This document shows, piece after piece, positions 1-64,000 of a DNA stretch of 64,000 bases. Every line of letters starts with the position of its first letter. The stretch's first letter is position 1. Both the position numbers and the translations under genes were made by a program. Below the pieces are notes generated by a model. It was not told where the DNA came from and made no database searches. It saw only the letters and a list, made by a program, of their open reading frames with translations. This DNA comes from Adhaeribacter terrigena (GTDB taxonomy: Bacteria > Bacteroidota > Bacteroidia > Cytophagales > Hymenobacteraceae): positions 62,001 through 126,000 of the forward strand of contig NZ_JAEHFX010000008.1 of NCBI RefSeq assembly GCF_016623615.1, read 5' to 3'.

Positions 1-32
1 AAAAATAGTGAATTCCTATACAGAAAATAAGG

Positions 33-61
33 AAAACGGTAGGGGAAAGGCCTTAAAAAGT
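33..61 (-). repeat. 31-bp boundary element at the tetR 3' end
   Basis: Read on the minus strand it begins ACTTTTTAAGGCC and ends CCTACCGTTTT. The TAA stop of the TetR gene (53-55) lies inside its left arm, so the element forms the end of the coding region. Confidence 0.75.
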
Positions 62-664
62 ATTATCCGAGAAAAAAGCATCGGCAATCTGGCTGCCCGT
101 TTCGGTGCAAATGCCGCGCAGGTAATTCAGGAAAATATTCCGGAAAACTTCGCCCATATTGTAGCGGTGCTTGGGGAATAAATGGGTGTTGTGCATTACG
201 TTCAGCTGCTCGATAAGCACCTTGGTAACGATCTCGAGGTTAATGTCGTGGCGGAAGAGCTTCTGCCGGATGCCTTCGTTCAGAAGATCGTAGAACTGGT
301 AATAATAGTTGATCTGCAGGTGGCGCTGGTAGGTATTCCAGGCAGACGGGTAGAGGTACTGGATCTGAATAAAAAAGCCCGGATGCACATCTTTCACCTG
401 GTCGGCGCAGCTTTTAAACATCAGGATTATTTCTTCTACCGGATTCTGGGCCGCGGCCATCACTTCTGCCGGAAAAACGTCGGCAGCGTTCAGGCTATAT
501 TCTACAGCTTGGTGCACCAGATCTTCCTTGTCGCGGAAAACCTGCGGGAATGTTTGCTCGCTGATCTGCAACTGGGCGCAAATACGGCTCTCAGTCAGGT
601 CTTTAACGCCATTCTGATAAAACCAGGTAATTGCTTTGTCTAGTATCTCCGTTCTCACATCCAT
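53..664 (-). CDS. TetR/AcrR-family transcriptional regulator
   Basis: A 203-residue protein with the TetR layout: an N-terminal helix-turn-helix over about residues 5-50 (TEILDKAITWFYQNGVKD, then ISEQTFPQVFRDKEDLV), followed by an all-helical ligand-binding and dimerisation part with no diagnostic motif. The family represses nearby or distant genes and is released by small ligands. It starts at ATG 662-664, lies 89 bp downstream of the two carotenoid genes on the same strand, and could be co-transcribed with them. That it controls pigment synthesis is only a contextual guess. The stop codon is embedded in a boundary element. Confidence 0.85.
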   Translation of the reverse strand: MDVRTEILDKAITWFYQNGVKDLTESRICAQLQISEQTFPQVFRDKEDLVHQAVEYSLNAADVFPAEVMAAAQNPVEEIILMFKSCADQVKDVHPGFFIQIQYLYPSAWNTYQRHLQINYYYQFYDLLNEGIRQKLFRHDINLEIVTKVLIEQLNVMHNTHLFPKHRYNMGEVFRNIFLNYLRGICTETGSQIADAFFSDNTF

Positions 665-753
665 GCCTTGCGAGCATATTTTTCATAAAGCTACGCGAAA
701 AAAACGAACGACAACAGAGCCCGGGCCGGCAAAATGCGGGAAACTTGGAAAAT

Positions 754-1434
754 TTATTTATTCATAATATTTAGTGCAATAAAAAACAAGGCTTGCAGCC
801 CGAATACGAGCGGCGCCAGCGGGTTGGTTTTGGTAACGTTGCTTCGTTGAAAATAAAATTGTAAAATCAGCGAAAGCAGGAGCCAGCCGGCGTAATTCTG
901 CAACGGGATCTGGTGGTTCTGCCAGCTCCAGAAATCGAAACGCATGGCTACGGGTTCAATAAAATGATCGAGCAAAACCATAATACCGGCCGCAAGAATA
1001 GTTGCCAGCCAGGGTTTTTTAGTCCAATTCCGTACCGTTATGCCAATGCAGTAAACCAGCATCACCCAGTTCAGCCCAATAAGCAAAGGCACATTCCAGA
1101 GTTTAAAACCCAGCGCCTGGCCGTAAACATAATTCCCGAAGAGCAGGCCCGTATGTACGCCCAGCACTTCGGCCAGAAAACCTGCCAGAAAAGTAACCCA
1201 GGCAAAAAGAAAGAAGGCAGCGTTGAAGTTTTTATGGTTGAGGAAAAGCAGGGCATTGGTGAGCAGCAAGTGCAGCGGCGTTAAATTCTGGTACGTTTCC
1301 GACTGGCCGCTAAAAACCAGGCCCAAGAAACCTACGGCGTGAAAAATAACCAATATGGCCGCCGAAAACGCTAGCTTTTTATCGGTAAAAAGTCGGGAAG
1401 TAGAAACGGTTTTCAGGGTTTCAGCGGTAATCAT
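754..1434 (-). CDS. carotenoid biosynthesis membrane protein (DUF422 / CruF-like)
   Basis: A 226-residue polytopic membrane protein with about seven hydrophobic segments. It carries features I associate with the DUF422/CruF family: a conserved loop after TGLLFGNYVYG, the stretch NVPLLIGLNWVMLVY, and LLDHFIEPVAMRFDFW with a polar D/H/E cluster near the membrane. CruF proteins hydrate the 1,2 bond of acyclic psi-end groups in monocyclic carotenoids. The start codon overlaps the end of the upstream desaturase gene by 14 bp, so the two are translationally coupled, which fits successive steps at the same carotenoid end. The hydratase role is inferred from family and context. Confidence 0.8.
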   Translation of the reverse strand: MITAETLKTVSTSRLFTDKKLAFSAAILVIFHAVGFLGLVFSGQSETYQNLTPLHLLLTNALLFLNHKNFNAAFFLFAWVTFLAGFLAEVLGVHTGLLFGNYVYGQALGFKLWNVPLLIGLNWVMLVYCIGITVRNWTKKPWLATILAAGIMVLLDHFIEPVAMRFDFWSWQNHQIPLQNYAGWLLLSLILQFYFQRSNVTKTNPLAPLVFGLQALFFIALNIMNK

Positions 1435-2899
1435 TTTTTACGAGGTTGCTTACAATTTTGGCACTTAACAAACATAACGGAATGCCGCCTCCGGGGTGCA
1501 CACTGCCGCCGCAAAAATACAACCCTTTTACCTTGCGCTTAAAATTGGGGTGCCGCAAAAAAGCCGCCATGGCATTATTGGAACTGCTGCCGTATAAGGC
1601 GCCGCCCACCGAGCCGGTTTCGAGCTCGATGCCGCGCGGGTCCCAGGTTTTTTCGCAGGCCAGATGGTTTTGCAGGTCGGTTTTTAGGTGGCGGCTTAGC
1701 TTTTGAAGCACATGCTGGCGGGTTTCGGCAATTAGTTTATCCCAGTCCTGGCCTTCGTTGTGCGGCACGTTTACCATTACAAACCAGTTTTCGGCATTTT
1801 CGGGCGCATCGCTTTTGGTAAATTTCGAGGTAATGTTCACGTAAATGGTGGGATCCTGGGAAATGGTTTTATGTTTGAAAATATGCTCGAATTCCTTTTT
1901 ATAATCCTGGCTGAAGAAAATGTTGTGCAGGTGCAAATCCGGAAAGGTGCGGTTGATGCCCCAGTAAAAAATGAGCGCCGAGCTGCTGCGCGGCTGCCTT
2001 AACGTTTTTTCGGGGGCTTTTAAGGTTGGCAGAAGTTTCCGGTAAGTGGGCACCACATCCATATTGCTCACCACAGCATCGAATTGATAGGTTGCTTGGG
2101 CGGTGCGCAGGCCCGTTACTTTTTTGCGGTTTTCGGCCAGCGTTATTTCTTCAGCTTTTTCGTTGAACCGGAATTTTACGCCCAGTTCTACGGCCAGTTT
2201 ATGCAGACTTTTGGCAATGGAAATGATACCGTTTTCGGGGTAAAAAGCGCCGATATTATGCTCTAAATGCGGAATAATGTTGAGTGTGGCCGGGGCCTGG
2301 TAAGGGTCTGAACCATTGTAAGTGGCAAATCGGTCGAGCAATTGCACAAAGCGGGGATCTTCGAAATCCCGGGCATTGGTTTGGTGCATGGTTTTTCGCA
2401 GACCCAGCCGCGGCACGGCTGCCAAGGTTTTCAGAATATCGGGGCTGAAATAAGTAGAAAACTTGTGCAGGGATTTGTGCAGGAACGTGGACGAGGTGGC
2501 GTTGTATAATTGCGCGCTGCGTTTTAAAAACCACTTTACTTTTTTCTTCGGAATGCCCAGCGTTCTCTCTACTTCCTCCTGAAATTTATGCGGATCGTGG
2601 TAGGCGTGCAGCTCGGTGCCGTCGGCAAAATGGTATTTGGTAATGATTTCCAGGATCTGGTATCGGAAATAATCGGTTGGGAAGCGGCCGGCGGCGTAAA
2701 AAAGATCGTCTACCAGGTGTGGCATGGTGAACAGCGAAGGGCCTTTGTCAAACCGATAGCCCTCCATGCTGAACTCCGTCATTTTGCCGCCAAAAGTACT
2801 ATTGGCTTCAAAAACGGTGACTTCAAAATGCTGCAGTGCCAGCCGGATGGCCGTAGCCAGGCCTGCCACTCCGGAACCGATCACGGCGGCTGTTTTCAT
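1421..2899 (-). CDS. phytoene desaturase-family carotenoid oxidoreductase (CrtI/CrtD type)
   Basis: A 492-residue FAD enzyme. The N-terminal dinucleotide fold is VIGSGVAGLATAIRLA (GxGxxG at about residues 8-13), followed by an FGGKM motif and GYRFDKGPSLF. The C-terminal CrtI signature CGGSVHPGGGIPL begins near residue 463. It desaturates or isomerises carotenoid backbones at the membrane. Because it sits upstream of, and overlaps, a CruF-like gene, the CrtD activity (3,4-desaturation after 1-hydroxylation) is more likely than the first phytoene desaturation, but sequence reading alone cannot separate them. No crtB or cyclase is in the window. A boundary element lies 11 bp upstream of the start. 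Confidence 0.88.
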   Translation of the reverse strand: MKTAAVIGSGVAGLATAIRLALQHFEVTVFEANSTFGGKMTEFSMEGYRFDKGPSLFTMPHLVDDLFYAAGRFPTDYFRYQILEIITKYHFADGTELHAYHDPHKFQEEVERTLGIPKKKVKWFLKRSAQLYNATSSTFLHKSLHKFSTYFSPDILKTLAAVPRLGLRKTMHQTNARDFEDPRFVQLLDRFATYNGSDPYQAPATLNIIPHLEHNIGAFYPENGIISIAKSLHKLAVELGVKFRFNEKAEEITLAENRKKVTGLRTAQATYQFDAVVSNMDVVPTYRKLLPTLKAPEKTLRQPRSSSALIFYWGINRTFPDLHLHNIFFSQDYKKEFEHIFKHKTISQDPTIYVNITSKFTKSDAPENAENWFVMVNVPHNEGQDWDKLIAETRQHVLQKLSRHLKTDLQNHLACEKTWDPRGIELETGSVGGALYGSSSNNAMAAFLRHPNFKRKVKGLYFCGGSVHPGGGIPLCLLSAKIVSNLVKNDYR

Positions 2900-2909
2900 A
2901 AGAGATTAA

Positions 2910-2940
2910 TAGTTTTCAGTGCCCCAAGCATAGCGTTTGC
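2910..2940 (+). repeat. 31-bp boundary element upstream of the desaturase gene
   Basis: TAGTTTTCAGTGCCCC, then AAGCATAGCGTTTGC. It lies 11-41 bp upstream of the minus-strand desaturase start and points away from that gene's reading direction. Confidence 0.65.
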
Positions 2941-3222
2941 TTATCTGGTTAAACCGTTAAACAAGACAATATGTTTTGAAAAAAAAGCTGTGTCGGAAGT
3001 ATTCGTCTGGAAATGAATCCGTTGCGGCGTGCTTCCTCTTTTTTATCAAGCCGGAAAAAGGATCTCCCTGGCAGCTTGCTTCGGAACACAGATGTATCGA
3101 AGAACGGAAAACAAGATGAACAAGATATAAAAACGCTGGAATTTAGGGCCAAAAAACTAACCTCCAAACCATGGCGATTTAGCCCCTGAATTGTAAGGTT
3201 TAGAAAGATAAATAACCTGCCA
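2941..3222. other. intergenic stretch without a recognisable gene
   Basis: Together with the flanking repeats this forms a 514-bp gap between the SNF2 gene and the desaturase gene, both on the minus strand. A short open frame exists (2949-3299 minus), but it runs through the MITE-like repeat and resembles nothing I recognise. I see no RNA gene. Confidence 0.5.
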
Positions 3223-3363
3223 GTCATTCTGAGCTTGTCGAAGAACCTAACGGGTACTCCCATGGAATTTGAGCGAAGCAATAAATTCCTGCCGCTCAAA
3301 GGCTAAGATTAGTTTTCGTGCAGGTTCGGTTCGCGTTAATTCCCACGACAGGCTCAGGATGAC
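3223..3363. mobile_element. MITE-like palindromic repeat, copy 1 (141 bp)
   Basis: The ends form an inverted repeat: GTCATTCTGAGCTTGTCG at the left and CGACAGGCTCAGGATGAC at the right. The interior has a second imperfect inverted pair (GGAATTTGAGCGAAGC and, reversed, GCCGCTCAAA). The right half, reverse complemented, matches the left half of the copy at 11058-11234 through CGCG-ACCGAACC-GCA-GAAA-CTAA. No transposase is present, so movement would need help from elsewhere. Confidence 0.75.
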
Positions 3364-3413
3364 CTAATAAAATTCTGAAGTTGACGCCCGGAGGTTTAGC
3401 TCCGGGCTAAATC

Positions 3414-6344
3414 TTAGGAAAGCAGGTTCTCTATATCTTCTTTGGTTAAACTCTTGATCACGGTTTCATCCGTAGAAATAAGATCGGTTACCAGCTGAAT
3501 TTTCTTGCCTTGCAGCGCCAGGATCTTTTCTTCCACGGTATTTTTGGCAATGAATTTATAGGTGAAAACCGTGTTTTGCTGCCCGATGCGATGCGCGCGG
3601 TCTATGGCCTGGGCTTCTACGGCCGGGTTCCACCAAGGGTCCAGAATGAACACGTAATCTGCAGCCGTTAAATTCAACCCCACGCCGCCGGCTTTGAGGG
3701 AAATTAAGAATACCTGAATGCTTGTATCTTTCTGGAAACGGTCTACCTGCGCCTGCCGGTCTTTGGTGTTTCCATCGAGATACGTGTAGGAAATTTTCTT
3801 TTCGTTCAGCGCCTGCCGCACCAGGTCTAAGTGTTTTACGAACTGGCTGAAAATTAAAACTTTGTGCCCTTTAGCTACCACGTTGCGCGTCATCCGGATC
3901 ACTTCTTTCAGTTTACCGCTTTCGCCTTCGTAATTCGGGTCGGCCATGAACGGATGGTTGGCGATCTGCCGCAGTTTCATGAGACCCTGCAAAAGCATGA
4001 ACTGGCTTTTATTGGCGCCGTGCTCTTCAATGCTTTTCAGGATCTTATTGCGGTAATAGCTCTTGGTTTCTTCGTAAGCGTGTTCCTGTTCTTCGGTCAT
4101 CTGGCAGTAGGTGGTGTGCTCTACCTTGGCCGGAAGTTCGGTGGCAACCTGGCTTTTATGGCGACGCAGAATGAAGGGCTTGATAAGCGCGTGCAGTTTT
4201 TTGGTTTTTACTTCGTCCTTGTCTTTTTCGATCGGTTTTAAAAACTCGTTGCGGAAGAAATTTTGCGAACCCAAAAGCCCCGGATTAATGAAACTCATCT
4301 GGCTCCAAAGATCCATCGTGCTGTTTTCAACCGGCGTTCCGGTTAAGATCAGGCGGTGCCGTGATTTCAGTTCCCGTACCGAAAGTGAAGTATTGGAATT
4401 CGGGTTTTTAATGGCCTGCGATTCGTCGAGTATGATGTAATCGAAATAGTACTTTTTGAGCAATTCAGTATCCAGGCGCACAATGCCGTAGGAAGTCAGC
4501 ACCACGTCGTAATGCTTGAAAATGGAAACCGTTTTTTCGCGGTACGTGCCGGTGTAATTCAGAATGCGCAGGTTGGGCGTAAATTTCTGCGCTTCGTTCA
4601 GCCAGTTATAGATCAGCGAAGTAGGCATTACCAAAAGCGTGGCCGAATCGGCGCCGTTTTCTTTGCGGTGCTGCAGCATGGCCAGCGTTTGCACGGTTTT
4701 TCCAAGGCCCATGTCGTCGGCCAGGCAACCGCCAAACTTGTAATCTTTCACGAAATGCAGCCAGTTGTAACCCGCTTTCTGGTAAGGCCGGAGCGTGCCT
4801 TTAAAGCCTTCCGGCAGCGGTTTGTCTTCAATTTCCTCGAATTCGCGCAGTTTTTCCAGCTTCCGGGTCATGGTTACGGTAGCCAGGTTGCCGTTCTGCA
4901 GGTCGGTTATCAAAGCCAGGTGATGCTTCTTGATCGTGAGTTCTTCTTCGCCGTCGGAGAAAGCAAAAAGCTCGATGTACTGCGTAAACCATTCTTCGGG
5001 AATGATCACGATCTGGCCGTTAGGCAGGCGGTATTCGTTTTTGCGGTTCAGAATATAAGGCCGCAGCTTGATGAACGGGATCTCAAATTCGCCGAAACGC
5101 ACGGTGCCGTAAATATCGAACCAGTCGTTGTTTTCGGTAATGCCTACGTTCAAAGAAATTTCGCCGATAAAGTAATTTTTATTCGTCTGGTTGGCCTGTT
5201 CAATAATAAAACCCTGTTTCTCGAGTTCTTGGGCGTGTTGGTTCAGCCAGCTGAAAGCCAGTGATTTATCCAGCACCGCTTTGCCGTTTTTTACTTCCAG
5301 TTCGCGGTCGGAGAGTTTTTTCAGGAATTCCTTTTCGTGGCTTACGTCGCGGATCAGGCGGTGGAAAATGTAGGAATCCTGGGTTTTTTCGATGTTTACG
5401 CTGATGCGCTTCGGTTCGTGATTCACAACGGTATACTTTCCGTACTGAAAAGCCAGGTTGAACAGGATCTTTTCGGAAAGCGCTTTTTTATCGGCGCCGT
5501 TTTTACCCTGGAACATATCTTTGGCCGGCACGCCGGAGCTTACTTCGGTAAACGTTAAGTGCGGCTGCGGTTCGTACCGTTCCGATTTTATTTCAAAACC
5601 CTTCGCATAAACATCAAACGATTCTACCAGCGGCGCTACAAATTTGGTGAAGTAGGTTTCTTCTACTTTGCGCGGAATTACAATGAAATTTTTGCGCAGA
5701 AACGGCTGTAGTTTTTTGCCATCTACTTCTTTTTCAAAAGAATAGAGTTTGTCTTCGAGCAAAAGCCAGGCCGGTTCGTTGCAGATCAAAGCGGCATCTT
5801 TATACTGAAAATCGAGTTTCTGGCCGTTGTGTTTTATGGTGGGGAAATAGTGCGTGTTTTCTTCGTTTCGCCGGAAATGGAAAAGCACGGTCGCTTTTTC
5901 GCCGGCCATTTCAATTTCTTTCCAGGTCGGTTCGCCGTCCTTGCCCATTATAAAAACCTTCTTGTTTGCCAGCAAAGCCAGTATTTTGGCCATGCGGGTT
6001 TCCACGTAGCTTTTAATGTTTTCCTGCAGGTCTTTGTCGCCTTTTTCGGGGTCGAAGGTTTTGAGGAAGAAATCGGTAAGGGTTAATTTTTTGGTGCTGA
6101 AACGCTTGTAAACCGCATCCTGCTGGATCTGGTCCATGAGGGCCACGAGCTTAAAATCGGTAGCGTCGAGACGCGAAGCGAATTCGTCGGCGTTTTTGGC
6201 CGAAATATTCTGGTGCTGCAGCGTGAGATGGTTGCGGGAGTTTACCTGAACAACAAACGACTCGAATAAGTAACCTAAATACTCGTGCTCAAAAAGCGAA
6301 TAAACTGCCTGAAACGGCTGTGTTGTAAAAACCTTCATCCCCAA
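3414..6344 (-). CDS. SNF2-family DEAD/DEAH-box helicase-like ATPase
   Basis: A 976-residue protein with an N-terminal half of about 530 residues without a clear catalytic motif, then a complete SNF2 ATPase. Walker A is DDMGLGKT near residue 545, motif II is DESQ near 640 (a DEAH/DEAQ variant), motif III is LTGTPVENS, motif V is SLKAGGVGLNLTAAD, and motif VI is QAIDRAHRIGQ. Such proteins translocate on double-stranded DNA and remodel protein-DNA complexes, for example RNA polymerase in the RapA branch. The gene stands alone, bounded by repeats on both sides. Start could be Met1 or Met3 (6338). I see no nuclease domain and no neighbouring methylase or restriction gene, so a defence role is not supported. 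Confidence 0.9.
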   Translation of the reverse strand: MGMKVFTTQPFQAVYSLFEHEYLGYLFESFVVQVNSRNHLTLQHQNISAKNADEFASRLDATDFKLVALMDQIQQDAVYKRFSTKKLTLTDFFLKTFDPEKGDKDLQENIKSYVETRMAKILALLANKKVFIMGKDGEPTWKEIEMAGEKATVLFHFRRNEENTHYFPTIKHNGQKLDFQYKDAALICNEPAWLLLEDKLYSFEKEVDGKKLQPFLRKNFIVIPRKVEETYFTKFVAPLVESFDVYAKGFEIKSERYEPQPHLTFTEVSSGVPAKDMFQGKNGADKKALSEKILFNLAFQYGKYTVVNHEPKRISVNIEKTQDSYIFHRLIRDVSHEKEFLKKLSDRELEVKNGKAVLDKSLAFSWLNQHAQELEKQGFIIEQANQTNKNYFIGEISLNVGITENNDWFDIYGTVRFGEFEIPFIKLRPYILNRKNEYRLPNGQIVIIPEEWFTQYIELFAFSDGEEELTIKKHHLALITDLQNGNLATVTMTRKLEKLREFEEIEDKPLPEGFKGTLRPYQKAGYNWLHFVKDYKFGGCLADDMGLGKTVQTLAMLQHRKENGADSATLLVMPTSLIYNWLNEAQKFTPNLRILNYTGTYREKTVSIFKHYDVVLTSYGIVRLDTELLKKYYFDYIILDESQAIKNPNSNTSLSVRELKSRHRLILTGTPVENSTMDLWSQMSFINPGLLGSQNFFRNEFLKPIEKDKDEVKTKKLHALIKPFILRRHKSQVATELPAKVEHTTYCQMTEEQEHAYEETKSYYRNKILKSIEEHGANKSQFMLLQGLMKLRQIANHPFMADPNYEGESGKLKEVIRMTRNVVAKGHKVLIFSQFVKHLDLVRQALNEKKISYTYLDGNTKDRQAQVDRFQKDTSIQVFLISLKAGGVGLNLTAADYVFILDPWWNPAVEAQAIDRAHRIGQQNTVFTYKFIAKNTVEEKILALQGKKIQLVTDLISTDETVIKSLTKEDIENLLS

Positions 6345-6450
6345 ACGCTATATCGGACTTTAAAGATAGCTCTTTTTGGTAAAAGCGCAGAAGTTTTGGG
6401 TGAATATTTTGGTTTTCAGCAAGGAGTTTCGCTTGTTTTTCGCGGGTTTT

Positions 6451-6602
6451 GACTTTTTCCCGGAAAAAGCATAGCGTTTTGCTAATCCCGCTTATGGCCG
6501 GCAAAATTATGCGCAGAAAACCGCTATGCTTTTCGGCGGAAAAAGTGCCCGGTATCTGGCATTCCGGCATACAAAAACGGTAGGTTTCCGCGTTAAAAAA
6601 GT
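6451..6602. repeat. cluster of three boundary elements
   Basis: Three copies fill most of the 355-bp divergent gap between the helicase and the TonB-type receptor. One is in + orientation at 6451-6483 (GACTTTTTCCCGG, AAAAAGCATAGCGTTTT). Two are in minus orientation at 6515-6546 (AAAACCGCTATGCTTTT) and 6573-6602 (AAAAACGGTAGGTTTCC). The first two form an inverted pair about 31 bp apart that could fold into a long cruciform. No gene is seen here. Confidence 0.75.
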
Positions 6603-6625
6603 GTGTCTGCGGAAAAGTGCAATAA

Positions 6626-6650
6626 TTGGTTGTTATTTATTTTACCTTTG
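6626..6650 (+). promoter_or_regulatory. possible promoter of the outer-membrane receptor gene
   Basis: TACCTTTG at 6643-6650 fits the Bacteroidota -7 box TAnnTTTG. A TTG at 6626-6628 is the nearest -33 candidate, but its 14-bp spacing is shorter than usual, so only the -7 box is well supported. Confidence 0.4.
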
Positions 6651-6699
6651 TATTTTGTAAGTAGCTTCTCCCGGAATCAGCCGCTTTTTTGCCCGAACT

Positions 6700-9129
6700 A
6701 TGAAATATATTTTTTTGCTGCTGGCTTCGCTGGCTGTTTATTTTCCTGCTTTTTCGCAAAGTAATTCCGGCGTAATTAAAGGCGCTGTATCGGATTCGGT
6801 AAAAGTAGCGGCGCTTAGTTTTGTAACCGTCAGCCTGCGCGAAACGGGCCAGACCACCTTCCTGAAAAGCACTTATACCGACGAAAAAGGCACTTTCCAG
6901 TTCACCGGATTAGCTTTTAAGCCTTACGAAGTGGTGATTTCTTACGTAGGTTTTAAGCCGGTAATTATTAAAACCGAAAATCTTTCCGCCGGAAATGCCC
7001 TCGTAAATTTGCCGGCCATAAAGTTGCAACCCGATGCGCGGCAATTGAAAGAAGTGGAAATTACCACCCAGAAAATGCTGATTACGCAGGATATTGACAA
7101 GATCAGTTACGATGTGGAAGCCGACCCCGAAAGCAAAACCGAGACCGTGCTGGATATGCTCCGGAAAGTGCCCATGGTAACCGTAGACGGCGACGATAAT
7201 ATTCAATTGAAAGGCAGCAGCAGTTACCGCGTTTTAATAAACGGCAAAACGTCCGCACTTTTTGTGCAGAACCCCAAAGACGTTCTGAAAAGCATGCCGG
7301 CCAGCAGCATAAAAAAAATTGAAGTGCTTACCAATCCGCCGGCCAAGTACGAGGCCGAAGGCGTGGGCGGGATCATTAATATTATTACCAATAAAGATAA
7401 TCCGGGCGGCTACAACGGTTCGGTAACCGCTGGTTTGCGGACGCCAACCGGCTATAACGGCGGCGCATATTTAACGGTAAAAACGGGCAAGTTCGGTTTC
7501 TCAGGCAATGTAGGAGCCAATACCTGGCAATCGCCGGAAAATTCCAGTTTGTTTGTTCGCCGCGAAACCAATGGCCGGAATCTTACTCAGAACGGCATTG
7601 GAAAAAACAATGGCAATTATCATTACGGAAGCGGTCAGCTGAGCTTTGAGCTCGATTCGTTGAATTTGTTTACCGGTAGTTTCAGTTTTTTTGGCGGTGG
7701 AAACGATATTGAAGCCTCGCTGAACGTTTTATCCGATTCCCTTAGTATTCCGGTTCAACAATATTTGCGCAGCAATACGCAGGAAGAAAGCTGGAAAGGC
7801 AACGATATAAGCCTCGATTACCAGCGCAGTTTCCGCAAAAATGAAGAGCAGGTTTTTACGCTTTCCTATAAATACAGCACCAACGGCAACGGCGATTTTT
7901 CTGATTTCAACTTTGTGCCGCTGCTGAATTACGAAGCCCAGACCGGTAAAACCAGCAACGACAGCAAAGAATCCGAACATACCGTTCAGGCCGATTATGT
8001 ACAGCCGTTCGGCGAAAACACCTGGGAAGTTGGCCTGAAAACCATTTCGCGCTTAAACCAGAGCTCTTATTTTTATGCATTGCAGGATCCGGATAATGGG
8101 GTTTTTGTACCAGATCCGGCCCAGAGCAACGATTTTGATTATCGCCAGGATGTTTTGGCCGGCTACACTTCGGTAAGCCTGAAAGTGAAAGACTGGGGTT
8201 TACGGGCGGGGGCAAGGCTGGAAGAAACGCGGGTAGATGCTACTTTCAAAACTTCCGATACCGCTGCCAGGCAAGATTATTTCAACCTGATTCCTTCGGT
8301 GGCGGTTTCGCGCAAGCTGAAAGAAATGCAGGACCTGAAACTGAGTTATACCCAGCGCCTGGAGCGGCCCGGTTTGTGGTTTCTGAACCCCTACATAAAC
8401 CGCCTCGATCCGAAAAATATTTCCTTTGGTAACCCCGGCCTGGAAGCTACCACGAGCCACGCATTTGAGTTGGCGCACAGCGCTTTCGTGAAAAATTCTT
8501 CGCTCAATTCGAGCTTGTTCTATAATTTCACCAACAACGCCATTCAGGAAGTCACCACCTTGCGCGGCGATACGTCTATTACCACTTATGCCAATATCGG
8601 GAAAGAACAGAATGTAGGCATTAGCTTAAACGGCAACCTGAACCTGACCAAAAAACTGAACCTGAACCTGAATACCTCCCTGAATTACGTATTTCTGAAA
8701 GGCGCACTAAACGGGAAAACGGTAAGCAACGAAGGTTTTGCCGGCAGTGCCTTTGGTTCTACGGGTTATAAATTTGAAAAGAACTGGAAACTGAATGCGA
8801 GCGGTGGGTTTTCTTCGCGCTGGGTGCAGTTGCAGGGCCGTTCCGGCGGTTATTTTCATTCCAACCTCATGGTTACCAAAACCTTCCTGAAAAACGACAA
8901 AGCTACTATTTCCCTTTCTGTGAATAACCCGTTTCAGAAAACGCGCCGCTGGATAAACGAAGTGAACGATCCGCGGTTTTATCAGCGTCAGGAATCGGAG
9001 TTTATTATCCGTAGGGTGGGGCTTGCGTTTACTTATAAATTTGGCGAGCTGAAAGGCGGTATAGCGCAGAAAAAACGCGGCATTGAGAATGATGATGTGA
9101 AAGGTGGTAAGAGCGGTGGTGGAAATTAA
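6700..9129 (+). CDS. TonB-dependent-receptor-like outer membrane beta-barrel protein
   Basis: An 809-residue protein. Signal peptide MKYIFLLLASLAVYFPAFSQ is followed by a carboxypeptidase-regulatory-like domain (about residues 25-110: GVIKGAVSDS, DEKGTFQFTGL, SYVGFKPV). Then comes a plug-like region (about 125-240: VLDMLRKVPMVTVDGDDNIQLKGSSSY split over the segment, IEVLTNPPAKYEAEGVGGIINIIT) and a long barrel. The pattern matches the Bacteroidota barrel family often annotated as outer membrane beta-barrel, related to TonB receptors but without an obvious TonB box. Substrate unknown. It is a single gene. The low-complexity tail (GGIAQKKRG, VKGGKSGGGN) is not a T9SS sorting domain. Confidence 0.88.
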   Translation: MKYIFLLLASLAVYFPAFSQSNSGVIKGAVSDSVKVAALSFVTVSLRETGQTTFLKSTYTDEKGTFQFTGLAFKPYEVVISYVGFKPVIIKTENLSAGNALVNLPAIKLQPDARQLKEVEITTQKMLITQDIDKISYDVEADPESKTETVLDMLRKVPMVTVDGDDNIQLKGSSSYRVLINGKTSALFVQNPKDVLKSMPASSIKKIEVLTNPPAKYEAEGVGGIINIITNKDNPGGYNGSVTAGLRTPTGYNGGAYLTVKTGKFGFSGNVGANTWQSPENSSLFVRRETNGRNLTQNGIGKNNGNYHYGSGQLSFELDSLNLFTGSFSFFGGGNDIEASLNVLSDSLSIPVQQYLRSNTQEESWKGNDISLDYQRSFRKNEEQVFTLSYKYSTNGNGDFSDFNFVPLLNYEAQTGKTSNDSKESEHTVQADYVQPFGENTWEVGLKTISRLNQSSYFYALQDPDNGVFVPDPAQSNDFDYRQDVLAGYTSVSLKVKDWGLRAGARLEETRVDATFKTSDTAARQDYFNLIPSVAVSRKLKEMQDLKLSYTQRLERPGLWFLNPYINRLDPKNISFGNPGLEATTSHAFELAHSAFVKNSSLNSSLFYNFTNNAIQEVTTLRGDTSITTYANIGKEQNVGISLNGNLNLTKKLNLNLNTSLNYVFLKGALNGKTVSNEGFAGSAFGSTGYKFEKNWKLNASGGFSSRWVQLQGRSGGYFHSNLMVTKTFLKNDKATISLSVNNPFQKTRRWINEVNDPRFYQRQESEFIIRRVGLAFTYKFGELKGGIAQKKRGIENDDVKGGKSGGGN

Positions 9130-9178
9130 TGGTGTTTTGGAATCGCTGATTTTAAAGGGATTTTTTGGATTTCAAGGA

Positions 9179-9297
9179 GTTTTTTGATTTGAAAGTATAG
9201 CGTTTTTTTGTAGTCATCCCGACGTTAGAAGGGATCTATTTAAGCTGATAAGTAAGTTTGTTTTTGACTTTTGAAGCTCAAAACGATACGGTTTTTA
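9179..9297 (+). repeat. two boundary elements at the start of composite repeat A
   Basis: The first copy (9179-9209) ends GAAAGTATAGCGTTTTTTT. The second (9266-9297) is degenerate (ACTTTTGAAGCTC, then AAAACGATACGGTTTTTA). Between them lies GTCATCCCGACGTTAGAAGG-GATCTATTTAAGCT, which recurs in composite repeat B. Confidence 0.6.
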
Positions 9298-9350
9298 TAG
9301 TCTGCTTTCTACTTTTAACCTGCAACCTTTTACTTTCAATTAAACTTTTT

Positions 9351-9502
9351 CCCTCCAGCCGGGTGGCTTCGTTTCTGCGTTCGCGGCTGCAACCCTTCCT
9401 GCCCTTGCGGGCTGCCTCGTGCCTCGGCACCGGAAGTCTTGGAGGCCGCTCTCACAGAAACTGTTGTCAGTTTGCCTCCGTAGTTCGCTTCTTTTTAGTT
9501 TA
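9351..9502 (+). ncRNA. structured repeat core, copy A (candidate RNA or cruciform)
   Basis: Hairpin AGCC-GGGT-GGCT (9357-9368) precedes a nested stem. GTTTCTG (9371-9377) pairs with CAGAAAC (9455-9461), GCGGC (9383-9387) with GCCGC (9445-9449), CTTCC (9395-9399) with GGAAG (9432-9436), and GCCC (9401-9404) with GGGC (9409-9412) over loop TTGC. An alternative hairpin AAACTG-TTGT-CAGTTT (9458-9473) uses the same AAAC as the outer stem, so the two folds exclude each other. Copies B and C keep these pairings. Function unknown; no promoter found. Confidence 0.45.
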
Positions 9503-9715
9503 GTTTCCCGGATAACGTGATTTTCAGCATACGCTGCGCTAGCGATATACGTGAGAAATCTTGTTCATTAAATCCTGCCTTGTTAATCATTATAATCTCT
9601 TCAATCCTGAAAATCGCGTTCAGGCAAATTTCATTGCTGTCTGATTCAGCTGACGGTACGACAGGAGAAAAAAGCTACCTCCCCTAAATCAGGGTTGGGT
9701 TGGGGTAAAAACAGC

Positions 9716-10939
9716 TTACAAATTATCTTTGATCTGCAAGGCAGCGGCCCGGCGTGCCGGACGGATGGAAACGATGAGGGTAATGGCAATAATAGCCACG
9801 CCGGTGAAAACAAAATCGAGCAGCTGCATTTTTACGGGGTAAGAGTCTACCACGGCGGTGGTCATGCCCATGGAAATGAGGCCGAAGGTTTGCTGCGCCC
9901 AGCAAATGATCATGCCAATAAATAAGCCTGCGCCGGCACCCGATAACGCTACGATCGCGCCTTCGAAGAGGAATATGTTGCGAATGGTGGTGGAACTGGC
10001 TCCCATGGAAGCCAGAATGGCAATGTCCTTCTTCTTATCGATCACGAGCATGGAAAGCGAGAAGAAAATGTTTAAAGAGGCAATAAGTAAAATAAAGGCG
10101 AAGGTGATGAATACGAACAGCTTTTCTACTTTAACCGCGCGGAGTAAACTGGTATGTTGCTCGTCGGAGTTTTGTACCTGGAATTTCGGGCCGAGCAGTT
10201 TTTTGAGCTGGCGTTTAACTTTATCAGGATTGGTGCCTTCGGTCACTTTTACTTCCAGGGCGCTGCGTTTTTCGCCGTAGCTAAATAAATCGCGGGCAAA
10301 TTCCAGGGGTACGAACACGTAATTATCGTCGTATTGGCGTTCGATGGCAAATACGCCGGCCGGCATAATGCTTTTTTCGTTGAACGCATTTTCGGGATTG
10401 AGCGAGACTTTTTTACTTGCCTTCGGATATAATACCTGCAACCCTACGAACGGATTATCGGTGCGCACCGAAAGTTGCACCTGCACGCCCCGGCCTAGTA
10501 AGGCGTAATGTAAACCGCCTTTCTTTAAGTTTGCATTGCCTTCGGTCAGGGAAGAATCGATGCCGTTTTGCAGGAAATAATTGTCGCTTACGCCTTTGAG
10601 TTTTACGATCATCTGGCGGTCCTGGTAGCGGAGCAGGGCGTTGTCTTCCACCGTTTCCGAAACCAGGTCTACACCTTTTATGCCGGAAATATTTTTGAGA
10701 AATTCGGGCGTGACTTCAAAATTCTTGCCTTCTACGGCAGTAATTTTCAGGTCCGGATCGAAGGAACCGTAAAGCGAGCGGATCAGGTCTTCGATGCCGT
10801 TAAAAACCGACAGCACAATGATCAAAGCCATGGTTCCCACGGCCACCCCGATCATGGAAATATTGGAAATAATGCTGATGATGTTCCGCTTTTTCTTCGA
10901 CCGGAAGTACCGCTTTGCGATGAGAAAGGAAACGTTCAT
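9716..10939 (-). CDS. FtsX-like ABC transporter permease (LolC/LolE type)
   Basis: A 407-residue inner-membrane permease with four membrane segments in the MacB/FtsX arrangement: one at about 20-48 (SIISNISMIGVAVGTMALIIVLSVFNG), a large periplasmic domain, then three near 270-300, 315-350 and 370-395. The N-terminus FLIAKRYFRSKKKRNIISII is typical of lipoprotein-releasing permeases LolC/LolE, which with the ATPase LolD extract lipoproteins from the inner membrane. No LolD gene is adjacent, which is usual in Bacteroidota. The 5' leader carries two copies of a TTAGCACATTA repeat. Confidence 0.88.
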   Translation of the reverse strand: MNVSFLIAKRYFRSKKKRNIISIISNISMIGVAVGTMALIIVLSVFNGIEDLIRSLYGSFDPDLKITAVEGKNFEVTPEFLKNISGIKGVDLVSETVEDNALLRYQDRQMIVKLKGVSDNYFLQNGIDSSLTEGNANLKKGGLHYALLGRGVQVQLSVRTDNPFVGLQVLYPKASKKVSLNPENAFNEKSIMPAGVFAIERQYDDNYVFVPLEFARDLFSYGEKRSALEVKVTEGTNPDKVKRQLKKLLGPKFQVQNSDEQHTSLLRAVKVEKLFVFITFAFILLIASLNIFFSLSMLVIDKKKDIAILASMGASSTTIRNIFLFEGAIVALSGAGAGLFIGMIICWAQQTFGLISMGMTTAVVDSYPVKMQLLDFVFTGVAIIAITLIVSIRPARRAAALQIKDNL

Positions 10940-10943
10940 TTGC

Positions 10944-10972
10944 TTAATGTGCTAATTTTTAATGTGCTAATT
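10944..10972 (-). repeat. tandem leader repeat (TTAGCACATTA x2) before the FtsX-like gene
   Basis: In gene orientation two copies of TTAGCACATTA lie within the 35 bases before the ATG. The same doubled unit precedes the genes starting at 18027 (minus) and 36289 (plus). Confidence 0.75.
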
Positions 10973-10988
10973 AAAGCGCTAAAGTTAA

Positions 10989-11012
10989 GTTGTTGGAGAA
11001 AACATCAACAAC
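10989..11012. repeat. GTTGTTGG palindrome, imperfect copy
   Basis: GTTGTTG and CAACAAC flank a short A-rich loop. It is related to the perfect hairpin at 12064-12089 and the half-copy at 24045-24060. Confidence 0.5.
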
Positions 11013-11057
11013 AGCAAAATTCGTGCTTTCGCTATAAAATTCAAGCTAATTTATTGC

Positions 11058-11234
11058 GTCATCCTGAGCTTGTCGAAGGAACTATCGCGTACCGAACCCG
11101 CAAGAAAGCTAACTTATGAAAGGAATTTGGCTACGCCGAACTGCGTTTATCGCTCAGTCGCTCAAAATTCCTTGTAATTCCCATAAGTTTAGCTGCGCTG
11201 AATCTTCGATTTATCTCGACAAGCTCGTAATGAC
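11058..11234. mobile_element. MITE-like palindromic repeat, copy 2 (177 bp)
   Basis: It begins GTCATCCTGAGCTTGTCGA and ends TCGACAAGCTCGTAATGAC, an inverted terminal repeat. The centre has GGAATTTGGCTACGCCG and GCTCAAAATTCCTT as a second inverted pair, and AGCTAACTTAT with ATAAGTTTAGCT as a third. It matches copy 1 (3223-3363) in opposite orientation. It fills most of the 301-bp gap between two minus-strand genes, with no gene inside. Confidence 0.75.
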
Positions 11235-11240
11235 CTGAAG

Positions 11241-11990
11241 TTAAGCTTCTTCCGGTAGTTTTTCGGTTACCCATTTTTCTTCTCTGGAGTTGCGCCAGGC
11301 GTACCAGCCGAAAGGTAAAAAATAAATATCGTTTACGCTCGGGTCGAGGCGGGTAATATCTTCCAGGCACACAATTCTCGCATCTTTGGCGTTCGGCTTG
11401 GAATCGGACATGAACTGCCAGTCGCCTTGCTCGTTGTGGTATACGTAGGAAATCAACTGGCCTTCCAGCACTTGTTTGGTGGTAAAGGTTCGTACGTCGC
11501 GCTCTTCCAGGAATTTAAAATCGGTGTTGCGGTCTAAAAGCGGCTGGTTGAATTTCAGATCGGCGTTAAAGCCAGCTTCCCAGGGAAATTTTTGTTGTTT
11601 ATCAGGCCATACGAGTTGCAAAGCCGGGAAACTCCGGGAATTGTAAAAGTGCTGCGCCAGGTTGAAGTAATTGGCGTAATATTCCGGATTTACCCGCAGA
11701 AACTGCGCCTTATAGCCTTTCAGAAACTCCGGAAACAAATAGCCGGGAATTAATTTCTTGCCTTGCTTGATGAGTTTTTTGGCATCCTGCAATAGCGTTT
11801 TCAGCACTTCCGGCGCGAGACCAAAACAAATAACTTCCGGGTGCCCGTAGGTTTGAAACAACCCAATGGTATACGCAAAAGCCGGCAGATAATCGTCGGC
11901 TTCTACTACTACAATGTGGCAGCCATTATTTTCAAGGTCGGCGTTAATAATGCTTTGGGTTGCTTCGTTGTAAGGCTGCTTTTTACGCAT
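11241..11990 (-). CDS. DUF4262-domain protein
   Basis: A 249-residue soluble protein. The first 140 residues fit DUF4262 (GCHIVVVEADDYLPAFAYTIGLFQTYGHPEVICFGLAPE, read in two parts), a family of unknown function common in Bacteroidota and actinobacteria. The C-terminal 85 residues (YHNEQGDWQFMSDSK, IVCLEDITRLDPSVNDIYFL, PFGWYAWRNS) resemble the DUF2185/Imm33 group, which appears in some toxin-immunity settings. No toxin gene is nearby, so an immunity role is not claimed. A boundary element ends about 10 bp before the ATG at 11990. No signal peptide or membrane segment. Confidence 0.75.
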   Translation of the reverse strand: MRKKQPYNEATQSIINADLENNGCHIVVVEADDYLPAFAYTIGLFQTYGHPEVICFGLAPEVLKTLLQDAKKLIKQGKKLIPGYLFPEFLKGYKAQFLRVNPEYYANYFNLAQHFYNSRSFPALQLVWPDKQQKFPWEAGFNADLKFNQPLLDRNTDFKFLEERDVRTFTTKQVLEGQLISYVYHNEQGDWQFMSDSKPNAKDARIVCLEDITRLDPSVNDIYFLPFGWYAWRNSREEKWVTEKLPEEA

Positions 11991-11998
11991 GATTGGTT

Positions 11999-12028
11999 TA
12001 AAAACGGTATGCTGATTGGGTGAAAAAG
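11999..12028 (-). repeat. 31-bp boundary element directly upstream of the DUF4262 gene
   Basis: In gene orientation ACTTTTTCACCC, then AATCAGCATACCGTTTTT, ending about 10 bases before the ATG. Confidence 0.7.
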
Positions 12029-12063
12029 TAAAAGGTTTCCTTTTGATGATACTGTTTGGCTGC

Positions 12064-12089
12064 AGTTGTTGGTGTTTTCACCAACAACT
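12064..12089. terminator. perfect 11-bp hairpin between two minus-strand genes
   Basis: AGTTGTTGGTG (12064-12074), loop TTTT, CACCAACAACT (12079-12089). It lies just past the stop of the AT-rich lipoprotein gene and could end its transcript, but no T-run follows, so it may instead be a repeat palindrome. Confidence 0.5.
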
Positions 12090-12109
12090 AAGAAGTTAAG
12101 ATGAAACGA

Positions 12110-12574
12110 TTATTTATTCATAGTTTCTTCGACATAAGCAACTGCTTTAGCAACAGTTATTGAGAAAATACCAGCTTCTCCTTTATTATAAGCTTGTCTC
12201 CATTCTTGATATCCATCCAGATAGTTAGGTGGTTCATTATTGTTACTAATTAACATAGTAACGCTTTTGTTTAACGCTTCTTTACTAAATGGTAAATGTC
12301 CAATTGAAGAAGAATAACCTACTTTAAGATTTGGATTTTTGATTTTAGCGCTATCTACAGCAATATGAATAATTATTCCTTCAGCCTCTTTCTCAACTTT
12401 TAGGATTGTCAGAAAAGATTCTTTTTCGTTGCTCCTGGTTTGATAAGACCAAATTTGTCCTTCTTTATATTTAGAGTCTACATATTGCATTTTACTTGTA
12501 GCGGTATTTTGCTGACAGCCAATTAAAAAGAAAATAAGAAAGAAGGCCAAAAAATTAAAGCGAATAGATTTCAT
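12110..12574 (-). CDS. AT-rich putative lipoprotein, unknown function
   Basis: A 154-residue protein from the ATG at 12574. The open frame runs further upstream to 12622, but MKSIRFNFLAFFLIFFLIGC gives a clean lipoprotein signal with lipobox LIGC, so the internal start is preferred. The mature part (YKEGQIWSYQTRSNEKESFLTILKVE) is a small mixed alpha/beta secreted protein I do not recognise. GC content is visibly much lower than in neighbouring genes, suggesting acquisition from elsewhere. It lies downstream of, and on the same strand as, the methyltransferase gene. Confidence 0.7.
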   Translation of the reverse strand: MKSIRFNFLAFFLIFFLIGCQQNTATSKMQYVDSKYKEGQIWSYQTRSNEKESFLTILKVEKEAEGIIIHIAVDSAKIKNPNLKVGYSSSIGHLPFSKEALNKSVTMLISNNNEPPNYLDGYQEWRQAYNKGEAGIFSITVAKAVAYVEETMNK

Positions 12575-12637
12575 GGCTTTAAAATCTGATTTTCTCTCTT
12601 CAAAAACGCTATCCAAAACCACTAAAAACCTCAGAAC

Positions 12638-13450
12638 TTACTTCCAGGCTTTCACAATTAAACCGGTGCCTGTGGGGTGTTTTTTATTCGCGTCGAACCA
12701 GTTCAGGATGAAGCTTACCGGGAAAGTAAGTACGTAGTAGAACGGCAGCAGCGCGAAGAAGGCTTTGGTGGCGCCCAGCATCTGGATCGGATATTTCATG
12801 GATAAGCGCCACGAAACCTGGCCCGGTTTGCCATACGAATAACGCGCTTCGGTTTTGGTGAAGCCGGCTAATTTTAACTTGTCCTGAATTTCCTGAATGT
12901 TGTAGCCGTCGCGCACGTGTTCTTCGATAAAGGAACTATCCTCGCCTTCATGCACATCCGAACCGCCCTGGTCCGATGGCGTGGAGATCAGGATCATGCC
13001 GCCCGGTTTGAGCGATGCATAAATGTTTTTGAAAACTTCCACGTCTTCCAGAATATGCTCCATCACGTCTACGCTTAGCGCCAGATCGTAAGTATTCGGT
13101 TGCTGAAAGGTAACGAGGTCGGCAACGGCAAAATTTACGCGGTCGGCGCGGTCAATTTCCTTGAAAAAGCGGTTGCTGTCGGCAATCTGTTCTTCTTTCA
13201 CGTCCACGGCCAGAATTTCGGCTTTGGGGAACATGCTGCTCATAAAATAGGTGTACTGGCCATAACCCGAGCCCGCATCCAGAATTTTTATCGGTACGTT
13301 TTCCTTGCCTTTGCCCCAAGCTTTCAGCTCTTTGTGCACGTGCCAGGTACGCAGCAAAAGCAGATCGAGCATGTTGTAAAAGATTCGGCGCAGGAACGGC
13401 GTCTGGTTGAAAACGTTACCTAAAACCCGCTTTATCGGATCGTATTGCAT
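12638..13450 (-). CDS. class I SAM-dependent methyltransferase
   Basis: A 270-residue protein. SAM-binding motif I is ILDAGSGYGQYTYF (glycines near residues 60-64), the acidic motif after strand 2 is ILAVDVKEEQI, then NFAVADL and the post-motif LALSVDVMEHILED. This is the UbiE/type-11 fold, with methyltransferase substrate unknown. The C-terminal 45 residues contain a hydrophobic stretch (FFALLPFYYVLTFPVSFILNW), so it is probably membrane associated, perhaps acting on a lipid or quinone. The 5' region carries AT-rich tandem repeats. Confidence 0.85.
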   Translation of the reverse strand: MQYDPIKRVLGNVFNQTPFLRRIFYNMLDLLLLRTWHVHKELKAWGKGKENVPIKILDAGSGYGQYTYFMSSMFPKAEILAVDVKEEQIADSNRFFKEIDRADRVNFAVADLVTFQQPNTYDLALSVDVMEHILEDVEVFKNIYASLKPGGMILISTPSDQGGSDVHEGEDSSFIEEHVRDGYNIQEIQDKLKLAGFTKTEARYSYGKPGQVSWRLSMKYPIQMLGATKAFFALLPFYYVLTFPVSFILNWFDANKKHPTGTGLIVKAWK

Positions 13451-13456
13451 TTCTGT

Positions 13457-13493
13457 TTAATTAAGAATTAATAATTAAGAATTAATAATTATT
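13457..13493. repeat. AT-rich tandem repeat before the methyltransferase gene
   Basis: Two units of AATTAAGAATTAAT in tandem. The inverted sequence (TTCTTAATTATTAATT) recurs at 15652-15684 inside composite repeat B. Confidence 0.7.
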
Positions 13494-13540
13494 CGCAGTA
13501 TTCGGGCTTAACTATTAATTGCTGTTGCTCTTTTCAAAAG

Positions 13541-13571
13541 AAAAAACGCTAGGGTTTCGGGCTTAAAAAGT
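13541..13571 (-). repeat. 31-bp boundary element between rbfA and the methyltransferase
   Basis: Minus-strand reading ACTTTTTAAGCCCG, then AAACCCTAGCGTTTTTT. It separates two co-directional genes. Confidence 0.75.
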
Positions 13572-13599
13572 CCTTTATCTTTCTACTTTCTTCCGGGTA

Positions 13600-14037
13600 T
13601 TAAATTTCTTCCTCGTCTTCGTCCGATTCGGCTCTGGTAAAATCGTTGTCCGGAATGCCATCGTTGTTTTCATCTTCTGCGGGTGCGGCCGGAATATCGA
13701 GATCGGAAATGATCTTGTCCATTTTGGCGGCGTATTCGGCGCTGTCGTCTAAAAAGAAATTGAGTTCCGGAATTACGCGCACCTGGTTTTTAATGCGTTG
13801 CGCCAGCGCGTGGCGAATGGCCTTGGTGTTTTCGCGCACGGTGGCAATGACTTCCTTTGGTTCTTTTGCCAGCAGTAAACTTAAATATACTTTCACCACA
13901 CCCAGGTCAGGCGAGGTGCGCACGGTACTGATGCTGATATAAGCGCCGTTGAAAAGGTGCGGAACATCGCGCTGAAACACTTCGGCGAGTTCTTTCTGCA
14001 GCAGGCGCGCAAATTTTTGTTGTCTTTTACTTTCCAT
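13600..14037 (-). CDS. rbfA: 30S ribosome-binding factor A
   Basis: A 145-residue protein. The N-terminal 110 residues carry the RbfA KH-like fold (RQQKFARLLQKELAEVFQRD, TVRTSPDLGVVKVYLSL, IRHALAQRIKNQVRVIPELNFFLDDS). RbfA binds the 30S subunit during maturation of 16S rRNA helix 1 and is needed for cold growth. The last 30 residues form an unusual acidic tail containing DENNDGIPDND, a calcium-loop-like DxNxDG pattern not usual for RbfA. It is divergent from the next membrane protein gene. A TATATTTG box lies 9-16 bp upstream. Confidence 0.92.
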   Translation of the reverse strand: MESKRQQKFARLLQKELAEVFQRDVPHLFNGAYISISTVRTSPDLGVVKVYLSLLLAKEPKEVIATVRENTKAIRHALAQRIKNQVRVIPELNFFLDDSAEYAAKMDKIISDLDIPAAPAEDENNDGIPDNDFTRAESDEDEEEI

Positions 14038-14045
14038 AAGAACTG

Positions 14046-14053
14046 CAAATATA
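14046..14053 (-). promoter_or_regulatory. possible rbfA -7 box
   Basis: CAAATATA on the + strand reads TATATTTG on the minus strand, fitting TAnnTTTG. The only upstream TTG (14068-14070) is 14 bp away, which is short for this promoter class. Confidence 0.35.
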
Positions 14054-14111
14054 TCGGATTAATTTGGCAATTTTACGGGAATAAACGGCTCGTAAGCCGT
14101 AGCTTTTTACT

Positions 14112-15518
14112 GTGATCCGATTTTTTAACAGCGCATTCGTTACCCGGCCCATTTTTTTGTTGCTGCTTTTTGTAGCCATAAACCTGCCGTTGGTGCTCAT
14201 GGGCGTGCCGGTTACCTTACCCGAACTTAAATTTATGGTGCTCGGCGAACGCCTGCAGGAAGGCGCCGCCATGTACCGCGACGTGTTCGATACCACCGGA
14301 CCGCTGGCGGCTTTGGTTTTTTGGGTAATAGATCTGCTGGACGGCCGTTCGCTTTTAATGTACCGGCTGGTGGCGGCATTTTTACTGCTTTTCCAGGCAC
14401 TGAACATGAATTTTATTTTTAACCGGCAACACGTTTTTGCGCAGAAAACGTACTTGCCGGCGCTTCTCTACATGCTGGGCGGGAGTTTTTTCTTCGAATT
14501 CGATACCCTTTCGCCGGTGCTTTTGGGGCAAACTTTCCTGGTATTTTCCATTCGCTACCTGGTTATTGTTTCCAAGGAAGGCTCTAACAATCCGAAGCTT
14601 TTTAAGGCTGGTTTTTTTATCGGGCTGGCCGCGCTGAGTTACCTGCCGTTCTCGTTTTTCCTGATCGTGGCTTATTTTGCGGTGGCTTCGTTTGCCTCCA
14701 ATACTTTCCGGAGTTTCCTGCTGTTGCTCACCGGTTTCTTTTTCCCGTTTGCGGTGGTGGCTACGTATTATCTCTACAACGGCGCGCTCGATAATTTTCA
14801 GGAATTTTATTTATCGGCGGAAGGCTTGTTCAGTTTTCATTTGCAGTTGCCGCTCGCCGATCTTCTGAAATTGCTGGCGCTGCCATTGCTGCTGATACTG
14901 GCGGGAATTTTTATGGCGGCCAGCGCGAACCAGGGCCTGGTTTTTCAGCAGAAAATGCAGCAGCTGATGTTCGTCTGGTTTTGGGTAGCGGTGGTTATGC
15001 TGCTGGCTTCGCCCCAGATCTCGGTACTGAATTTTATTTATTTCCTGCCGGTGCTGGCGTATTATAGTTTTTACCTTTTCCGCCCCGGTGCCCGCTGGTG
15101 GATCCCGGAAGTAATTTTCCTGGTTTTACTTACGCTGCTGCTGGCGGTGCGCTACGCAGTTCCGCTGCACATTGAGCAATATTTAAACATTAACACGAGT
15201 GCGCTGCACCTCAAAACTGACGAAAAATACAAGAAGATCGTAAATGGCCAGCTGTTGGTTTTAGGGCCTGATTTTCAGTATTACGCCTATAATTATGCTG
15301 CTTCGCCGTACCTGAACTGGAGCCTGGCACAAAAGGATTTCAGGAATTTAGATACCTACGAAGCTGTTTTAGCCATTCAGGAAAACATTGTGCAGAACCC
15401 GCCTGAGTTTATTGTAGATGAGGTGCATTTAATGCCGGAACTGGCTTATAAGCTGCCGCTGGTTTTTGGCAGGTATGAGCCGGCTGGTGCAGTGGGGTTG
15501 TATCGGTTGAAACGATAG
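14112..15518 (+). CDS. polytopic membrane protein, unknown (GT39-like topology)
   Basis: A 468-residue integral membrane protein starting at GTG 14112, with about 11 hydrophobic segments and a C-terminal soluble tail of about 110 residues (IEQYLNINTSALHLKTDEKY, then LVLGPDFQYYAYN). An early extracytoplasmic loop has LGERLQEGAAMYRDVFDTTGPLAA, resembling the D/E-containing first loop of GT-C glycosyltransferases and DUF6427-like Bacteroidota proteins. I cannot assign it to one family. It is a single gene whose 3' end runs straight into a boundary element and composite repeat B. Confidence 0.7.
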   Translation: MIRFFNSAFVTRPIFLLLLFVAINLPLVLMGVPVTLPELKFMVLGERLQEGAAMYRDVFDTTGPLAALVFWVIDLLDGRSLLMYRLVAAFLLLFQALNMNFIFNRQHVFAQKTYLPALLYMLGGSFFFEFDTLSPVLLGQTFLVFSIRYLVIVSKEGSNNPKLFKAGFFIGLAALSYLPFSFFLIVAYFAVASFASNTFRSFLLLLTGFFFPFAVVATYYLYNGALDNFQEFYLSAEGLFSFHLQLPLADLLKLLALPLLLILAGIFMAASANQGLVFQQKMQQLMFVWFWVAVVMLLASPQISVLNFIYFLPVLAYYSFYLFRPGARWWIPEVIFLVLLTLLLAVRYAVPLHIEQYLNINTSALHLKTDEKYKKIVNGQLLVLGPDFQYYAYNYAASPYLNWSLAQKDFRNLDTYEAVLAIQENIVQNPPEFIVDEVHLMPELAYKLPLVFGRYEPAGAVGLYRLKR

Positions 15519-15636
15519 TTTTGAAGGTTAAAAGTATAGCCTTTTTTTCTTTGTCATCTCGACGATAGGAGGGATCTATTTAAGCTAATTACTAAGTTTG
15601 CTAAAGAGTTTTTATACTTGAAAGGATACCGTTTAT
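15518..15636 (+). repeat. two boundary elements at the start of composite repeat B
   Basis: 15518-15549 (AGGTTAAAAGTATAGCCTTTT) begins at the last base of the membrane-protein stop codon. 15609-15636 (ACTTGAAAGGATACCGTTTA) is a shortened copy. The CATCTCGACGATAGGAGG repeat lies between them, as in repeat A. Confidence 0.6.
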
Positions 15637-16125
15637 CATAGCAAGCTTTAGTTCTTAATTATTAATTTTTAATTATTAATTAAACTTTCTCCCTCCAGCC
15701 GGGTGGCTTCGTTTCTGCGTTCGCGGCTGCAACCCTTCCTGCCCTTGCGGGCTGCCTGTGGCACCGGAAGTCTTGGAGGCCGCTCTCACAGAAACTGGTG
15801 TCAGTTTCCTCCTTAGTTAGCTTCTTTTTAGTTTACTCTCTCAGATAGCGTGATTTTCGAGAGCGTTGCGCTGGCGATATCCGTGATGGCAGAAAGTCTA
15901 AGAAAGGCAACCACAAAGGTTGTTTTACAAAGAAATTCTATTTGTGGATTCAGACAAATAATCCTTAAATTCCTGAATCCTATAAATCCAAATTCAGCCA
16001 AATAATCCTGTTCATCCCAAAAATCCTTAAAATCGTGTTCAGACAAATCATTCCCGTTTGCTTCAGCTAACGGTACAGACGAAATCTCCCTCCCCTGAAT
16101 CAGGAGAGGGTTGGAGTGAGATAAA
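15519..16125 (+). repeat. composite intergenic repeat B (convergent gap, 652 bp)
   Basis: Same module order as repeat A: boundary elements; AT-rich inverted repeat (15652-15684); hairpin core (15691-15835); GCGTGATTTTC...GCTGGCGATAT block (15847-15883); repeated AATCCTT/AATCCTG units (15950-16048); CCGTTTGCTTCAGCTAACGG stem (16054-16073); and a CTCCCCTGAATCAGGAGAGG inverted repeat. It lies between a plus-strand and a minus-strand gene. No coding region is seen. Confidence 0.7.
15691..15835 (+). ncRNA. structured repeat core, copy B
   Basis: Nearly identical to copy A through the outer, second and third stems and the GCCC-TTGC-GGGC tip. The side hairpin is shortened (TGTGGCAC in place of the longer GTGC/GCAC arm). 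The alternative hairpin is a perfect GAAACTG-GTGT-CAGTTTC here, one pair longer than in copy A. Confidence 0.45.
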
Positions 16126-16170
16126 GGTTGGGTGGTTGAACACGTTTGCCGATCAAAGCAGTTTGCTGCA

Positions 16171-16593
16171 TCAATTTCCTTGCAACGTAACGATCACGGT
16201 GCGTTTGCCGGCGTGGTTGCGGTGTTCGCAGAGATAAACGCCTTGCCAGGTGCCTAAATTGAAGCGCCCTTTGGTGATGGGAATGGTTACGGAGGTGCCT
16301 AACAGGGCAGCTTTTAAATGCGCGGGCATGTCATCGGGGCCTTCAAAAGTGTGGCGGTAGTAGGGGGCGTTTTCCGGGGCCAGTACGTTGAAATGACTTT
16401 CGAAGTCTTTTCTGACATCCGGGTCAGCATTTTCGGAGATGGTGAGGCTGGCGGAGGTATGCTGGATGAAAATATGCGCCAGACCGACTTCAATTTGCTC
16501 GAGTTCTGGAAGCTGGGCTTCAAGCAGATCGGTAATTAAATGAAAGCCGCGCGGCACAGCAGGGAAACGGATACTTTTCTGGAGCCAAACCAT
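16171..16593 (-). CDS. YjbQ/UPF0047 family protein (secondary thiamine-phosphate synthase-like)
   Basis: A 140-residue single-domain protein matching the family length. Conserved stretches are HIFIQHTSASLTISENADPDV (about 40-60) and GTWQGVYLCEHRNHAGKR (about 114-131), whose H, E and R residues line the putative active site. The E. coli YjbQ protein has weak thiamine-phosphate synthase activity; the physiological role is unsettled. The start codon ATG (16591-16593) is inside a boundary element, so the first residues MVWLQKS are encoded by repeat sequence. The upstream gene's stop codon overlaps the other end of the same element. Confidence 0.88.
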   Translation of the reverse strand: MVWLQKSIRFPAVPRGFHLITDLLEAQLPELEQIEVGLAHIFIQHTSASLTISENADPDVRKDFESHFNVLAPENAPYYRHTFEGPDDMPAHLKAALLGTSVTIPITKGRFNLGTWQGVYLCEHRNHAGKRTVIVTLQGN

Positions 16594-16604
16594 AGCGTTT
16601 TTTT
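16572..16604 (+). repeat. boundary element carrying a start codon and touching a stop codon
   Basis: ACTTTTCTGGAGCC, then AAACCATAGCGTTTTTT. The reverse complement of CAT within it is the YjbQ-family start codon. The poly-T end runs into TTA (16603-16605), the stop of the beta-helix lipoprotein gene. The whole gap between the two minus-strand genes is this element. Confidence 0.8.
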
Positions 16605-18027
16605 AGTCTTTGTTTTCGTAAGCGCCCATGTCTGGGTTCGGATTGGAGCCTTGCGGGCGCGGCTCGCCGGTCAGATCTATATTCACGCCGTTGCGGGCGC
16701 CGCCAATGGCCGGAGAATCTTCTTTGAGGCTGTAATTGATTTTGCGGGCCGGAACAAAGCCGTCGCCGGGTTGCACGAATTTGGGATCCTGGTTCAGCAG
16801 GTTGCCGTTGCCGGTAAATTTGGCTTCGTTCTGATATTTTGTGGTCTGGATCAGGCTATTCTGGATCGTTACGTTTTTCAGGCCTTCGCGGGTGAGGAAT
16901 AAAAGTTCGTTTTCCATTTTTCCGTTGCGGGTTCCGTTCCAGATAATGCTGTTTCTGAACGTTACGATCGGGTCTTTAATAGGCCGCAGGGCATTATCGT
17001 AAATTGCGCTGTCGGAAAAGGCAACCGCTTCGTTATCGCGTTTAAATTCCGGGGTGTAATTGGCAATGGTGCAGTAATTGAAATCGTATTTTCCGCCGCC
17101 AATTCCGGCAAATGCGTACTGGCCGCAATTGGTTATTAACGAGTTGGTAAGTTTTACATCGGTATCTAAGCCTAATATTCCGGCGTAGAATATATTTTTT
17201 ATAACCGTATTTTCAATTTCAGACTGGTTGCCGTCAAAATTGATAAGCCTTAGGCCATACGTTGCATTTTTTATTTCGGTGAACTGAATTTTATTATTGC
17301 GGCTCATGGTGTCGAAGAAAAGCCCTTCCCATTGACCTGGTACGTTGGCAAAAGCAGAATCGCGGCGGTCGTTCTGGAAGAAAACACGTTTGCCGGCGGT
17401 TCCTTCTACCTTTAAAGTGCCCTGCACATATAAAATTGCGCCCGCGTGCCCATAAACTTTCGTGCCCGGCCGGATGGTAAGCGTGCAGTTTTCGGGAACC
17501 ACCACAATGCCATATAAAACATAGGCTTTCGGGCCTTCCCAAACGGAATTGCAGTCGAGTTCTTCGTTGCGGAAAAAGTTAGCGTTCTGGCCGTAGGCGC
17601 GCAAAACAACCTGCTGGCGGTTGCCATTGGTTTCGAATTGCAGGTTGTCTTCGATGATAAACGGCTTGGCGGAATTGTTCGGATCGACGTAAACTTTTAC
17701 TAAAATCAATAAGCTGTCTTCGCCGCGGAGCGTGATGCCCGATGCCATGTCTTTGGCTTCGCCGTCTATGATGAGGTCGAAATCGGAGGCGCCGAGTTTT
17801 TCTAATTTTATCTGGTCTATTTTTACGGCTTTTTTGTTACGGTTATAGATCTTAAGGCGTTTGCTCACGCTGCCGGTAGAAACAAAAACGGTGTCGAAGA
17901 AAATAGTATCGGTTGAAAATTCGAGTTTAGCGCCGGCATCGCGGGTAAGGATTTCGTCGTCGGGTTTGCAGCTGAAAACCGAGAAAAGCAGAAGCAAAGG
18001 AACAAGGGCCGCGAAGCAGTATTTCAT
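16603..18027 (-). CDS. right-handed beta-helix lipoprotein (choice-of-anchor Q type)
   Basis: A 474-residue protein with a lipoprotein signal (MKYCFAALVPLLLLFSVFSC, lipid Cys20). Residues 30-150 look like a beta-sandwich (LEFSTDTIFFDTVFVSTGSV). Then come parallel beta-helix coils rich in N/G/I turns (IQFTEIKNATYGLRLINFDG, LTNSLITNCGQYAFAGIGGG). The C-terminus has SPAIGGARNGVNIDLTG and NPDMGAYENKD, the pattern seen in choice-of-anchor Q proteins. It probably sits on the outer membrane; substrate unknown. A doubled TTAGCACATTA leader precedes the ATG. Confidence 0.85.
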   Translation of the reverse strand: MKYCFAALVPLLLLFSVFSCKPDDEILTRDAGAKLEFSTDTIFFDTVFVSTGSVSKRLKIYNRNKKAVKIDQIKLEKLGASDFDLIIDGEAKDMASGITLRGEDSLLILVKVYVDPNNSAKPFIIEDNLQFETNGNRQQVVLRAYGQNANFFRNEELDCNSVWEGPKAYVLYGIVVVPENCTLTIRPGTKVYGHAGAILYVQGTLKVEGTAGKRVFFQNDRRDSAFANVPGQWEGLFFDTMSRNNKIQFTEIKNATYGLRLINFDGNQSEIENTVIKNIFYAGILGLDTDVKLTNSLITNCGQYAFAGIGGGKYDFNYCTIANYTPEFKRDNEAVAFSDSAIYDNALRPIKDPIVTFRNSIIWNGTRNGKMENELLFLTREGLKNVTIQNSLIQTTKYQNEAKFTGNGNLLNQDPKFVQPGDGFVPARKINYSLKEDSPAIGGARNGVNIDLTGEPRPQGSNPNPDMGAYENKD

Positions 18028-18029
18028 TT

Positions 18030-18057
18030 TTAATGTGCTAATTTTTTAATGTGCTAG
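18030..18057 (-). repeat. tandem leader repeat before the beta-helix lipoprotein gene
   Basis: Two copies of the TAGCACATTA unit in gene orientation within 32 bases of the ATG, as at 10944-10972. Confidence 0.7.
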
Positions 18058-18103
18058 TGCTATTTTTTTAAAAGAAGTTTGCCAGCAGCAGTTTTGGTTC
18101 AGG

Positions 18104-18133
18104 CAGTTTTTGGGTGCAAAACCATACCGTTTT
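18104..18133 (+). repeat. 31-bp boundary element upstream of the beta-helix gene
   Basis: AGTTTTTGGGTGC, then AAAACCATACCGTTTTA. Confidence 0.7.
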
Positions 18134-18166
18134 ACCTTAACGGACAAAGATAGGTTTTTATGATAG

Positions 18167-18205
18167 AAAAAGCCGGTAACATTTCTGCGGCCGGCTTTTA
18201 GTTTT
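18167..18205 (-). terminator. terminator of the HEAT-repeat gene
   Basis: On the minus strand GCCGGCC..., a loop of about 14 bases, then CCGGCTTTTT ending in a T-run. The sequence resembles the hairpin after prfA at 19504-19537, including a shared TAACAT-TCTGC loop. Confidence 0.65.
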
Positions 18206-18230
18206 TTAGTTGAAAGGCATAGCGTTTTTC
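18202..18230 (+). repeat. 31-bp boundary element at the 3' side of the HEAT-repeat gene
   Basis: TTTTTTAGTTGAAAGG, then CATAGCGTTTTTC. It is followed by a stray CCGTCTGCTTTAACTAACGG stem (18243-18262) that matches a module of the composite repeats. Confidence 0.7.
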
Positions 18231-18272
18231 AGGTATTCCCTGCCGTCTGCTTTAACTAACGGATCTCGGATT

Positions 18273-18791
18273 TTACTTTTTTATCTGCTTCAATGCATCG
18301 AGGTAGAATTTCCGGATGCTGTTTTTTTCTTCACGGCTGGCAATATTTTCGGCGGCGGGAATAAGGTCTTTGGTGACCGGGGCTTTGGTTTTGAGGATCT
18401 GGCCTAGCGCAAAAGCAGCCGACCAGCGCACTACGGTTCCTTCGTGTTCGGTATTGACGAGCAGGTTTGTAACGGCGGTTTCCAGGTTTTCGGGGAACAG
18501 GTGCGCCACGTTGCCAATCACTTTTGCCGATTCCCATTTCAGGCGCGGGGCTTTGGCGGTAAGCGTTTCCGAAACAAAATCAAGGCATTTCAGATCGGCA
18601 ATTTCGGGCTTTTGTTTGGTAGCAAACTCGATGGCTTCGATGCATGTGGCTTTTACGGGATCTTTGGCGGTTCTGGCAAATTCGATGAGACTGGTTAATT
18701 CCGGTGGATTTTCGGCCAGCCAGTAGCTCAGGATCTCGGTTTTAGCTTTCGGTTTCTGGATTTTATCGGAAAGTAGTTCGGCAAAGTTCAT
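18273..18791 (-). CDS. HEAT-repeat-like protein
   Basis: A 172-residue all-helical soluble protein from ATG 18791; the frame extends three codons further to a TTG, which is less likely. Helical pairs with alternating hydrophobic positions (LTSLIEFARTAKDPVKATCI, RLKWESAKVIGNVAHLFPEN, VRWSAAFALGQILK) fit ARM/HEAT repeats, usually scaffolds for protein contact. The family is common as a small stand-alone protein in Bacteroidota. No enzymatic motif. It is bounded by boundary elements on both sides. Confidence 0.75.
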   Translation of the reverse strand: MNFAELLSDKIQKPKAKTEILSYWLAENPPELTSLIEFARTAKDPVKATCIEAIEFATKQKPEIADLKCLDFVSETLTAKAPRLKWESAKVIGNVAHLFPENLETAVTNLLVNTEHEGTVVRWSAAFALGQILKTKAPVTKDLIPAAENIASREEKNSIRKFYLDALKQIKK

Positions 18792-18837
18792 GGATTTCAA
18801 TTTCGGAAGATAAGAAAGCTGAAAAGATACTGTTATG

Positions 18838-18867
18838 AGTTTTTTGATGAAAGGGATACCGTTTTAC
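18838..18867 (+). repeat. 31-bp boundary element upstream of the HEAT-repeat gene
   Basis: GAGTTTTTTGATG, then AAAGGGATACCGTTTTAC. A weaker GAAAAGATACTGTTATG lies just before it. Confidence 0.65.
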
Positions 18868-18901
18868 ATTATACTTCATTAATAAACTCCTTGAATGTAT
18901 A

Positions 18902-19462
18902 TTATTCATATTGAGATAAAACGATTTCAAAAAACTTTTTGTATCCAGTGCCTCCAGCCAAATTAGATAATTTATCTAGCGCATCTTTATCAATTTTCTG
19001 ATTCTTAAATTTAAAATTGGTATCTAGTTCCAATAAATAAAGCATTGCTGAAATGAAATTGACACCATTGAATTTTTCCCTTACTATTATCGGCTCATCA
19101 TTAGGGTCATAAAAATCGATATAGAAGAATTCATCATATGTAGTATTTACTGCTAATCTATTTTCCTGGAAAGAAGCTATTGATTTTAATGCTAAATTCT
19201 CGACTTGTAAACTTGTGATTTCGTTATTAAAACGTATGCCTCCAAAATCAACCTTGTCAAGGTCTGTACAGGAAATTAGATCGTCAATCAGGTTGCTAAA
19301 AGTATTACATTGAAGATCATAATTTACATTAAAGTTATCCAACAAATAATTCCAATAATCTTCATCTGCCTCCTTATAACTACTGCTTACTTCTTCTATT
19401 GAAGGTTTTAATGATTTAATCTCTGCAATAATTTTTTCTATTTCCATACCTGCGAGCTTCAT
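18902..19462 (-). CDS. AT-rich orphan protein, unknown function
   Basis: An acidic, soluble protein of 186 residues from ATG 19462; ATG 19447 would give 181, and a TTG at 19474 is less likely. The text alternates helices (MEIEKIIAEIKSLKPSIEEV) with an alpha/beta C-terminus (FFYIDFYDPNDEPIIVREKF). Composition and size resemble contact-dependent immunity or SMI1-like proteins, but I see no diagnostic motif and no toxin beside it. GC content is far below the flanking genes, pointing to recent transfer. Confidence 0.65.
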   Translation of the reverse strand: MKLAGMEIEKIIAEIKSLKPSIEEVSSSYKEADEDYWNYLLDNFNVNYDLQCNTFSNLIDDLISCTDLDKVDFGGIRFNNEITSLQVENLALKSIASFQENRLAVNTTYDEFFYIDFYDPNDEPIIVREKFNGVNFISAMLYLLELDTNFKFKNQKIDKDALDKLSNLAGGTGYKKFFEIVLSQYE

Positions 19463-19503
19463 AGTTAAGAGCAATCATCTTGAGTTGTAAAAGCGAAAGC
19501 TAA

Positions 19504-19537
19504 CAAAAAAGCCGATAACATCTCTGCTACCGGCTCC
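19504..19537 (-). terminator. terminator-like hairpin downstream of prfA
   Basis: Minus-strand AGCCGGTAGC...GATGTTATCGGCT followed by TTTTT (19505-19509). It could end prfA transcription. Confidence 0.55.
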
Positions 19538-19556
19538 TTTATCTTTAGCAGAAATC

Positions 19557-19610
19557 ATTTTCAAATCTCCACATTTTCAAATCTCCACATTTTCAAATCT
19601 TCAAATCTTC
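19557..19610. repeat. tandem repeat ATTTTCAAATCTCCAC at the prfA 3' end
   Basis: Two full 16-bp units and a third that drifts into TTCAAATCTTCAAATCTTC. The repeat touches the prfA stop codon at 19611. Confidence 0.8.
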
Positions 19611-20681
19611 TTAAACCGCTCCTTCTTTCAGACGCTCAGCGTTTTCGGCCAGGCGAAGTTCGGAAATGAAATCTTCGATGCCGCCGTCCATCACGGTTGG
19701 GAGGTTGTAAACGGTGTAGCCAATGCGGTGATCGGTTACACGGCCTTGCGGATAGTTGTAGGTACGGATCTTGTCGGAACGGTCGCCGCCGCCCACCATA
19801 GTTTTACGCTGGGCACCTTCGGCTTCGAGTTTCTTGGCCAATTCTACTTCGTATACGCGCGAACGCAATACTTTCAGGGCTTTCTCGAAGTTTTTCATCT
19901 GCGATTTCTGGTCCTGGCACTGCGCTACCAAACCGGAAGGTAAGTGCGTTAAGCGAACCGCAGAATACGTAGTGTTTACAGACTGACCACCCGGACCGGA
20001 AGAACAGAAAAGGTCTTTCCGGATGTCGTTCATGTCGAGCTGCACGTCAAATTCTTCTACCTCTGGCAGTACTACCACCGAAGCTACGGAAGTGTGAATG
20101 CGACCCTGGGTTTCGGTGGCCGGAACGCGCTGCACGCGGTGCACACCCGATTCGTATTTCATTTTGCCGTAAACGTCTTCGCCGGAAACCCCGAAAATGA
20201 TCTCTTTGTAACCGCCGGAAGTACCTTCGGTCGCATCAATAAGTTCGGTTTTCCAGCCCTGCTTTTCAGCAAAACGGTAGTACATGCGTTGAATGTCGCC
20301 GGCAAAAATAGAAGCTTCGTCGCCGCCCGCACCCGCGCGGATCTCCACGATGATGTCTTTGCTGTCGTTGGGATCTTTGGGGATGAGCATTTCTTTGATC
20401 TGCTCCTCCATAATTTCGCGCTGCGGCAGCAATTCGTCGAGTTCTTCCTTGGCCATTTCGCGGAACTCCTCGTCTTTTTCGGTAGCAATAACCTGTTTGG
20501 CGTTCTCGATGTTGCCGAGCAGGTTCTGGTAATTTTTATATTCGATTACGATCTTTTCCAGATCTTTGTATTCTTTATTCAGCGTTTTGAAGCGTTTCAG
20601 GTCTTCCATGGCATCGGGCTGGATGAGGAGCTGACTTACTTCTTCAAAACGTTCTTTTATGGCTTCTAATTTATCTAACAT
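19611..20681 (-). CDS. prfA: peptide chain release factor 1
   Basis: A 356-residue class I release factor. The GGQ loop is [21 protein letters not shown], read in parts near residues 227-245, where Gln is methylated in the family and drives peptidyl-tRNA hydrolysis. An RF1-type stop-recognition region precedes it ([13 protein letters not shown]), and the C-terminal [19 protein letters not shown] is intact. It ends translation at UAA and UAG. Length matches the family. It is divergent from the lipoprotein gene at 20768. Confidence 0.97.
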
Positions 20682-20704
20682 TACTCCGGAATTGGGATTT
20701 TACT

Positions 20705-20712
20705 GCAAAGAT
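20705..20712 (-). promoter_or_regulatory. possible prfA -7 box
   Basis: TATCTTTG on the minus strand, 24-31 bp upstream of the start. No convincing -33 TTG was found. Confidence 0.4.
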
Positions 20713-20767
20713 AGTAAATAGCAGCGGAGAAATTTTATTCCCGGTATTATTTACCAACCTTGTTAAC

Positions 20768-21337
20768 ATGAGATCAGTACTTTTTTGTTCGTTTTTGCTA
20801 GCGTTTTTTGGTTTTTCGTGTAAACCCAAGCCTCTGGATAACCTGAAAGAAGTGGCTTTGGCCGTGGAACAACGAAAAGTAAAACGCATGAGCCGCGAGC
20901 AGATTGCTGCTGAAACGCAACGGGTAGCCGATAGTGTATTGACGCTGGTGTTTAAAAACCAGCAGGAATTAGCGGCTAAAGATTCGGCCTGCAATTTTGT
21001 TTTTACCAAACCATACCGGCAGTTTCAGCAGAAGTACCACGGCCGGGCGGTTATGGTTGCGGATGCGGAAGATTTGAAAAAACTGGAAAATGAAATGGCG
21101 GAATTACGCAAATACCGCAACGAGCTTTCGGAGAACGAAGGCAAATTGCCGGCTACTTTTCAGACCTTAACCGATAGCCTTTTGTACGTGCGGCCGGTTA
21201 AAAATAAGGAACTGGTTTGTGCACCGGAAAAAGCGGGGCAACAGGGTTTCTGGGTTTTTAGAATGCCGAAGCAGCGCTTAATTGAAATTAAGACCGTGAA
21301 AGTGAAGCCAAAACCGGCGAAGGGGCCGAACTGGTAA
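20768..21337 (+). CDS. putative lipoprotein, unknown function
   Basis: A 189-residue protein with lipobox GFSC (Cys18) after MRSVLFCSFLLAFFGFS. The mature part is charged and helical (REQIAAETQRVADSVLTLVF), with two more cysteines (DSACNF and LVCAP) that could form a disulfide. I do not recognise the family. The signal-peptide coding segment (20778-20809) itself matches the boundary element consensus. Ends 53 bp before the convergent APC permease gene. Confidence 0.75.
   Translation: MRSVLFCSFLLAFFGFSCKPKPLDNLKEVALAVEQRKVKRMSREQIAAETQRVADSVLTLVFKNQQELAAKDSACNFVFTKPYRQFQQKYHGRAVMVADAEDLKKLENEMAELRKYRNELSENEGKLPATFQTLTDSLLYVRPVKNKELVCAPEKAGQQGFWVFRMPKQRLIEIKTVKVKPKPAKGPNW
20778..20809 (+). repeat. 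boundary-element-like sequence inside a signal-peptide coding region
   Basis: ACTTTTTTGTTCG, then TTTTTGCTAGCGTTTTTT. Both ends and the spacing fit the consensus, but the middle AAAA is replaced by TTTT. Hydrophobic codons are T-rich, so chance similarity is possible. Confidence 0.4.
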
Positions 21338-21390
21338 CCTCTCCTGGATATTCTCCTATATGTGGCAAGATCATTTTTTGCGGATCTGTA

Positions 21391-23157
21391 TCAGATTACC
21401 AGCCTTACACCGCCCAGTTCTTCAAGGCCGTAAATAAAGCGGTCGCCGGGGGAGCCGATGAACATGAAGTTTTTGGGGATGTGCCATTTGTCGGAAAGTT
21501 CCTGGATGAGTTCGGGCCCGAAATGGCCTTTTATGATCACAAAATCTACCACAAAACTTGGGTAAGCGCGGTCCAGCACATCTACTTCGTGGATCAGTTT
21601 TTTATCCGGTATTTCGCCTTCTTTTATCACGTTCACAATTTTAATGCGGCGGGTGTGCTCGTTTTCGTCTATGTAGCGCATTACCTTGTTTATGTTGGCA
21701 ATATTGTCGCCCCGGGTAAAGAACACGAATTCCTGGCTTCGGATCTGGCCGATTAGCCTCTTTACCATGTAAGAATTGAAAGGCAGGTAACGGGCAAACG
21801 GGCCTCTTATCTGCCGCACGGCATAAGCAATTATTCCCAGTAAAGTAGTGCGGTAAAGCATAATAAAAACCAGGGCGGCCGTTGGAATAAAATACTGCAG
21901 AAAAACCAATACGTAGGCCGGGTTTAAAATCGCATTTCCAATAAGTGCAGCGCCAACCGCGGCAATAGCCAGCATAACTGTTATAGGCGTAGCCCGCACC
22001 GGGCGCGGCAGGCGGTTGCGTTTTATTTTAAGCAGAATATTTCCGAAACCAAACAGGGCCATAACCGAAAGAAACGAGATGGTATATACGCCTGCTAAAG
22101 CGCCTAAATTGCCCTGGGTTATGAGTAAAATAGAAACGCAAAGCAGAAAAAAAGCGATCATGATGAGGTAAGCGGTTCCTCTGCGGTTGGTTTTTAACAG
22201 AAATTGCGGCAAACAGCGGTCTAAGGTCATGCGGTGCACCAAACCGGTTACGCCCACATAAGAAGTTAACACGGCACCACTCAACACCATAGCGGCATTT
22301 ATAGAAACCAACGTTGCCAGCCAGGGCCCGCCGGCCACTTCGCCCAGGTAGGCCAGTAAGGCTTCTTTGTGGGGGGCAACCTGCGAAATGGGGATAATGG
22401 CCAGGGCTAGAAAGGCGGTAAGCGGGTTGAAAACCGTAACGGCCAGCCACATGTTGCGTAGGGTCTTTAAAAATACGCCGGGCGCCTGTTCTTCCACAAA
22501 ATTGGCCGAGCTTTCAAATCCCGAAATGCCGAGCATGGCGGCACAAAACCCGAAAAATAAAGCCTGCCAGATACTTTCTTCAACCGGGTGGCTGTAATTG
22601 AGCTGCAGAATTTCGAAGCCGTGATTGAAAAGAAAGATAGCCCCGATCACGATGAGCAAGGTAAGCGTGGCAATATGCGTAATAAAAATAACCACCGCCA
22701 CAATAGAAGATTCGCCAATGCCCATGATGGTTAGCCCCATGAAAAAAGCCAGCAAACCAACCGTAGCGTACATTACCGGCAACCCGTTCCAGAGGTGGTG
22801 CACATAATGCATGCCTTCGGAGGCAGAAATTACGGCCGTAGCCATGTAAGAAAGCAAGGTTAAACAAGCTGCCAGCGAAGCCGTTCTTTTACTGGTAGTA
22901 TTCAGCAGGGCATTGTAAGCGCCGCCGTTTAAAGGTAAAGCCCCTACTACTTCGCCGTAAATTTTGCGGAATAAAAAAAGCACGCCGCCCACCATTAAAA
23001 GCGCTATCCAGGCATATTGACCCGAATAAATAATAGCCAGCGACGAAACATATAAGCAGGAGGAAGTAATATCGTTACCGCAAATGGCTGTAGCAGGCAG
23101 TTCGGTTAGCTTGGGCGCGTGCGCCGGGGCTACAGCATGGGTCAAGTCTTTATCCAT
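21391..23157 (-). CDS. APC-superfamily amino acid permease
   Basis: A 588-residue inner-membrane transporter. The core has about 12 membrane helices of the LeuT fold, including GNDITSSCLYVSSLAI (helix 1 unwound region), the helix-2 segment VVGALPLNGGAYNALLNT, and GFESSANFVEEQ in helix 6. A cytoplasmic C-terminal domain of about 130 residues follows (VFFTRGDNIANINKVMRYID, then HFGPELIQELSDKWHIPKNF). The substrate is probably an amino acid, but the residues do not say which. It is a single gene convergent with the lipoprotein gene. Confidence 0.88.
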   Translation of the reverse strand: MDKDLTHAVAPAHAPKLTELPATAICGNDITSSCLYVSSLAIIYSGQYAWIALLMVGGVLFLFRKIYGEVVGALPLNGGAYNALLNTTSKRTASLAACLTLLSYMATAVISASEGMHYVHHLWNGLPVMYATVGLLAFFMGLTIMGIGESSIVAVVIFITHIATLTLLIVIGAIFLFNHGFEILQLNYSHPVEESIWQALFFGFCAAMLGISGFESSANFVEEQAPGVFLKTLRNMWLAVTVFNPLTAFLALAIIPISQVAPHKEALLAYLGEVAGGPWLATLVSINAAMVLSGAVLTSYVGVTGLVHRMTLDRCLPQFLLKTNRRGTAYLIMIAFFLLCVSILLITQGNLGALAGVYTISFLSVMALFGFGNILLKIKRNRLPRPVRATPITVMLAIAAVGAALIGNAILNPAYVLVFLQYFIPTAALVFIMLYRTTLLGIIAYAVRQIRGPFARYLPFNSYMVKRLIGQIRSQEFVFFTRGDNIANINKVMRYIDENEHTRRIKIVNVIKEGEIPDKKLIHEVDVLDRAYPSFVVDFVIIKGHFGPELIQELSDKWHIPKNFMFIGSPGDRFIYGLEELGGVRLVI

Positions 23158-23251
23158 AAGGTTGGGCGGATAGTAAAGAAATGGTTCGGAACGCGGAAAA
23201 ATAAAGGGCTTGTAAGGTACGCGGGCTAATGCAGAATTGTTGTTCGGATAA

Positions 23252-23283
23252 TTGCTTTCCTTGGCAGGCTGTGGCTATCTTTG
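23252..23283 (+). promoter_or_regulatory. Bacteroidota-type promoter of the thioredoxin pair
   Basis: TTG (23252-23254), 21-bp spacer, TATCTTTG (23276-23283), matching the -33/-7 layout of the primary sigma factor in this phylum. It predicts a leader of about 78 bases that includes the boundary element. Confidence 0.65.
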
Positions 23284-23336
23284 CGGCGTGCTGCTCTTGC
23301 AACTTTTATGTATACGGGCAGTATGTTTATTCTGAA

Positions 23337-23367
23337 GTAGTTTTTACCTTAAAACGATAGCATTTTT
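23337..23367 (+). repeat. boundary element abutting the thioredoxin start codon
   Basis: TAGTTTTTACCTT, then AAAACGATAGCATTTTTA. The next three bases are the ATG (23368), so in the mRNA the element fills the ribosome-binding region. Confidence 0.75.
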
Positions 23368-23685
23368 ATGGCTGTACAGCAAGTAACCGATACTGAGTTT
23401 GCCGCGCAACTGGCAGAAAACGAGAAAGTGGTAGTGAAATATTACGCCGACTGGTGCGGCAATTGCCGGCTGTTTTCGCCTAAATTCAAGCGCATGTCGG
23501 AGAGTGAAGATTTTAAAGGCATTGCTTTTTTAGACGTGAACGCCGAAACCAATCCGGAAGCCCGGAAGGCCGCTAACGTAACCAACCTGCCTTTCTTTGC
23601 GGTTTTCAGGAATGGCGAACTGGTAGATACTGTGGCAGCGAGTAAAGAAGAAGCCGTGACTGCTTTGATCCATAAATTAAACTAG
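23368..23685 (+). CDS. thioredoxin-family protein with CGNC active site
   Basis: A 105-residue cytoplasmic thioredoxin fold. The active site is WCGNC (Cys30, Cys33) in place of the usual WCGPC, and the cis-proline loop is NLPFFAVF near residue 74. The Asn in the dipeptide should shift redox potential relative to thioredoxin. It is followed 6 bp later by a small gene of the type often found next to peroxiredoxin-thioredoxin genes in this phylum. The partner reductase and substrates are not in the window. Confidence 0.9.
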   Translation: MAVQQVTDTEFAAQLAENEKVVVKYYADWCGNCRLFSPKFKRMSESEDFKGIAFLDVNAETNPEARKAANVTNLPFFAVFRNGELVDTVAASKEEAVTALIHKLN

Positions 23686-23691
23686 CGTATT

Positions 23692-23934
23692 ATGAAAATT
23701 CCGGCTATAAAACACATTGTAGAGAACCACACGCTGCACCAGCTGGTACAGGCCGAAGAAGCGTTGCTCGACGAAAAACCCGTTGGTTTTGATATTCCCG
23801 GCGACGATGAAGGCGAAAAACTGACCCATATTTTTGCGGCCATTTTCATCCTCAACCACATGGAAGATTATAAAACCGATTTCACCACCGCGCTGCGCGA
23901 ATACACGAAGAAAGTACGGGCTTCGATCTCTTAA
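23692..23934 (+). CDS. small conserved protein (DUF6952-like)
   Basis: An 80-residue acidic, helical protein (MKIPAIKHIVENHTLHQLVQ, GEKLTHIFAAIFILNHMEDY). From memory it fits DUF6952, a short family found beside thioredoxin or peroxiredoxin genes in Bacteroidota. The 6-bp gap shows it is co-transcribed with the thioredoxin gene, which suggests a redox-linked but undefined role. No cysteine is present, so it is not itself a thiol enzyme. Confidence 0.75.
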   Translation: MKIPAIKHIVENHTLHQLVQAEEALLDEKPVGFDIPGDDEGEKLTHIFAAIFILNHMEDYKTDFTTALREYTKKVRASIS

Positions 23935-23958
23935 TGATTGGATTGGAGAATTATTGAA

Positions 23959-23998
23959 TAAAGGCCGTTTCGGAGATTTTTCGGGCGGCTTTTTAGTT
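23959..23998 (+). terminator. terminator after the thioredoxin pair
   Basis: AAAGGCCG, a loop, CGGCTTTTTAGTTTTT. The stem is imperfect (one bulge) but is followed by two T-runs, the second of which is the left arm of a boundary element. Confidence 0.55.
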
Positions 23999-24097
23999 TT
24001 TAGTGCGGAAAGGATAGCGTTTTTAGAGTGAATCATTTATTGCCGTTGTTGGTGTTTTCTGGTTACATACTTTTTAGGCTGAAAAGCATAGCGTTTA
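23995..24097 (+). repeat. two boundary elements at the start of composite repeat C
   Basis: 23995-24025 (AGTTTTTAGTGCGG, AAAGGATAGCGTTTTTA) and 24069-24097 (ACTTTTTAGGCTG, AAAAGCATAGCGTTTA). Between them is GTTGTTGGTGTTTTC (24045-24059), half of the palindrome seen at 12064. Confidence 0.75.
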
Positions 24098-24152
24098 TCA
24101 TAGGTAGCTTGCTGGTTTTAATTACTAACTAGTTTTTTCATCGTTAGCTTTT

Positions 24153-24300
24153 CCCTCAAGCCGGGCGGCTTCGTTTCTGCTCCAAAGCTGTGGATTCACC
24201 TGCCCTTCCGGGCTGGCTAAAGCCACCGGTTAATCCAAAGTCTTTGGAACAGAAACTGGTGTCGGTTTCCCTTCGTCGTGAACTTCTTCTTATTTTACTT
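24153..24300 (+). ncRNA. structured repeat core, copy C, with changed but paired stems
   Basis: AAGCC-GGGC-GGCTT (24158-24171). The outer stem is GTTTCTG (24173-24179) with CAGAAAC (24250-24256). The second stem is TCCAAAG (24181-24187) with CTTTGGA (24242-24248), and the third is TGGATT (24191-24196) with AATCCA (24232-24237), extended by ACC/GGT. The tip is GCCC-TTCC-GGGC (24202-24213), and a side arm is TGGC-TAAA-GCCA (24214-24225). Stems two and three have different bases from copies A and B but stay perfectly paired. The alternative GAAACTG-GTGT-CGGTTTC hairpin is kept with a G-T pair. Confidence 0.5.
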
Positions 24301-24655
24301 GCTCGCAGTGCGCGATTTTCAAGTTACGCTGCGCTGGCGAAATGCGTGAAAGAAGAAAAGGTTTAGAATATTCATTGCCGTATGCTTCAGCTGACGGTTT
24401 TCAAGCTCGCCTCCCGGATAGGAGGGGTTGGGGTGGTGGACCTGCACTGGCGATTGCTAAATCTAAAACAGGAAACTACAAAGGAAAATCCTGCCTATCC
24501 TTTAAATCTTTAAAATCGTGTCCGGACATAAACATGAAATCGGATAACGTGAAAGGGCACCCACAAGAGGTGCCCATACATTAAATACTGATCTTAAATT
24601 CTGTAAATCCTTTAATTGGATGCTCCGAACTTCGTTTCTGAAAATCCTGATTCAG

Positions 24656-24687
24656 AGTTTTTCAGCCCTAAACCCTACCGTTTTTTA
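24656..24687 (+). repeat. boundary element ending in the glycosyltransferase stop codon
   Basis: GAGTTTTTTCAGCCC, then TAAACCCTACCGTTTTTTA. The final TTA (24685-24687) is the stop codon of the minus-strand gene. Confidence 0.8.
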
Positions 24688-25554
24688 AATGATCTGGTAG
24701 TTTTTATATTCAAATAGGCGCACGCCGGTTTTTTGTTCGAACCAGTGCAGCAGGCGTTTTTTCAGACTCAGGTTTTTGCGGCTGGGGTCGAAGTTGAGGT
24801 GCCAGTTTACTTCCTGCAGGCGCTTTTGCATTACGGCCGGGTGCGTGCCTGTAAATTTACCCAGGCTGTCTATTTTAGAATAATCGAACACGGCGGAGGT
24901 TTCTACTTTTTCTTTTACCCAGGCATCGTCGTGCCAGAGTTTATGAAAAGTGGCTTCCTTCTTTTTCATATCGGCGGGGTGTTTTACCCAGCCGTAATGG
25001 TATACGTAAGCATCTATGGGTTTTACGCGCAGTTTGCGGTCGTTCTTCCGGAAACCCTGTGCATCTTTAAAACTCCGGATGGCTTTATCGTTGCGGATGA
25101 TACGGATCTCGTGGCGGTACCAGCCGCGCGAGTTAGCCACAAAATCGTAAGTGCCGTAAAAGTGCAGGTATTTAAAAAGCAGGCCTTCCACTTCCGGTTT
25201 GTCTTTCCAGCGCTGCATTTCCTGTTTAATGGTATCCAGGTACTTTTCGTGCACCACTTCGTCGCCCTGAATGTAAAAAGCCCAATCGCTGTCTTCGGAA
25301 ATGGCATCTAAAGCTTTGTTCGTTTCTACGGCCAGCACTTTCCCGCCTTCGCGCAGACTGTTGTCCCAAACGCTGCGGATGATCTTTATCTTGGGCGAAT
25401 TGATGCTTTGGATCAGTTCCAGGGTGCCGTCTTCGCAATCGCCAACGCTTACAATAAATTCGTCGCAGACCGGCAGGATGGAGGTGATGGCTTCCACGAT
25501 GGGGTAGCTGAACTGCACGGCGTTTTTTACGAAGGTGAAACCGGAAACTTTCAT
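24685..25554 (-). CDS. family 2 glycosyltransferase
   Basis: A 289-residue GT-A type glycosyltransferase. The N-terminus has FTFVKNAVQFSYPIVEAI, then CDEFIVSVGDCEDGTLELI, the nucleotide-sugar binding start of GT2 proteins of the TPA/LPS-core type. A DxD-like acidic pair is at WAFYIQGDEVV, and the acceptor-side region has WYRHEIRIIRNDKAIRSF with YHYGWVKHP. It transfers a sugar to a cell-surface glycan; donor and acceptor are unknown. It is a single gene whose stop is supplied by a boundary element. No membrane segment, so it is cytoplasmic or peripheral. Confidence 0.88.
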   Translation of the reverse strand: MKVSGFTFVKNAVQFSYPIVEAITSILPVCDEFIVSVGDCEDGTLELIQSINSPKIKIIRSVWDNSLREGGKVLAVETNKALDAISEDSDWAFYIQGDEVVHEKYLDTIKQEMQRWKDKPEVEGLLFKYLHFYGTYDFVANSRGWYRHEIRIIRNDKAIRSFKDAQGFRKNDRKLRVKPIDAYVYHYGWVKHPADMKKKEATFHKLWHDDAWVKEKVETSAVFDYSKIDSLGKFTGTHPAVMQKRLQEVNWHLNFDPSRKNLSLKKRLLHWFEQKTGVRLFEYKNYQII

Positions 25555-25839
25555 GTGGCTTTCAGAAATTGAGAGGGCAAAGGTAAGGAATTTACCCCAC
25601 CCTAATGGTTGATTCAGGGGAAGGGATTTGGAATGCGTGAATTCAAAGTAGCATAGGGTTTAAACCCTGCGCTAGTCTAAATTTTCCTGAAAAACGGTAT
25701 GGTTTAAAGCCAAAAAAGCCGCATGTCCTTTTTAATTAACCTGAACGAGGCGAAAAGAAAAAAACTCCCTCTCCTGAATCAGCCGTTGGGGTGGGGTAAA
25801 AATTGCGTAACTTAGCCGGGTAAACATTTTTCTGCCATT
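25555..25839. other. intergenic gap with several repeat fragments
   Basis: Contains a CCCCACCCTAAT...GATTCAGGGG fragment (about 25595-25621), a palindromic AGGGTTTAAACCCT (25657-25670), a minus-orientation boundary element (25689-25718), and CTCCCTCTCCTGAATCAGCC with GGGGTGGGGTA (25767-25798). No gene. Confidence 0.55.
25689..25718 (-). repeat. 31-bp boundary element upstream of the prolyl oligopeptidase
   Basis: Minus-strand reading GCTTTTTTGGCTT, then TAAACCATACCGTTTTT. Confidence 0.7.
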
Positions 25840-28056
25840 ATGAAAAAAGCAACTCTGTTTTTGCTGGCCGGCGCTACGGCGCTAAATGCCTGCAAATCTG
25901 CTGAAACAAAAATGAAAATAGAAGGCTCCGACGTGAAAGTGAAAGGAAATCCGGCCATGGTAACGGAAGTGAAAACGAAAGAAATTCCGGAACCTTTAAA
26001 ACAGCGCCTCGATTATCCGGAAACCAAAAAAGGGGATCAGACTGATGAGTATTTCGGCACCAACGTTACGGACCCGTACCGCTGGCTCGAAGACCAGTAT
26101 TCTCAGGAAACGGCCCAATGGGTAGAGGCCCAAAACAAAGTGACGTTTGGTTACCTGGCGCAAATTCCCTTCCGCGATAGAATTAAGGAGCGTTTAACCC
26201 AACTCTGGAATTACGAAAAACTGAGCGCGCCTTTCAAAAAAGGGAATAATTTCTATTTCTTTAAAAACGACGGCCTGCAAAACCAGGCAGTGCTGTATAA
26301 AAAAACGGGCCTGAACGGGCAGGAAGAAGTTTTCCTGGACCCGAACAAGCTTTCGGCCGATGGCACGACTTCGCTTTCGGGCTTTAAATTCTCGAAAAAT
26401 AACAAGTACATGGCGTACGGCACTTCCGGCGGCGGTTCCGACTGGAATACCTGGTATGTGATGGATGTGGCTACGAAAAAGCCGCTCGCCGATAAACTGG
26501 AATGGATCAAGTTCAGCAGCGCGGCCTGGCAGGGCGATGGTTTTTACTACAGCCGCTACGATGCTCCAAAAGACAAAGCCCTTTCCAATAAAAACGAATT
26601 CCATAAGATCTATTTCCACAAGATCGGTACGCCGCAAAGCACCGATAAGCTGATCTACGAAAACAAGGAAAAACCTTTGCTGAACTTCAGCGCCCAAACC
26701 ACCGAAGACGAGCGTTTCCTGCTCATTTATGGTTCGGAAGGAACTTCTGGCGGAACGCTGGCTTACAAAGATCTGAAAGACCCGAAAGGCAAGATCAACT
26801 GGCTGGTAACCACTTACGAATCGGAATATAACGTGATCGATAACGTGGGCGACAAGCTTTTGGTACATACCAATAAAAATGCGCCGAATTACAAAGTGGT
26901 ATTGCTCGACCCGAAAAAACCGGCCGAATCGAACTGGAAAACCGTTATTCCGGAAAGCCAGAATGTAATGACGGGCGTTACGATGGTAGGCGGAAAAATC
27001 ATGGCTACGTTCCTGAAAGATGCGGCCAGTCAGGTTATTGTTTACGATGTGAACGGTAAGAAACAAAACGAACTGGAATTCCCGGCTATTGGTACGGTAG
27101 CAGGTTTTGCCGGCGATAAAGACGATAAGGAAACGTTCTACACCTTTACTTCTTTCACCTACCCGACTACAGTTTACCGCTACGACATTGCCAACAACAA
27201 AAGCGAATTATACTGGCAGCCAAAACTGGATATAAACCCGGAAGCCTACGAAACCAAGCAGGTTTTCTACACCAGCAAAGACGGAACCAAGGTGCCCATG
27301 TTTATTGTGCACAAAAAAGGCCTGAAAATGGATGGCCAGAACCCGACCTATCTGTATGCGTACGGCGGTTTCAATATTTCGCTTACCCCAAGTTTCAGTG
27401 CGGTTAATTTGCTGTGGCTGGAAAATGGTGGTGTTTATGCCATGCCAAACCTGCGCGGCGGCGGCGAATACGGCGAAAAATGGCACAAAGGCGGCATGAC
27501 CCCGAACAAGCAAAACGTGTTCGATGACTTTATAGCAGCCGGCGAATACCTGAAAAAAGAAGGCTATACTTCCACTGAAAAGCTGGCTATTTCCGGACGC
27601 TCGAACGGTGGTTTACTGGTGGGCGCAACCATGATCCAAAAACCGGATCTGGCAAAAGTGGCTTTCCCGGGCGTAGGCGTACTGGACATGCTGCGTTTCC
27701 ATAAATTCACCATTGGCTGGGCCTGGGTACCGGAATATGGTTCATCAGACGATAAAGCGCAGTTCGAAAACCTGTACAAATTCTCGCCGCTGCACAACAT
27801 TAAAGCAGGCGTGGCTTACCCGGCTACCATGGTTACCACGGCAGATCACGACGACCGCGTAGTGCCATCGCACAGCTTTAAATTCATTTCCGAATTGCAG
27901 GCCAAAGGCGGAGGAACGAACCCGTACCTGATCAGAGTAGATGTGAAAGCGGGCCACGGCGCCGGCAAACCAACTTCGCTGCAGATACAGGAATGGGCCG
28001 ATATCTGGTCGTTCGCTTATTACAACATGGGCGTAGATCCGTATGCTGGAAAATAG
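25840..28056 (+). CDS. prolyl oligopeptidase (S9A), lipoprotein-type signal
   Basis: A 738-residue serine peptidase. Signal MKKATLFLLAGATALNAC suggests lipidation at Cys18 and location at the periplasmic or outer membrane surface. The beta-propeller spans about residues 110-460. The alpha/beta hydrolase domain has the nucleophile in SGRSNGG (Ser588), Asp in DHDDRV (Asp671) and His in AGHGAGK (His706), so the triad is complete. It cleaves short proline-containing peptides after Pro. YAYGGFNIS holds the oxyanion loop. It is a single gene with a strong terminator 30 bp after its stop. Confidence 0.95.
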   Translation: MKKATLFLLAGATALNACKSAETKMKIEGSDVKVKGNPAMVTEVKTKEIPEPLKQRLDYPETKKGDQTDEYFGTNVTDPYRWLEDQYSQETAQWVEAQNKVTFGYLAQIPFRDRIKERLTQLWNYEKLSAPFKKGNNFYFFKNDGLQNQAVLYKKTGLNGQEEVFLDPNKLSADGTTSLSGFKFSKNNKYMAYGTSGGGSDWNTWYVMDVATKKPLADKLEWIKFSSAAWQGDGFYYSRYDAPKDKALSNKNEFHKIYFHKIGTPQSTDKLIYENKEKPLLNFSAQTTEDERFLLIYGSEGTSGGTLAYKDLKDPKGKINWLVTTYESEYNVIDNVGDKLLVHTNKNAPNYKVVLLDPKKPAESNWKTVIPESQNVMTGVTMVGGKIMATFLKDAASQVIVYDVNGKKQNELEFPAIGTVAGFAGDKDDKETFYTFTSFTYPTTVYRYDIANNKSELYWQPKLDINPEAYETKQVFYTSKDGTKVPMFIVHKKGLKMDGQNPTYLYAYGGFNISLTPSFSAVNLLWLENGGVYAMPNLRGGGEYGEKWHKGGMTPNKQNVFDDFIAAGEYLKKEGYTSTEKLAISGRSNGGLLVGATMIQKPDLAKVAFPGVGVLDMLRFHKFTIGWAWVPEYGSSDDKAQFENLYKFSPLHNIKAGVAYPATMVTTADHDDRVVPSHSFKFISELQAKGGGTNPYLIRVDVKAGHGAGKPTSLQIQEWADIWSFAYYNMGVDPYAGK

Positions 28057-28085
28057 GTTGTAGTATCTGGATTCCAGACTTTTTT

Positions 28086-28124
28086 AAAAATCAGCAGTAG
28101 CGTTTCGTTGCTGCTGATTTTTAG
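28086..28124. terminator. bidirectional terminator between convergent genes
   Basis: AAAAATCAGCAG (28086-28097), a 13-base loop, CTGCTGATTTTT (28111-28122). The 12-bp stem with A and T tails works on both strands, for the peptidase and for the histidine kinase gene. Confidence 0.85.
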
Positions 28125-28152
28125 TTTTCAGGGAGAAAAGGATAGCGTTTTG
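28122..28152 (+). repeat. 31-bp boundary element next to the terminator
   Basis: AGTTTTCAGGGAG, then AAAAGGATAGCGTTTTGG. It starts in the terminator's T-run and ends 12 bp before the histidine kinase stop codon. Confidence 0.75.
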
Positions 28153-28163
28153 GGGCAGGTGCA

Positions 28164-29240
28164 TTAGGTGCAGGGCCACGTGAAAATAAAGTCGGCGCCG
28201 CCTAGCCGGCTGGTTTCTACCCTGATAGTGCCGCCCTGGCTTTCAATGATTTTCTTTACCACGGCCAGGCCAATTCCCTGCGATCCTTTCTGTTCAACCA
28301 AACCTTGCCTGAACAATTCGAAGATCTTTTTTCGTAATTCTTCGGGTACGCCCGGGCCGTTATCGGCAATGCTAATGTTACACACCTTTTCCCCGGCTTC
28401 GGCCCGTACTTCAATAATGCCTTCCGGTTTATCGTTATATTTCATGGCGTTGTTTACCAGATTCAGGAAAACCTGGATTATTTTGGTTTTATTGCCTTTA
28501 ATTACCGGCAACGGCCCTATAACAATAAACCGGAAATTCGGCGGGAAATGAACCAATGCCTGCACCTCTTTCAGAATAAGGTTCAGATCAACCTGCTGCT
28601 CTATGTTTTCCTGAAAACCGATGCGGGAATAATCGGCTACGCCGGCAATCAGATCCATCATAGACAAGGAAATGTCTTTCATATCTTTTATATAGCCGTT
28701 TATAATTGGTGTAGAATGACTCGCCAATTCACGTTCCAGGAAGGTTAAGAGGGCATGGATGTTGAGCAGCGGCGATTTTAAGTCGTGAGCAATTATATAA
28801 CCCAGCCTTTCTAACTGGGTATTGGTCAGGCTCAGGTCTTCGTTCTTTTTTAGCAATACCCGCTCCAGTAGTTTAACCTCCGAAATATCGCGGATTACCG
28901 CCATGGCCATTGTTTCAGAACCTACCTCAATTGGTGCCAGCGAGATGTTTATGTCTATTTCTTTCCCATTTTTTCGGAGGCCGTACAGGTCATCGCCCGA
29001 TTTCATCCGGCGCTTGGTAGGGTTTTCGAAATACTTCTTAAAATACTTCTTGAGAAAAGCCCGATAACGTACCGGTAGCAATACAGTCAGGTCCATCCCG
29101 ATCAATTCGTCCGGGCGATAGCCGAAAATCGTGTAGACCTCCAGGTTTACTTCTACCAGTTTGCCTTTCTGGTTTACGATCAGTACTGCATCGGGCAATA
29201 GTTCTATCTGGTCTTCCAGGGTTATTTTTACTTCTTGCAT
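28164..29240 (-). CDS. cytoplasmic PAS-domain sensor histidine kinase
   Basis: A 358-residue protein with no membrane segment. A PAS domain covers residues 8-122 (LLPDAVLIVNQKGKLVEVN, AVIRDISEVK). A short coiled linker and a HisKA domain follow with IIAHDLKSPLLN (phospho-acceptor His152), then the ATPase domain with N box VFLNLVNNAMKYND, G1 DNGPGVPEE and G2 GIGLAVVKKI. It should sense a soluble cue or ligand and phosphorylate a response regulator; none is adjacent. It is divergent from the GNAT gene. Confidence 0.92.
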   Translation of the reverse strand: MQEVKITLEDQIELLPDAVLIVNQKGKLVEVNLEVYTIFGYRPDELIGMDLTVLLPVRYRAFLKKYFKKYFENPTKRRMKSGDDLYGLRKNGKEIDINISLAPIEVGSETMAMAVIRDISEVKLLERVLLKKNEDLSLTNTQLERLGYIIAHDLKSPLLNIHALLTFLERELASHSTPIINGYIKDMKDISLSMMDLIAGVADYSRIGFQENIEQQVDLNLILKEVQALVHFPPNFRFIVIGPLPVIKGNKTKIIQVFLNLVNNAMKYNDKPEGIIEVRAEAGEKVCNISIADNGPGVPEELRKKIFELFRQGLVEQKGSQGIGLAVVKKIIESQGGTIRVETSRLGGADFIFTWPCT

Positions 29241-29489
29241 TGGGTTTTAGATCGGTTGTTTAGGGAAACGGTGTTAACCTTTAGCCAGAAAGGAGATTTA
29301 ATTAATGGCTATACGTATGAATACAGTAACACAACCTTTTTTGGAAGTAAATTTATTTGGTTGTTACGCAATATGCTTGCTTCACCCTCAGATTTAAAAA
29401 ACTTTAAACAAATTATGATGCCACCGCCAAAAGAGGAACTCCAGCTTGTACAGATTCACCAAAAATTCGTTCCTCAATTGTCTATCTTT
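29241..29489. other. divergent gap without a clear gene
   Basis: Contains AAACGGTGTTAACC (29265), a possible decayed boundary element, and little else. A short frame (29235-29504 plus) has no protein-like features and overlaps the histidine kinase start. No RNA gene seen. Confidence 0.45.
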
Positions 29490-29520
29490 ACTTTTTCACC
29501 CTAAAACCCTACCGTTTTCA
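29490..29520 (+). repeat. 31-bp boundary element upstream of the GNAT gene
   Basis: ACTTTTTCACCCT, then AAAACCCTACCGTTTTCA, ending 24 bp before the ATG. Confidence 0.8.
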
Positions 29521-29544
29521 TTTCCACATTTTTACATTAAATCT

Positions 29545-30030
29545 ATGAACATCACCATCCGCGAAGGGAAAGAAGAAGATCTGCCGCAAACGCTGGCGTT
29601 AATTCAGGAGTTGGCCGAATACGAAAAAGCGCCGCAGGAAGTAACCAATAGTCTGGACATGATGCGCGAAGATGGTTTTGGCAAAAACCCGATCTTTAAA
29701 TTCTTTGTAGCAGAAAACGAGGTGGGTATTATTGGCATTGCCATTTATTTTACGGCGTATTCTACCTGGAAAGGCAAAACCATTTACCTCGAAGACCTGG
29801 TGGTTACCGAGAAGTACCGGCGCTTTGGCATTGGTAAGAAGCTTTTCGATGCAGTGGCCCGAAAAGCAGAAAAACTGGGCGCGAAACGGTTTGCCTGGCA
29901 GGTTTTGGAGTGGAACGAACCAGCCATTAAGTTCTACCAGAAAGCCAAAGCCAATTTAGACCCGGAATGGATAAACTGCCGCATGAACGATAAAGAGCTG
30001 CACGAATATAACTGGAAACAAAGAGTCTGA
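29545..30030 (+). CDS. GNAT-family N-acetyltransferase
   Basis: A 161-residue protein from ATG 29545 (MNITIREGKEEDLPQTLALI). The frame is open 33 codons further upstream, but that part crosses a boundary element and has no similarity to the fold. Motif A for acetyl-CoA is VTEKYRRFGIGKKLFDAV (Q/RxxGxG/A type), preceded by IYLEDLVV, followed by WNEPAIKFYQKAKA. This is the diamine/thialysine acetyltransferase-like pattern. Substrate is probably a small amine or lysine analogue, inferred from family resemblance. Confidence 0.9.
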   Translation: MNITIREGKEEDLPQTLALIQELAEYEKAPQEVTNSLDMMREDGFGKNPIFKFFVAENEVGIIGIAIYFTAYSTWKGKTIYLEDLVVTEKYRRFGIGKKLFDAVARKAEKLGAKRFAWQVLEWNEPAIKFYQKAKANLDPEWINCRMNDKELHEYNWKQRV

Positions 30031-30036
30031 AAAAAC

Positions 30037-30064
30037 AAAACCCCGAATTGCTTCGGGGTTTTTC
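30037..30064 (+). terminator. terminator after the GNAT gene
   Basis: AAAACCCCGAA, loop, TTCGGGGTTTTT. A canonical intrinsic terminator 6 bp after the stop codon, active in both directions. Confidence 0.9.
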
Positions 30065-30088
30065 GTTTAAAAACAATAGCGTTTTAAG
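30057..30088 (+). repeat. 31-bp boundary element after the GNAT terminator
   Basis: GGTTTTTTCGTTTA, then AAAACAATAGCGTTTTAAG. Its left T-run is shared with the terminator and it ends 2 bp before the DUF4286 stop codon. Confidence 0.75.
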
Positions 30089-30089
30089 C

Positions 30090-30395
30090 TTAGTCAATAA
30101 TTTCAAGCACGGTGCGGAAGGCTACGTAGCGGTCTTTGTAGCGTTCGGAATGTTTGGCTTGCAGGGCCGGGGCGTGGTCGCGCTGGTATTCCATTAAATC
30201 TTCCAGGTTGCGGGCGGTGTACTGAATGGCGTAGCTGGTGCCGCCGTGGTCTTCATCTTCCATTACCCGGGCAATCTGGCTTTTAATGAAATAGGTAGTG
30301 GCCATCACTTCCGGAATATGCACTTCTTTCATCCATTTAAGCCATTCTTCGGCCACAGAATTCTCGATGCTAACGGTTACGTTGTATATGATCAT
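30090..30395 (-). CDS. DUF4286-family protein
   Basis: A 101-residue protein with the compact alpha-beta pattern of DUF4286 (MIIYNVTVSIENSVAEEWLK, HIPEVMATTYFIKSQIARVM, SYAIQYTARNLEDLMEYQ), a dimeric ferredoxin-like fold of unknown function found throughout Bacteroidota. No cofactor-binding residues are evident. It lies 62 bp downstream of the MFS gene on the same strand, so they may share a transcript. Confidence 0.82.
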   Translation of the reverse strand: MIIYNVTVSIENSVAEEWLKWMKEVHIPEVMATTYFIKSQIARVMEDEDHGGTSYAIQYTARNLEDLMEYQRDHAPALQAKHSERYKDRYVAFRTVLEIID

Positions 30396-30457
30396 GGTAC
30401 AAATTTACGAATCCAATTTTAAACATTAACGGAACAAGCGTAGTTGCCGGAAAATTC

Positions 30458-31687
30458 CTATTCGTAGTAATCCAGGTCTTTCCCGAAGCTTTCTTTTAAC
30501 TGGCTTACCGAAATTAAAGCCAGCGTAATGGTTACGGCCGCCAGAATAATGGCGCTGGTCTGCAACCCGAATCCCTGCCGCATGGCGCTGAAAGCTAAGG
30601 TCATGGGCACTACCGAGCCGCGTACAAAATTCGGGACGGTGGTGGCAACGGTAGCGCGCAGGTTGGTGCCGAACTGCTCGGCGGCAATGGTAACGAAAAC
30701 CGCCCAGAAACCCGAGGTAATGCCCAGCCCGAAGCAAACAAAGTAAAAAATGGGCAGCGAAACGTTCTGGCTCAGGAAAAATACCGCGATCATGGTGGCG
30801 CTGGCAAGCAGGAAAATCACCACTACTTTGTTGCGGCTTTTCAGGATCTGGCTTAAATAACCGCTCAGAAAATCGCCAAAGATCAAGCCGAAATAAGAAT
30901 AGAAAACCGCTTTCCCCGCCGAAACTTCGCCCTGCACGCCTAAACTTCTGCCAAATTCGGGCGAAAACGTAATTAAGATCCCGATCACGTACCACAGCGG
31001 AATGCCCACCAGAATGCACATCAAATACTTTTTAAAGCGCTGCCCGTTGGTAAACAAACTGAAGAAATTGCCGCGGCTTACGCCGGTTTCTTGCAGGTTT
31101 TTGAACATGCCACTTTCGTAAACGCTCACCCGCAGAAACAAAAGCAGCAAACCCAGGCCGCCGCCAATAAAATACGCGTTCCGCCAGCCAAAAAAATCGC
31201 CTACCCAAAACGCCAGCAAAGCCCCGGAAACGCCCACCGTAGCCACGATCATGGTTCCCAGGCCGCGTTTTTCCTTCGGCAACACTTCCGAAACCAAGGT
31301 TACGCCCGCACCTAATTCACCGGCCAGGCCTACCCCCGCAATAAACCGTAAAAGGGCATATTGCTCGATATTCTGCACAAAACCGTTGGCAATATTGGCT
31401 AAGGAATAAAGTAAGATCGAGCCGAAAAGTACCGTTAGCCGGCCGCGTTTATCACCCAGAATGCCCCATAAAATTCCCCCGATCAGCATGCCCGCCATTT
31501 GCATGTTTATGAGCAGCACGCCTTTGTCCAGGTTTTCGGCCGCCGGAATGCCCAGATCGGTTAAGCTTTGCACCCGCACCACACTGAACAAAATCAGGTC
31601 GTAAATATCTACAAAGTACCCTAAGGCAGCCACAATTACGGCAGTATTTAAGATTACAGAACGGTTCGTTTTAAAATCTTCGGACAT
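30458..31687 (-). CDS. MFS transporter (metabolite:H+ symporter type)
   Basis: A 409-residue, 12-helix major facilitator. The N-terminus FVDIYDLILFSVVRVQSL and the helix 2-3 loop WGILGDKRGRLTVLFGS (GDxxGR motif) place it in the sugar or metabolite symporter branch that includes sialic acid and aromatic-acid transporters. LAGELGAGVTLVSEVLPKEKRG matches the motif after helix 4. The second half is complete. Substrate unknown; no catabolic genes adjoin. Confidence 0.88.
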   Translation of the reverse strand: MSEDFKTNRSVILNTAVIVAALGYFVDIYDLILFSVVRVQSLTDLGIPAAENLDKGVLLINMQMAGMLIGGILWGILGDKRGRLTVLFGSILLYSLANIANGFVQNIEQYALLRFIAGVGLAGELGAGVTLVSEVLPKEKRGLGTMIVATVGVSGALLAFWVGDFFGWRNAYFIGGGLGLLLLFLRVSVYESGMFKNLQETGVSRGNFFSLFTNGQRFKKYLMCILVGIPLWYVIGILITFSPEFGRSLGVQGEVSAGKAVFYSYFGLIFGDFLSGYLSQILKSRNKVVVIFLLASATMIAVFFLSQNVSLPIFYFVCFGLGITSGFWAVFVTIAAEQFGTNLRATVATTVPNFVRGSVVPMTLAFSAMRQGFGLQTSAIILAAVTITLALISVSQLKESFGKDLDYYE

Positions 31688-31691
31688 AAAT

Positions 31692-31721
31692 AAAAACGCT
31701 AGGAAATTGGGGCTTAAAAGT
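31692..31721 (-). repeat. boundary element directly upstream of the MFS start
   Basis: In gene orientation ACTTTTAAGCCCC, then AATTTCCTAGCGTTTTT, ending 4 bp before the ATG at 31687. Confidence 0.75.
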
Positions 31722-31763
31722 AACGGCGAAATTGTGGTATTTCAAAATGAGGGGAAAGAAAAC

Positions 31764-31860
31764 AATCACCCCCAACCCTTCCTTTTCAAGGAGGAGCTGG
31801 GGGTGGTTGCTACATTATCCGATAAAAGCCCTCCCTGATTCAGGAGAGGGCTGGGTGGGG
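31764..31860. repeat. two CCCCTCC-type inverted repeats
   Basis: CCCCCAACCCTTCC...GGAGGAGCTGGGGGTGG (31768-31804) and CCCTCCCTGATTCAGGAGAG-GGCTGGGTGGGG (31829-31859). These are members of the same family found in the tails of the composite repeats; the second touches the stop codon of the TonB receptor gene. Confidence 0.7.
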
Positions 31861-34314
31861 TTACTTAAAACTCAGCGGCACAATTACTTTAAAGCTCACG
31901 TTCCGGCCCATATTGAACACGCCGGGGCGGCCGGTGGCTTCGTTTATGGCGGCGTATTTCAGGCGGCTTAAATGGTGCTGGTAAGCTTTATCGAAAAGAT
32001 TGTTGGCCGTTAGGTACACAGAAAACAGCGTAGCATTTTTACCGTTCGGTACATCTATTCCTGCGCCCAGGTTAAAAAGCGTGTAGCCGGGCGTAGCGGT
32101 TTCGGTCTGGTTGGCGGCATAAAAGTGGTTTTGGGCAAAATAATGTTCCATTTCCAGGCGGGCAAACCAGTTTTTCACCAGGGCATTTTTAGGGCTGAAA
32201 TCAATGCGGAGCTCCGATTGCAAACGCGGCGCGGGAATGAAGGGCAGGTTGCCGGTAGAATCGGGCTGGTTTAGCTGGCGGCCGCGCACAAAAGAAAAGC
32301 TGTTTTCAAAATGCAGCCAGTCTAAAGGGTGCGGGTGCAGATCCACCATAATCTCGCCGCCGAATAAATGCGCATTGCCCTGCGTGAATTTAAAGGTGGG
32401 CACCGGTTCTGCTTCATCACTTATAGAATCGCTGCCCAAAACGCTGCGCAGCTTTTCCGGGAAAATGTAGTGCTGAATGTGGTTGCTGAAACCGGTAAGT
32501 TCGAAGTTTACGTGTTCGGTTTCCAGGATCAGCCCCGCATCAAGTTGTAAACTGGTCTCGGGTTTCAGATCGGGGTTGCCGATTTCGAACCGTAAGCTGC
32601 CTTCGTGGCGACCATTAGAAGCGAGTTCTGCAATATTAGGAGCCCGGAAACCGCGCGCCACATTCAATTTACCGGTAAGTTTTTCGGAAAAATCGTAGGC
32701 TGCGCCGGCACTGGCCGAAATGCTGGAAAAGTTGCGTTCGAAGCCCTTGAATTTTGTTTCGGAAGCTTCGGTAGGGTTTTCGGTGGGCGTTTCTTCTTCG
32801 GTTAAAAGCAATTCCCCGGAATGTAAATTCCGTTGGTCGAAACGCAGGCCGCCGCTTACGTGCAGGGTAGGGTGGTTGTTGGTAATGAAACCGAAAACGC
32901 CCAGGTCGGTGAGGCGGTACTCCGGGATCAGGAATTCTTCGCCTTTGTTCTGGTTATTCTGGTGCATTCCGGATAGGCCGACGGTCGTATTCCAGCCCGA
33001 AAATTCGGGTAAGAAATATTTGGCATCGTAGCCCCAGGTTTGCAGATCAAAAATTAAACCGGCGCTTTCCGCTTCGTCGTGTCCGTGGTCATGGCCGTGG
33101 TCGTGATCTTCTTCGGCGTGGTGGTGGCCAAATTCCTGCCGCAGGTTGCGTTGCCAGTCCACGTTTAAGGTAGCGCGCGAACGGCCCAGAATAAAGTTAT
33201 TCTGCGATGAAAACCGTAAATGGTTGATGGTCTGGTAAGGTTCGTGGATGTGGTAGCCTTTCAGGTCTTTGGAAGTTACCGCCACTTCTTTTTCTTCGCC
33301 GTCTATTTCAGCAAGTTTTAAGAAGTTGCCCAGAGAGTCGCGTTCGCCTTCCACTAAACCAATTTCCTGGTTGAAGGTGCTGAAATTTAAGTGCGAAAAC
33401 CCCCAGCTTTTATTAATGCCCACGTAACCGCTGGCGCTTTTTTCCTCGAAACCGGAATTGTACACCTTGCCGTCGTAACGGTTCTGGTAGTTGCCGGCAA
33501 TTTTGTGGCTCGCGCGCGCTTGCCAGTTAAAGCCGTTCAGGTTGCCCGCGTTGAAAAGCGAATTGCCGATCAGGTTGTTGTTCGTCTGATAATTTCCGGA
33601 ATAGGAACCAATGATCCTGCCATTCTCTACCGGGTCCGGAGATATAAAATTTATGACGCCGGCCATGGCATCGGACCCATACATGATGCTGCCGGGGCCT
33701 TTTACGATCTCGGCGCGGTCCACCGAAAATTCGTCTATTTCAATGCCGTGTTCGTCGCCCCACTGCTGCCCTTCCTGACGCATGCCGTTGTTTAACGTTA
33801 CCACCCGGTTGCCACTTAAACCCCTGATCACGGGTTTGGAAATGGCTGCGCCGGTGCTGATCTGCGAAATCCCGGGTGTCTTGGCAATGGCATCTACTAC
33901 GTTGGTAGCAGTGCGTTGCTGAAGTTCGTCGTGGGTAACCACTTCGGTAGGAACCGGGTTCTGGTGCCGTTGCGTAGACGCCGAAACGCCGGTAATGATC
34001 ACTGCGCCCAGTTCGGTAACCGATGGCGAAAGCGTGAAATCCACCGAGGTTTCACCGTTTATGGTTACGTATTTGGTGATCGCATTATAGCCTACGTAAC
34101 GGATCTGCGCCAGGAATTTGCCTTTGGGCAGGTTTATTACTTCATACGCACCGTCCACATTAGTAGAGGCACCCTGGCGCAGGTCGGGTAAATAAATGGT
34201 GGCGCCAATTATGGGTTCCTGGGTGGTTTGGTCGGTTATTTTGCCGGAAAGGCTGTTTTGCGGAAAGGCCTTTAAAGCGATAAAAAGCAGGATAAATAAG
34301 AAAGGGAATTTCAT
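31861..34314 (-). CDS. TonB-dependent receptor with histidine-rich loop (probable metal uptake)
   Basis: An 817-residue outer-membrane receptor. Signal peptide MKFPFLFILLFIALKAFPQN; carboxypeptidase-like domain about 22-108 (LSGKITDQTTQEPIIGATIY); plug about 118-230 (GVSASTQRHQNP, ISKPVIRGLSGNRVVTLNNG, IEIDEFSVDRAEIVKGPGSI); then the barrel to the C-terminal FKVIVPLSFK. Residues about 396-412 are a loop of H/D repeats (HHHAEEDHDHGHDHGHDE), typical of zinc or copper receptors of the ZnuD type. The adjacent His/Cys-rich secreted protein supports a metal substrate. Boundary elements flank it. Confidence 0.9.
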   Translation of the reverse strand: MKFPFLFILLFIALKAFPQNSLSGKITDQTTQEPIIGATIYLPDLRQGASTNVDGAYEVINLPKGKFLAQIRYVGYNAITKYVTINGETSVDFTLSPSVTELGAVIITGVSASTQRHQNPVPTEVVTHDELQQRTATNVVDAIAKTPGISQISTGAAISKPVIRGLSGNRVVTLNNGMRQEGQQWGDEHGIEIDEFSVDRAEIVKGPGSIMYGSDAMAGVINFISPDPVENGRIIGSYSGNYQTNNNLIGNSLFNAGNLNGFNWQARASHKIAGNYQNRYDGKVYNSGFEEKSASGYVGINKSWGFSHLNFSTFNQEIGLVEGERDSLGNFLKLAEIDGEEKEVAVTSKDLKGYHIHEPYQTINHLRFSSQNNFILGRSRATLNVDWQRNLRQEFGHHHAEEDHDHGHDHGHDEAESAGLIFDLQTWGYDAKYFLPEFSGWNTTVGLSGMHQNNQNKGEEFLIPEYRLTDLGVFGFITNNHPTLHVSGGLRFDQRNLHSGELLLTEEETPTENPTEASETKFKGFERNFSSISASAGAAYDFSEKLTGKLNVARGFRAPNIAELASNGRHEGSLRFEIGNPDLKPETSLQLDAGLILETEHVNFELTGFSNHIQHYIFPEKLRSVLGSDSISDEAEPVPTFKFTQGNAHLFGGEIMVDLHPHPLDWLHFENSFSFVRGRQLNQPDSTGNLPFIPAPRLQSELRIDFSPKNALVKNWFARLEMEHYFAQNHFYAANQTETATPGYTLFNLGAGIDVPNGKNATLFSVYLTANNLFDKAYQHHLSRLKYAAINEATGRPGVFNMGRNVSFKVIVPLSFK

Positions 34315-34327
34315 ATAAGGTACGTTG

Positions 34328-34452
34328 CAAAACGCTATGCCCGGAGCACTAAAAAGTGCCGGTAGCGCTTAAAGCCAATAATTAAACTAAATAACAGGAG
34401 CCTGCAATGCCGTTTCAAACCAGTTTTTTGGCCTGAAAGCATAGCGTTTTTC
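34328..34452. repeat. two boundary elements in opposite orientation
   Basis: 34328-34357 is in minus orientation (gene-sense ACTTTTTAGTGCTCC, GGGCATAGCGTTTTG) and ends 13 bp before the receptor ATG. 34422-34452 is in plus orientation (AGTTTTTTGGCCTG, AAAGCATAGCGTTTTTC). The rest of this 286-bp gap shows no gene. Confidence 0.75.
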
Positions 34453-34600
34453 GGAAGGAGGAAATGCTGTTTGCTGTTTGCTTGCGTTACCAGGCTAAAA
34501 GAAAAATATAGCTTATACGCGCAGCAATACCCGGTTCTTTCAGGATCAAAGCAAGATCAGCAGTTTCCGGCTTACAGGAAAAGCAGGCTAAAAAGAAAAT

Positions 34601-34915
34601 TTAGCTTAATGCGGGCGGGCCGCGAAGGCAAACGTTATTGGGGAAAGTAAATTTCCAGACCGACTGGTAAACAAAAGCATGCACCGCAAATTCCAGTGGC
34701 CGGACAAATTTAAAGTGCTGGGTGGCCGGCTGAAAAGGGGCATCGAAAAAATTATCTACCTGGCAATGCGTGTGCTTTACATCGAAGTGCGTTACGTTTT
34801 CGTCGTGGGCGCAGGTAGTGTGTTCGTGGCTGTGCAAAGCCAGCACGGCTTCTTCCGGCGCCAGAACGCGGCAGAAAAGCAAGAGCAGGAAATATGCAAG
34901 GAATTGCCGGAACAC
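34601..34915 (-). CDS. small secreted His/Cys-rich protein, probable metal-binding
   Basis: A 104-residue protein from GTG 34915. The hydrophobic N-terminus (FRQFLAYFLLLLFCRVLA) is a signal sequence or anchor. The mature part has LHSHEHTTCAHDENVTHFDV, then HTHCQVDNFF, and ends LRGPPALS. The clustered His and Cys and the terminal R-x-PP pattern resemble DUF2946-like copper or zinc associated proteins. It lies upstream of, and on the same strand as, the His-rich TonB receptor, so the pair probably serves metal handling. The link is inference. Confidence 0.7.
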   Translation of the reverse strand: MFRQFLAYFLLLLFCRVLAPEEAVLALHSHEHTTCAHDENVTHFDVKHTHCQVDNFFDAPFQPATQHFKFVRPLEFAVHAFVYQSVWKFTFPNNVCLRGPPALS

Positions 34916-34989
34916 GTTATAATCTTAATACTGGCAGCAAAGATACAAAATTAAGCAGGAATTCCCTTTCAGCTTTTTTACGACGGGCG

Positions 34990-35394
34990 TTATAAAGCGC
35001 TCAGTTGTTGCTCTTCCAGTCTTAAAACATGTTCCTGGAAATAGCCGGGATCCATAATGGTGTCAAAAATTTCGGCCGCCGCCTGGGCGGCAAAGGTGTT
35101 CGGAATAGAATCGAAGGTGTGATAGGTGCTGTTGTGCTGGCAATAACCGGTGGCGGTATTCGTATATTTCTGCTGTATCTGGCTTAGCTTTTCCTGAAGC
35201 TGTTCAGAGTCTAGGCTCTGAAGCAAACTCTCCGGAATAAACTTTAGATTCAGCGAAATGTATGCATTCCAGTGGCTCTGGTAGATCAGAATGCAGGGAA
35301 TTTCTAGTTCCGAACAGGCATCGAGCCAGATACTGGCCAGGCGCTGTTCTACACTTCTCTCTTTGCGGATCTGGATATATTTTGAGCTGTGCAT
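34990..35394 (-). CDS. 134-aa protein, paralogue 1 of a tandem pair
   Basis: Start taken at ATG 35394; an in-frame TTG three codons earlier is less likely. It shares KYIQIRKERSVEQRLASIWL, IPCILIYQ, AYISLNLK and the TFDSIPNTFAAQAAAEIFDT segment with the protein at 35626-36030, at equal length. No signal peptide, membrane segment or catalytic motif. Not recognised; it looks like a small alpha/beta soluble family restricted to relatives. The two genes are separated by 231 bp of AT-rich sequence. Confidence 0.7.
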   Translation of the reverse strand: MHSSKYIQIRKERSVEQRLASIWLDACSELEIPCILIYQSHWNAYISLNLKFIPESLLQSLDSEQLQEKLSQIQQKYTNTATGYCQHNSTYHTFDSIPNTFAAQAAAEIFDTIMDPGYFQEHVLRLEEQQLSAL

Positions 35395-35625
35395 CTGATA
35401 CAACTATCTAAAGTGAATTAACCGAAACCATATCTTTATGAATAAAAATATAGTAATTGTCAGATAAAGGTTTCAACCGGATAATACATTAAAGGTTGTC
35501 AATTTATGCCATTTTCAGAAGCGGCCTTTAGGTTATCTCAATATTATCAAATCATAAAATAAAAAAAGTGCAAGTTGCAAAGCGAGTCATATCTCCAGCT
35601 GATCTTTCAGGTGCTCCTGCCGCTT
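35395..35625. other. AT-rich gap between tandem paralogues
   Basis: No repeat or RNA feature recognised apart from general AT richness. It probably contains the promoter of the gene at 35394. Confidence 0.4.
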
Positions 35626-36030
35626 TCATGATTTCGCTAACGGAACTGGTTTCAGCGTTTTTTCCGCTGCAGTTTCAGGAACTTCGGCTATCAGGGTTTG
35701 GAAAATCTCGGTTGCCAGCGCCTGGGCTTCGCTGCGCGGAATGGCTTCGAAGGTATAATAATAGTCGTTGTGTTTCCAGTAGCCCCGGGCGCTGCCGGTA
35801 TATTGGTACTGAAGCGCCTGCAACGTTTGCTGGGTAAAGGCTTTTTTTTCTTGGAAGTCCGGCTTTTCGGCTAAGTGTTTCAGGTTGGCCGAAATGTAGG
35901 CAGCATTTTCTTCGAGGTAAATAAGGATGCAGGGAATTTTGAATTCTGTGCAGGCGGCCCGCCAGATGCTGGCCAGCCGTTGCTCCAGCGGGCGTTCGTT
36001 GCGGATCCGGATATATTTTAAACTAAGCAT
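35626..36030 (-). CDS. 134-aa protein, paralogue 2 of a tandem pair
   Basis: Start at ATG 36030; a TTG nine codons upstream is possible but breaks the match with paralogue 1. Shared core: KYIRIRNERPLEQRLASIWR, FKIPCILIYLEENAAYISAN, QYTGSARGYWKHNDYYYTFE, IFQTLIAEV. The pair arose by tandem duplication and has diverged to roughly 45 percent identity by eye. The function is unknown. Confidence 0.7.
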   Translation of the reverse strand: MLSLKYIRIRNERPLEQRLASIWRAACTEFKIPCILIYLEENAAYISANLKHLAEKPDFQEKKAFTQQTLQALQYQYTGSARGYWKHNDYYYTFEAIPRSEAQALATEIFQTLIAEVPETAAEKTLKPVPLAKS

Positions 36031-36214
36031 TAGGGATGGAGGTAAAAGTTTATTCAAATAGTTTTAAGTAAGGTTAAATACCGGGCTGTAATTTTTTCAG
36101 AAAGCCTGCTGATGAAAAGCCCCTCACAGAGCAAAAATTAAACCAAAACACCTGCCATCCTGTCATAAATTTCAGGCTGGAACAACTTTTGAAAAGCGGG
36201 CTTTGCCGGTTAAG

Positions 36215-36245
36215 CACTTTTTCAGGCAAAAAGTATAGCGTTTTA
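36215..36245 (+). repeat. 31-bp boundary element upstream of htpG
   Basis: CACTTTTTCAGGC, then AAAAAGTATAGCGTTTTA, 43 bp before the ATG. Confidence 0.75.
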
Positions 36246-36252
36246 AATAAAA

Positions 36253-36281
36253 CATTAGCACATTCATTCATAAGCACATTA
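36253..36281 (+). repeat. tandem leader repeat before htpG
   Basis: CATTAGCACATT and ATAAGCACATTA, the same doubled unit found before the FtsX-like and beta-helix genes, 8 bp from the ATG. Confidence 0.7.
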
Positions 36282-36288
36282 TAAAATT

Positions 36289-38115
36289 ATGGCAGAAAAA
36301 GGTACGATCTCGATCCACACCGAGAACATTTTCCCGATCATTAAAAAATTCCTGTATTCCGATCATGAGATTTTCCTGCGCGAGCTGGTTTCAAATGCCG
36401 TGGATGCTACCCAGAAACTGAAGCGTTTATCGGCCATTGGAGAGTATAAAGGCGAAGTAGGCGAAGACCTGAAAGTAAAGGTTAGCGTGGATAAAGAAGC
36501 CCGCAAGATCGTTATTTCGGACCGCGGCATTGGGATGACGGCCGAAGAAATCAAGAAATACATCAACCAGATCGCTTTTTCCGGCGCTACCGAATTCGTA
36601 GAGAAATACAAAGATAAGCCCGATGCGAACCAGATCATCGGTCAGTTTGGTTTGGGTTTCTACTCGGCATTTATGGTAGCCGAAACCGTGGAAATCGACA
36701 CCAAATCGTTCAAAGAAGGCACCGAAGCGGCGCGTTGGATCTGCGACGGTTCTACTGAATTTGAAATAACCGCTTCCGAGAAAACCGAACGCGGCACCGA
36801 TATTATTCTGAACGTAGCCGCTGATTCGGATGAGTTTCTGGAGCCGTCCCGTTTGCGCACTATTCTGACCAAATACTGCAAATTCCTGCCGGTGGAAGTA
36901 GAGTTCGAAGGTGAAGTGATCAACAATCCGAACCCGATCTGGACGAAGCAGCCTTCTGAATTAACCGACGAAGATTACACCAAATTCTACAGCGAGCTTT
37001 ACCCGTTCTCCGAGCCGCCGCTTTTCTGGATCCATTTGAACGTAGATTATCCGTTCAACCTGACCGGCATTCTTTATTTTCCGAAGATCAAGAACGAGTT
37101 CGAATTCACCAAAAACAAGATCCAGCTTTACAGCAAGCAGGTTTTCATTACCGACGAGGTAAAAGACGTGGTGCCGGAATTCCTGATGCTGTTGCACGGC
37201 GTGATCGATTCACCGGACATTCCGCTGAATGTAAGCCGCAGCTTCCTGCAGGCCGACAGCAACGTGAAAAAGATCAATACTTACATCACGAAGAAGGTGG
37301 CCGACAAGCTGAACGAGATCTTCAAAAAAGACCGGGCCGGTTACGAAGCCAAATGGAACGACATTAACGTGTTCGTGAAATACGGTATGTTGAGCGACGA
37401 AAAGTTCTATGACAAAGCCAAAGATTTCGGGCTGTTGCAGAATATCGATGGTAAGTTTTTCACGATGGAGGAATACAAGACTTTCGTGCAGGCTAACCAG
37501 ACCGCTAAAGACGGCAACCAGGTTTGGATCTACGCTACCGACGAAGAAAAACAGCACGCCTTTATCGAAGCCGCCCAGAACCGTAGCTATGATGTGCTGA
37601 AACTGGACAGCGTGATTGACAGCCACTTCATCGGATTGCTGGAGCAGAAAGTAGAAAAAACTACCCTGAAGCGCGTGGATTCTGAAACGATCGATAAGCT
37701 GATCGAAAAAGATGAAACGAAAGACATGGTGCTTTCTGAAGACGAAAAAACCAAGCTGAAAGAGATCTTCGAAAAAGCCATCGATAACAAGAACATGATG
37801 GTTTCCATTGAGCCGCTTTCCCCGGAAGACCAGCCGGTAATCATTACCATGCCTGAGTTTATGCGCCGCATGAAAGACATGGCCAAAACCGGTGGCGGCG
37901 GCATGATGTTCATGGGCAACATGCCGGATTCTTATAACGTGAGCGTGAACGGCAACCACCCAATCATCCAGCGCATTTTAAAAGCCCGCGAAGAAAGCAA
38001 GGAAAAAATTGCCCGTCAGGCGTTTGATCTGGCTTTACTTTCGCAGAATTTGCTTTCGGGGGCGGCCCTTACAGCGTTCGTGAAGCGGAGCGTGGAGCTG
38101 ATCGAGAAAGAGTAA
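36289..38115 (+). CDS. htpG: molecular chaperone HtpG (Hsp90)
   Basis: A 608-residue bacterial Hsp90. The GHKL ATPase N-domain has FLRELVSNAVDATQKL (E and N for Mg-ATP), SDRGIGMTAEEI, GQFGLGFYSAFMVAE and ERGTDIIL. The middle domain has DSPDIPLNVSRSFLQAD with the ATP-contacting Arg, and the C-terminal dimerisation domain is reduced but ends normally. It folds and holds client proteins in the cytoplasm. It is a single gene with terminator after it and leader repeats before it. Confidence 0.97.
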   Translation: MAEKGTISIHTENIFPIIKKFLYSDHEIFLRELVSNAVDATQKLKRLSAIGEYKGEVGEDLKVKVSVDKEARKIVISDRGIGMTAEEIKKYINQIAFSGATEFVEKYKDKPDANQIIGQFGLGFYSAFMVAETVEIDTKSFKEGTEAARWICDGSTEFEITASEKTERGTDIILNVAADSDEFLEPSRLRTILTKYCKFLPVEVEFEGEVINNPNPIWTKQPSELTDEDYTKFYSELYPFSEPPLFWIHLNVDYPFNLTGILYFPKIKNEFEFTKNKIQLYSKQVFITDEVKDVVPEFLMLLHGVIDSPDIPLNVSRSFLQADSNVKKINTYITKKVADKLNEIFKKDRAGYEAKWNDINVFVKYGMLSDEKFYDKAKDFGLLQNIDGKFFTMEEYKTFVQANQTAKDGNQVWIYATDEEKQHAFIEAAQNRSYDVLKLDSVIDSHFIGLLEQKVEKTTLKRVDSETIDKLIEKDETKDMVLSEDEKTKLKEIFEKAIDNKNMMVSIEPLSPEDQPVIITMPEFMRRMKDMAKTGGGGMMFMGNMPDSYNVSVNGNHPIIQRILKAREESKEKIARQAFDLALLSQNLLSGAALTAFVKRSVELIEKE

Positions 38116-38170
38116 CCACGTCTAAATCCTCTCCTAAAAACAGGGGAGGACTTTTTCGTAATACCCCATC

Positions 38171-38201
38171 AAAAAAGTCCGCTGCATAAGCGGACTTTTT
38201 T
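38171..38201. terminator. terminator after htpG
   Basis: AAAAAAGTCCGC (38171-38182), loop TGCATAA, GCGGACTTTTTT (38190-38201). A 12-bp stem with T-run. Confidence 0.9.
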
Positions 38202-38224
38202 GCTTTAAAAGCATAGCAGTTTTA
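38193..38224 (+). repeat. boundary element sharing the htpG terminator T-run
   Basis: ACTTTTTTGCTTT, then AAAAGCATAGCAGTTTTA. The ACTTTTTT is the descending arm of the terminator hairpin. Confidence 0.7.
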
Positions 38225-38305
38225 AGAGGCATTAAGAAGTAATTGGCTGGATTTATTTAGGCAGCAGATATTCCTCTGAGGAAGGCTTTTGCGTTTAACA
38301 ACGTA

Positions 38306-38998
38306 ATGGGAAATCTGCCTTTCTACATACCGGCGTTCTTCATCCTGACCACCGGCTTAACCGGTTGGTTTTTTTACCGCGCCACGAACCGTTCCCGCGT
38401 GGCTTTAATAATTGCGCTTTTGTTTTTGGTAATTCAAATGGCGCTGGCTTTAACCGGTTTTTTTGCCGTTACCCATACCGTTCCGCCCCGGTTAGTATTG
38501 CAGGCGCCGCCCGTAGTGTTGTTTATTATTTCCTTTTTTTTTTTCACCAAAGGGAAGCAATTTTTAGACAGCCTCAATCTGAAATTTTTAACTTTACTGC
38601 ACATAGTAAGAGTGCCGGTAGAACTGGTTTTGTACTGGCTTTTTCTCTATAAAGGCGTGCCCGAACTGATGACGTTTGAAGGCCGGAATTTTGATATAAT
38701 TTCCGGGTTAACGGCGCCCCTGGTTTATTATTTTGCCTTCGTTAAAAAGAGCCTGAGCCCGAAGGTAATATTGATCTGGAACTTCGTTTGTCTGGGTTTG
38801 CTGTTCAATATTGTGATCAACGCAATCCTTTCCGCGCCAACACCAATTCAGCAGTTTGCTTTTGACCAACCGAATATTGCCATCCTGTATTTCCCGTTTG
38901 TCTGGCTGGCTGGGTTTATTGTTCCGGTAGTGCTGCTGGCGCATTTGGCGGCCATCCGGCAACTGCTTTCAGGGAAAGACCTGGATCTAAAAAACTAA
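38306..38998 (+). CDS. conserved membrane protein, unknown function
   Basis: A 230-residue protein with about seven membrane helices (FYIPAFFILTTGLTGWFFY, ALIIALLFLVIQMALALTGF, FPFVWLAGFIVPVVLLAHLA). There is an external TVPPRLVLQAPP loop and a middle segment RVPVELVLYWLFLYKGVPE with buried charges. The pattern recurs as an uncharacterised family in Bacteroidota. No transporter signature. It is a single gene between htpG and MATE. Confidence 0.72.
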   Translation: MGNLPFYIPAFFILTTGLTGWFFYRATNRSRVALIIALLFLVIQMALALTGFFAVTHTVPPRLVLQAPPVVLFIISFFFFTKGKQFLDSLNLKFLTLLHIVRVPVELVLYWLFLYKGVPELMTFEGRNFDIISGLTAPLVYYFAFVKKSLSPKVILIWNFVCLGLLFNIVINAILSAPTPIQQFAFDQPNIAILYFPFVWLAGFIVPVVLLAHLAAIRQLLSGKDLDLKN

Positions 38999-39037
38999 AA
39001 AAGTAGGCCTGATCAGATTGTTCAGGCTTACTTTTTT
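38997..39037. terminator. bidirectional terminator between convergent genes
   Basis: AAGTAGGCCTGA with TCAGGCTTACTT (one G-T pair), flanked by A- and T-runs. It serves the membrane-protein gene and the convergent MATE gene. Confidence 0.8.
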
Positions 39038-39060
39038 ATGATCAAACCATAGCATTTTTA
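39030..39060 (+). repeat. boundary element ending in the MATE stop codon
   Basis: ACTTTTTTATGATC, then AAACCATAGCATTTTTA. The last TTA is the stop codon (39058-39060). Confidence 0.75.
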
Positions 39061-40482
39061 GATCTTCACCCTTTTCCACCTTCCTTTTTTAAAGAGAATA
39101 ATGCCGGCAATGGTAATAGAAGTTTCGGCAACCGGAATAGCAATGAACACGCCCGTTGGACCAAAATCCATTCCTTTGGCCAGGAAATACGCCAGCGGGA
39201 TCTGGAAAAGCCAGAAGCCGAAAAAGTTTACCCAGGTTGGAGTCCAGGTATCGCCGGCACCGTTGAAAGCGTTGATTAAAACCATGCCGATGCCGTAGAA
39301 AATATAGCCCACGCTCATGATTCGGATGGCCTGAATAGCGACTTCCTGCACCTGTACATCGTTGGTAAAGAAAGCAACGAAAATGTGCGCGCCGCTTAAA
39401 CTCAGCACCGTAATTACGGCCATGAAAATGACGTTGTATTTCGCGGTCGTTATCACCGAATCTTCGGCCCGTTTTATTTGCTGCGCTCCAAGATTCTGAC
39501 CAACCAGCGTAGCCGCGGCATTGCTCAAACCCCAGGCCGGCAGCATAAAAAACATCAGCAAACGCAAGGCTGTCTGGTAACCCGCTGAGCCGTGGTCGCC
39601 GCCGGTGGTCGCTACCAGTTGCGCCAGAAAGATCCAGCTGCAGGAAGCAATTACGAACTGCAAAACGGCGGGCGCGGCCACTTCAGCAATGGCTTTTATC
39701 TGGGCCCAGTCGGGAATGAAATGCGAAAAGTAGATCTTCAGCAAATGCTTCCCGTTGAATAAATGGTAAAGTTGGTACGCTACCCCCAACCCTCTTCCCA
39801 GGGTAGTAGCAATGGCGGCGCCGGTTAACCCAAACGCCGGAATGGGACCGAGGCCGTTGATGAAAATGGGGCAGAAAATAATGTTGGCTACGTTCGCAAC
39901 CGTTAAGCTTTTCATGGCAATAGCCGCGTTACCGGCGCCCCGGAAAATCCCGTTTATCAGAAACAACAGCATAATAAAAATGCTGCTGCCCATCATGATC
40001 TGCATAAACAGCGTGCCATGCGCGGCAGCTTCCGGCGAAGCGCCCATTAGGAGCAGGATTTCGTTTGCATAAACCACGCCGAAAATGCTGATCACTACAT
40101 TTAAGCCGGTTGCAATGAGAATAGCCTGCATGCCGGCTTTGGCGGCGGCGGCATAATCTTTTTCACCAACCCGCCGCGAAACCATAGCCGTGGCCGCCAT
40201 GCTGATGCCAATGGCCAGCGAATAAATTACCGTCAGGACCGATTCGGTTAAGCCAACGGTTTGAATGGCGAAGCTGCTGTTGTGCAAATGGCCTACAAAG
40301 TACAGGTCTACCAAAGCAAACACCGATTCCATCACCATTTCGAGCATCATGGGAATGGCCAGCAAAATTACAGCGCGACGGATGCTGCCGGTAGTAAAAT
40401 CTTCTTCGCCGCCTTGCAGCGCCTGTTTTATTATGGAAAATAGGGAAGGCCGCTTCGTTTTAGAAACTTCAGTAAAAGACAT
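39058..40482 (-). CDS. MATE-family efflux transporter
   Basis: A 474-residue, 12-helix transporter with two six-helix halves (AVILLAIPMMLEMVMESVFA; the second starts near IKAIAEVAAPAVLQFVIAS). It carries MATE features: LVDLYFVGHLHNSS after helix 1, the VSRRVGEKDYAAA loop, and GLSNAAATLVGQNLGAQQIK. It exports cationic drugs or metabolites using Na+ or H+. It belongs to the NorM/DinF-like group by eye. The 330-bp gap upstream has possible -7 boxes but no gene. Confidence 0.92.
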   Translation of the reverse strand: MSFTEVSKTKRPSLFSIIKQALQGGEEDFTTGSIRRAVILLAIPMMLEMVMESVFALVDLYFVGHLHNSSFAIQTVGLTESVLTVIYSLAIGISMAATAMVSRRVGEKDYAAAAKAGMQAILIATGLNVVISIFGVVYANEILLLMGASPEAAAHGTLFMQIMMGSSIFIMLLFLINGIFRGAGNAAIAMKSLTVANVANIIFCPIFINGLGPIPAFGLTGAAIATTLGRGLGVAYQLYHLFNGKHLLKIYFSHFIPDWAQIKAIAEVAAPAVLQFVIASCSWIFLAQLVATTGGDHGSAGYQTALRLLMFFMLPAWGLSNAAATLVGQNLGAQQIKRAEDSVITTAKYNVIFMAVITVLSLSGAHIFVAFFTNDVQVQEVAIQAIRIMSVGYIFYGIGMVLINAFNGAGDTWTPTWVNFFGFWLFQIPLAYFLAKGMDFGPTGVFIAIPVAETSITIAGIILFKKGRWKRVKI

Positions 40483-40812
40483 GTTCGTAAAAATTTATGA
40501 TCGCAGAAAATACCGGGCAGCGTTTTCAGATAAGCTGCCTGTTTTTAAAAATAAGAAGAGAAGTGCCCTGGCTAACGGATGCGGGCGGCGGCTAAAACAA
40601 TCATAAAATGTAATGTCTGAAATGCAAATTTATGGAATTAAAATGCAAAGATTAACGAGGTAATGAAATTTTCTGTTTCAGGTTTATGCGTTCCCGGTAT
40701 TTCTTCTCATAAAGAATAATAACAAACTTCGCTAAACAACGTTTTTGCCGGAATACGAAATATTGCCATCTTTACGTTTTAGCTCTTAGCTGATTATTGA
40801 ATTTTCCTGCCA
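40483..40812. other. divergent promoter region, no gene
   Basis: Between MATE (minus) and the YwqK-like lipoprotein gene (plus). CAAATTTA at 40625-40632 reads TAAATTTG on the minus strand (a -7 candidate for MATE, with no well-spaced -33). I found no boundary element in this gap, which is unusual for the window. Confidence 0.45.
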
Positions 40813-41745
40813 ATGCGTTTAGTTTTTCTGAATAAAATAATACCGTTTTTTTTCCTGCTGAGTATGGTTGCCTGTTCGCAGCGCAATTACAACGTAGATA
40901 TGAAACCCAAGCCGGAGCCTAAACCCGGAGAGGTAAAAAATGCAACGGCCCCAGCCGGAGCCAAACCCGATACGCTGGTAAAAGCCACGCCGCAGGATTC
41001 GGTAAGGCAGGCGGCTGAAGCGGCGGCGCTTGCCGGAGCAAAAAGCACGGTTAAGGAAGAAAAGAAAACTAAAAAGAAAAAGAAGGTTTTTCTGGGCTAC
41101 CGCATTAAAAAAGGCGTGGCACGAAGCGGTTCCGGCAAAGGCGCGGTTACCGAAGTGTTCCATTACCTGCGCACTTACAAAGAACCCAGCGCTTATGCGC
41201 CGGCCAAATACTATTACAATGTCCGCCGCCGGAAGATCTTCAAAGGCCGCACCATCGATCCCAAAGTTTCCAAGATCCTGCACGGGCATTATAAGAAACT
41301 GCAGAACGGGAAAGTGCTTGAAGAAGGTTATTTTTACGTCGGAACCAAGCATCTGCGTTGGGAAAAATATAACCGCGACGGCCTGCTTTTAGGCAAAACG
41401 CATTTCGAGAAAGGCTTCCCGCGCGATGCCCAGATCACGTATTACGATGCTGCCCAGCAGAAAGTGAAAGAAGTTATTCCGTATATGAACGGCGAAGTGG
41501 AAGGCGATTACGTGAAGTTCCGGCCCGATGGTCTGCTGGAACGGGAAGGCCAATACGAAAAAGGTAAAAAAGTGGGTTCCTGGATTGAATTCTGGCCTTT
41601 CCGGAACCGCAAGCGCTACGAATATAAATATCCGGAATCGGCCTACGACGAACCTTTCGAGCCTTATTTATACCGCGAGTGGAACAAAAATAACTCGCTG
41701 ATCTACCAGAAAGGAAAACTCGATAAACGCGACCAGCAGAAATAA
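40813..41745 (+). CDS. MORN/YwqK-like repeat lipoprotein
   Basis: A 310-residue lipoprotein: MRLVFLNKIIPFFFLLSMVAC, lipid Cys21, then a Pro/Lys/Ala-rich linker (about 30-85). The C-terminal half has MORN/YwqK-type repeats (ILHGHYKKLQNGKVLEEGYF, RDGLLLGKTHFEKGFPRD, DGLLEREGQYEKGKKVGSWI). YwqK-type proteins are named after a Bacillus antitoxin, but in Bacteroidota they are mostly exported and of unknown role; no toxin is present. The signal-peptide DNA contains a boundary-element-like sequence. Confidence 0.82.
   Translation: MRLVFLNKIIPFFFLLSMVACSQRNYNVDMKPKPEPKPGEVKNATAPAGAKPDTLVKATPQDSVRQAAEAAALAGAKSTVKEEKKTKKKKKVFLGYRIKKGVARSGSGKGAVTEVFHYLRTYKEPSAYAPAKYYYNVRRRKIFKGRTIDPKVSKILHGHYKKLQNGKVLEEGYFYVGTKHLRWEKYNRDGLLLGKTHFEKGFPRDAQITYYDAAQQKVKEVIPYMNGEVEGDYVKFRPDGLLEREGQYEKGKKVGSWIEFWPFRNRKRYEYKYPESAYDEPFEPYLYREWNKNNSLIYQKGKLDKRDQQK
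40820..40851 (+). repeat. boundary-element-like sequence in a signal-peptide coding region
   Basis: TAGTTTTTCTGAAT, then AAAATAATACCGTTTTTTT. This is the only candidate between 39060 and 41800. Confidence 0.4.
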
Positions 41746-41799
41746 TGCAATTGTTAAATTGCTACCTTGTTCCATAGTCCGGGATTGAAATACGGTCGT

Positions 41800-41830
41800 A
41801 AAAAACGCTATGGTTTCAGCTCTCAAAAGT
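41800..41830 (-). repeat. 31-bp boundary element between convergent genes
   Basis: Minus-strand reading ACTTTTGAGAGCTG, then AAACCATAGCGTTTTTT, between the YwqK-like and YraN genes. No intrinsic terminator is seen nearby. Confidence 0.8.
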
Positions 41831-41882
41831 CTTCATATTATTACAACATAAAATTCTTTAAACATTTCAGCTGCTTAAGAAG

Positions 41883-42239
41883 TTAATGAAAAGCATCTTC
41901 AATGTGATGAATATTGAAAGTGCCTTTGCCCATAGCCGTTACTGAAATAATATCGAAGCGGATGTCGTGAAGCCAGTTCTGCTGAAAAATGTATTCGTCG
42001 GCAGCCATCAGAAAAAGTTCGATCTTCCGGGGGCTGACAAATGTTTCCGGGAAACCAAATTTATCGGAACTGCGGGTTTTTATTTCGACAAATACCAGTA
42101 AATTATCTTTACAGGCAATCAGGTCAACTTCGGCTTTTTTATATCGGTAATTTTGTGCCAGAATGCTAAAGCCTTTATTTATCAGGTGGTTAGCTGCGAG
42201 CGTTTCACCAGTCGCGCCTAATTTATGATGTTCTGCCAT
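41883..42239 (-). CDS. YraN/UPF0102 family protein
   Basis: A 118-residue protein from ATG 42239; the frame extends 15 codons upstream to a TTG, but MAEHHKLGATGETLAANHL is the normal family N-terminus. The Endonuclease-like core has E in GETLAANHL, D and E/K in KKAEVDLIACKDNLLVFVE and IKTR, matching the restriction-endonuclease fold (E-xn-D-xn-ExK). The cellular role is unproven. It is divergent from pgi. Confidence 0.9.
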   Translation of the reverse strand: MAEHHKLGATGETLAANHLINKGFSILAQNYRYKKAEVDLIACKDNLLVFVEIKTRSSDKFGFPETFVSPRKIELFLMAADEYIFQQNWLHDIRFDIISVTAMGKGTFNIHHIEDAFH

Positions 42240-42328
42240 GCGGTTTAGTTTTTTAACTTTATCTTCAACCTCGTAGCCAGCCAAACTGGTATACGCAAAT
42301 TACGTAGCGTTATGTCCATGATAGTTGC

Positions 42329-42336
42329 TAATTTTG
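42329..42336 (+). promoter_or_regulatory. possible pgi -7 box
   Basis: TAATTTTG fits TAnnTTTG. If used, the transcript starts inside the longer frame, so translation would begin at ATG 42357. A clear -33 box is missing. Confidence 0.4.
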
Positions 42337-42356
42337 CTGATACACAAGAAAAACGC

Positions 42357-44009
42357 ATGCTGAAAAACATAGATCCTGTAGAGACCCATGCCTGGGAAAA
42401 ATTAGGGCATTGCTATGCAGCATTAAAAGACCAGCATATCAAAACGCTTTTTGCGGAAGATCCGGGCCGTTTTGCTACCTTCTCTGCCCGCTTCGAAACC
42501 ATGCTGGTAGATTATTCAAAAAATCTGCTCGACGAAGCAACCCTGCAAGCCTTGCTCGAACTGGCCCGGGAGTGTGAACTGCCCGATGCCATGGAGAGAA
42601 TGTTTGCCGGCGATAAAATAAACAAGCTCGAGAACCGGGCCGTTTTACATACAGCTTTGCGCAACCGTTCTAATGAACCGGTAATGGTAGACGGTCAGGA
42701 TGTAATGCCCGAAGTGAACCGGGTGCTGGAGCAGGTAAAAAAATTCTCCGAAAGCATCATAAATGGTAACTGGAAAGGCTATACCGGCAAACCCATAAAG
42801 TCTATTGTGAACATCGGCATTGGTGGTTCCGATCTGGGGCCTTATATGGTAACCGAAGCGCTTAAGCCTTATAAGCAACCGCATCTCGAAGCTTTTTTTG
42901 TTTCCAATATCGATGGCACGCATCTGGTAGAGGTGCTGAAAAAAGTGGATCCGGAAACCACGTTATTTCTCATTGCTTCCAAAACGTTCACCACCCAGGA
43001 AACCATGACCAATGCCGCCTCGGCTAAAAAATGGTTTCTGGAATCTGCCAAAGTTGAAAAAGAAGTAGCCAAACATTTCGTAGCCATTTCTACTAACCTG
43101 GAAGCTGTAAAAGCCTTTGGCATTGCCGAAGAGAACATGTTTGTTTTCTGGGATTGGGTGGGCGGCCGTTTTTCATTGTGGTCTTCCATCGGGCTTTCCA
43201 TTGCCTGTATGTTGGGCTTTGAAAATTTCGTACAATTGCTCGAAGGCGCCCATGCGATGGATAAACATTTCCGCGAGACCGAGTTTAGAAACAATATTCC
43301 GGTATTACTGGCACTGATCGGTATCTGGTATTCCGACTTTTTTAACGCCTGCACCGAAGTAATTCTGCCCTATAACCAATACATGCACCGTTTTCCGGCT
43401 TATTTCCAGCAGGCCAATATGGAAAGCAACGGCAAGTCCGTAAACCGGAACGGTAGGGAAGTAGGCTATAAAACTGGCCCGATAGTGTGGGGGGAACCCG
43501 GCGTAAACGGGCAGCACGCTTTTTACCAGCTTATTCACCAGGGCACGCATCTCATTCCTGCCGATTTTCTCGTGCCCGCTATCAGTCAGAATCCGCTGGG
43601 TGAACACCATGAAATCCTGCTTTCCAATTTTATAGCCCAGACCGAAGCCTTAATGAATGGCAAAACCATGGAAGAAGTTACCGAAGAACTTCGGAAAGAA
43701 GGAAAAACGGAAGAAGAAATAGAGGAACTGGCGCCTTTCAAAGTTTTTCCCGGCAACAAACCAACCAATTCTATTCTGTTTAAAAAGCTCGATCCGCGTA
43801 CGCTGGGCAGTTTAATTGCCATGTACGAACATAAAATATTTGTGCAGGGCGTTATCTGGAATATCTATAGCTATGACCAGTGGGGCGTGGAATTAGGAAA
43901 ACAGCTGGCCAAAAAAGTGCTTCCGGAGCTACAAAATGAAAAAGAGATCACCTCGCACGATGCTTCTACCAACGGGCTGATAAATGCCTGGAAAACCATG
44001 CGCCGGTAG
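42357..44009 (+). CDS. pgi: glucose-6-phosphate isomerase
   Basis: 550 residues from ATG 42357 ([20 protein letters not shown]), which matches the usual length; an ATG at 42312 would add 15 atypical residues. Signature regions are [17 protein letters not shown], the catalytic stretch [40 protein letters not shown] and [13 protein letters not shown] (His), then the Lys near the end in [14 protein letters not shown]. It interconverts glucose-6-P and fructose-6-P. It heads a row with manA 58 bp downstream, both using fructose-6-P. Confidence 0.96.
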
Positions 44010-44067
44010 TTTTAGCCGCCGTTTAAAGATAAAATAATGCGCTCCGGCGTTGTGTTGATTAAAAGAA

Positions 44068-45045
44068 ATGTCCGAATTATATCCGCTGAAATTTAAAACC
44101 ATATTCAAAGAAAAGATCTGGGGGGGAGAAAAAATCAGAACCGTACTCCATAAAGAGTTCGCTCCGCTAAAAAACTGCGGCGAAACCTGGGAGATTTCCG
44201 GCGTGAAAGAGAATGAATCGGTAGTGGCGGAAGGGCCTTTGGCCGGCAAAACCCTGTCGGAGCTTATCAGAAACTACAAAGGCGAGTTGCTGGGCGAGAA
44301 AAATTACGAAAAATCCGGCGACGAATTTCCGTTGCTGGTAAAATTCATCGATGCCAACGAGGATCTTTCTATTCAGGTGCATCCCAACGATGAAATTGCC
44401 TGGAGCCGCCATAAAAGTCTGGGCAAGACCGAAGTCTGGTACATCATGCAGGCTGACGAAGGCGCTACGCTGATCAGTGGCTTTAACCGCGAAATGGATG
44501 AGCCAACCTATTTGAAACACCTGGAAGGAAACCGCCTGGGTGAAATCCTGAACAAGGAAGACGTGAAAGCCGGCGATGTGTTTTTTATTCCCGGAGGCCG
44601 CGTACATACCATTGGCAAGGGTTTGCTATTAGCTGAAATTCAGCAAAGCAGCGATATTACCTACCGCATTTACGATTTCGACCGCACCGATGACGAGGGT
44701 AACAAACGCGAACTGCATACCGAAGAAGCCTTGGCCGCGATCGATTACCAGCATTATCCTTCCTATAAAAACACCTATCAGGATGAATTGAATAAGCCGG
44801 TTGAACTGGCGAAAAGCAATTATTTTACCACCAATTTATTGCACCTCGATCAGCCGCTAACCCGTGATTATACCCTTCACGATTCGTTTGTGATCCTGAT
44901 CTGCGTGCAGGGAAAAGCGGTTTTGCAGTATAACGGTACGGAAATTGCCCTGAAAACCGGCGATTGCTATTTATTGCCGGCTGCCATTAAGCAAATAACC
45001 ATCAGGCCTTTAGAAGAATTTAAAATGCTCGAATGTTTCGCGTAA
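44068..45045 (+). CDS. manA: mannose-6-phosphate isomerase, class I short form
   Basis: A 325-residue cupin enzyme. Zinc-binding and catalytic features are visible: IWGGEKIRTVLHK near the N-terminus, LVKFIDANEDLSIQVHPND (Gln and His ligands), KTEVWYIM (Glu) and VFFIPGGRVHTIGKGLLLAE (His). It converts fructose-6-P to mannose-6-P for GDP-mannose synthesis. It is co-directional with pgi, separated by 58 bp. Length matches the short Bacteroidota/Firmicutes form rather than the longer E. coli one. Confidence 0.94.
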   Translation: MSELYPLKFKTIFKEKIWGGEKIRTVLHKEFAPLKNCGETWEISGVKENESVVAEGPLAGKTLSELIRNYKGELLGEKNYEKSGDEFPLLVKFIDANEDLSIQVHPNDEIAWSRHKSLGKTEVWYIMQADEGATLISGFNREMDEPTYLKHLEGNRLGEILNKEDVKAGDVFFIPGGRVHTIGKGLLLAEIQQSSDITYRIYDFDRTDDEGNKRELHTEEALAAIDYQHYPSYKNTYQDELNKPVELAKSNYFTTNLLHLDQPLTRDYTLHDSFVILICVQGKAVLQYNGTEIALKTGDCYLLPAAIKQITIRPLEEFKMLECFA

Positions 45046-45050
45046 CTTTG
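45043..45050 (+). promoter_or_regulatory. possible lipB -7 box
   Basis: TAACTTTG overlaps the manA stop codon and would give lipB a leader of about 28 bases. No -33 TTG at the right spacing. Confidence 0.35.
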
Positions 45051-45084
45051 CAAACGCAGATATCTTTCCAGAAGCCCCTACACC

Positions 45085-45828
45085 GTGAATCATACCTTAA
45101 ATAAAGAAGTCAACTTCATCCACCTCGGCACGATAGATTATCAGGAAGCCTGGGATTTTCAGGAAAAGCTCTTTGCTGAAAGCCTGGAACTGAAGACCTA
45201 TAACCGCAAAACGGTATCGCCGGAAGAAGAAAAAGTAACGCCCAATTACCTTATTTTCTGCCAGCACCCGCATGTTTATACCCTGGGCAAAAGCGGTTCG
45301 GAAAATAACCTGCTTATAAACGAGGCTTTTCTGAAACAAAAAGGCGCTACATTTTATAAAATTAATCGCGGCGGCGATATTACGTATCACGGTCCCGGGC
45401 AGCTGGTTGGTTACCCGATCTTCGACCTCGATAATTTCTTCAACGATATTCATAAATACCTGCGTTTGCTGGAGGAAGCCGTAATTTTAATGCTGGCCGA
45501 ATACGGAATAACGGCCGGCCGCATTGCCGGTTTAACGGGCGTGTGGCTCGATCATGAAGCGCAGAAGCAACCCCGCAAGATCTGCGCTATGGGCGTGAAA
45601 TGCAGCCGCTGGGTAACCATGCACGGTTTTGCGCTTAACGTAAATACCGATCTGGAATATTTCAATTACATTGTGCCCTGTGGGATAACCGATAAAGCCG
45701 TTACCTCTATGCAGAAAGAACTGGGCCGGGAAATACCCATGGCAGAGGTAGAAGAAAAACTATTAAATCATCTGTCGCAACTTTTCGAAGCGGCCCTGCA
45801 TATAAATGCTGATGAAAGCGCATATTAA
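45085..45828 (+). CDS. lipB: octanoyl-[acyl-carrier-protein]:protein transferase
   Basis: 247 residues from GTG 45085. LipB hallmarks are YLIFCQHPHVYTLGKSGSEN, the glycine-rich KINRGGDITYHGPGQLVGYP (His for substrate), catalytic Lys172 in MGVKCSRWVTMHG and catalytic Cys199 in IVPCGITDKAV. It moves octanoate from ACP to lipoyl domains, the first step of protein lipoylation. A partner lipA is not in the window. The next gene overlaps its 3' end by 17 bp. Confidence 0.96.
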   Translation: MNHTLNKEVNFIHLGTIDYQEAWDFQEKLFAESLELKTYNRKTVSPEEEKVTPNYLIFCQHPHVYTLGKSGSENNLLINEAFLKQKGATFYKINRGGDITYHGPGQLVGYPIFDLDNFFNDIHKYLRLLEEAVILMLAEYGITAGRIAGLTGVWLDHEAQKQPRKICAMGVKCSRWVTMHGFALNVNTDLEYFNYIVPCGITDKAVTSMQKELGREIPMAEVEEKLLNHLSQLFEAALHINADESAY

Positions 45829-46216
45829 TTTTGAGCCGGTAGAAGGCGTAGCCATTGCTATTGCCGTAGAGCAGAATGAAGTAGGGGAAGATCTCTGGAA
45901 TGTGTTTCTGCTGAACAATAATCCTTATTACCTCGATAACGTATTAGTGGCTTCTAAAGGCTACGGCATACACGAAGGCGTGGAAGTGAAAACCTCGGTG
46001 CTTCGCCACCTGTTCGAGCAGGTTCCGCCCAAAAGTGCCGTAAAAGTAGAACCCATCGATCCGGCCATTTTTCATATTACGAACGAATACTGGGTTAGCT
46101 ATTACGTGGGCGAAAAGATATTCGATAAGAAATACATATTTGTGCCGGAATCTATCATTGCCGAAAACCTCGTAGATATTTCGCTTTTGAATGCCAAAGG
46201 AATTTTGCATTACTAA
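45812..46216 (+). CDS. conserved protein of unknown function, coupled to lipB
   Basis: 134 residues from ATG 45812 (or 136 from ATG 45806). It overlaps lipB by 17 bp in another frame, so translation is likely coupled. The text is a beta-rich soluble protein (VAIAIAVEQNEVGEDLWNVF, WVSYYVGEKIFDKKYIFVPE) with no known motif. In related genomes I recall it as a hypothetical neighbour only. The stop codon TAA is followed at once by a boundary element. Confidence 0.72.
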   Translation: MKAHINFEPVEGVAIAIAVEQNEVGEDLWNVFLLNNNPYYLDNVLVASKGYGIHEGVEVKTSVLRHLFEQVPPKSAVKVEPIDPAIFHITNEYWVSYYVGEKIFDKKYIFVPESIIAENLVDISLLNAKGILHY

Positions 46217-46247
46217 AAAAAACGCTATGGTTTTTGCTTGAAAAAGT
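46217..46247 (-). repeat. boundary element immediately after a stop codon
   Basis: Minus-strand reading ACTTTTTCAAGCA, then AAAACCATAGCGTTTTTT. It begins at the base after the TAA of the preceding gene. Confidence 0.8.
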
Positions 46248-46356
46248 AGTTTAACCTGCGTATGGATCACAAAACTTTGCCAAACCGCCACAGATAAAAA
46301 AACAACCCGGAAGTAGGAAAAGGAAGTAATTTTTTTACTTTTGCGTAGCACACACC

Positions 46357-47400
46357 ATGATTATCCCGATCAATTATCTTTTATCGTTCAGCTGGGCTTT
46401 CCTGATCGCTATTTTTGCCGTGCCATCCATTATTTACGTGGCACACCTCAAAAATATTCTCGATCAGCCCAACCTGCGTACCGTTCACGAGTCGCTTACG
46501 CCGCGCCTGGGTGGCGTAGCCGTTTTTGCGGGTTTTACTTCTGCGCTTACCATTTTCGGCGACTTGGGTAACGGCGTACAACAATTGCTGGCCGGCTGTA
46601 TCATCCTGTTCTTTATCGGTCTGAAAGACGACCTGGTAACCATTTCGGCATTCAAGAAATTTGTAGTGCAGCTGCTGGCCACCGGCATTGTCATGTTCAT
46701 GGCTAATATTCGCATAACCAGTTTTCAGGGCGTTTTCGGTATCGAAACCCTGCCGATCGGCATGAGTTACGCCTTTACTTTTCTGGTTATTATCGGGGTT
46801 ACTAATGCTATTAACCTGATAGACGGTTTAGATGGTTTGGCAGGCACGATCGTAACCATTATTGCGGCAACGCTCGGGTGGTATTTTTACCAGTTCGGGG
46901 GCGAAAAATTCGGGAATTATGCCATGGTATCGCTTTGCCTGGTAGGCGGCTTGCTGGGTTTTCTGCGGTACAATTTTCATAAAGCTACCATTTTTATGGG
47001 CGATACCGGCTCGCTGGTCTGCGGCTTCATTATTTCAATTCTTACCATTCAGTTCATCGAAATGCGGGCCGTAGATTCTGCTCCTTCGGTTGCGTTAGGT
47101 ATTCTTTTTATTCCCCTTTTCGATACGCTTCGGGTTTCGTTTATCCGGGTTATGAAAGGCATGTCGCCGTTTGCACCCGATAAAAACCACATTCACCACC
47201 GCATTTTAGCTATGGGTTTCCGGCAGATGAGCACCGTTTTGTTACTTGGTTTTATTAACGCCATTGTAATTCTGTTTGTGCTGAGTTTTTCGGATTGGGG
47301 AAATTTATACCTGCTCTCGGCTTTATTGGCCTTCTCGCTGGTTTTAAGTTTGTTTCTGGGTGTTTACAAAGCAAGAGGTGCGCAGACCATTGCTTCTTAA
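46357..47400 (+). CDS. WecA/TagO-type undecaprenyl-phosphate sugar-1-phosphate transferase
   Basis: A 347-residue, roughly 10-helix membrane enzyme of the MraY-like family. Catalytic cytoplasmic loops are all present: DQPNLRTVHESLTPRLGG, GLKDDLVTIS (DD pair), NAINLIDGLDGLAG, FHKATIFMGDTGSLV and DKNHIHHRILAMG (HxHH motif). It joins a UDP-sugar phosphate to undecaprenyl phosphate, starting O-antigen, teichoic-like or capsule glycans. The sugar (GlcNAc or other) cannot be told. TACTTTTG at 46336-46343 could be a -7 box. Confidence 0.92.
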   Translation: MIIPINYLLSFSWAFLIAIFAVPSIIYVAHLKNILDQPNLRTVHESLTPRLGGVAVFAGFTSALTIFGDLGNGVQQLLAGCIILFFIGLKDDLVTISAFKKFVVQLLATGIVMFMANIRITSFQGVFGIETLPIGMSYAFTFLVIIGVTNAINLIDGLDGLAGTIVTIIAATLGWYFYQFGGEKFGNYAMVSLCLVGGLLGFLRYNFHKATIFMGDTGSLVCGFIISILTIQFIEMRAVDSAPSVALGILFIPLFDTLRVSFIRVMKGMSPFAPDKNHIHHRILAMGFRQMSTVLLLGFINAIVILFVLSFSDWGNLYLLSALLAFSLVLSLFLGVYKARGAQTIAS

Positions 47401-48574
47401 TAAAGTTGCAGGCTGGCTTTTAACGGCTTTATTGGCTTTTAAAGTAATCCTGCCGGTTCAGGCGCAAACTCCCGATCGGAAACCGGTTGCGGTAACATCT
47501 ACCAATACGCTTTCTTCAGACTGGCTGGTTTACGAGGGCAGCAAAAAACAATTGGTGCCCTTTGTGCCCGCTGATAATGCCGGCAAGCGGGCGTTTTATC
47601 AATGGGTGCGCCTCCGGCCCGGTTATCCTTTCGAAATTACGTTTCCGGCAAGTCGCGGTCTTTCGCTTTTTTTAGATAACCGCCTCATTTTTAAGGCCGA
47701 CTCTACTGCTAATTATACTATTAATTTAACCGGAATAATTAGCTTACCGGCGCAGGAAAAAAAGTATTTGCTGGCTGTCTGGAGCCCGGATGTTTTGCCA
47801 AAGCTATCAGATTTTAAAAATCTTTCCGAAGAAGAATCTTTAAACGCCTTGGCTGGTGCCACCGCCGAACCGATTAAAAACAAGCCCCGCGCTACCCTTA
47901 ATCAAAACGCCTTTATTTTATTTTTACTCCTGATCGGGTTGATCTACGGGAGTTTACGTACGAGTTTTTCAACCGATTTTAATAGCGTTTTCCGGGTTGG
48001 GAACTTGTTTCGGCAAACTTCGCTCGAAGAAGGTTTTCTGGCCAAGCCGATCAGTAGCTGGTCGAGTATTTTGTTTGTGGTTGCTTTTTCATTGTCGTTT
48101 GCCCTGCTCATAGTAGCCATTCATACCAATATTCAGAACAGCTTTATCTTTAACCGCATCTTCTGGGTTTCAGAATCTGATATCACTTCCCGCATTGCTT
48201 ACTACGCCATTATTATTTTCGGCTTTATCTTTCTGAAATTCCTTTTCCTGCAACTCATGGGCTATATTTTCGATCTTTCAGCCCTGGTGTTAACCCAGTA
48301 CCGCGAATTTCTGCGCAGCATACTTTTTATGGGCGTTTTCCTACCGTTTGTCATGTTGCTTTATCTGGCCTTCAATGCCACGCATTCCGATACTGTTTTA
48401 CTGATTTCTACCCTGGCGGTATCTACCTTGCTGATCGTAACTACGTTACGGATCGTTTACACCTTAAATAAAAAAGCCTCCCTTCGAAACCTGCATTTAT
48501 TTTCGTACATTTGCGCCACGGAAATAATACCCCTGTCTGTTATGTTAAAATTGATCATATTTAACTACGCTTAA
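47378..48574 (+). CDS. DUF4271 membrane protein
   Basis: About 398 residues from GTG 47378; GTG 47360 and TTG 47390 are alternatives. It overlaps the WecA-type gene, so translation is coupled. Signal peptide RRPLLLNKVAGWLLTALLAF ends at VQAQ. A soluble extracytoplasmic domain runs to about residue 170, followed by a C-terminal DUF4271 membrane part with five or six helices (IFLPFVMLLYLAFN region). DUF4271 sits next to hemD in many Bacteroidota; function unknown. The start is the least certain in this stretch. Confidence 0.82.
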   Translation: MRRPLLLNKVAGWLLTALLAFKVILPVQAQTPDRKPVAVTSTNTLSSDWLVYEGSKKQLVPFVPADNAGKRAFYQWVRLRPGYPFEITFPASRGLSLFLDNRLIFKADSTANYTINLTGIISLPAQEKKYLLAVWSPDVLPKLSDFKNLSEEESLNALAGATAEPIKNKPRATLNQNAFILFLLLIGLIYGSLRTSFSTDFNSVFRVGNLFRQTSLEEGFLAKPISSWSSILFVVAFSLSFALLIVAIHTNIQNSFIFNRIFWVSESDITSRIAYYAIIIFGFIFLKFLFLQLMGYIFDLSALVLTQYREFLRSILFMGVFLPFVMLLYLAFNATHSDTVLLISTLAVSTLLIVTTLRIVYTLNKKASLRNLHLFSYICATEIIPLSVMLKLIIFNYA

Positions 48575-48629
48575 ATATGGCTTTATAACAAACCGGTTCT
48601 TTCCGACTGATCTAACATTTATAAGAAAT

Positions 48630-49424
48630 ATGGCTGAGAGTAAAGAAAAGCTGGGAGTGAGCAAAAACGCGAAGAAGATCCAAAGCATATTGGTTACCCA
48701 ACCAAAACCTACCAACGATAATTCTCCATATTTAGCAATTGCCAAAAAATACGGGATTAAAGTTGATTTTCGGGAGTTTATTCAGGTAGATCCGGTACCT
48801 TACAAAGAATTCCGGAAGGATAAGATTAATTTACTGGACTATACGGCCATTATTTTTACGAGCCGCAATGCCGTAGATCATTTCTTCCGGATCTGCCAGG
48901 AAGCAAAAGTGGAAATGCCGGCCGAGATGAAGTATTTCTGCATTTCGGAGCAAACCGCATATTACCTGCAAAAATACATTGTGCTGCGCAAACGTAAATT
49001 GTTTACCGGCGAAAAAACCGCTACTGATCTGTTCGAGATCATTAAGAAGCATAAAAATGAAAAGTTTTTGTACCCTTGTTCTAACATCCGCAAGAATGAT
49101 ATTCCGGATTTTATGGCAGCCAACAATCTCGATTTTACCGAAGCAGTAATTTACAAGACCGTAGCTTCCGATCTTTCGGACCTGGCAGAAGTAAAATATG
49201 ACTGTATCGCATTCTTTTCGCCATCCGGTATTAGTTCGCTTTTTATAAACTTCCCGGATTTTGTGCAAAACAATACCCGCATTGCTGCTTTCGGTCCTAC
49301 CACAGCCCAGGCAGTGCGCGATGCCGGCCTGGAATTAGATATTGAAGCGCCGATGCCAAATGCTCCATCTATGACCGGCGCGATAGAATTGTACATTCAG
49401 AAGCAACAAAGTGCCAAGAAATAG
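48630..49424 (+). CDS. hemD: uroporphyrinogen-III synthase
   Basis: 264 residues with the two-lobed HemD fold. By eye: ILVTQPKPTNDNSPYLAIAK at the N-lobe, YTAIIFTSRNAVDHFF, KFLYPCSNIRKNDIPD, VIYKTVASDL, CIAFFSPSGISSLF and AAFGPTTAQAVRDAGL, all positions typical of the family. It cyclises hydroxymethylbilane with ring-D inversion on the path to heme and siroheme. Family sequence conservation is weak, but order and DUF4271 neighbour agree. The N-terminal 15 residues are a charged extension. Confidence 0.92.
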   Translation: MAESKEKLGVSKNAKKIQSILVTQPKPTNDNSPYLAIAKKYGIKVDFREFIQVDPVPYKEFRKDKINLLDYTAIIFTSRNAVDHFFRICQEAKVEMPAEMKYFCISEQTAYYLQKYIVLRKRKLFTGEKTATDLFEIIKKHKNEKFLYPCSNIRKNDIPDFMAANNLDFTEAVIYKTVASDLSDLAEVKYDCIAFFSPSGISSLFINFPDFVQNNTRIAAFGPTTAQAVRDAGLELDIEAPMPNAPSMTGAIELYIQKQQSAKK

Positions 49425-49428
49425 GATT

Positions 49429-49458
49429 AAAAAACGGTAGCAGTATTCCATAAAAAGA
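49429..49458 (-). repeat. 31-bp boundary element after hemD
   Basis: Minus-strand reading TCTTTTTATGGAA, then TACTGCTACCGTTTTTT, starting 5 bp after the hemD stop. Confidence 0.65.
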
Positions 49459-49490
49459 TGTTCAAAAAAAAAGAGCATCTTTTTTTTTTA
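49453..49490 (+). terminator. terminator after hemD
   Basis: AAAGATGTTC (49454-49463) with GAGCATCTTT (49473-49482), A-rich loop, then a run of T. The T-run doubles as the upstream region of the sprF promoter. Confidence 0.8.
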
Positions 49491-49493
49491 GCT

Positions 49494-49524
49494 TTTGCTT
49501 TTGAGCTAAATTTATTTAAATTTG
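49494..49524 (+). promoter_or_regulatory. promoter of the PorP/SprF gene
   Basis: TTTG (49494-49497), 19-bp spacer, TAAATTTG (49517-49524). This is a full match to the TTTG/TAnnTTTG promoter of Bacteroidota, giving a leader near 50 bases. Confidence 0.75.
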
Positions 49525-49582
49525 AAACCACTATACCACTGGTAGTCAGCTAAAATAAATTTTAAACCTTTTTCCCTGTTCT

Positions 49583-50551
49583 ATGAAACGATTTTTATAC
49601 GCGGTTTTCTTTTTCTCTCTGTTAGCAGGTGGCAGTGCTATGGCGCAGCAGAAGCCACAGTTCAGCCATTACGGTTTTAATGGAATGTATTTAAGTCCCG
49701 GCTATTCCGGTATGAGAAATGCTACTGAATTCAACATGATCGGGAGATACCAGTGGTTTAACTACGATGGCGATTTTGATGAAGGTGGTTCACCGAAAAC
49801 GGCGCTTTTCAACGTTTCTATTCCGGTTCGGGCTATTAAAGGTGGCATAGGTGTAAACCTGCTTGCTGAAGAATATGGCGCTACCAAAGTAAAGACTGGT
49901 TCACTTTCTTATGCTTATCATCTGGCATTGGGTAGTGGTAAACTGGGTATTGGCGGTCAGGCAATTGTAACCAACCTTTCTAAAGGCGATTATCGCTACA
50001 TGGATGCTGGTGACCCGCATATTCCGTTCAACAGCAACGATACTAAATTTGACCTGGGAGCAGGTTTGTGGTACCAGGCCGATAAATATTATGTTGGTGT
50101 AGGTGCTGATAACTTAATGGGTAGCAAATACCAGTTCGAGGCAGAAAAAGTTTTAGGTAAAGATGGAACTGCATCCCTTACTTCCGCCCGTCACTTGTAC
50201 TTGACAGCTGGTTACGATATCGATGCTTCAGCATCTGTGGTAGTAACGCCAACTGCGCTCGTAAAATACGATCTGAACAGCGACCCTTCATTTGATCTGG
50301 GTGCCCGTGGTACTTTCAATGGAAAATACTGGGTTGGTTTGAATTATCGTCATCAGGAAGCTGTAACCGGTATGGCTGGTATCAGCTTTATGAAAGATAA
50401 TGCTATTCGCTTAGGCTATGCTTTCGACCTTACCACTTTCGGAGAAGAAGCCAAGGAAATGGGCTCACACGAAATCATGCTGTCATACAGAATTCCACAG
50501 TCTCCGCTGGCTACCAAGCCGGCAATCAGAACGCCACGCTACAGCTTCTAA
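49583..50551 (+). CDS. sprF: PorP/SprF family type IX secretion membrane protein
   Basis: A 322-residue outer-membrane barrel protein with signal MKRFLYAVFFFSLLAGGSAMAQQ, then the PorP/SprF opening PQFSHYGFNGMYLSPGYSGM and repeated aromatic-ended strands. GGIGVNLLAEEYGATKVKTG and WVGLNYRHQEAVTGMAGISF are typical. In the T9SS these proteins hold or deliver adhesins such as SprB and cap the outer complex. It precedes gldKLMN, with a hairpin and separate promoter between them. Confidence 0.92.
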   Translation: MKRFLYAVFFFSLLAGGSAMAQQKPQFSHYGFNGMYLSPGYSGMRNATEFNMIGRYQWFNYDGDFDEGGSPKTALFNVSIPVRAIKGGIGVNLLAEEYGATKVKTGSLSYAYHLALGSGKLGIGGQAIVTNLSKGDYRYMDAGDPHIPFNSNDTKFDLGAGLWYQADKYYVGVGADNLMGSKYQFEAEKVLGKDGTASLTSARHLYLTAGYDIDASASVVVTPTALVKYDLNSDPSFDLGARGTFNGKYWVGLNYRHQEAVTGMAGISFMKDNAIRLGYAFDLTTFGEEAKEMGSHEIMLSYRIPQSPLATKPAIRTPRYSF

Positions 50552-50652
50552 TACGCTGTCTGCAACAACGCTTTCTACCGATCATATTAATTTGTGTTAA
50601 GGAGTCTATAATAAATAGCACTTAACTGCGTTTTTAAAATAATTTTTAGCAT

Positions 50653-50690
50653 AAAGGGCAATTACTATTGTATTTAATAATTGCCCTTTA
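50653..50690. terminator. hairpin between sprF and gldK, overlapping a promoter
   Basis: AAAGGGCAATTA (50653-50664) and TAATTGCCCTTT (50678-50689), a perfect 12-bp stem. Its loop holds the -33 TTG of the gldK promoter, so termination and initiation signals share the same DNA. Confidence 0.7.
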
Positions 50691-50698
50691 TATATTTG
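50668..50698 (+). promoter_or_regulatory. promoter of gldKLMN
   Basis: TTG (50668-50670), 20-bp spacer, TATATTTG (50691-50698). Predicted transcription start is near 50705, giving a leader of about 55 bases to gldK. Confidence 0.75.
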
Positions 50699-50758
50699 CT
50701 AATTAGTAAAACTGTAACTAGTACCCATTACCATAATTTTTATTCTTTTTTAGTCATC

Positions 50759-51775
50759 ATGAACAAATTCGTGAAATTGTCTTCTGTGGCGCTAATGATT
50801 GCCTTATTAGGAAGCTGCGGTATGCGAAAAGGTCCACAAGGCGATGTGATCGGCGCCCAGGACCGCCCTGAATTCAATCCTCAGGAGGTGCCCTTCGGGA
50901 TGGTGCCATGCCCGGGCGGGACATTCCATATGGGTCAAACCGATGAAGACATTGCGGCTTCTATGACTAACCTCAACAAGCAGGTTACGATTGGCGGTTT
51001 CTACATGGATGAAACGGAGGTTACCAACAACGAGTATCGCCAGTTCATGAATGCGATCCGCCAGGATTCTATTGATGTATTAGGCGAAGAATATGTAATG
51101 ACGGAATTATATCCGGATACTACAGTTTGGGTACGCGATTTTACTTATCACATGGGCGATCCGCTTATGGAATACTACTACACACATCCGGCTTTTGATG
51201 ACTATCCGGTAGTGGGAGTAGACTGGTTTGCAGCTAAGTATTTCTGCGACTGGAGAACCAAGCTGAAAAATACTTACAATAAAGAAAATGGTATGGCACC
51301 TATGCCTAACTTCCGTCTGCCTTCAGAAGCAGAATGGGAATATGCTTCCCGCGGTGGCCGCGATATGGCAGCTTTCCCTTGGGGTGGCCCTTACCTGAGA
51401 AACGCAAAAGGTTGTATGCTGGCCAACTTTAAACCAGGTCGTGGTGATTATTACAGCGATGGTTATACCTATACCGGCCCTGTAGGTGCTTACTTCCCGA
51501 ACGATTTTGGATTATACGATATGTCTGGAAACGTTTCCGAATGGTGTGAAGATGCTTACTACGAAGCTGCTGTACCGGTAGTTTGGGATTTGAACCCTAC
51601 CTATTACAACGATAGCGAACCGCGTAAGATCGTTCGTGGCGGCTCCTGGAAAGATATCGCTTACTTCTTGGAAACAGGTACCCGTAATTTTGAATATCAG
51701 GATTCGGCCCGTTCCTATATTGGTTTCCGTAGCGCCATGATCTATTTAGGCCGTTCATCCGGAAGCGAATTTTAA
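50759..51775 (+). CDS. gldK: gliding motility lipoprotein GldK
   Basis: 338 residues from ATG 50759. The upstream open frame is not used, since MNKFVKLSSVALMIALLGSC gives a clean lipobox (Cys20). An FGE-sulfatase-like domain fills residues 45-335 (GTFHMGQTDEDIAAS, VTNNEYRQFMNAI, RLPSEAEWEYASRGGRD, DMSGNVSEWCEDAYY, KIVRGGSWKD). GldK and GldN form the ring-shaped outer-membrane complex of the T9SS, needed for gliding and secretion. It is first of four co-directional genes. Confidence 0.97.
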   Translation: MNKFVKLSSVALMIALLGSCGMRKGPQGDVIGAQDRPEFNPQEVPFGMVPCPGGTFHMGQTDEDIAASMTNLNKQVTIGGFYMDETEVTNNEYRQFMNAIRQDSIDVLGEEYVMTELYPDTTVWVRDFTYHMGDPLMEYYYTHPAFDDYPVVGVDWFAAKYFCDWRTKLKNTYNKENGMAPMPNFRLPSEAEWEYASRGGRDMAAFPWGGPYLRNAKGCMLANFKPGRGDYYSDGYTYTGPVGAYFPNDFGLYDMSGNVSEWCEDAYYEAAVPVVWDLNPTYYNDSEPRKIVRGGSWKDIAYFLETGTRNFEYQDSARSYIGFRSAMIYLGRSSGSEF

Positions 51776-51841
51776 CCGAGATTAACCCAATTCTAATTAA
51801 TTAAACTTTCATCACTTTAAACAATTAAACACTCTTAAACA

Positions 51842-52630
51842 ATGAGCAAAAAAGGCGGCAATTTCCTGTTTGACGTATTAATGCCTAAGATCTATGGTAT
51901 TGGTGCAGCAATCGTAATCGTAGGAGCACTTTTCAAAATCCAGCACTGGGAAGGTGCCGGTTTGATGCTTACCGTAGGTCTTTTAACTGAGGCAGCTATC
52001 TTCTTCTTAAGTGCTTTCCAGCCACAACCACACGATCCGGATTGGGCACGCGTTTATCCACAATTAGCTGATGACTATCAGGGTGATACTGCAGTTGGCG
52101 GTGCTAACGGCGGTTCCTTAACCAAGAAGTTAGACGACATGCTGAAAGATGCAAACGTTACACCAGATGCAATCGGCTCATTAGGCCAGGGTTTATCCCG
52201 TTTAAGCGCTACAACTGCGCAGATGGCTGACCTAAGCGATGCAACTTTAGCTACTGATGAATATACTTCTAAAGTAAAGTCAGCAGCCAATTCATTAGAG
52301 AAAATCAACGAAGCTTATTCGCATACTGTAGAAGCGATCACCCAAATGGCTGGAGCTACTACCGATGCCCGCGAATATCATGAGCAGGTTCAGAACGTAA
52401 CCAAGAATTTAGGTGCCCTGAATGCCGTTTATGAAATGGAACTCCAGGATGCCAACAACCACCTGAAGTCTATGAATAAATTCTATGGCAGCCTGAGCGC
52501 CGCTATGGAAAACCTGACAGATGCAAGCAAAGACACTGCTCAGTTCAAGGATGAGGTTGCGAAGTTAACGCAGAACCTGAGCTCCCTGAACAACGTGTAC
52601 GGCAATATGCTGGCTGCAATGAGAGGTTAA
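51842..52630 (+). CDS. gldL: gliding motility / T9SS motor protein GldL
   Basis: 262 residues. Two N-terminal membrane helices (about 12-33, LMPKIYGIGAAIVIVGALFKI, with one conserved charged residue; about 38-58, AGLMLTVGLLTEAAIFFLSAF) lead into a cytoplasmic coiled-coil region of about 190 residues (SAANSLEKINEAYSHTVEAI, LTQNLSSLNNVYGNML). GldL pentamers surround a GldM dimer and use proton flow to rotate it. It starts 66 bp after gldK. Composition is AT-richer in third positions than the rest of the window, which fits a highly expressed operon. Confidence 0.96.
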   Translation: MSKKGGNFLFDVLMPKIYGIGAAIVIVGALFKIQHWEGAGLMLTVGLLTEAAIFFLSAFQPQPHDPDWARVYPQLADDYQGDTAVGGANGGSLTKKLDDMLKDANVTPDAIGSLGQGLSRLSATTAQMADLSDATLATDEYTSKVKSAANSLEKINEAYSHTVEAITQMAGATTDAREYHEQVQNVTKNLGALNAVYEMELQDANNHLKSMNKFYGSLSAAMENLTDASKDTAQFKDEVAKLTQNLSSLNNVYGNMLAAMRG

Positions 52631-52691
52631 TCCTCTCTGCTATCAAAGAATAACATAGACTCAGTTTTAATTTTTTAAATAAGGCATAACT

Positions 52692-54272
52692 ATGGCTGGA
52701 GGAAAAGAAACACCTCGGCAAAAGCTGATCGGTATGATGTACTTGGTACTAACCGCTCTGCTCGCGCTACAGGTGAGTTCATCAATCATGTTGAAATTTA
52801 AATTCCTGGATGACAGTTTAATGGACGTAAACCGTAAAACTATCACCAATAACGTTAACGTAACAAAAGGAATTGAAGCTGCGGTAACCAAAGCTGGTAA
52901 CCGTGCAGCCGATAAAAAAGTCGTTGACGATGCTAATCAGGTACGTACTAAAACTGCTGAGATCATTACCTATTTGGAGGCAACCCGGAAAAAATTGGTA
53001 GATGCTTCCGGCGGTATGGAAAATGGCCAATATAAAGATCCGAATGCGGAAGATAAAGTGGCTAATATCATGATCGGCCCTAATAAGAATGGGGAGGCGT
53101 ATAAGATGAAGGACAAACTGAATCAATACGCTAGCTTTATGAAAGCTTATAATCCAACTGTACCTAAATTAGCAATTGATGCGAAAGAAGATCCAGTTGC
53201 CAGCAAAGATGTAAACTCTAAAGGTAAAGATTTTGCTGAACTAAACTTCGAAGCAACCCCATTAACTGCAGCTTTAGCGGTAATTGCTCAGAAAGAAAGC
53301 GAGATTCTGAAATATGAAGCTGACGCTCTTTCTACTTTGGCTTCAAAAGTTGGTGCGGATATTATCAAGTTCGATAAAATATTTGCTATGGCCCGCGCTG
53401 AATCTAAAACGGTTGCTGCTGGTACCAAATACAAAGCAGATATGTTTATTGCAGCTTCTTCGAATGCCATTACGCCTATTATGACGTATCAGGGCCGTCC
53501 GGTGAAAGTAGAAAACGGATTAGGTAAAATTGAATTCACAGCGCAGGCTGGTGCTTACGACAAAGAAGGCATCTCTAAACAATCCTGGACAGGTCAGATC
53601 CGCATTAACAATAACGGCCGCGATACTACCTTTACTTTAAAAGAAGAGTATTTTGTTGCAAAGCCAGTTATTCAGGTACAGTCTGCATCAGTACAGGCAC
53701 TTTACCTGAACTGCGGTAACGAACTGAACGTACAGGTTCCTGCTTTGGGTGCAACATACGACCCTTCTTTCTCTGCAACCGGTGCTGCCGTAGTTAAAGG
53801 CTCAGAAAAAGGAGTTGTTACACTGGTACCTTCAGCAAAAGAAGTTACCCTGAACGTAAGCAGCGGTGGCAATAAAATTGGTTCTGAGAAATTTCAGGTT
53901 CGTTTAATACCAAAACCAGAAATTACAGCGTTAACAAATGGACGCCCTGTTAATGAAAAGCAAGGTATGGCTGCTCCGGGTCCGCGTAGCATTACCATGA
54001 AAGCTATTCCTGACGAAAGCTTCAAAACATTCTTACCGAAAGACGCCCGTTACCGTGTGTTCAAATGGGAAGTATTCCTGGTAAGAGGTAGAAAAGCAAT
54101 TGCTTCGGAAACGATCAACGGCGAAACTGCTAACCTGACTTCTTTTGCAGCAATGGCCAAAGAAGGTGACCGGATCTCGATTGAAGTGAAAGAAGTGAAA
54201 CGTCTGAATTTCCGTAACGCAACTGAAGACGTTAACATCGGTACAAAAATTATTAATATTCCTTTGAACTAA
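52692..54272 (+). CDS. gldM: gliding motility / T9SS shaft protein GldM
   Basis: 526 residues. A single N-terminal membrane helix (MYLVLTALLALQVSSSIML, about residues 17-36) is preceded by GGKETPRQKLIGM. The periplasmic part has helical D1 (about 40-230) and beta-rich D2-D4 (for example NNNGRDTTFTLKEEYFVAKP). GldM links the inner-membrane GldL motor to the GldK-GldN ring. It starts 61 bp after gldL and its stop is followed 27 bp later by gldN. Confidence 0.96.
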   Translation: MAGGKETPRQKLIGMMYLVLTALLALQVSSSIMLKFKFLDDSLMDVNRKTITNNVNVTKGIEAAVTKAGNRAADKKVVDDANQVRTKTAEIITYLEATRKKLVDASGGMENGQYKDPNAEDKVANIMIGPNKNGEAYKMKDKLNQYASFMKAYNPTVPKLAIDAKEDPVASKDVNSKGKDFAELNFEATPLTAALAVIAQKESEILKYEADALSTLASKVGADIIKFDKIFAMARAESKTVAAGTKYKADMFIAASSNAITPIMTYQGRPVKVENGLGKIEFTAQAGAYDKEGISKQSWTGQIRINNNGRDTTFTLKEEYFVAKPVIQVQSASVQALYLNCGNELNVQVPALGATYDPSFSATGAAVVKGSEKGVVTLVPSAKEVTLNVSSGGNKIGSEKFQVRLIPKPEITALTNGRPVNEKQGMAAPGPRSITMKAIPDESFKTFLPKDARYRVFKWEVFLVRGRKAIASETINGETANLTSFAAMAKEGDRISIEVKEVKRLNFRNATEDVNIGTKIINIPLN

Positions 54273-54299
54273 TTGTTCTCAGGTTACCGTATTACAATT

Positions 54300-55154
54300 A
54301 TGAATTATTTTAAAATTTTAGGCTTAGGAGCAGCGATGACCTTATCTGTGGGTGCATTCGCTCAGGAACAATCGACAACCGCCGCCAGCAATCCATCTGC
54401 CAGACCCATTGCGGAATCTGATATGATGTATCGTAAAACGGTTTGGCGTACCATCGATTTGCGGGAGAAGCAAAACAAGCCTTTGTTTGCTGATGGCCGA
54501 CAGATTACTAAAGTAATTATTGATGCCGTAAAACGTGGAGAGTTACCGATCTATAAAAACGATTCCTTAACCACTACGCTTACGCAACAAGAGTTCAACA
54601 CCAACATGGTAATGCCAGAAGAAGGTGGTGGAATGACTGAAGAAGAAAGAGCATTAGGTTTTGACGAACCTGCTGCTAATGATGCCTGGGGAGATGCTGC
54701 ACCGCAAGATGCTGCTGTTGTAACCGGTCCAGCTGAATTCTTCCCAAAAGATTTGTATCAGATGGAATTGAAAGAGGATGCTATCTTTGATAAGAAGCGT
54801 TCACGGATGTACCACGATATCAAAGCGATCACTTTAGTTGTGCCTGCATCGTTGAAATCTAACGTAAAAGGCCGTGATATTCCGGTTGGAACGTTTAAAT
54901 ACAGCGACTTAGTTAAAGTTTTCCGTGATCATCCAACAGAAGCTTTGTGGTTCAACCCGCAAAATGATGCCCAGCATAAAAACCTGGCGGATGCTTTTGA
55001 CCTGAGACTTTTCAGCTCTTTCATTACCAAAGTTTCTAACCCGGATAATTCAAGCCTGGAAGATATTTATGGTGGCCCGCAGCAAGGTATCTTAGCTGCA
55101 CAGACAACTGCTGAGCAAATGATTGAATACGAATATAACCTGTGGAGCTTCTAA
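54300..55154 (+). CDS. gldN: gliding motility protein GldN
   Basis: 284 residues from ATG 54300; a TTG directly after the gldM stop extends the frame but adds no signal sequence. Signal peptide MNYFKILGLGAAMTLSVGAF ends at AQ. The body has the GldN/PorN features MMYRKTVWRTIDLREKQNKP, DEPAANDAWGD linker and IKAITLVVPASLKSN. It partners GldK in the periplasmic ring. Last gene of the cluster, with a strong terminator 26 bp downstream. Confidence 0.95.
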   Translation: MNYFKILGLGAAMTLSVGAFAQEQSTTAASNPSARPIAESDMMYRKTVWRTIDLREKQNKPLFADGRQITKVIIDAVKRGELPIYKNDSLTTTLTQQEFNTNMVMPEEGGGMTEEERALGFDEPAANDAWGDAAPQDAAVVTGPAEFFPKDLYQMELKEDAIFDKKRSRMYHDIKAITLVVPASLKSNVKGRDIPVGTFKYSDLVKVFRDHPTEALWFNPQNDAQHKNLADAFDLRLFSSFITKVSNPDNSSLEDIYGGPQQGILAAQTTAEQMIEYEYNLWSF

Positions 55155-55180
55155 GCTTTAAGAATACAAAAACAAAAAAA

Positions 55181-55208
55181 AGGAAACCAATCTGGTTTCC
55201 TTTTTTTT
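55181..55208. terminator. terminator of the gld cluster
   Basis: AGGAAACC (55181-55188), loop AATCT, GGTTTCCT (55194-55201), with a T-run after and an A-run before, so active in both directions. Confidence 0.92.
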
Positions 55209-55248
55209 GTTTTTGTATTTCATTTACTAAATTGAATTAGGCCATATA

Positions 55249-55349
55249 GTTTTTAGTCCAATTTCTATAGCGTTTTTCAGAAATGGCTAAGTAAGAATTT
55301 GCGAGGAAATAATGTGTAAAAAAACGCTATGCTTTTTGGCCTGAAAAGT
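55249..55349. repeat. inverted pair of boundary elements between gldN and uvrC
   Basis: Plus copy 55249-55279 (AGTTTTTAGTCCA, ATTTCTATAGCGTTTTTCA) and minus copy 55318-55349 (gene-sense ACTTTTCAGGCC, AAAAAGCATAGCGTTTTTT), with GTTTTT ends facing each other over 38 bp. The uvrC stop TAG is the TAG of the GCATAGCG core, and the last six uvrC codons are element sequence. Confidence 0.8.
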
Positions 55350-57129
55350 AATCGAGGATGATCTTGGCTTTATGTTGCCCGATTTCATCGGCTAATTCCA
55401 CGAAGCTGAGTTCTTTGATTTTTTTCACTGATTTATATTTCAACAAAAGCTTTTCGGCGGTTGCAGCTCCTAAACCCTTAATCTCGGTTATTTCAGTTTT
55501 TAGAGTTCCAGCATCGCGACGGCTACGGTGAAAGGTGATGGCAAAACGGTGGGCTTCGTTTCGAATCCGTTGGATAAGACGCAGGGTTTCGGATTTTTTA
55601 TCGATATAAAGTGGCAGGTTATCTCCCGGGTAAAAAATCTCTTCCAGCCTTTTGGCAATACCAATTACCGGTATCTTGCCCCATAGATCTAAATCTTTCA
55701 GGGCTTTTACGGCCATGCCCAGCTGTCCTTTGCCTCCGTCAATAATAATGAGTTGCGGTAAAGGGGCAGCTTCGTCTAATAAGCGGCGATACCGACGGGT
55801 AACGATCTCGTACATCGAGGCAAAGTCATCGGGGCCAACCACAGTTTTAATATGAAAGTGACGGTAATCTTTTTTGGATGGCCTGGCATTTTTAAAGCAG
55901 ACCATCGACGCAACCGGATTATCGCCCTGGAAATTTGAGTTATCGAAACATTCTATATGCCGTGGCAATTCGGTTAGTTTCAGGTCTTTTTTCATGGTTT
56001 CCATGATCCGGACCTCATTGCTGTCTTTGCTTTTCTCACGGCTGCTTTCCTTTTCTTTGCGCAAATACATCGCGTTTTTCAGCGAAAGATCGAGTAGTTT
56101 GCGCTTATCCCCAATCTGGGGAACGGTAACCGTGATATTGGGAAGCGGAAGCTGCACATCTATATTTACCAGTATTTCGCGTGAATCGCTTTCAAATTCG
56201 TGCCGCAATTGCACAATTACGGAAGCCAGGATTTCTTCATCGGTTTCTTCCAGTTTTTTCTGAATTTCGAGCGACTGCGTTTGAATAATTGAGCCATTCA
56301 CTACTTTGAGGTAGTTGAGAAATGCACATTTCTCGGTAGAAGTAATGGCGAACACATCGATGTTGGTAAGCGTATTGCTCACTACAGTAGATTTTGCCTG
56401 GAAGGAAACCAGCAGATCGAGTTTCGTTTTAAAACTGTGCGCCAATTCGAATTGAAAATCAGCTGCGGCCGCATTCATTTTCTCTTTGAAATAATTTTTG
56501 GCAACCGCTAAATTTCCGGAAAGAATATTCCGGATCTGGATAATATGCTGGTTATAGCTTTCTTCGTCGTAAAGATTTTCACAGGGGCCTTTGCAATTGC
56601 CAATATGGTATTCAAGACAGACCTTGAATTTCCCCGCCAGTATATTTTCAGACGATAAATTATAGGTGCAGGTCCGTAACGGATACAATGCCCTGATAAG
56701 ATCCAGCAGCACATTCATGCTGGTTACACTTGCGTACGGCCCGAAATAACGCGATCCGTCGGCAATTTTATTCCGCGTGCTGATCACGCGAGGAAAGCGT
56801 TCGTTTAAAATGCAGATATACGGATAGGTTTTGCCATCCTTCAGCAGAATGTTGTATTTTGGCTGATATTGTTTTATCAGGTTATTTTCCAGCAGAAAAG
56901 CATCGGCCTCAGTATCTACAATGGTAAATTCTATGTTGCGGATGCAGGCAATGAGGTGGCGGGTCTTTTTATTGTGCTGGGTACTTTTATTAAAATAACT
57001 GCTCACCCGTTTGCGGATATCCACCGCTTTTCCGACGTAAATAATCCCGTTTTCGTCGAAGAATTTATAAATACCCGGCCGATGCGGCAGGTGGCTTATT
57101 TTTTCCTTTAATACGTCGGAAGCTGGCAT
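55327..57129 (-). CDS. uvrC: excinuclease ABC subunit C
   Basis: 600 residues. GIY-YIG nuclease at the N-terminus (RPGIYKFFDENGIIYVGKAV, RKRVSSYFNK), Cys-containing segment CKGPCENLYD, UVR-type region near 200-235, RNase H-like C-terminal nuclease (HIECFDNSNFQGDNPVASMV, LIIIDGGKGQLGMAVKAL) and a terminal helix-hairpin-helix pair (EIKGLGAATAEKLLLKYKSV). It makes both incisions in nucleotide excision repair. Final residues YFSGQKA are encoded by a boundary element. It is 8 bp downstream of the PBP1A gene. Confidence 0.97.
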   Translation of the reverse strand: MPASDVLKEKISHLPHRPGIYKFFDENGIIYVGKAVDIRKRVSSYFNKSTQHNKKTRHLIACIRNIEFTIVDTEADAFLLENNLIKQYQPKYNILLKDGKTYPYICILNERFPRVISTRNKIADGSRYFGPYASVTSMNVLLDLIRALYPLRTCTYNLSSENILAGKFKVCLEYHIGNCKGPCENLYDEESYNQHIIQIRNILSGNLAVAKNYFKEKMNAAAADFQFELAHSFKTKLDLLVSFQAKSTVVSNTLTNIDVFAITSTEKCAFLNYLKVVNGSIIQTQSLEIQKKLEETDEEILASVIVQLRHEFESDSREILVNIDVQLPLPNITVTVPQIGDKRKLLDLSLKNAMYLRKEKESSREKSKDSNEVRIMETMKKDLKLTELPRHIECFDNSNFQGDNPVASMVCFKNARPSKKDYRHFHIKTVVGPDDFASMYEIVTRRYRRLLDEAAPLPQLIIIDGGKGQLGMAVKALKDLDLWGKIPVIGIAKRLEEIFYPGDNLPLYIDKKSETLRLIQRIRNEAHRFAITFHRSRRDAGTLKTEITEIKGLGAATAEKLLLKYKSVKKIKELSFVELADEIGQHKAKIILDYFSGQKA

Positions 57130-57137
57130 ACACAGTA

Positions 57138-59444
57138 TTAGATTTCTTCGTTTCCAGCTTCGTCGTGCCCAGGTAATGTCAGAATTTCATTTTGCTGTAC
57201 CGAGTCGCTGATGCCGCCATTATTGTAACGACTGCAATCTATTTCTACTGATAAAGGCTGGGTAGGTTTTGTAAAAGGTGCTTTGGAAACGCTGATGGAT
57301 TTATCCGCATATACTTTCTGTAGGAATTTACCATAGATCGGCATGGCCAGTTTGTTACCCTGTCCGTAATTAGCACTGCGGAAGTGAATGCTGCGGTCAT
57401 CGCCGCCAACCCAGGTGCCGCAAACCAGATCCGGGGTTAAACCCATAAACCACGCATCGGAGTAATTGGAAGTGGTACCGGTTTTACCTGCAATTTCGTT
57501 TTTCAGGCCGTGGCGGAAACGTAAGCCATAATAAGCGGTAGCCCCGCGGCCTTCGGTAGAACTTTGTAAGAGATGTACCATCAGATAGGCATTTTCTTCA
57601 CTGATCGCTTCAACTGTTTTGGGGTAATATTCCAGCAGCACGTTGCCATTCTTATCTTCTATGCGGGTGATCATTACCGGTTCGGTCCATACGCCTTTAT
57701 TTACGAACGTGCCGTATGCACCAACCATTTCATACACGCTTACATCGCTGGATCCTAAAGCCAAAGCAGGTACCGGTTCTAAAGGAGAAGAGATACCTAA
57801 CCGTTTAGCATAGGCAACCACCACGTCGGGCGTTAGCTTTTTCATCAGATAAGCTGTGATCGAGTTAATAGAAAAACCTAAAGCTTCGCGGAGGGTATAC
57901 TTGGACCCAGAAAAATTACCGTCACTGTTTTTAGGCGTCCAGCTCTGACCATCGGAAGAAGTAAACGTTACCGGGGCATCGATCACTTCGTAGCACGGCG
58001 AATATCCGTTTTCAATAGCGGCGCCATAAACGAAAGGCTTGAAAGTAGAACCCGGCTGGCGACGGCCTTGTTTTACGTGGTCGTATTTGAAATATTTGTA
58101 ATTATTACCCCCAACCCAGGCTTTAATGTGGCCATTAAGCGGGTTCATGGCCATAAAGCCGGTTTGCAGGAAGTTTTTGTAATAGCGTAAAGAGTCCATC
58201 GGGCTCATCATTACTTCTTTTTCTTCCTCCGGATTATCCCAGGTGAAGACCCGCATTTTAATTTTCTTATTCAGGTAGTAATTAACCGAGTCCTGGTTAC
58301 CTTCATAACGCTCGTTCAGGAATTTGTAACGGTCGGTACGTTTAATGGCAATTTCCAGGAAATTAGGAATTTCTTTGCCATTCTCATCTGTCCAGGGGTT
58401 GCGGCCTTTCCAGTAATTATTGAAGATCTTCTGCTGGGCCTTCAGGTGTTCTTTAACGGCTTCTTCGGCTTTTTCCTGCATCCGCGAGTCGATGGTGGTA
58501 TAAATCCGTAAACCGTCAGAATAAAGGTCATGGCCGGTTTCTTTGCACCATTTCAGCAGGAACTTGCTGGCTTCGGTCCGGAAATAAGGGGCAATGCCTT
58601 TATTCTGGTTTTCTACGCTGTATTGCAGTTTTAGCGGCTTCTGCGATAGCGTTTCGTATTGGGCCTGATCCAGGAAATTGTATTTCAGCATTTGTGCTAA
58701 AACGGTATTGCGGCGGTTTTTAGAGCGTTCCGGATTATTTACCGGGCTGAACATGGAAGGCGCTTTGAGCACACCAACCAATACAGCTGATTCTTCCGGC
58801 GCAAGATCCTGAGGCAGTTTATTGAAAAAGGTTTTGGCTGCCGTTTTAATCCCGAAGGCATTACTGCCAAAATCTACGGTATTAAAGTACATGGTCATGA
58901 TCTCTTTTTTGGAATAATTGCGCTCCAGTTTTATAGCCATGATCCATTCTTTGCTTTTCATAATGAGCTTGCGCAGGCCCGGTACATCGCTTAACAAGCC
59001 GTTGTTCAGGTCGCTACGGGTACGGAACAGATTTTTAGCCAGCTGCTGAGTAATGGTACTGGAACCACGGTCCTGGCCTTTGAGCTGGTAATAAAGAATC
59101 GCAAAGGAACCTTTGAAATCGATGCCTGAATGTTCTTCAAAGCGCACGTCTTCGGTAGCAATTAGGGCATCTATAAGATTCTGCGGCAGTTCTTCGTAAT
59201 CTACCGGCGAGCGGTTTTCGCGGAAATATTTACCCATCAGAACGTTGTCGATAGAATAAACTTCCGAAGCAATTTCGCTTTTAGGGTTTTCCAGCGTTTT
59301 CAGGTCGGGCAGTTCGCCGAATAAATTCAGGAAGTTGATACTTACAGCAAAGATGTAAAGCATTAACGCTATTATTCCGCCCGCAAAAAGTAACCAGATA
59401 GAAATAATAAAGCGGGAGAAGGTTTTAGGAGCAGCAGATGACAT
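57138..59444 (-). CDS. class A penicillin-binding protein (PBP1A type)
   Basis: 768 residues: an N-terminal membrane anchor (about 12-37), a GT51 glycosyltransferase domain (ALIATEDVRFEEHSGID with catalytic Glu, GSSTITQQLAKNLFR) and a transpeptidase domain with the active Ser in GSTFKPFVYG (about Ser466), the second motif SIN in GFSINSITAY and KTGTT in IAGKTGTTSNYS. It polymerises and cross-links peptidoglycan in the periplasm. It starts right where the PorW-like gene ends (no gap), so cell-wall synthesis and a T9SS lipoprotein share a transcript. Confidence 0.96.
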   Translation of the reverse strand: MSSAAPKTFSRFIISIWLLFAGGIIALMLYIFAVSINFLNLFGELPDLKTLENPKSEIASEVYSIDNVLMGKYFRENRSPVDYEELPQNLIDALIATEDVRFEEHSGIDFKGSFAILYYQLKGQDRGSSTITQQLAKNLFRTRSDLNNGLLSDVPGLRKLIMKSKEWIMAIKLERNYSKKEIMTMYFNTVDFGSNAFGIKTAAKTFFNKLPQDLAPEESAVLVGVLKAPSMFSPVNNPERSKNRRNTVLAQMLKYNFLDQAQYETLSQKPLKLQYSVENQNKGIAPYFRTEASKFLLKWCKETGHDLYSDGLRIYTTIDSRMQEKAEEAVKEHLKAQQKIFNNYWKGRNPWTDENGKEIPNFLEIAIKRTDRYKFLNERYEGNQDSVNYYLNKKIKMRVFTWDNPEEEKEVMMSPMDSLRYYKNFLQTGFMAMNPLNGHIKAWVGGNNYKYFKYDHVKQGRRQPGSTFKPFVYGAAIENGYSPCYEVIDAPVTFTSSDGQSWTPKNSDGNFSGSKYTLREALGFSINSITAYLMKKLTPDVVVAYAKRLGISSPLEPVPALALGSSDVSVYEMVGAYGTFVNKGVWTEPVMITRIEDKNGNVLLEYYPKTVEAISEENAYLMVHLLQSSTEGRGATAYYGLRFRHGLKNEIAGKTGTTSNYSDAWFMGLTPDLVCGTWVGGDDRSIHFRSANYGQGNKLAMPIYGKFLQKVYADKSISVSKAPFTKPTQPLSVEIDCSRYNNGGISDSVQQNEILTLPGHDEAGNEEI

Positions 59445-62093
59445 TTATTTTTGGTAATTTTTGCGGTAAAAAGCCATATATTCTTCCAGGTTTGCAGCTT
59501 TATATAAAAGCGGAAAATTATCGGCTGAAATGACAAAGGTACTAAAATCTACGCCGCGAATTTTACCGATCGGCGATTGCGGCGCTTTTTGTTTCACGGC
59601 GTAAGCCTGCGCCCGGCGGCTGTCCGGAAAGCCTTTCACCACAAATATTTCGGTAGAATCGCCCAGCACATAGGGAGATAAAGTTAAATTATCGGTCTGG
59701 TTGAAGCGGGCGTTGTAATCGGAATATTGTTTGGGCAGGTTATTCAGAGCGGCCGTTCCACGTGGATAAGCAATTACAAAATAATGCGGCGCGGCCGAAT
59801 TCAGCTGGTAATTTACAGCAGTAGGCGTTGGTGGGGCAATAGGTGCTGCCGGAAGATTCGTTTGTTTTGGTGGAGCCACATAATTGAGCTGGCCGCTTTC
59901 GTAAGACTGAATGGCTTTCAGAATATCCTGCGCTCTTGGGTTTAAAGGGCTGCGCGGGTAATCGAAAACAAAACGCACAGCAGCATCTTTATACAGGTTA
60001 ACCTGGTTGGTTTTGCCCAGAATAAGAATTTCGAGGAAAGCGAGCTTATCGTTTATTTCCGATTGAGGATTGTCTTTTTTAATAGTTGCAGTAAGCTCAG
60101 CCGCCTCTTTCAGTTTATCTGCTTCATAAAGCGTATAGGCCGAATCGTAGAGCTGTTTTATTTTCAGATTGGCAGCGGCGTTCCGGGCCATATAATCCGG
60201 TTGATCGATGATGCGCACAAACGTAGAGTTCGGGAATTCGGAGCGCAGTTTGGCCGCATACGTCGCGGCTCTTGGATCGTTCAGCAGGGTATAAAGCAGG
60301 TATAGGTTATAATAGGTTTCGGCAGCATATTTGGTTTGAGGGTTGCGGGCCAGCAGTTTTTCGAACGTTTCGGCGGCGCGGGCGGGTTCTTTTAATTGCT
60401 GGTTATAAATATTGGCAAGCTTGAACAATGCCGTTTGCAGGCTGTCTTCGGCTTTTTGTTGCTTTTCGGGCGTAAACGGAATGTCACGCATATATGCTTC
60501 GCGCCAGGCAATGGCCGGGTCCGGTTTCGGGGCATTGGCAGCTGAATCGGCAGCTGCGATTTGTCCCGGCGTCTGGTTTTGTAAGCTAGGGCCGCTGGCT
60601 TCTACGCTGGAGCGGCGCCAGTTATCCTGCAGTTTGCGGTTACCCCAGGTCCGGATAAATTCAGCGCGCGCCGTACCAACCATTGCCGGGTTATCGAAAT
60701 ACCACAAGCCACCGGAAGTGTTGCTTTTATTGTTCTGGTTATTCTGATTATTCTGCCCAAAAAGCCCGCTACGGGTGGTAGTTTTACTGCCGGCAATTAA
60801 CGCGGCCTGGATGCGGGCTTCTTCCTCTTCCAGTTTTTTGCGTTGGCCGGCAATGTAGCGATTCAGCCGTTTGTTAAACGCAGCCGTATCGAGGCGGGCC
60901 AGCGTAATTAAGCTATCCTGAATTTCTACGGTAAAAAGCTGGGTAGTGAAAGCAGTAAGAATATCGCGGCGCTCGGTTACTGCTAAGTATTCGGGCGCGG
61001 TAGGCGGCATTATTTTGGTGGTGCTGTCGTAATAAGCCTGTGCCAGGCGGTAGTTCTGGAGTTTTTCGTAATACGTTTGGCCGGCCAGTAAAAAAGAATA
61101 AGCTTTCTGGCTCGGATTGTTTACAGAGGCTTTGGTAGAGCTGGCAAGGTGTTCGAGCGCTTTATTATAATTATTCTGTTTCAGTTCGAATTTGGCCATT
61201 TCGTAATAGATCTTATCGCGGTATTCTTCGTTCTTCAGATCTTTCAGCAATTTGGCGTAATATTTTTCAATGCGTTTTTTATCGTTCGGGTTCGAAAGTT
61301 CCGTTACCTGGCCCATGTTCAGTTTGCTGAAAAAACCGAGTTCGTAAGGCGGGTTGCGCTTCAGGATCTTGTTGTATTGGGCGTAGGCTTTTTTGTTTTC
61401 GCCTTTTTGCTGGTAAAGCTGCGCCAGGGTGAATCGCGCCAATCCCCGCTCATCTTTCTTACTGATAAGGGGCACGGCGTACTCCAGGTTCTCGATGGTT
61501 TTGTTCAGATCGTTCTGAATGGTGTAGTATTGGGCACGGGCTAAATAATAAAGGGCAGCGTTTTGTTTGTTCAGCTTTTCCTTCTTAATAAAATCCGAAA
61601 CCGCTAAAGCATTATCGTATTCTTCGGTTTTTAAATAGCTGCGCATGAGCCATACCAAAGCCAGCTGCCGGATGTGCACATCTTTGCTGATGGTATTCAC
61701 ATATTTAAAGGTCTTGATCGCATCGTCGAAATCGCCTTTGTAAAAACGGGCTTTGCCCACCAAAATATAGCTATCGTCTACCCAGTTGCTGGTTTTGTGA
61801 CGTTGGATGGGGAAGGAGGCTTTCTTGATCACATCTTCCAGCATGGGGGCAATGGTGAGGCTGGAAGTTTCGTTGGGCGAAGGAAAAATGGCGAGCGGGC
61901 GGTTATAATCGTACACCTGGCTTTTGGCCACGGCGGCTTCGGCTTCCTTCATTTTTTCGCGGGCCAGGAAATAACCGTTGTCGCGGGCGGCCACGTTGTG
62001 GTATAATTTGCTGATGGGGTTGCTGCCGGAACAACCGGCCAGGAATAAAGCAACCGCAAGTACACTATATATATAAGGGCGAAAATTATTCAA
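59445..62093 (-). CDS. porW: TPR lipoprotein, PorW/SprE-like T9SS component
   Basis: About 882 residues from TTG 62093, which places lipobox FLAGC (Cys21) after a normal signal (NNFRPYIYSVLAVALFLAG); ATG 62165 would give a 24-residue atypical extension. Tetratricopeptide repeats cover most of residues 60-700 (NWVDDSYILVGKARFYKGDF, DDAIKTFKYVNTISKD, ALYYLARAQYYTIQNDLNKT). They are interrupted by an Asn-rich linker (FGQNNQNNQNNKSN), and the C-terminal domain has HYFVIAYPRGTAAL and DFSTFVISADNFP. PorW/SprE is needed for T9SS function and binds PorN. It is divergent from the ATP synthase genes, as in relatives. Confidence 0.88.
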   Translation of the reverse strand: MNNFRPYIYSVLAVALFLAGCSGSNPISKLYHNVAARDNGYFLAREKMKEAEAAVAKSQVYDYNRPLAIFPSPNETSSLTIAPMLEDVIKKASFPIQRHKTSNWVDDSYILVGKARFYKGDFDDAIKTFKYVNTISKDVHIRQLALVWLMRSYLKTEEYDNALAVSDFIKKEKLNKQNAALYYLARAQYYTIQNDLNKTIENLEYAVPLISKKDERGLARFTLAQLYQQKGENKKAYAQYNKILKRNPPYELGFFSKLNMGQVTELSNPNDKKRIEKYYAKLLKDLKNEEYRDKIYYEMAKFELKQNNYNKALEHLASSTKASVNNPSQKAYSFLLAGQTYYEKLQNYRLAQAYYDSTTKIMPPTAPEYLAVTERRDILTAFTTQLFTVEIQDSLITLARLDTAAFNKRLNRYIAGQRKKLEEEEARIQAALIAGSKTTTRSGLFGQNNQNNQNNKSNTSGGLWYFDNPAMVGTARAEFIRTWGNRKLQDNWRRSSVEASGPSLQNQTPGQIAAADSAANAPKPDPAIAWREAYMRDIPFTPEKQQKAEDSLQTALFKLANIYNQQLKEPARAAETFEKLLARNPQTKYAAETYYNLYLLYTLLNDPRAATYAAKLRSEFPNSTFVRIIDQPDYMARNAAANLKIKQLYDSAYTLYEADKLKEAAELTATIKKDNPQSEINDKLAFLEILILGKTNQVNLYKDAAVRFVFDYPRSPLNPRAQDILKAIQSYESGQLNYVAPPKQTNLPAAPIAPPTPTAVNYQLNSAAPHYFVIAYPRGTAALNNLPKQYSDYNARFNQTDNLTLSPYVLGDSTEIFVVKGFPDSRRAQAYAVKQKAPQSPIGKIRGVDFSTFVISADNFPLLYKAANLEEYMAFYRKNYQK

Positions 62094-62193
62094 AATGATT
62101 CTTAGCTTTTTAAAAGAAAATATATCCGCTGGGGTTACAACGCAGAAGCCCGTGTTTTGGTACATGCGCGCAGGTTTCCCCACACAAAAATAT

Positions 62194-62300
62194 GAGTTTT
62201 TAGCTGCAAAACCCTACCGTTTTCCCGAACCTGGTTTTTTACGTACAATTACCCAAACCGGCCGTTGAAAAAAAACGGTATACTTCCAACCCAATAAACT
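62194..62300. repeat. inverted pair of boundary elements upstream of the atp genes
   Basis: Plus copy 62194-62225 (GAGTTTTTAGCTGC, AAAACCCTACCGTTTTCC) and minus copy 62270-62300 (gene-sense AGTTTATTGGGTTG, GAAGTATACCGTTTTTT), GTTTTT ends facing each other across 44 bp. Confidence 0.7.
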
Positions 62301-62307
62301 AAATTTG
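62300..62307 (+). promoter_or_regulatory. possible -7 box for the atp cluster
   Basis: TAAATTTG, 22 bp before the AtpZ/I start codon, fits TAnnTTTG. The -33 region falls in a boundary element and has no clear TTTG. Confidence 0.45.
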
Positions 62308-62328
62308 TAACCTGAAACGGAAAAAGCC

Positions 62329-62565
62329 ATGGAGTCCGAAAACGAAGAACTGAAGGAAAATACCAAAAAATCGGCCAATGCTTTTGTGCGCTATTCGGGC
62401 ATGGCTTTCCAGATGATCGCGGTTTTGCTGCTGGCGGCTTACAGCGGGCAGTGGCTCGACGATCATTTTCAGAACAAGCAGCCCTGGTTTACCTTGGTAT
62501 TGTTGCTGATCGGCGTTACGGCTTCCATGTACCTGATCATAAAAACGGTAACGAAAAACTCTTAA
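62329..62565 (+). CDS. AtpZ/AtpI family F0 accessory protein
   Basis: A 78-residue protein with two membrane helices (YSGMAFQMIAVLLLAAYSGQ; FTLVLLLIGVTASMYLII) joined by WLDDHF, the usual layout of AtpZ/AtpI. These small proteins help assemble or hold the c-ring and may carry Mg2+ or Ca2+. It stands first in the F0 gene cluster, with 10 bp to the next gene, and is divergent from the porW-like gene. Confidence 0.9.
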   Translation: MESENEELKENTKKSANAFVRYSGMAFQMIAVLLLAAYSGQWLDDHFQNKQPWFTLVLLLIGVTASMYLIIKTVTKNS

Positions 62566-62575
62566 AAACTATAAA

Positions 62576-62959
62576 GTGAGCTTTACGCGCAAATTAATTA
62601 TTACTACCGGGGTGGTTGCCTTGCTCATCAGTCTGCTGATCTATACGACGGCTCATAATGTGGTTCACCCCTATATCTGGTACATGCTCGGATTTTTTGT
62701 GTTCGTAACCAGCTTTACCTTCTATATTACCAAAAAAGGGTTCGAGGAAGACGAAGATAATTTTCAATTGTATTATTTCGGTTCCATGGCCTTCCGGGTG
62801 TTAATGTGCTTAGCAGTAGTGTTCCTGTATGTGATTTTCACCAAGGAAAGGCATCTCCAATTCGCCTTAAACTTCTTTGTTTTATATTTTATTTTTACCG
62901 GGTTTGAAATCTATTGCATTTTAACTAACTTGCGCCCGATTTCAAAAAAGCAGGTATAG
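62576..62959 (+). CDS. small membrane protein of the ATP synthase cluster
   Basis: 127 residues from GTG 62576, with four membrane helices (LIITTGVVALLISLLIYTTA, IWYMLGFFVFVTSFTFYI, FRVLMCLAVVFLYVIF, FFVLYFIFTGFEIYCILTNL). Position between AtpZ/I and AtpB is conserved in Bacteroidota as I recall. It resembles AtpI-type proteins loosely, but I cannot name it. Likely an assembly or regulatory factor of F0; inference from position. Confidence 0.72.
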   Translation: MSFTRKLIITTGVVALLISLLIYTTAHNVVHPYIWYMLGFFVFVTSFTFYITKKGFEEDEDNFQLYYFGSMAFRVLMCLAVVFLYVIFTKERHLQFALNFFVLYFIFTGFEIYCILTNLRPISKKQV

Positions 62960-63003
62960 GTTGCTTTTACGTATAACTGCCCTTGGCTTATAAATATCTC
63001 TTA

Positions 63004-64000
63004 ATGAAGAAGTTATTTGCTTTATTGCTAGTAGTATTCTCTTTTACCACTTTCGCTTCCGCTGCTGAAGAGAAAGGCGGAACGTTCAAACCGGGCGATA
63101 TGATCACGCACCACATCGGCGATGATTATACCTGGCATTTTGCCGATGGCCTGGTGCTGAACCTGCCGGTAATCCTTTACGGAGAGAACGGATTGGACGT
63201 ATTTTCAGCCGGTAATTTTTATAACGAAAACCATGAAGTAGTTCCTTATAAGGGCTATGTAATGGATCACGGCCATATTTATTACGCCGATGCGCAAGGT
63301 AATCCGCGCACCGAAATGGTGGAAGGCAAAGAAAAGCACGTTGGTCCGCTGGATCTTTCTATTACCAAGAACGTGGCTTCTTTGTTTTTAAGCGCCATTC
63401 TTCTGATCGGGGTTTTCTTTACCATTGCCGGCCGCTACAAAAAAACCGAAGGCCGCGCACCTTACGGAATCCAGTCTTTCTTTGAGCCGATCATCCTCTT
63501 CGTTCGCGACGAGATCGCCCGCCCGAACATTGGTCCGAAATACGAGCGCTATGTGCCTTATCTGCTGACTATCTTCTTCTTTATCTGGTTCAACAACCTG
63601 CTGGGCTTAATGCCGGGCGGTGCCAACTTAACCGGAAACATTGCCGTTACCCTGATCCTGGCTTTATTTACCCTGATCATTACGCTGGCAAGCTCTAATA
63701 AAAACTACTGGGCGCACATTTTCAAAACCCCGGGCGTTCCGATTCCCTTGTTGCTGATCATGGTTCCGATCGAATTGGTTGGTATCTTAACCAAGCCTTT
63801 CTCCCTGATGGTTCGTCTTTTTGCAAACATCACGGCCGGTCACATCATTATCCTGAGCTTATTCTCCCTGATCTTCATTTTCGAAAGCATTGCCGTAGGC
63901 CCGATCTCGGTAGCGTTCGCGATCTTTATGAACTTCCTGGAATTGTTCGTAGCGTTGCTGCAGGCTTATGTGTTTACCCTGCTTTCTTCCATGTACTTTG
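63004..64000 (+). CDS. atpB: F0F1 ATP synthase subunit a (partial, cut by window end)
   Basis: The first 332 codons are present; the 3' end lies past the window. Bacteroidota-type AtpB: cleavable signal MKKLFALLLVVFSFTTFASA and a periplasmic insert of about 95 residues (KPGDMITHHIGDDYTWHFAD, YKGYVMDHGHIYYADA), then the membrane part with FFFIWFNNLLGLMPGGANLT and PFSLMVRLFANITAGHIIIL, whose Arg is the essential proton-path residue. It forms the half-channels of F0 with the c-ring. The gene begins 44 bp after the previous stop. Confidence 0.95.
   Translation, partial: MKKLFALLLVVFSFTTFASAAEEKGGTFKPGDMITHHIGDDYTWHFADGLVLNLPVILYGENGLDVFSAGNFYNENHEVVPYKGYVMDHGHIYYADAQGNPRTEMVEGKEKHVGPLDLSITKNVASLFLSAILLIGVFFTIAGRYKKTEGRAPYGIQSFFEPIILFVRDEIARPNIGPKYERYVPYLLTIFFFIWFNNLLGLMPGGANLTGNIAVTLILALFTLIITLASSNKNYWAHIFKTPGVPIPLLLIMVPIELVGILTKPFSLMVRLFANITAGHIIILSLFSLIFIFESIAVGPISVAFAIFMNFLELFVALLQAYVFTLLSSMYF

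What the first reader, a model, noticed from the sequence alone, without database searches (positions are those of the whole stretch)
16572..16605. One boundary element supplies a start codon and touches a stop codon
The whole gap between the YjbQ-family gene and the beta-helix lipoprotein gene is one element. CAT inside GCCAAACCATAGCG is the ATG of YjbQ on the minus strand, and the T-run end overlaps the TTA stop of the upstream gene. The first residues MVWLQKS are thus repeat-encoded.
Basis: seen in the sequence. Interest (0 to 1): 0.55.

Follow-up and report, generated by a model that had tools for sequence, protein, structure and literature searches.

The report
Genome-wide repeat resembling DNA uptake signals
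The short sequence over this gene's start is one of roughly four thousand similar tags scattered through the genome of a bacterium related to the soil species Adhaeribacter soli, and they look like the self-recognition tags that a few unrelated bacteria use to choose which DNA to take up.

Summary
The element (window 16573-16601, +) contains the yjbQ start codon, spans codons MVWLQKS, and its T-run runs into the upstream stop. It is one copy of a directional 29-bp motif, ASTTTTT-N7-AAASSMTASCGTTTT. The genome holds 2,910 copies (<=3 mismatches) against 5 for the reversed pattern, about equal on both strands. The only other genome of its genus held, Adhaeribacter soli, has 730; 198 genomes of five other genera of the family have at most 8 each.

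The residues are not repeat-derived: of 80 relatives, 79 have an ATG at this codon or the next and all keep Q5. The element was built over an existing gene start by substitutions and a shortened gap. In the window 28 of 41 alignable copies align without gaps to A. soli; 17 shared copies are 90% identical at motif positions against 72% in spacer and flanks.

Density, strand balance, core plus A/T tract a helical turn away, inverted pairs and origin by substitution match published uptake signal sequences, described in the papers seen for Pasteurellaceae and Neisseriaceae. I propose a candidate uptake signal in Bacteroidota. Uptake itself is untested.

The parts
16573..16601 (+). The 29-bp motif copy, ACTTTTC-TGGAGCC-AAACCATAGCGTTTT; its T-run continues to 16604
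   Evidence: PWM score 29.8; consensus
16573..16579 (+). Outer T-tract segment of the motif (ASTTTTT position), about one helical turn from the core; on the minus strand it is codons Lys6-Ser7 and the last base of Gln5
16580..16586 (+). Nearly free 7-base spacer of the motif
16587..16601 (+). Core AAACCATAGCGTTTT, centred on the nearly invariant TA
16591..16593 (-). ATG start codon of yjbQ, inside the core
   Evidence: ATG at the same codon in 48 of 80 relatives
16171..16593 (-). YjbQ/UPF0047 gene, 140 aa
   Evidence: PF01894 E 9.3e-42
16603..18027 (-). Beta-helix gene, 474 aa (lipoprotein by the look of its N-terminus only); stop codon 16603-16605 overlaps the end of the T-run
   Evidence: PF13229 E 1.6e-4, 21.8 bits, below its cut-off of 25.9
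15517..15545 (+). Neighbouring copy of the motif
   Evidence: score 26.7
15607..15635 (+). Neighbouring copy of the motif
   Evidence: score 27.4
18105..18133 (+). Neighbouring copy of the motif
   Evidence: score 35.9
18200..18228 (+). Neighbouring copy of the motif
   Evidence: score 32.6

Best explanation
The element is one copy of a genome-wide, directional tag that works like an uptake signal sequence (USS/DUS). Shown: about one copy per kb on both strands; found, among 200 genomes of the family, only in the two of this genus; a strong core plus an A/T tract a helical turn away; mostly not an insertion but written over pre-existing DNA (including gene starts) by substitution; kept at motif positions when shared with A. 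soli. Inferred: a surface or periplasmic DNA receptor of the competence machinery prefers fragments carrying the tag; imported fragments recombine into the chromosome, so uptake bias and recombination slowly write the tag into every tolerant place (molecular drive). At yjbQ the tolerant place happened to span the start codon: the Gln-Lys-Ser codons, shared with A. soli, already supplied most of the outer A-tract and ATG fits the core (CGCTATG), so a few substitutions and a gap 7 nt shorter completed the tag at the cost of variable residue 2. The overlap with start and stop codons is a by-product, not a regulatory device.
For: Density and specificity: 2,910 v 5 reversed in G000, 730 v 4 in A. 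soli; 198 genomes of five other genera at most 8 each. PWM trained on 464 kb, tested on 380 kb held out: 352 sites v 8 reversed, 172 + and 180 -. Mismatch spectrum 0-3: 73, 88, 62, 73 v 0, 0, 0, 0. Origin by substitution: of 18 intragenic window copies aligned to A. soli 16 are gapless and 2 gapped; of 23 aligned intergenic/edge copies 12 gapless, 10 gapped, 1 insertion-like; 21 not alignable. Copies present in G000 and absent from A. soli in gapless alignment: 2207, 11773, 48322, 59363 among others. Constraint: 17 shared sites, motif 274/306 identical v spacer 86/119 and flank 283/394; 10 G000-only sites, motif 123/180. Overlapping inverted pairs: 69 pairs among 800 sites. Intragenic copies 117 antisense v 78 sense (binomial p 0.006). 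Published traits: about one copy per kb, no orientation bias, some oppositely oriented close pairs, AT-rich segments at roughly helical-turn spacing, not insertions (PMC1626085, passages); origin by point mutation, about 10% as inverted repeats, more in non-coding DNA than expected (PMC1939737, passages); one orientation commoner in genes, and 30 meningococcal genes annotated as starting with the DUS (PMC2346458, part 1 of 3). The same start-codon register recurs here in 7 of 200 eligible elements, this one included. ComEC and DprA are present with open frames, also a 308-aa protein with three HHH_3 motifs. Self-DNA preference is reported in a Bacteroidota, Riemerella columbina, without a convincing tag (PMC7965970, passages and section 16).
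Against: No uptake data for this organism or its family were found. ComEC and DprA discriminate nothing (they ring in 10 and 11 of 14 control genomes). DUF5689, found in one essential Riemerella transformation protein, has no match in G000 and one weak match in A. soli. Spacing in 220 kb is not more even than random (CV 0.88 v 0.86, 95% range 0.75-1.00), unlike reports for USS; it drops to 0.67 only if the one 11.7-kb desert is left out. Only 24% of copies lie inside genes (195 of 800), fewer than the 65% (H. influenzae) or 35% (gonococcus) in PMC1939737. The core has a partial dyad around TA, while DUESs are 'not palindromes'; that suits a dimeric chromosomal protein. In the first 464-kb sample strands were uneven (179 v 117; p 0.0004), and single contigs are too (C11 60 v 37); contigs are unplaced, so a replication-strand bias was not properly tested. 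Absence of the tag from foreign DNA was not shown: of five deserts of at least 5.5 kb one holds a respiratory operon, three hold large surface, secreted or accessory genes and one was not examined. Gains and losses between two genomes cannot be told apart except at yjbQ.
Confidence: 0.55

Rival explanations
1. Binding site of a chromosome-organising (nucleoid-associated) or global regulatory protein. A dimer reads the TA-centred dyad and the outer tract; copies are kept by selection on chromosome structure or expression.
For: Partial dyad and phased A/T tracts; intergenic enrichment, 515 of 800 sites in about 25% of the sequence; motif positions conserved between species; local strand imbalance.
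Against: 22 specified positions at about four thousand places is a very strong consensus for a structural site; near background in 198 genomes of five sister genera; copies also inside genes on both strands. A relation to replication direction was not tested. Not decisive.
Confidence: 0.22
2. Another gene-conversion-like drive (for example biased recombination or repair at the motif, or a self-recognition mark for a nuclease) spreads the tag without DNA uptake.
For: Same substitution-type differences and genus restriction.
Against: I recall no known system of this kind with a 29-bp directional consensus; no candidate enzyme was looked for or found here.
Confidence: 0.12
3. Mobile short repeat (MITE, REP/REPIN or similar) that inserts at gene boundaries and here brought its own start codon, one way to read the first reader's note.
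For: High copy number, frequent at gene edges, overlapping inverted pairs; one window copy (55248) lacks 21 of 29 bases in A. soli; A. soli has 7 Y1_Tnp matches.
Against: 28 of 41 aligned window copies are gapless; 12 have other gaps, many of 1-4 nt or extra bases in A. soli, up to 29 at 18105 where the alignment is unreliable; no Y1_Tnp (RAYT) match in G000, which has the most copies; spacer positions carry almost no information while motif positions do, unlike copied DNA; at yjbQ the gap is 7 nt shorter than in A. soli, not longer.
Confidence: 0.04
4. Transcription signal: intrinsic terminator or promoter between genes.
For: Ends in a T-run; density somewhat higher in convergent gaps (65 sites in 14.1 kb) than divergent (61 in 22.7 kb).
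Against: Copies occur in divergent gaps, in both orientations between tandem genes (78 sense, 102 antisense) and inside genes (score 10 or more); this copy is antisense to both flanking genes; of six strands of five copies folded, five have z-scores between +1.0 and -0.8 (the most stable, at 34422, -7.9 kcal/mol) and the sixth has z -3.4 but only -0.6 kcal/mol; no Rfam match at 15000-20000.
Confidence: 0.05

Closest known systems
Haemophilus/Pasteurellaceae uptake signal sequence (USS; AAGTGCGGT or ACAAGCGGT core plus two AT-rich segments)
   Same: About one copy per kb, both strands, strong core with A/T segments about a helical turn away, some inverted close pairs, arises by substitution, restricted to a clade (PMC1626085, passages)
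   Different: Unrelated sequence; longer (29 bp); an outer tract on one side plus a partial dyad; less often inside genes; spacing not shown to be even; a different phylum; uptake not tested
Neisseria DNA uptake sequence (DUS, ATGCCGTCTGAA)
   Same: Similar density; contains an ATG, and 30 meningococcal genes are annotated as starting with it (PMC2346458), just as the element's ATG is the predicted start in 7 of 200 eligible copies here
   Different: DUS is 10-12 bp without flanking motifs; its receptor is ComP (PMC3868556, abstract start in listing), for which I did not search here
Pontibacter dispersed 10-mer GCTATACCTG (found here)
   Same: Same family, 559 to 1,472 copies on both strands in the species that have it, frequent inside genes, restricted to part of one genus
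   Different: Short, no clear flanking tracts, different sequence apart from a shared GCTAT that may be chance; its function is equally unknown
REP/REPIN elements with RAYT transposases
   Same: Many short, often intergenic, sometimes paired copies
   Different: No Y1_Tnp match in this genome, no consistent hairpin in the five copies folded, mostly not insertions

Membership tests
Uptake signal sequence (USS/DUS) | Copies close to one per kb in the genome | tested here: met
   0.93 per kb in the held-out sample at PWM>=14; 800 in 844 kb v 20 reversed; 2,910 pattern matches in 4.43 Mb
[quoted passage not shown]
   1485 v 1425 in total and 172 v 180 held out, but 179 v 117 in the first sample; contigs are unplaced, so replication direction could not be used
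Uptake signal sequence (USS/DUS) | Arises by substitution, not insertion | tested here: met
   28 of 41 aligned window copies gapless, 12 with other gaps, 1 insertion-like; 21 further copies could not be aligned
Uptake signal sequence (USS/DUS) | A/T-rich segments about one helical turn from the core (Pasteurellaceae type) | tested here: met
   T-tract at -12..-8, AAA at 0..2, TTTT at 11..14
Uptake signal sequence (USS/DUS) | Some copies in closely spaced inverted pairs, most not palindromic | tested here: met
   69 overlapping +/- pairs at 13-bp offset; without them no outer tract on the right. The core alone keeps a partial dyad
Uptake signal sequence (USS/DUS) | More even spacing than random | tested here: inconclusive
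   CV 0.88 v random 0.86 in 220 kb; 0.67 only after dropping the longest gap
Uptake signal sequence (USS/DUS) | DNA carrying it is preferentially taken up by competent cells | not testable with these tools
   Needs uptake experiments; this is the defining feature
Uptake signal sequence (USS/DUS) | Host has natural-transformation machinery | tested here: inconclusive
   ComEC, DprA and an HHH_3 protein present; DUF5689 absent from G000; pilus genes not searched
REP/REPIN or MITE | Associated transposase; copies enter as insertions | tested here: not met
   0 Y1_Tnp in G000; mostly gapless alignments. Other transposase families were not searched
Intrinsic terminator | G+C-rich hairpin before a T-run, at gene 3' ends in sense orientation | tested here: not met
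   Folding of five copies; contexts
Nucleoid-protein or global regulator site | Bound in vivo by a chromosomal protein | not testable with these tools
   No binding data

The most novel reading that the evidence does not exclude
Bacteroidota have independently evolved uptake signal sequences: a 29-bp tag in the Adhaeribacter soli genus and a separate 10-bp tag in a subset of Pontibacter species, each written over the chromosome by biased uptake and recombination through the phylum's own poorly known uptake machinery. This would give one family two unrelated 'dialects' and offer a model for self-DNA preference in the phylum.
Probability: 0.42. Interest if true: 0.87.

Novelty: new variant of a known kind. 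Interest (0 to 1): 0.72.

Why it matters
In the papers seen (PMC2346458, PMC1939737, PMC1626085) uptake signals are described for Pasteurellaceae and Neisseriaceae only. A genuine one in Bacteroidota would be a further independent origin, would make sequence-specific uptake and molecular drive testable in a new phylum with a distinct transformation apparatus, and would give genetic engineers of these bacteria a tag to put on donor DNA. If it is instead a chromosomal protein site, thousands of strong sites confined to one genus would be surprising too. The start-codon overlap itself is a minor by-product, but it warns that start sites and N-termini in such genomes can be shaped by the tag.

Tried and rejected
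Rejected: insertion sequence/MITE/REP (alignments mostly gapless, no RAYT in G000); terminator or promoter (contexts, folding); full palindrome (the right-hand A-tract vanishes once the 69 overlapping inverted pairs are removed). Considered and left open: a strand-biased signal of the KOPS or Chi kind. The first sample looked biased (179 v 117), the whole genome and the held-out sample are balanced, per-contig counts do not follow GC skew in a consistent way, but contigs are unplaced. Led nowhere: site deserts as foreign DNA; Rfam. Literature: in an open-licence library; several returned far more papers than were listed (130, 816 and 218, of which 12, 12 and 15 were listed), so this shows only that no listed title or abstract described such a motif in Adhaeribacter, Pontibacter or Hymenobacter. 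Five papers were opened: PMC1939737 and PMC1626085 (passages), PMC7965970 (passages and section 16), PMC8459023 (abstract, sections 19 and 20), PMC2346458 (part 1 of 3). Dropped rows: L014 (overlaps L132/L133); 21 window sites without usable alignment and, 13 gapped ones. Window totals differ by one (61) because the PWM was one training round apart. Gene calls are from a simple codon-score caller of my own, so context counts are approximate.

Full report
WHAT IS THERE. Between the minus-strand genes yjbQ (16171-16593) and a beta-helix gene (16603-18027) lie nine bases. They are covered by the sequence ACTTTTCTGGAGCCAAACCATAGCGTTTT (16573-16601) and its T-run to 16604. CAT at 16591-16593 is the yjbQ ATG, codons 1-7 lie inside the element, and the T-run overlaps the stop of the upstream gene.

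A GENOME-WIDE FAMILY. Related copies are found across the window. A weight matrix trained on the window plus 20 stretches of 20 kb at fixed places of the same genome gives 494 sites at score 11 or more against 29 in the same DNA read backwards, 25.5 bits in all. On 380 kb not used for training it gives 352 sites at 14 or more against 8, 172 on + and 180 on -. The motif is A-S-TTTTT, seven nearly free bases, AAA-SS-M-TA-S-CG-TTTT. As an IUPAC pattern with up to three mismatches it has 2,910 matches in the 4.43-Mb genome (1485 and 1425) against 5 for the reversed pattern. Copies with no, one, two and three mismatches number 73, 88, 62 and 73 in 464 kb, against none reversed. At 800 per 844 kb (20 reversed) the genome would hold about four thousand. 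The copy in the finding is an average one, rank 332 of 800.

WHO HAS IT. The only other genome of the genus held, Adhaeribacter soli (locus L029 lies in G039, whose counts and listed places equal those of G001), has 730 matches against 4. Its own trained matrix shows the same core, somewhat looser, 345 sites v 34 reversed in 400 kb. The other 198 of 200 family genomes searched, in five genera and drawn from a larger group, have at most 8 each; Rufibacter immobilis 0, Pontibacter arcticus 1, Sabulibacter ruber 1. For the bare core with two mismatches one family genome, G017, had 20 against 2, but the full motif there gives 3 against 4.

HOW COPIES ARISE. The window aligns with A. soli over 55.7 kb. 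Of 62 copies in the window 41 could be aligned: intragenic 16 gapless and 2 gapped; intergenic or edge 12 gapless, 10 gapped and 1 lacking most of the motif in A. soli; 21 could not be aligned. Several in coding DNA are present here and absent there with no gap (2207, 11773, 48322, 59363); whether gained here or lost there cannot be said from two genomes. Where both species have the motif in gapless alignment (17 sites), 18 motif positions are 274/306 identical, spacer 86/119, flanks 283/394; at 10 sites present only in G000 motif positions are 123/180. So most of the family is not a mobile insert; it is written over existing DNA and then held. There is also no Y1_Tnp (RAYT) match in this genome, against 7 in A. 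soli.

THE START CODON. A. soli has the same junction with a looser version (GACTAAGCAAGCAGACAACGCTATGATCTGGCACCAGAAAAGT) and a gap 7 nt longer. Of 80 yjbQ relatives 48 have an ATG at the same codon, 31 one codon downstream and 1 neither within three codons; Q5 is kept in 80, K6 in 64, W3 in 56. The 26 Rufibacter, Sabulibacter and Pontibacter loci hold 5 sites at score 14, none at 18, in 529 kb. So the N-terminus predates the element. Within the first seven residues G000 and A. soli differ at 2 and 4; residue 2 lies in the core, residue 4 in the free spacer. The arrangement recurs: of 200 sampled elements carrying CAT in this register, 7 (this one included) supply a predicted start codon, and 18 element/start overlaps of any register, in 16 genes, were seen among 800 copies. 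Neisseria shows the same thing: 30 meningococcal genes are annotated as beginning with the DUS (PMC2346458, part 1 of 3 read).

CONTEXT. In 844 kb, 515 of 800 copies are intergenic, 117 inside genes antisense, 78 inside genes sense and 90 at gene edges (117 v 78 has p 0.006). In the first 464 kb, at score 10 or more, intergenic copies were 102 antisense and 78 sense between tandem genes, 65 in convergent and 61 in divergent gaps, which does not fit a terminator or a promoter; five copies folded show no consistent hairpin. 69 overlapping inverted pairs exist; the remaining copies are one-sided. The spacing in 220 kb is not distinguishable from random. Strands are balanced in total but not in the first sample (179 v 117), and replication direction could not be used.

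WHAT IT MOST LIKELY IS. Published traits of Pasteurellaceae USS and Neisseria DUS are: about one copy per kb, no orientation bias, some oppositely oriented close pairs, a strong consensus, AT-rich segments at about helical-turn spacing (Pasteurellaceae), and origin by substitution shown by gap analysis (PMC1626085, passages); not palindromes, about 10% as inverted repeats, 65% or 35% within open reading frames, more in non-coding DNA than expected (PMC1939737, passages). This element shares most of these; even spacing was not shown, fewer copies are in genes, and the core has a partial dyad. In the phylum, Riemerella columbina prefers its own DNA, but a k-mer count there listed only A/T-rich k-mers (PMC7965970, passages and section 16), and R. 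anatipestifer needs ComEC, DprA, ComF, RecA and four proteins with no homology to known transformation machinery (PMC8459023, abstract and sections 19-20). This genome has ComEC, DprA and a three-HHH protein but no DUF5689 match. I therefore propose a candidate uptake signal; the uptake step is inference. The chief rival is a binding site of a chromosomal protein.

A SECOND CASE. Looking for comparable motifs in neighbours turned up GCTATACCTG in Pontibacter: 559 to 1,472 copies against at most 7 reversed in 6 of the 11 Pontibacter genomes, 25 to 98 in the other 5; and 559 or more in 11 of 43 genomes of genus g2 (by its counts, Pontibacter) among 120 family genomes. In six loci 57 core copies lie inside genes and 47 outside; of 28 aligned to a motif-poor species in three pairs, 23 are gapless and none is identical, some of the alignments being poor.

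LIMITS. Genes were called by a simple script; the organism is named only through its neighbour; only two genomes carry the motif, so gains and losses are not polarised except at yjbQ; and the library of papers is partial.

Noticed in passing
Pontibacter genomes (L042, L045, L049, L050, L052, L054 and others): A different dispersed 10-mer, GCTATACCTG, 559-1,472 exact copies on both strands against at most 7 reversed in 6 of the 11 Pontibacter genomes (25-98 in the other 5), and at least 559 in 11 of 43 genomes of genus g2; about half of the core copies inside genes (57 of 104). It looks like a DUS-type tag.
   Followed up: partly
Rufibacter and Sabulibacter loci L030, L031, L033-L039, L041: A repeated palindromic element around CCGTTTTTGGCYTGTTTT...AAAACAGGCCAA, REP-like; 19 seed matches in the ten loci.
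   Followed up: no
window 9203-9660, 15543-16074, 24064-24528: Three partly similar copies of a roughly 0.5-kb, apparently non-coding dispersed repeat; copies of the 29-bp motif lie in or beside them.
   Followed up: no
L139:1-11671 (G000:C17:180001-191671): The longest stretch without the motif in the 220-kb run is an operon of cytochrome-type respiratory proteins (names by eye), suggesting that strongly constrained genes resist the motif.
   Followed up: partly
L023:1174-7617: A 6.4-kb stretch without the motif that holds an accessory gene with a Tc-complex binding domain; not pursued.
   Followed up: no
A. soli sample L109-L128: Another over-represented string, overlapping 10-mers of TTAAACCCTACGCTAC with 16-18 matches each over both strands of 400 kb.
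   Followed up: no
window 19556-19610: Tandem 16-bp repeat CATTTTCAAATCTCCA just downstream of the ORF at 19611-20681.
   Followed up: no
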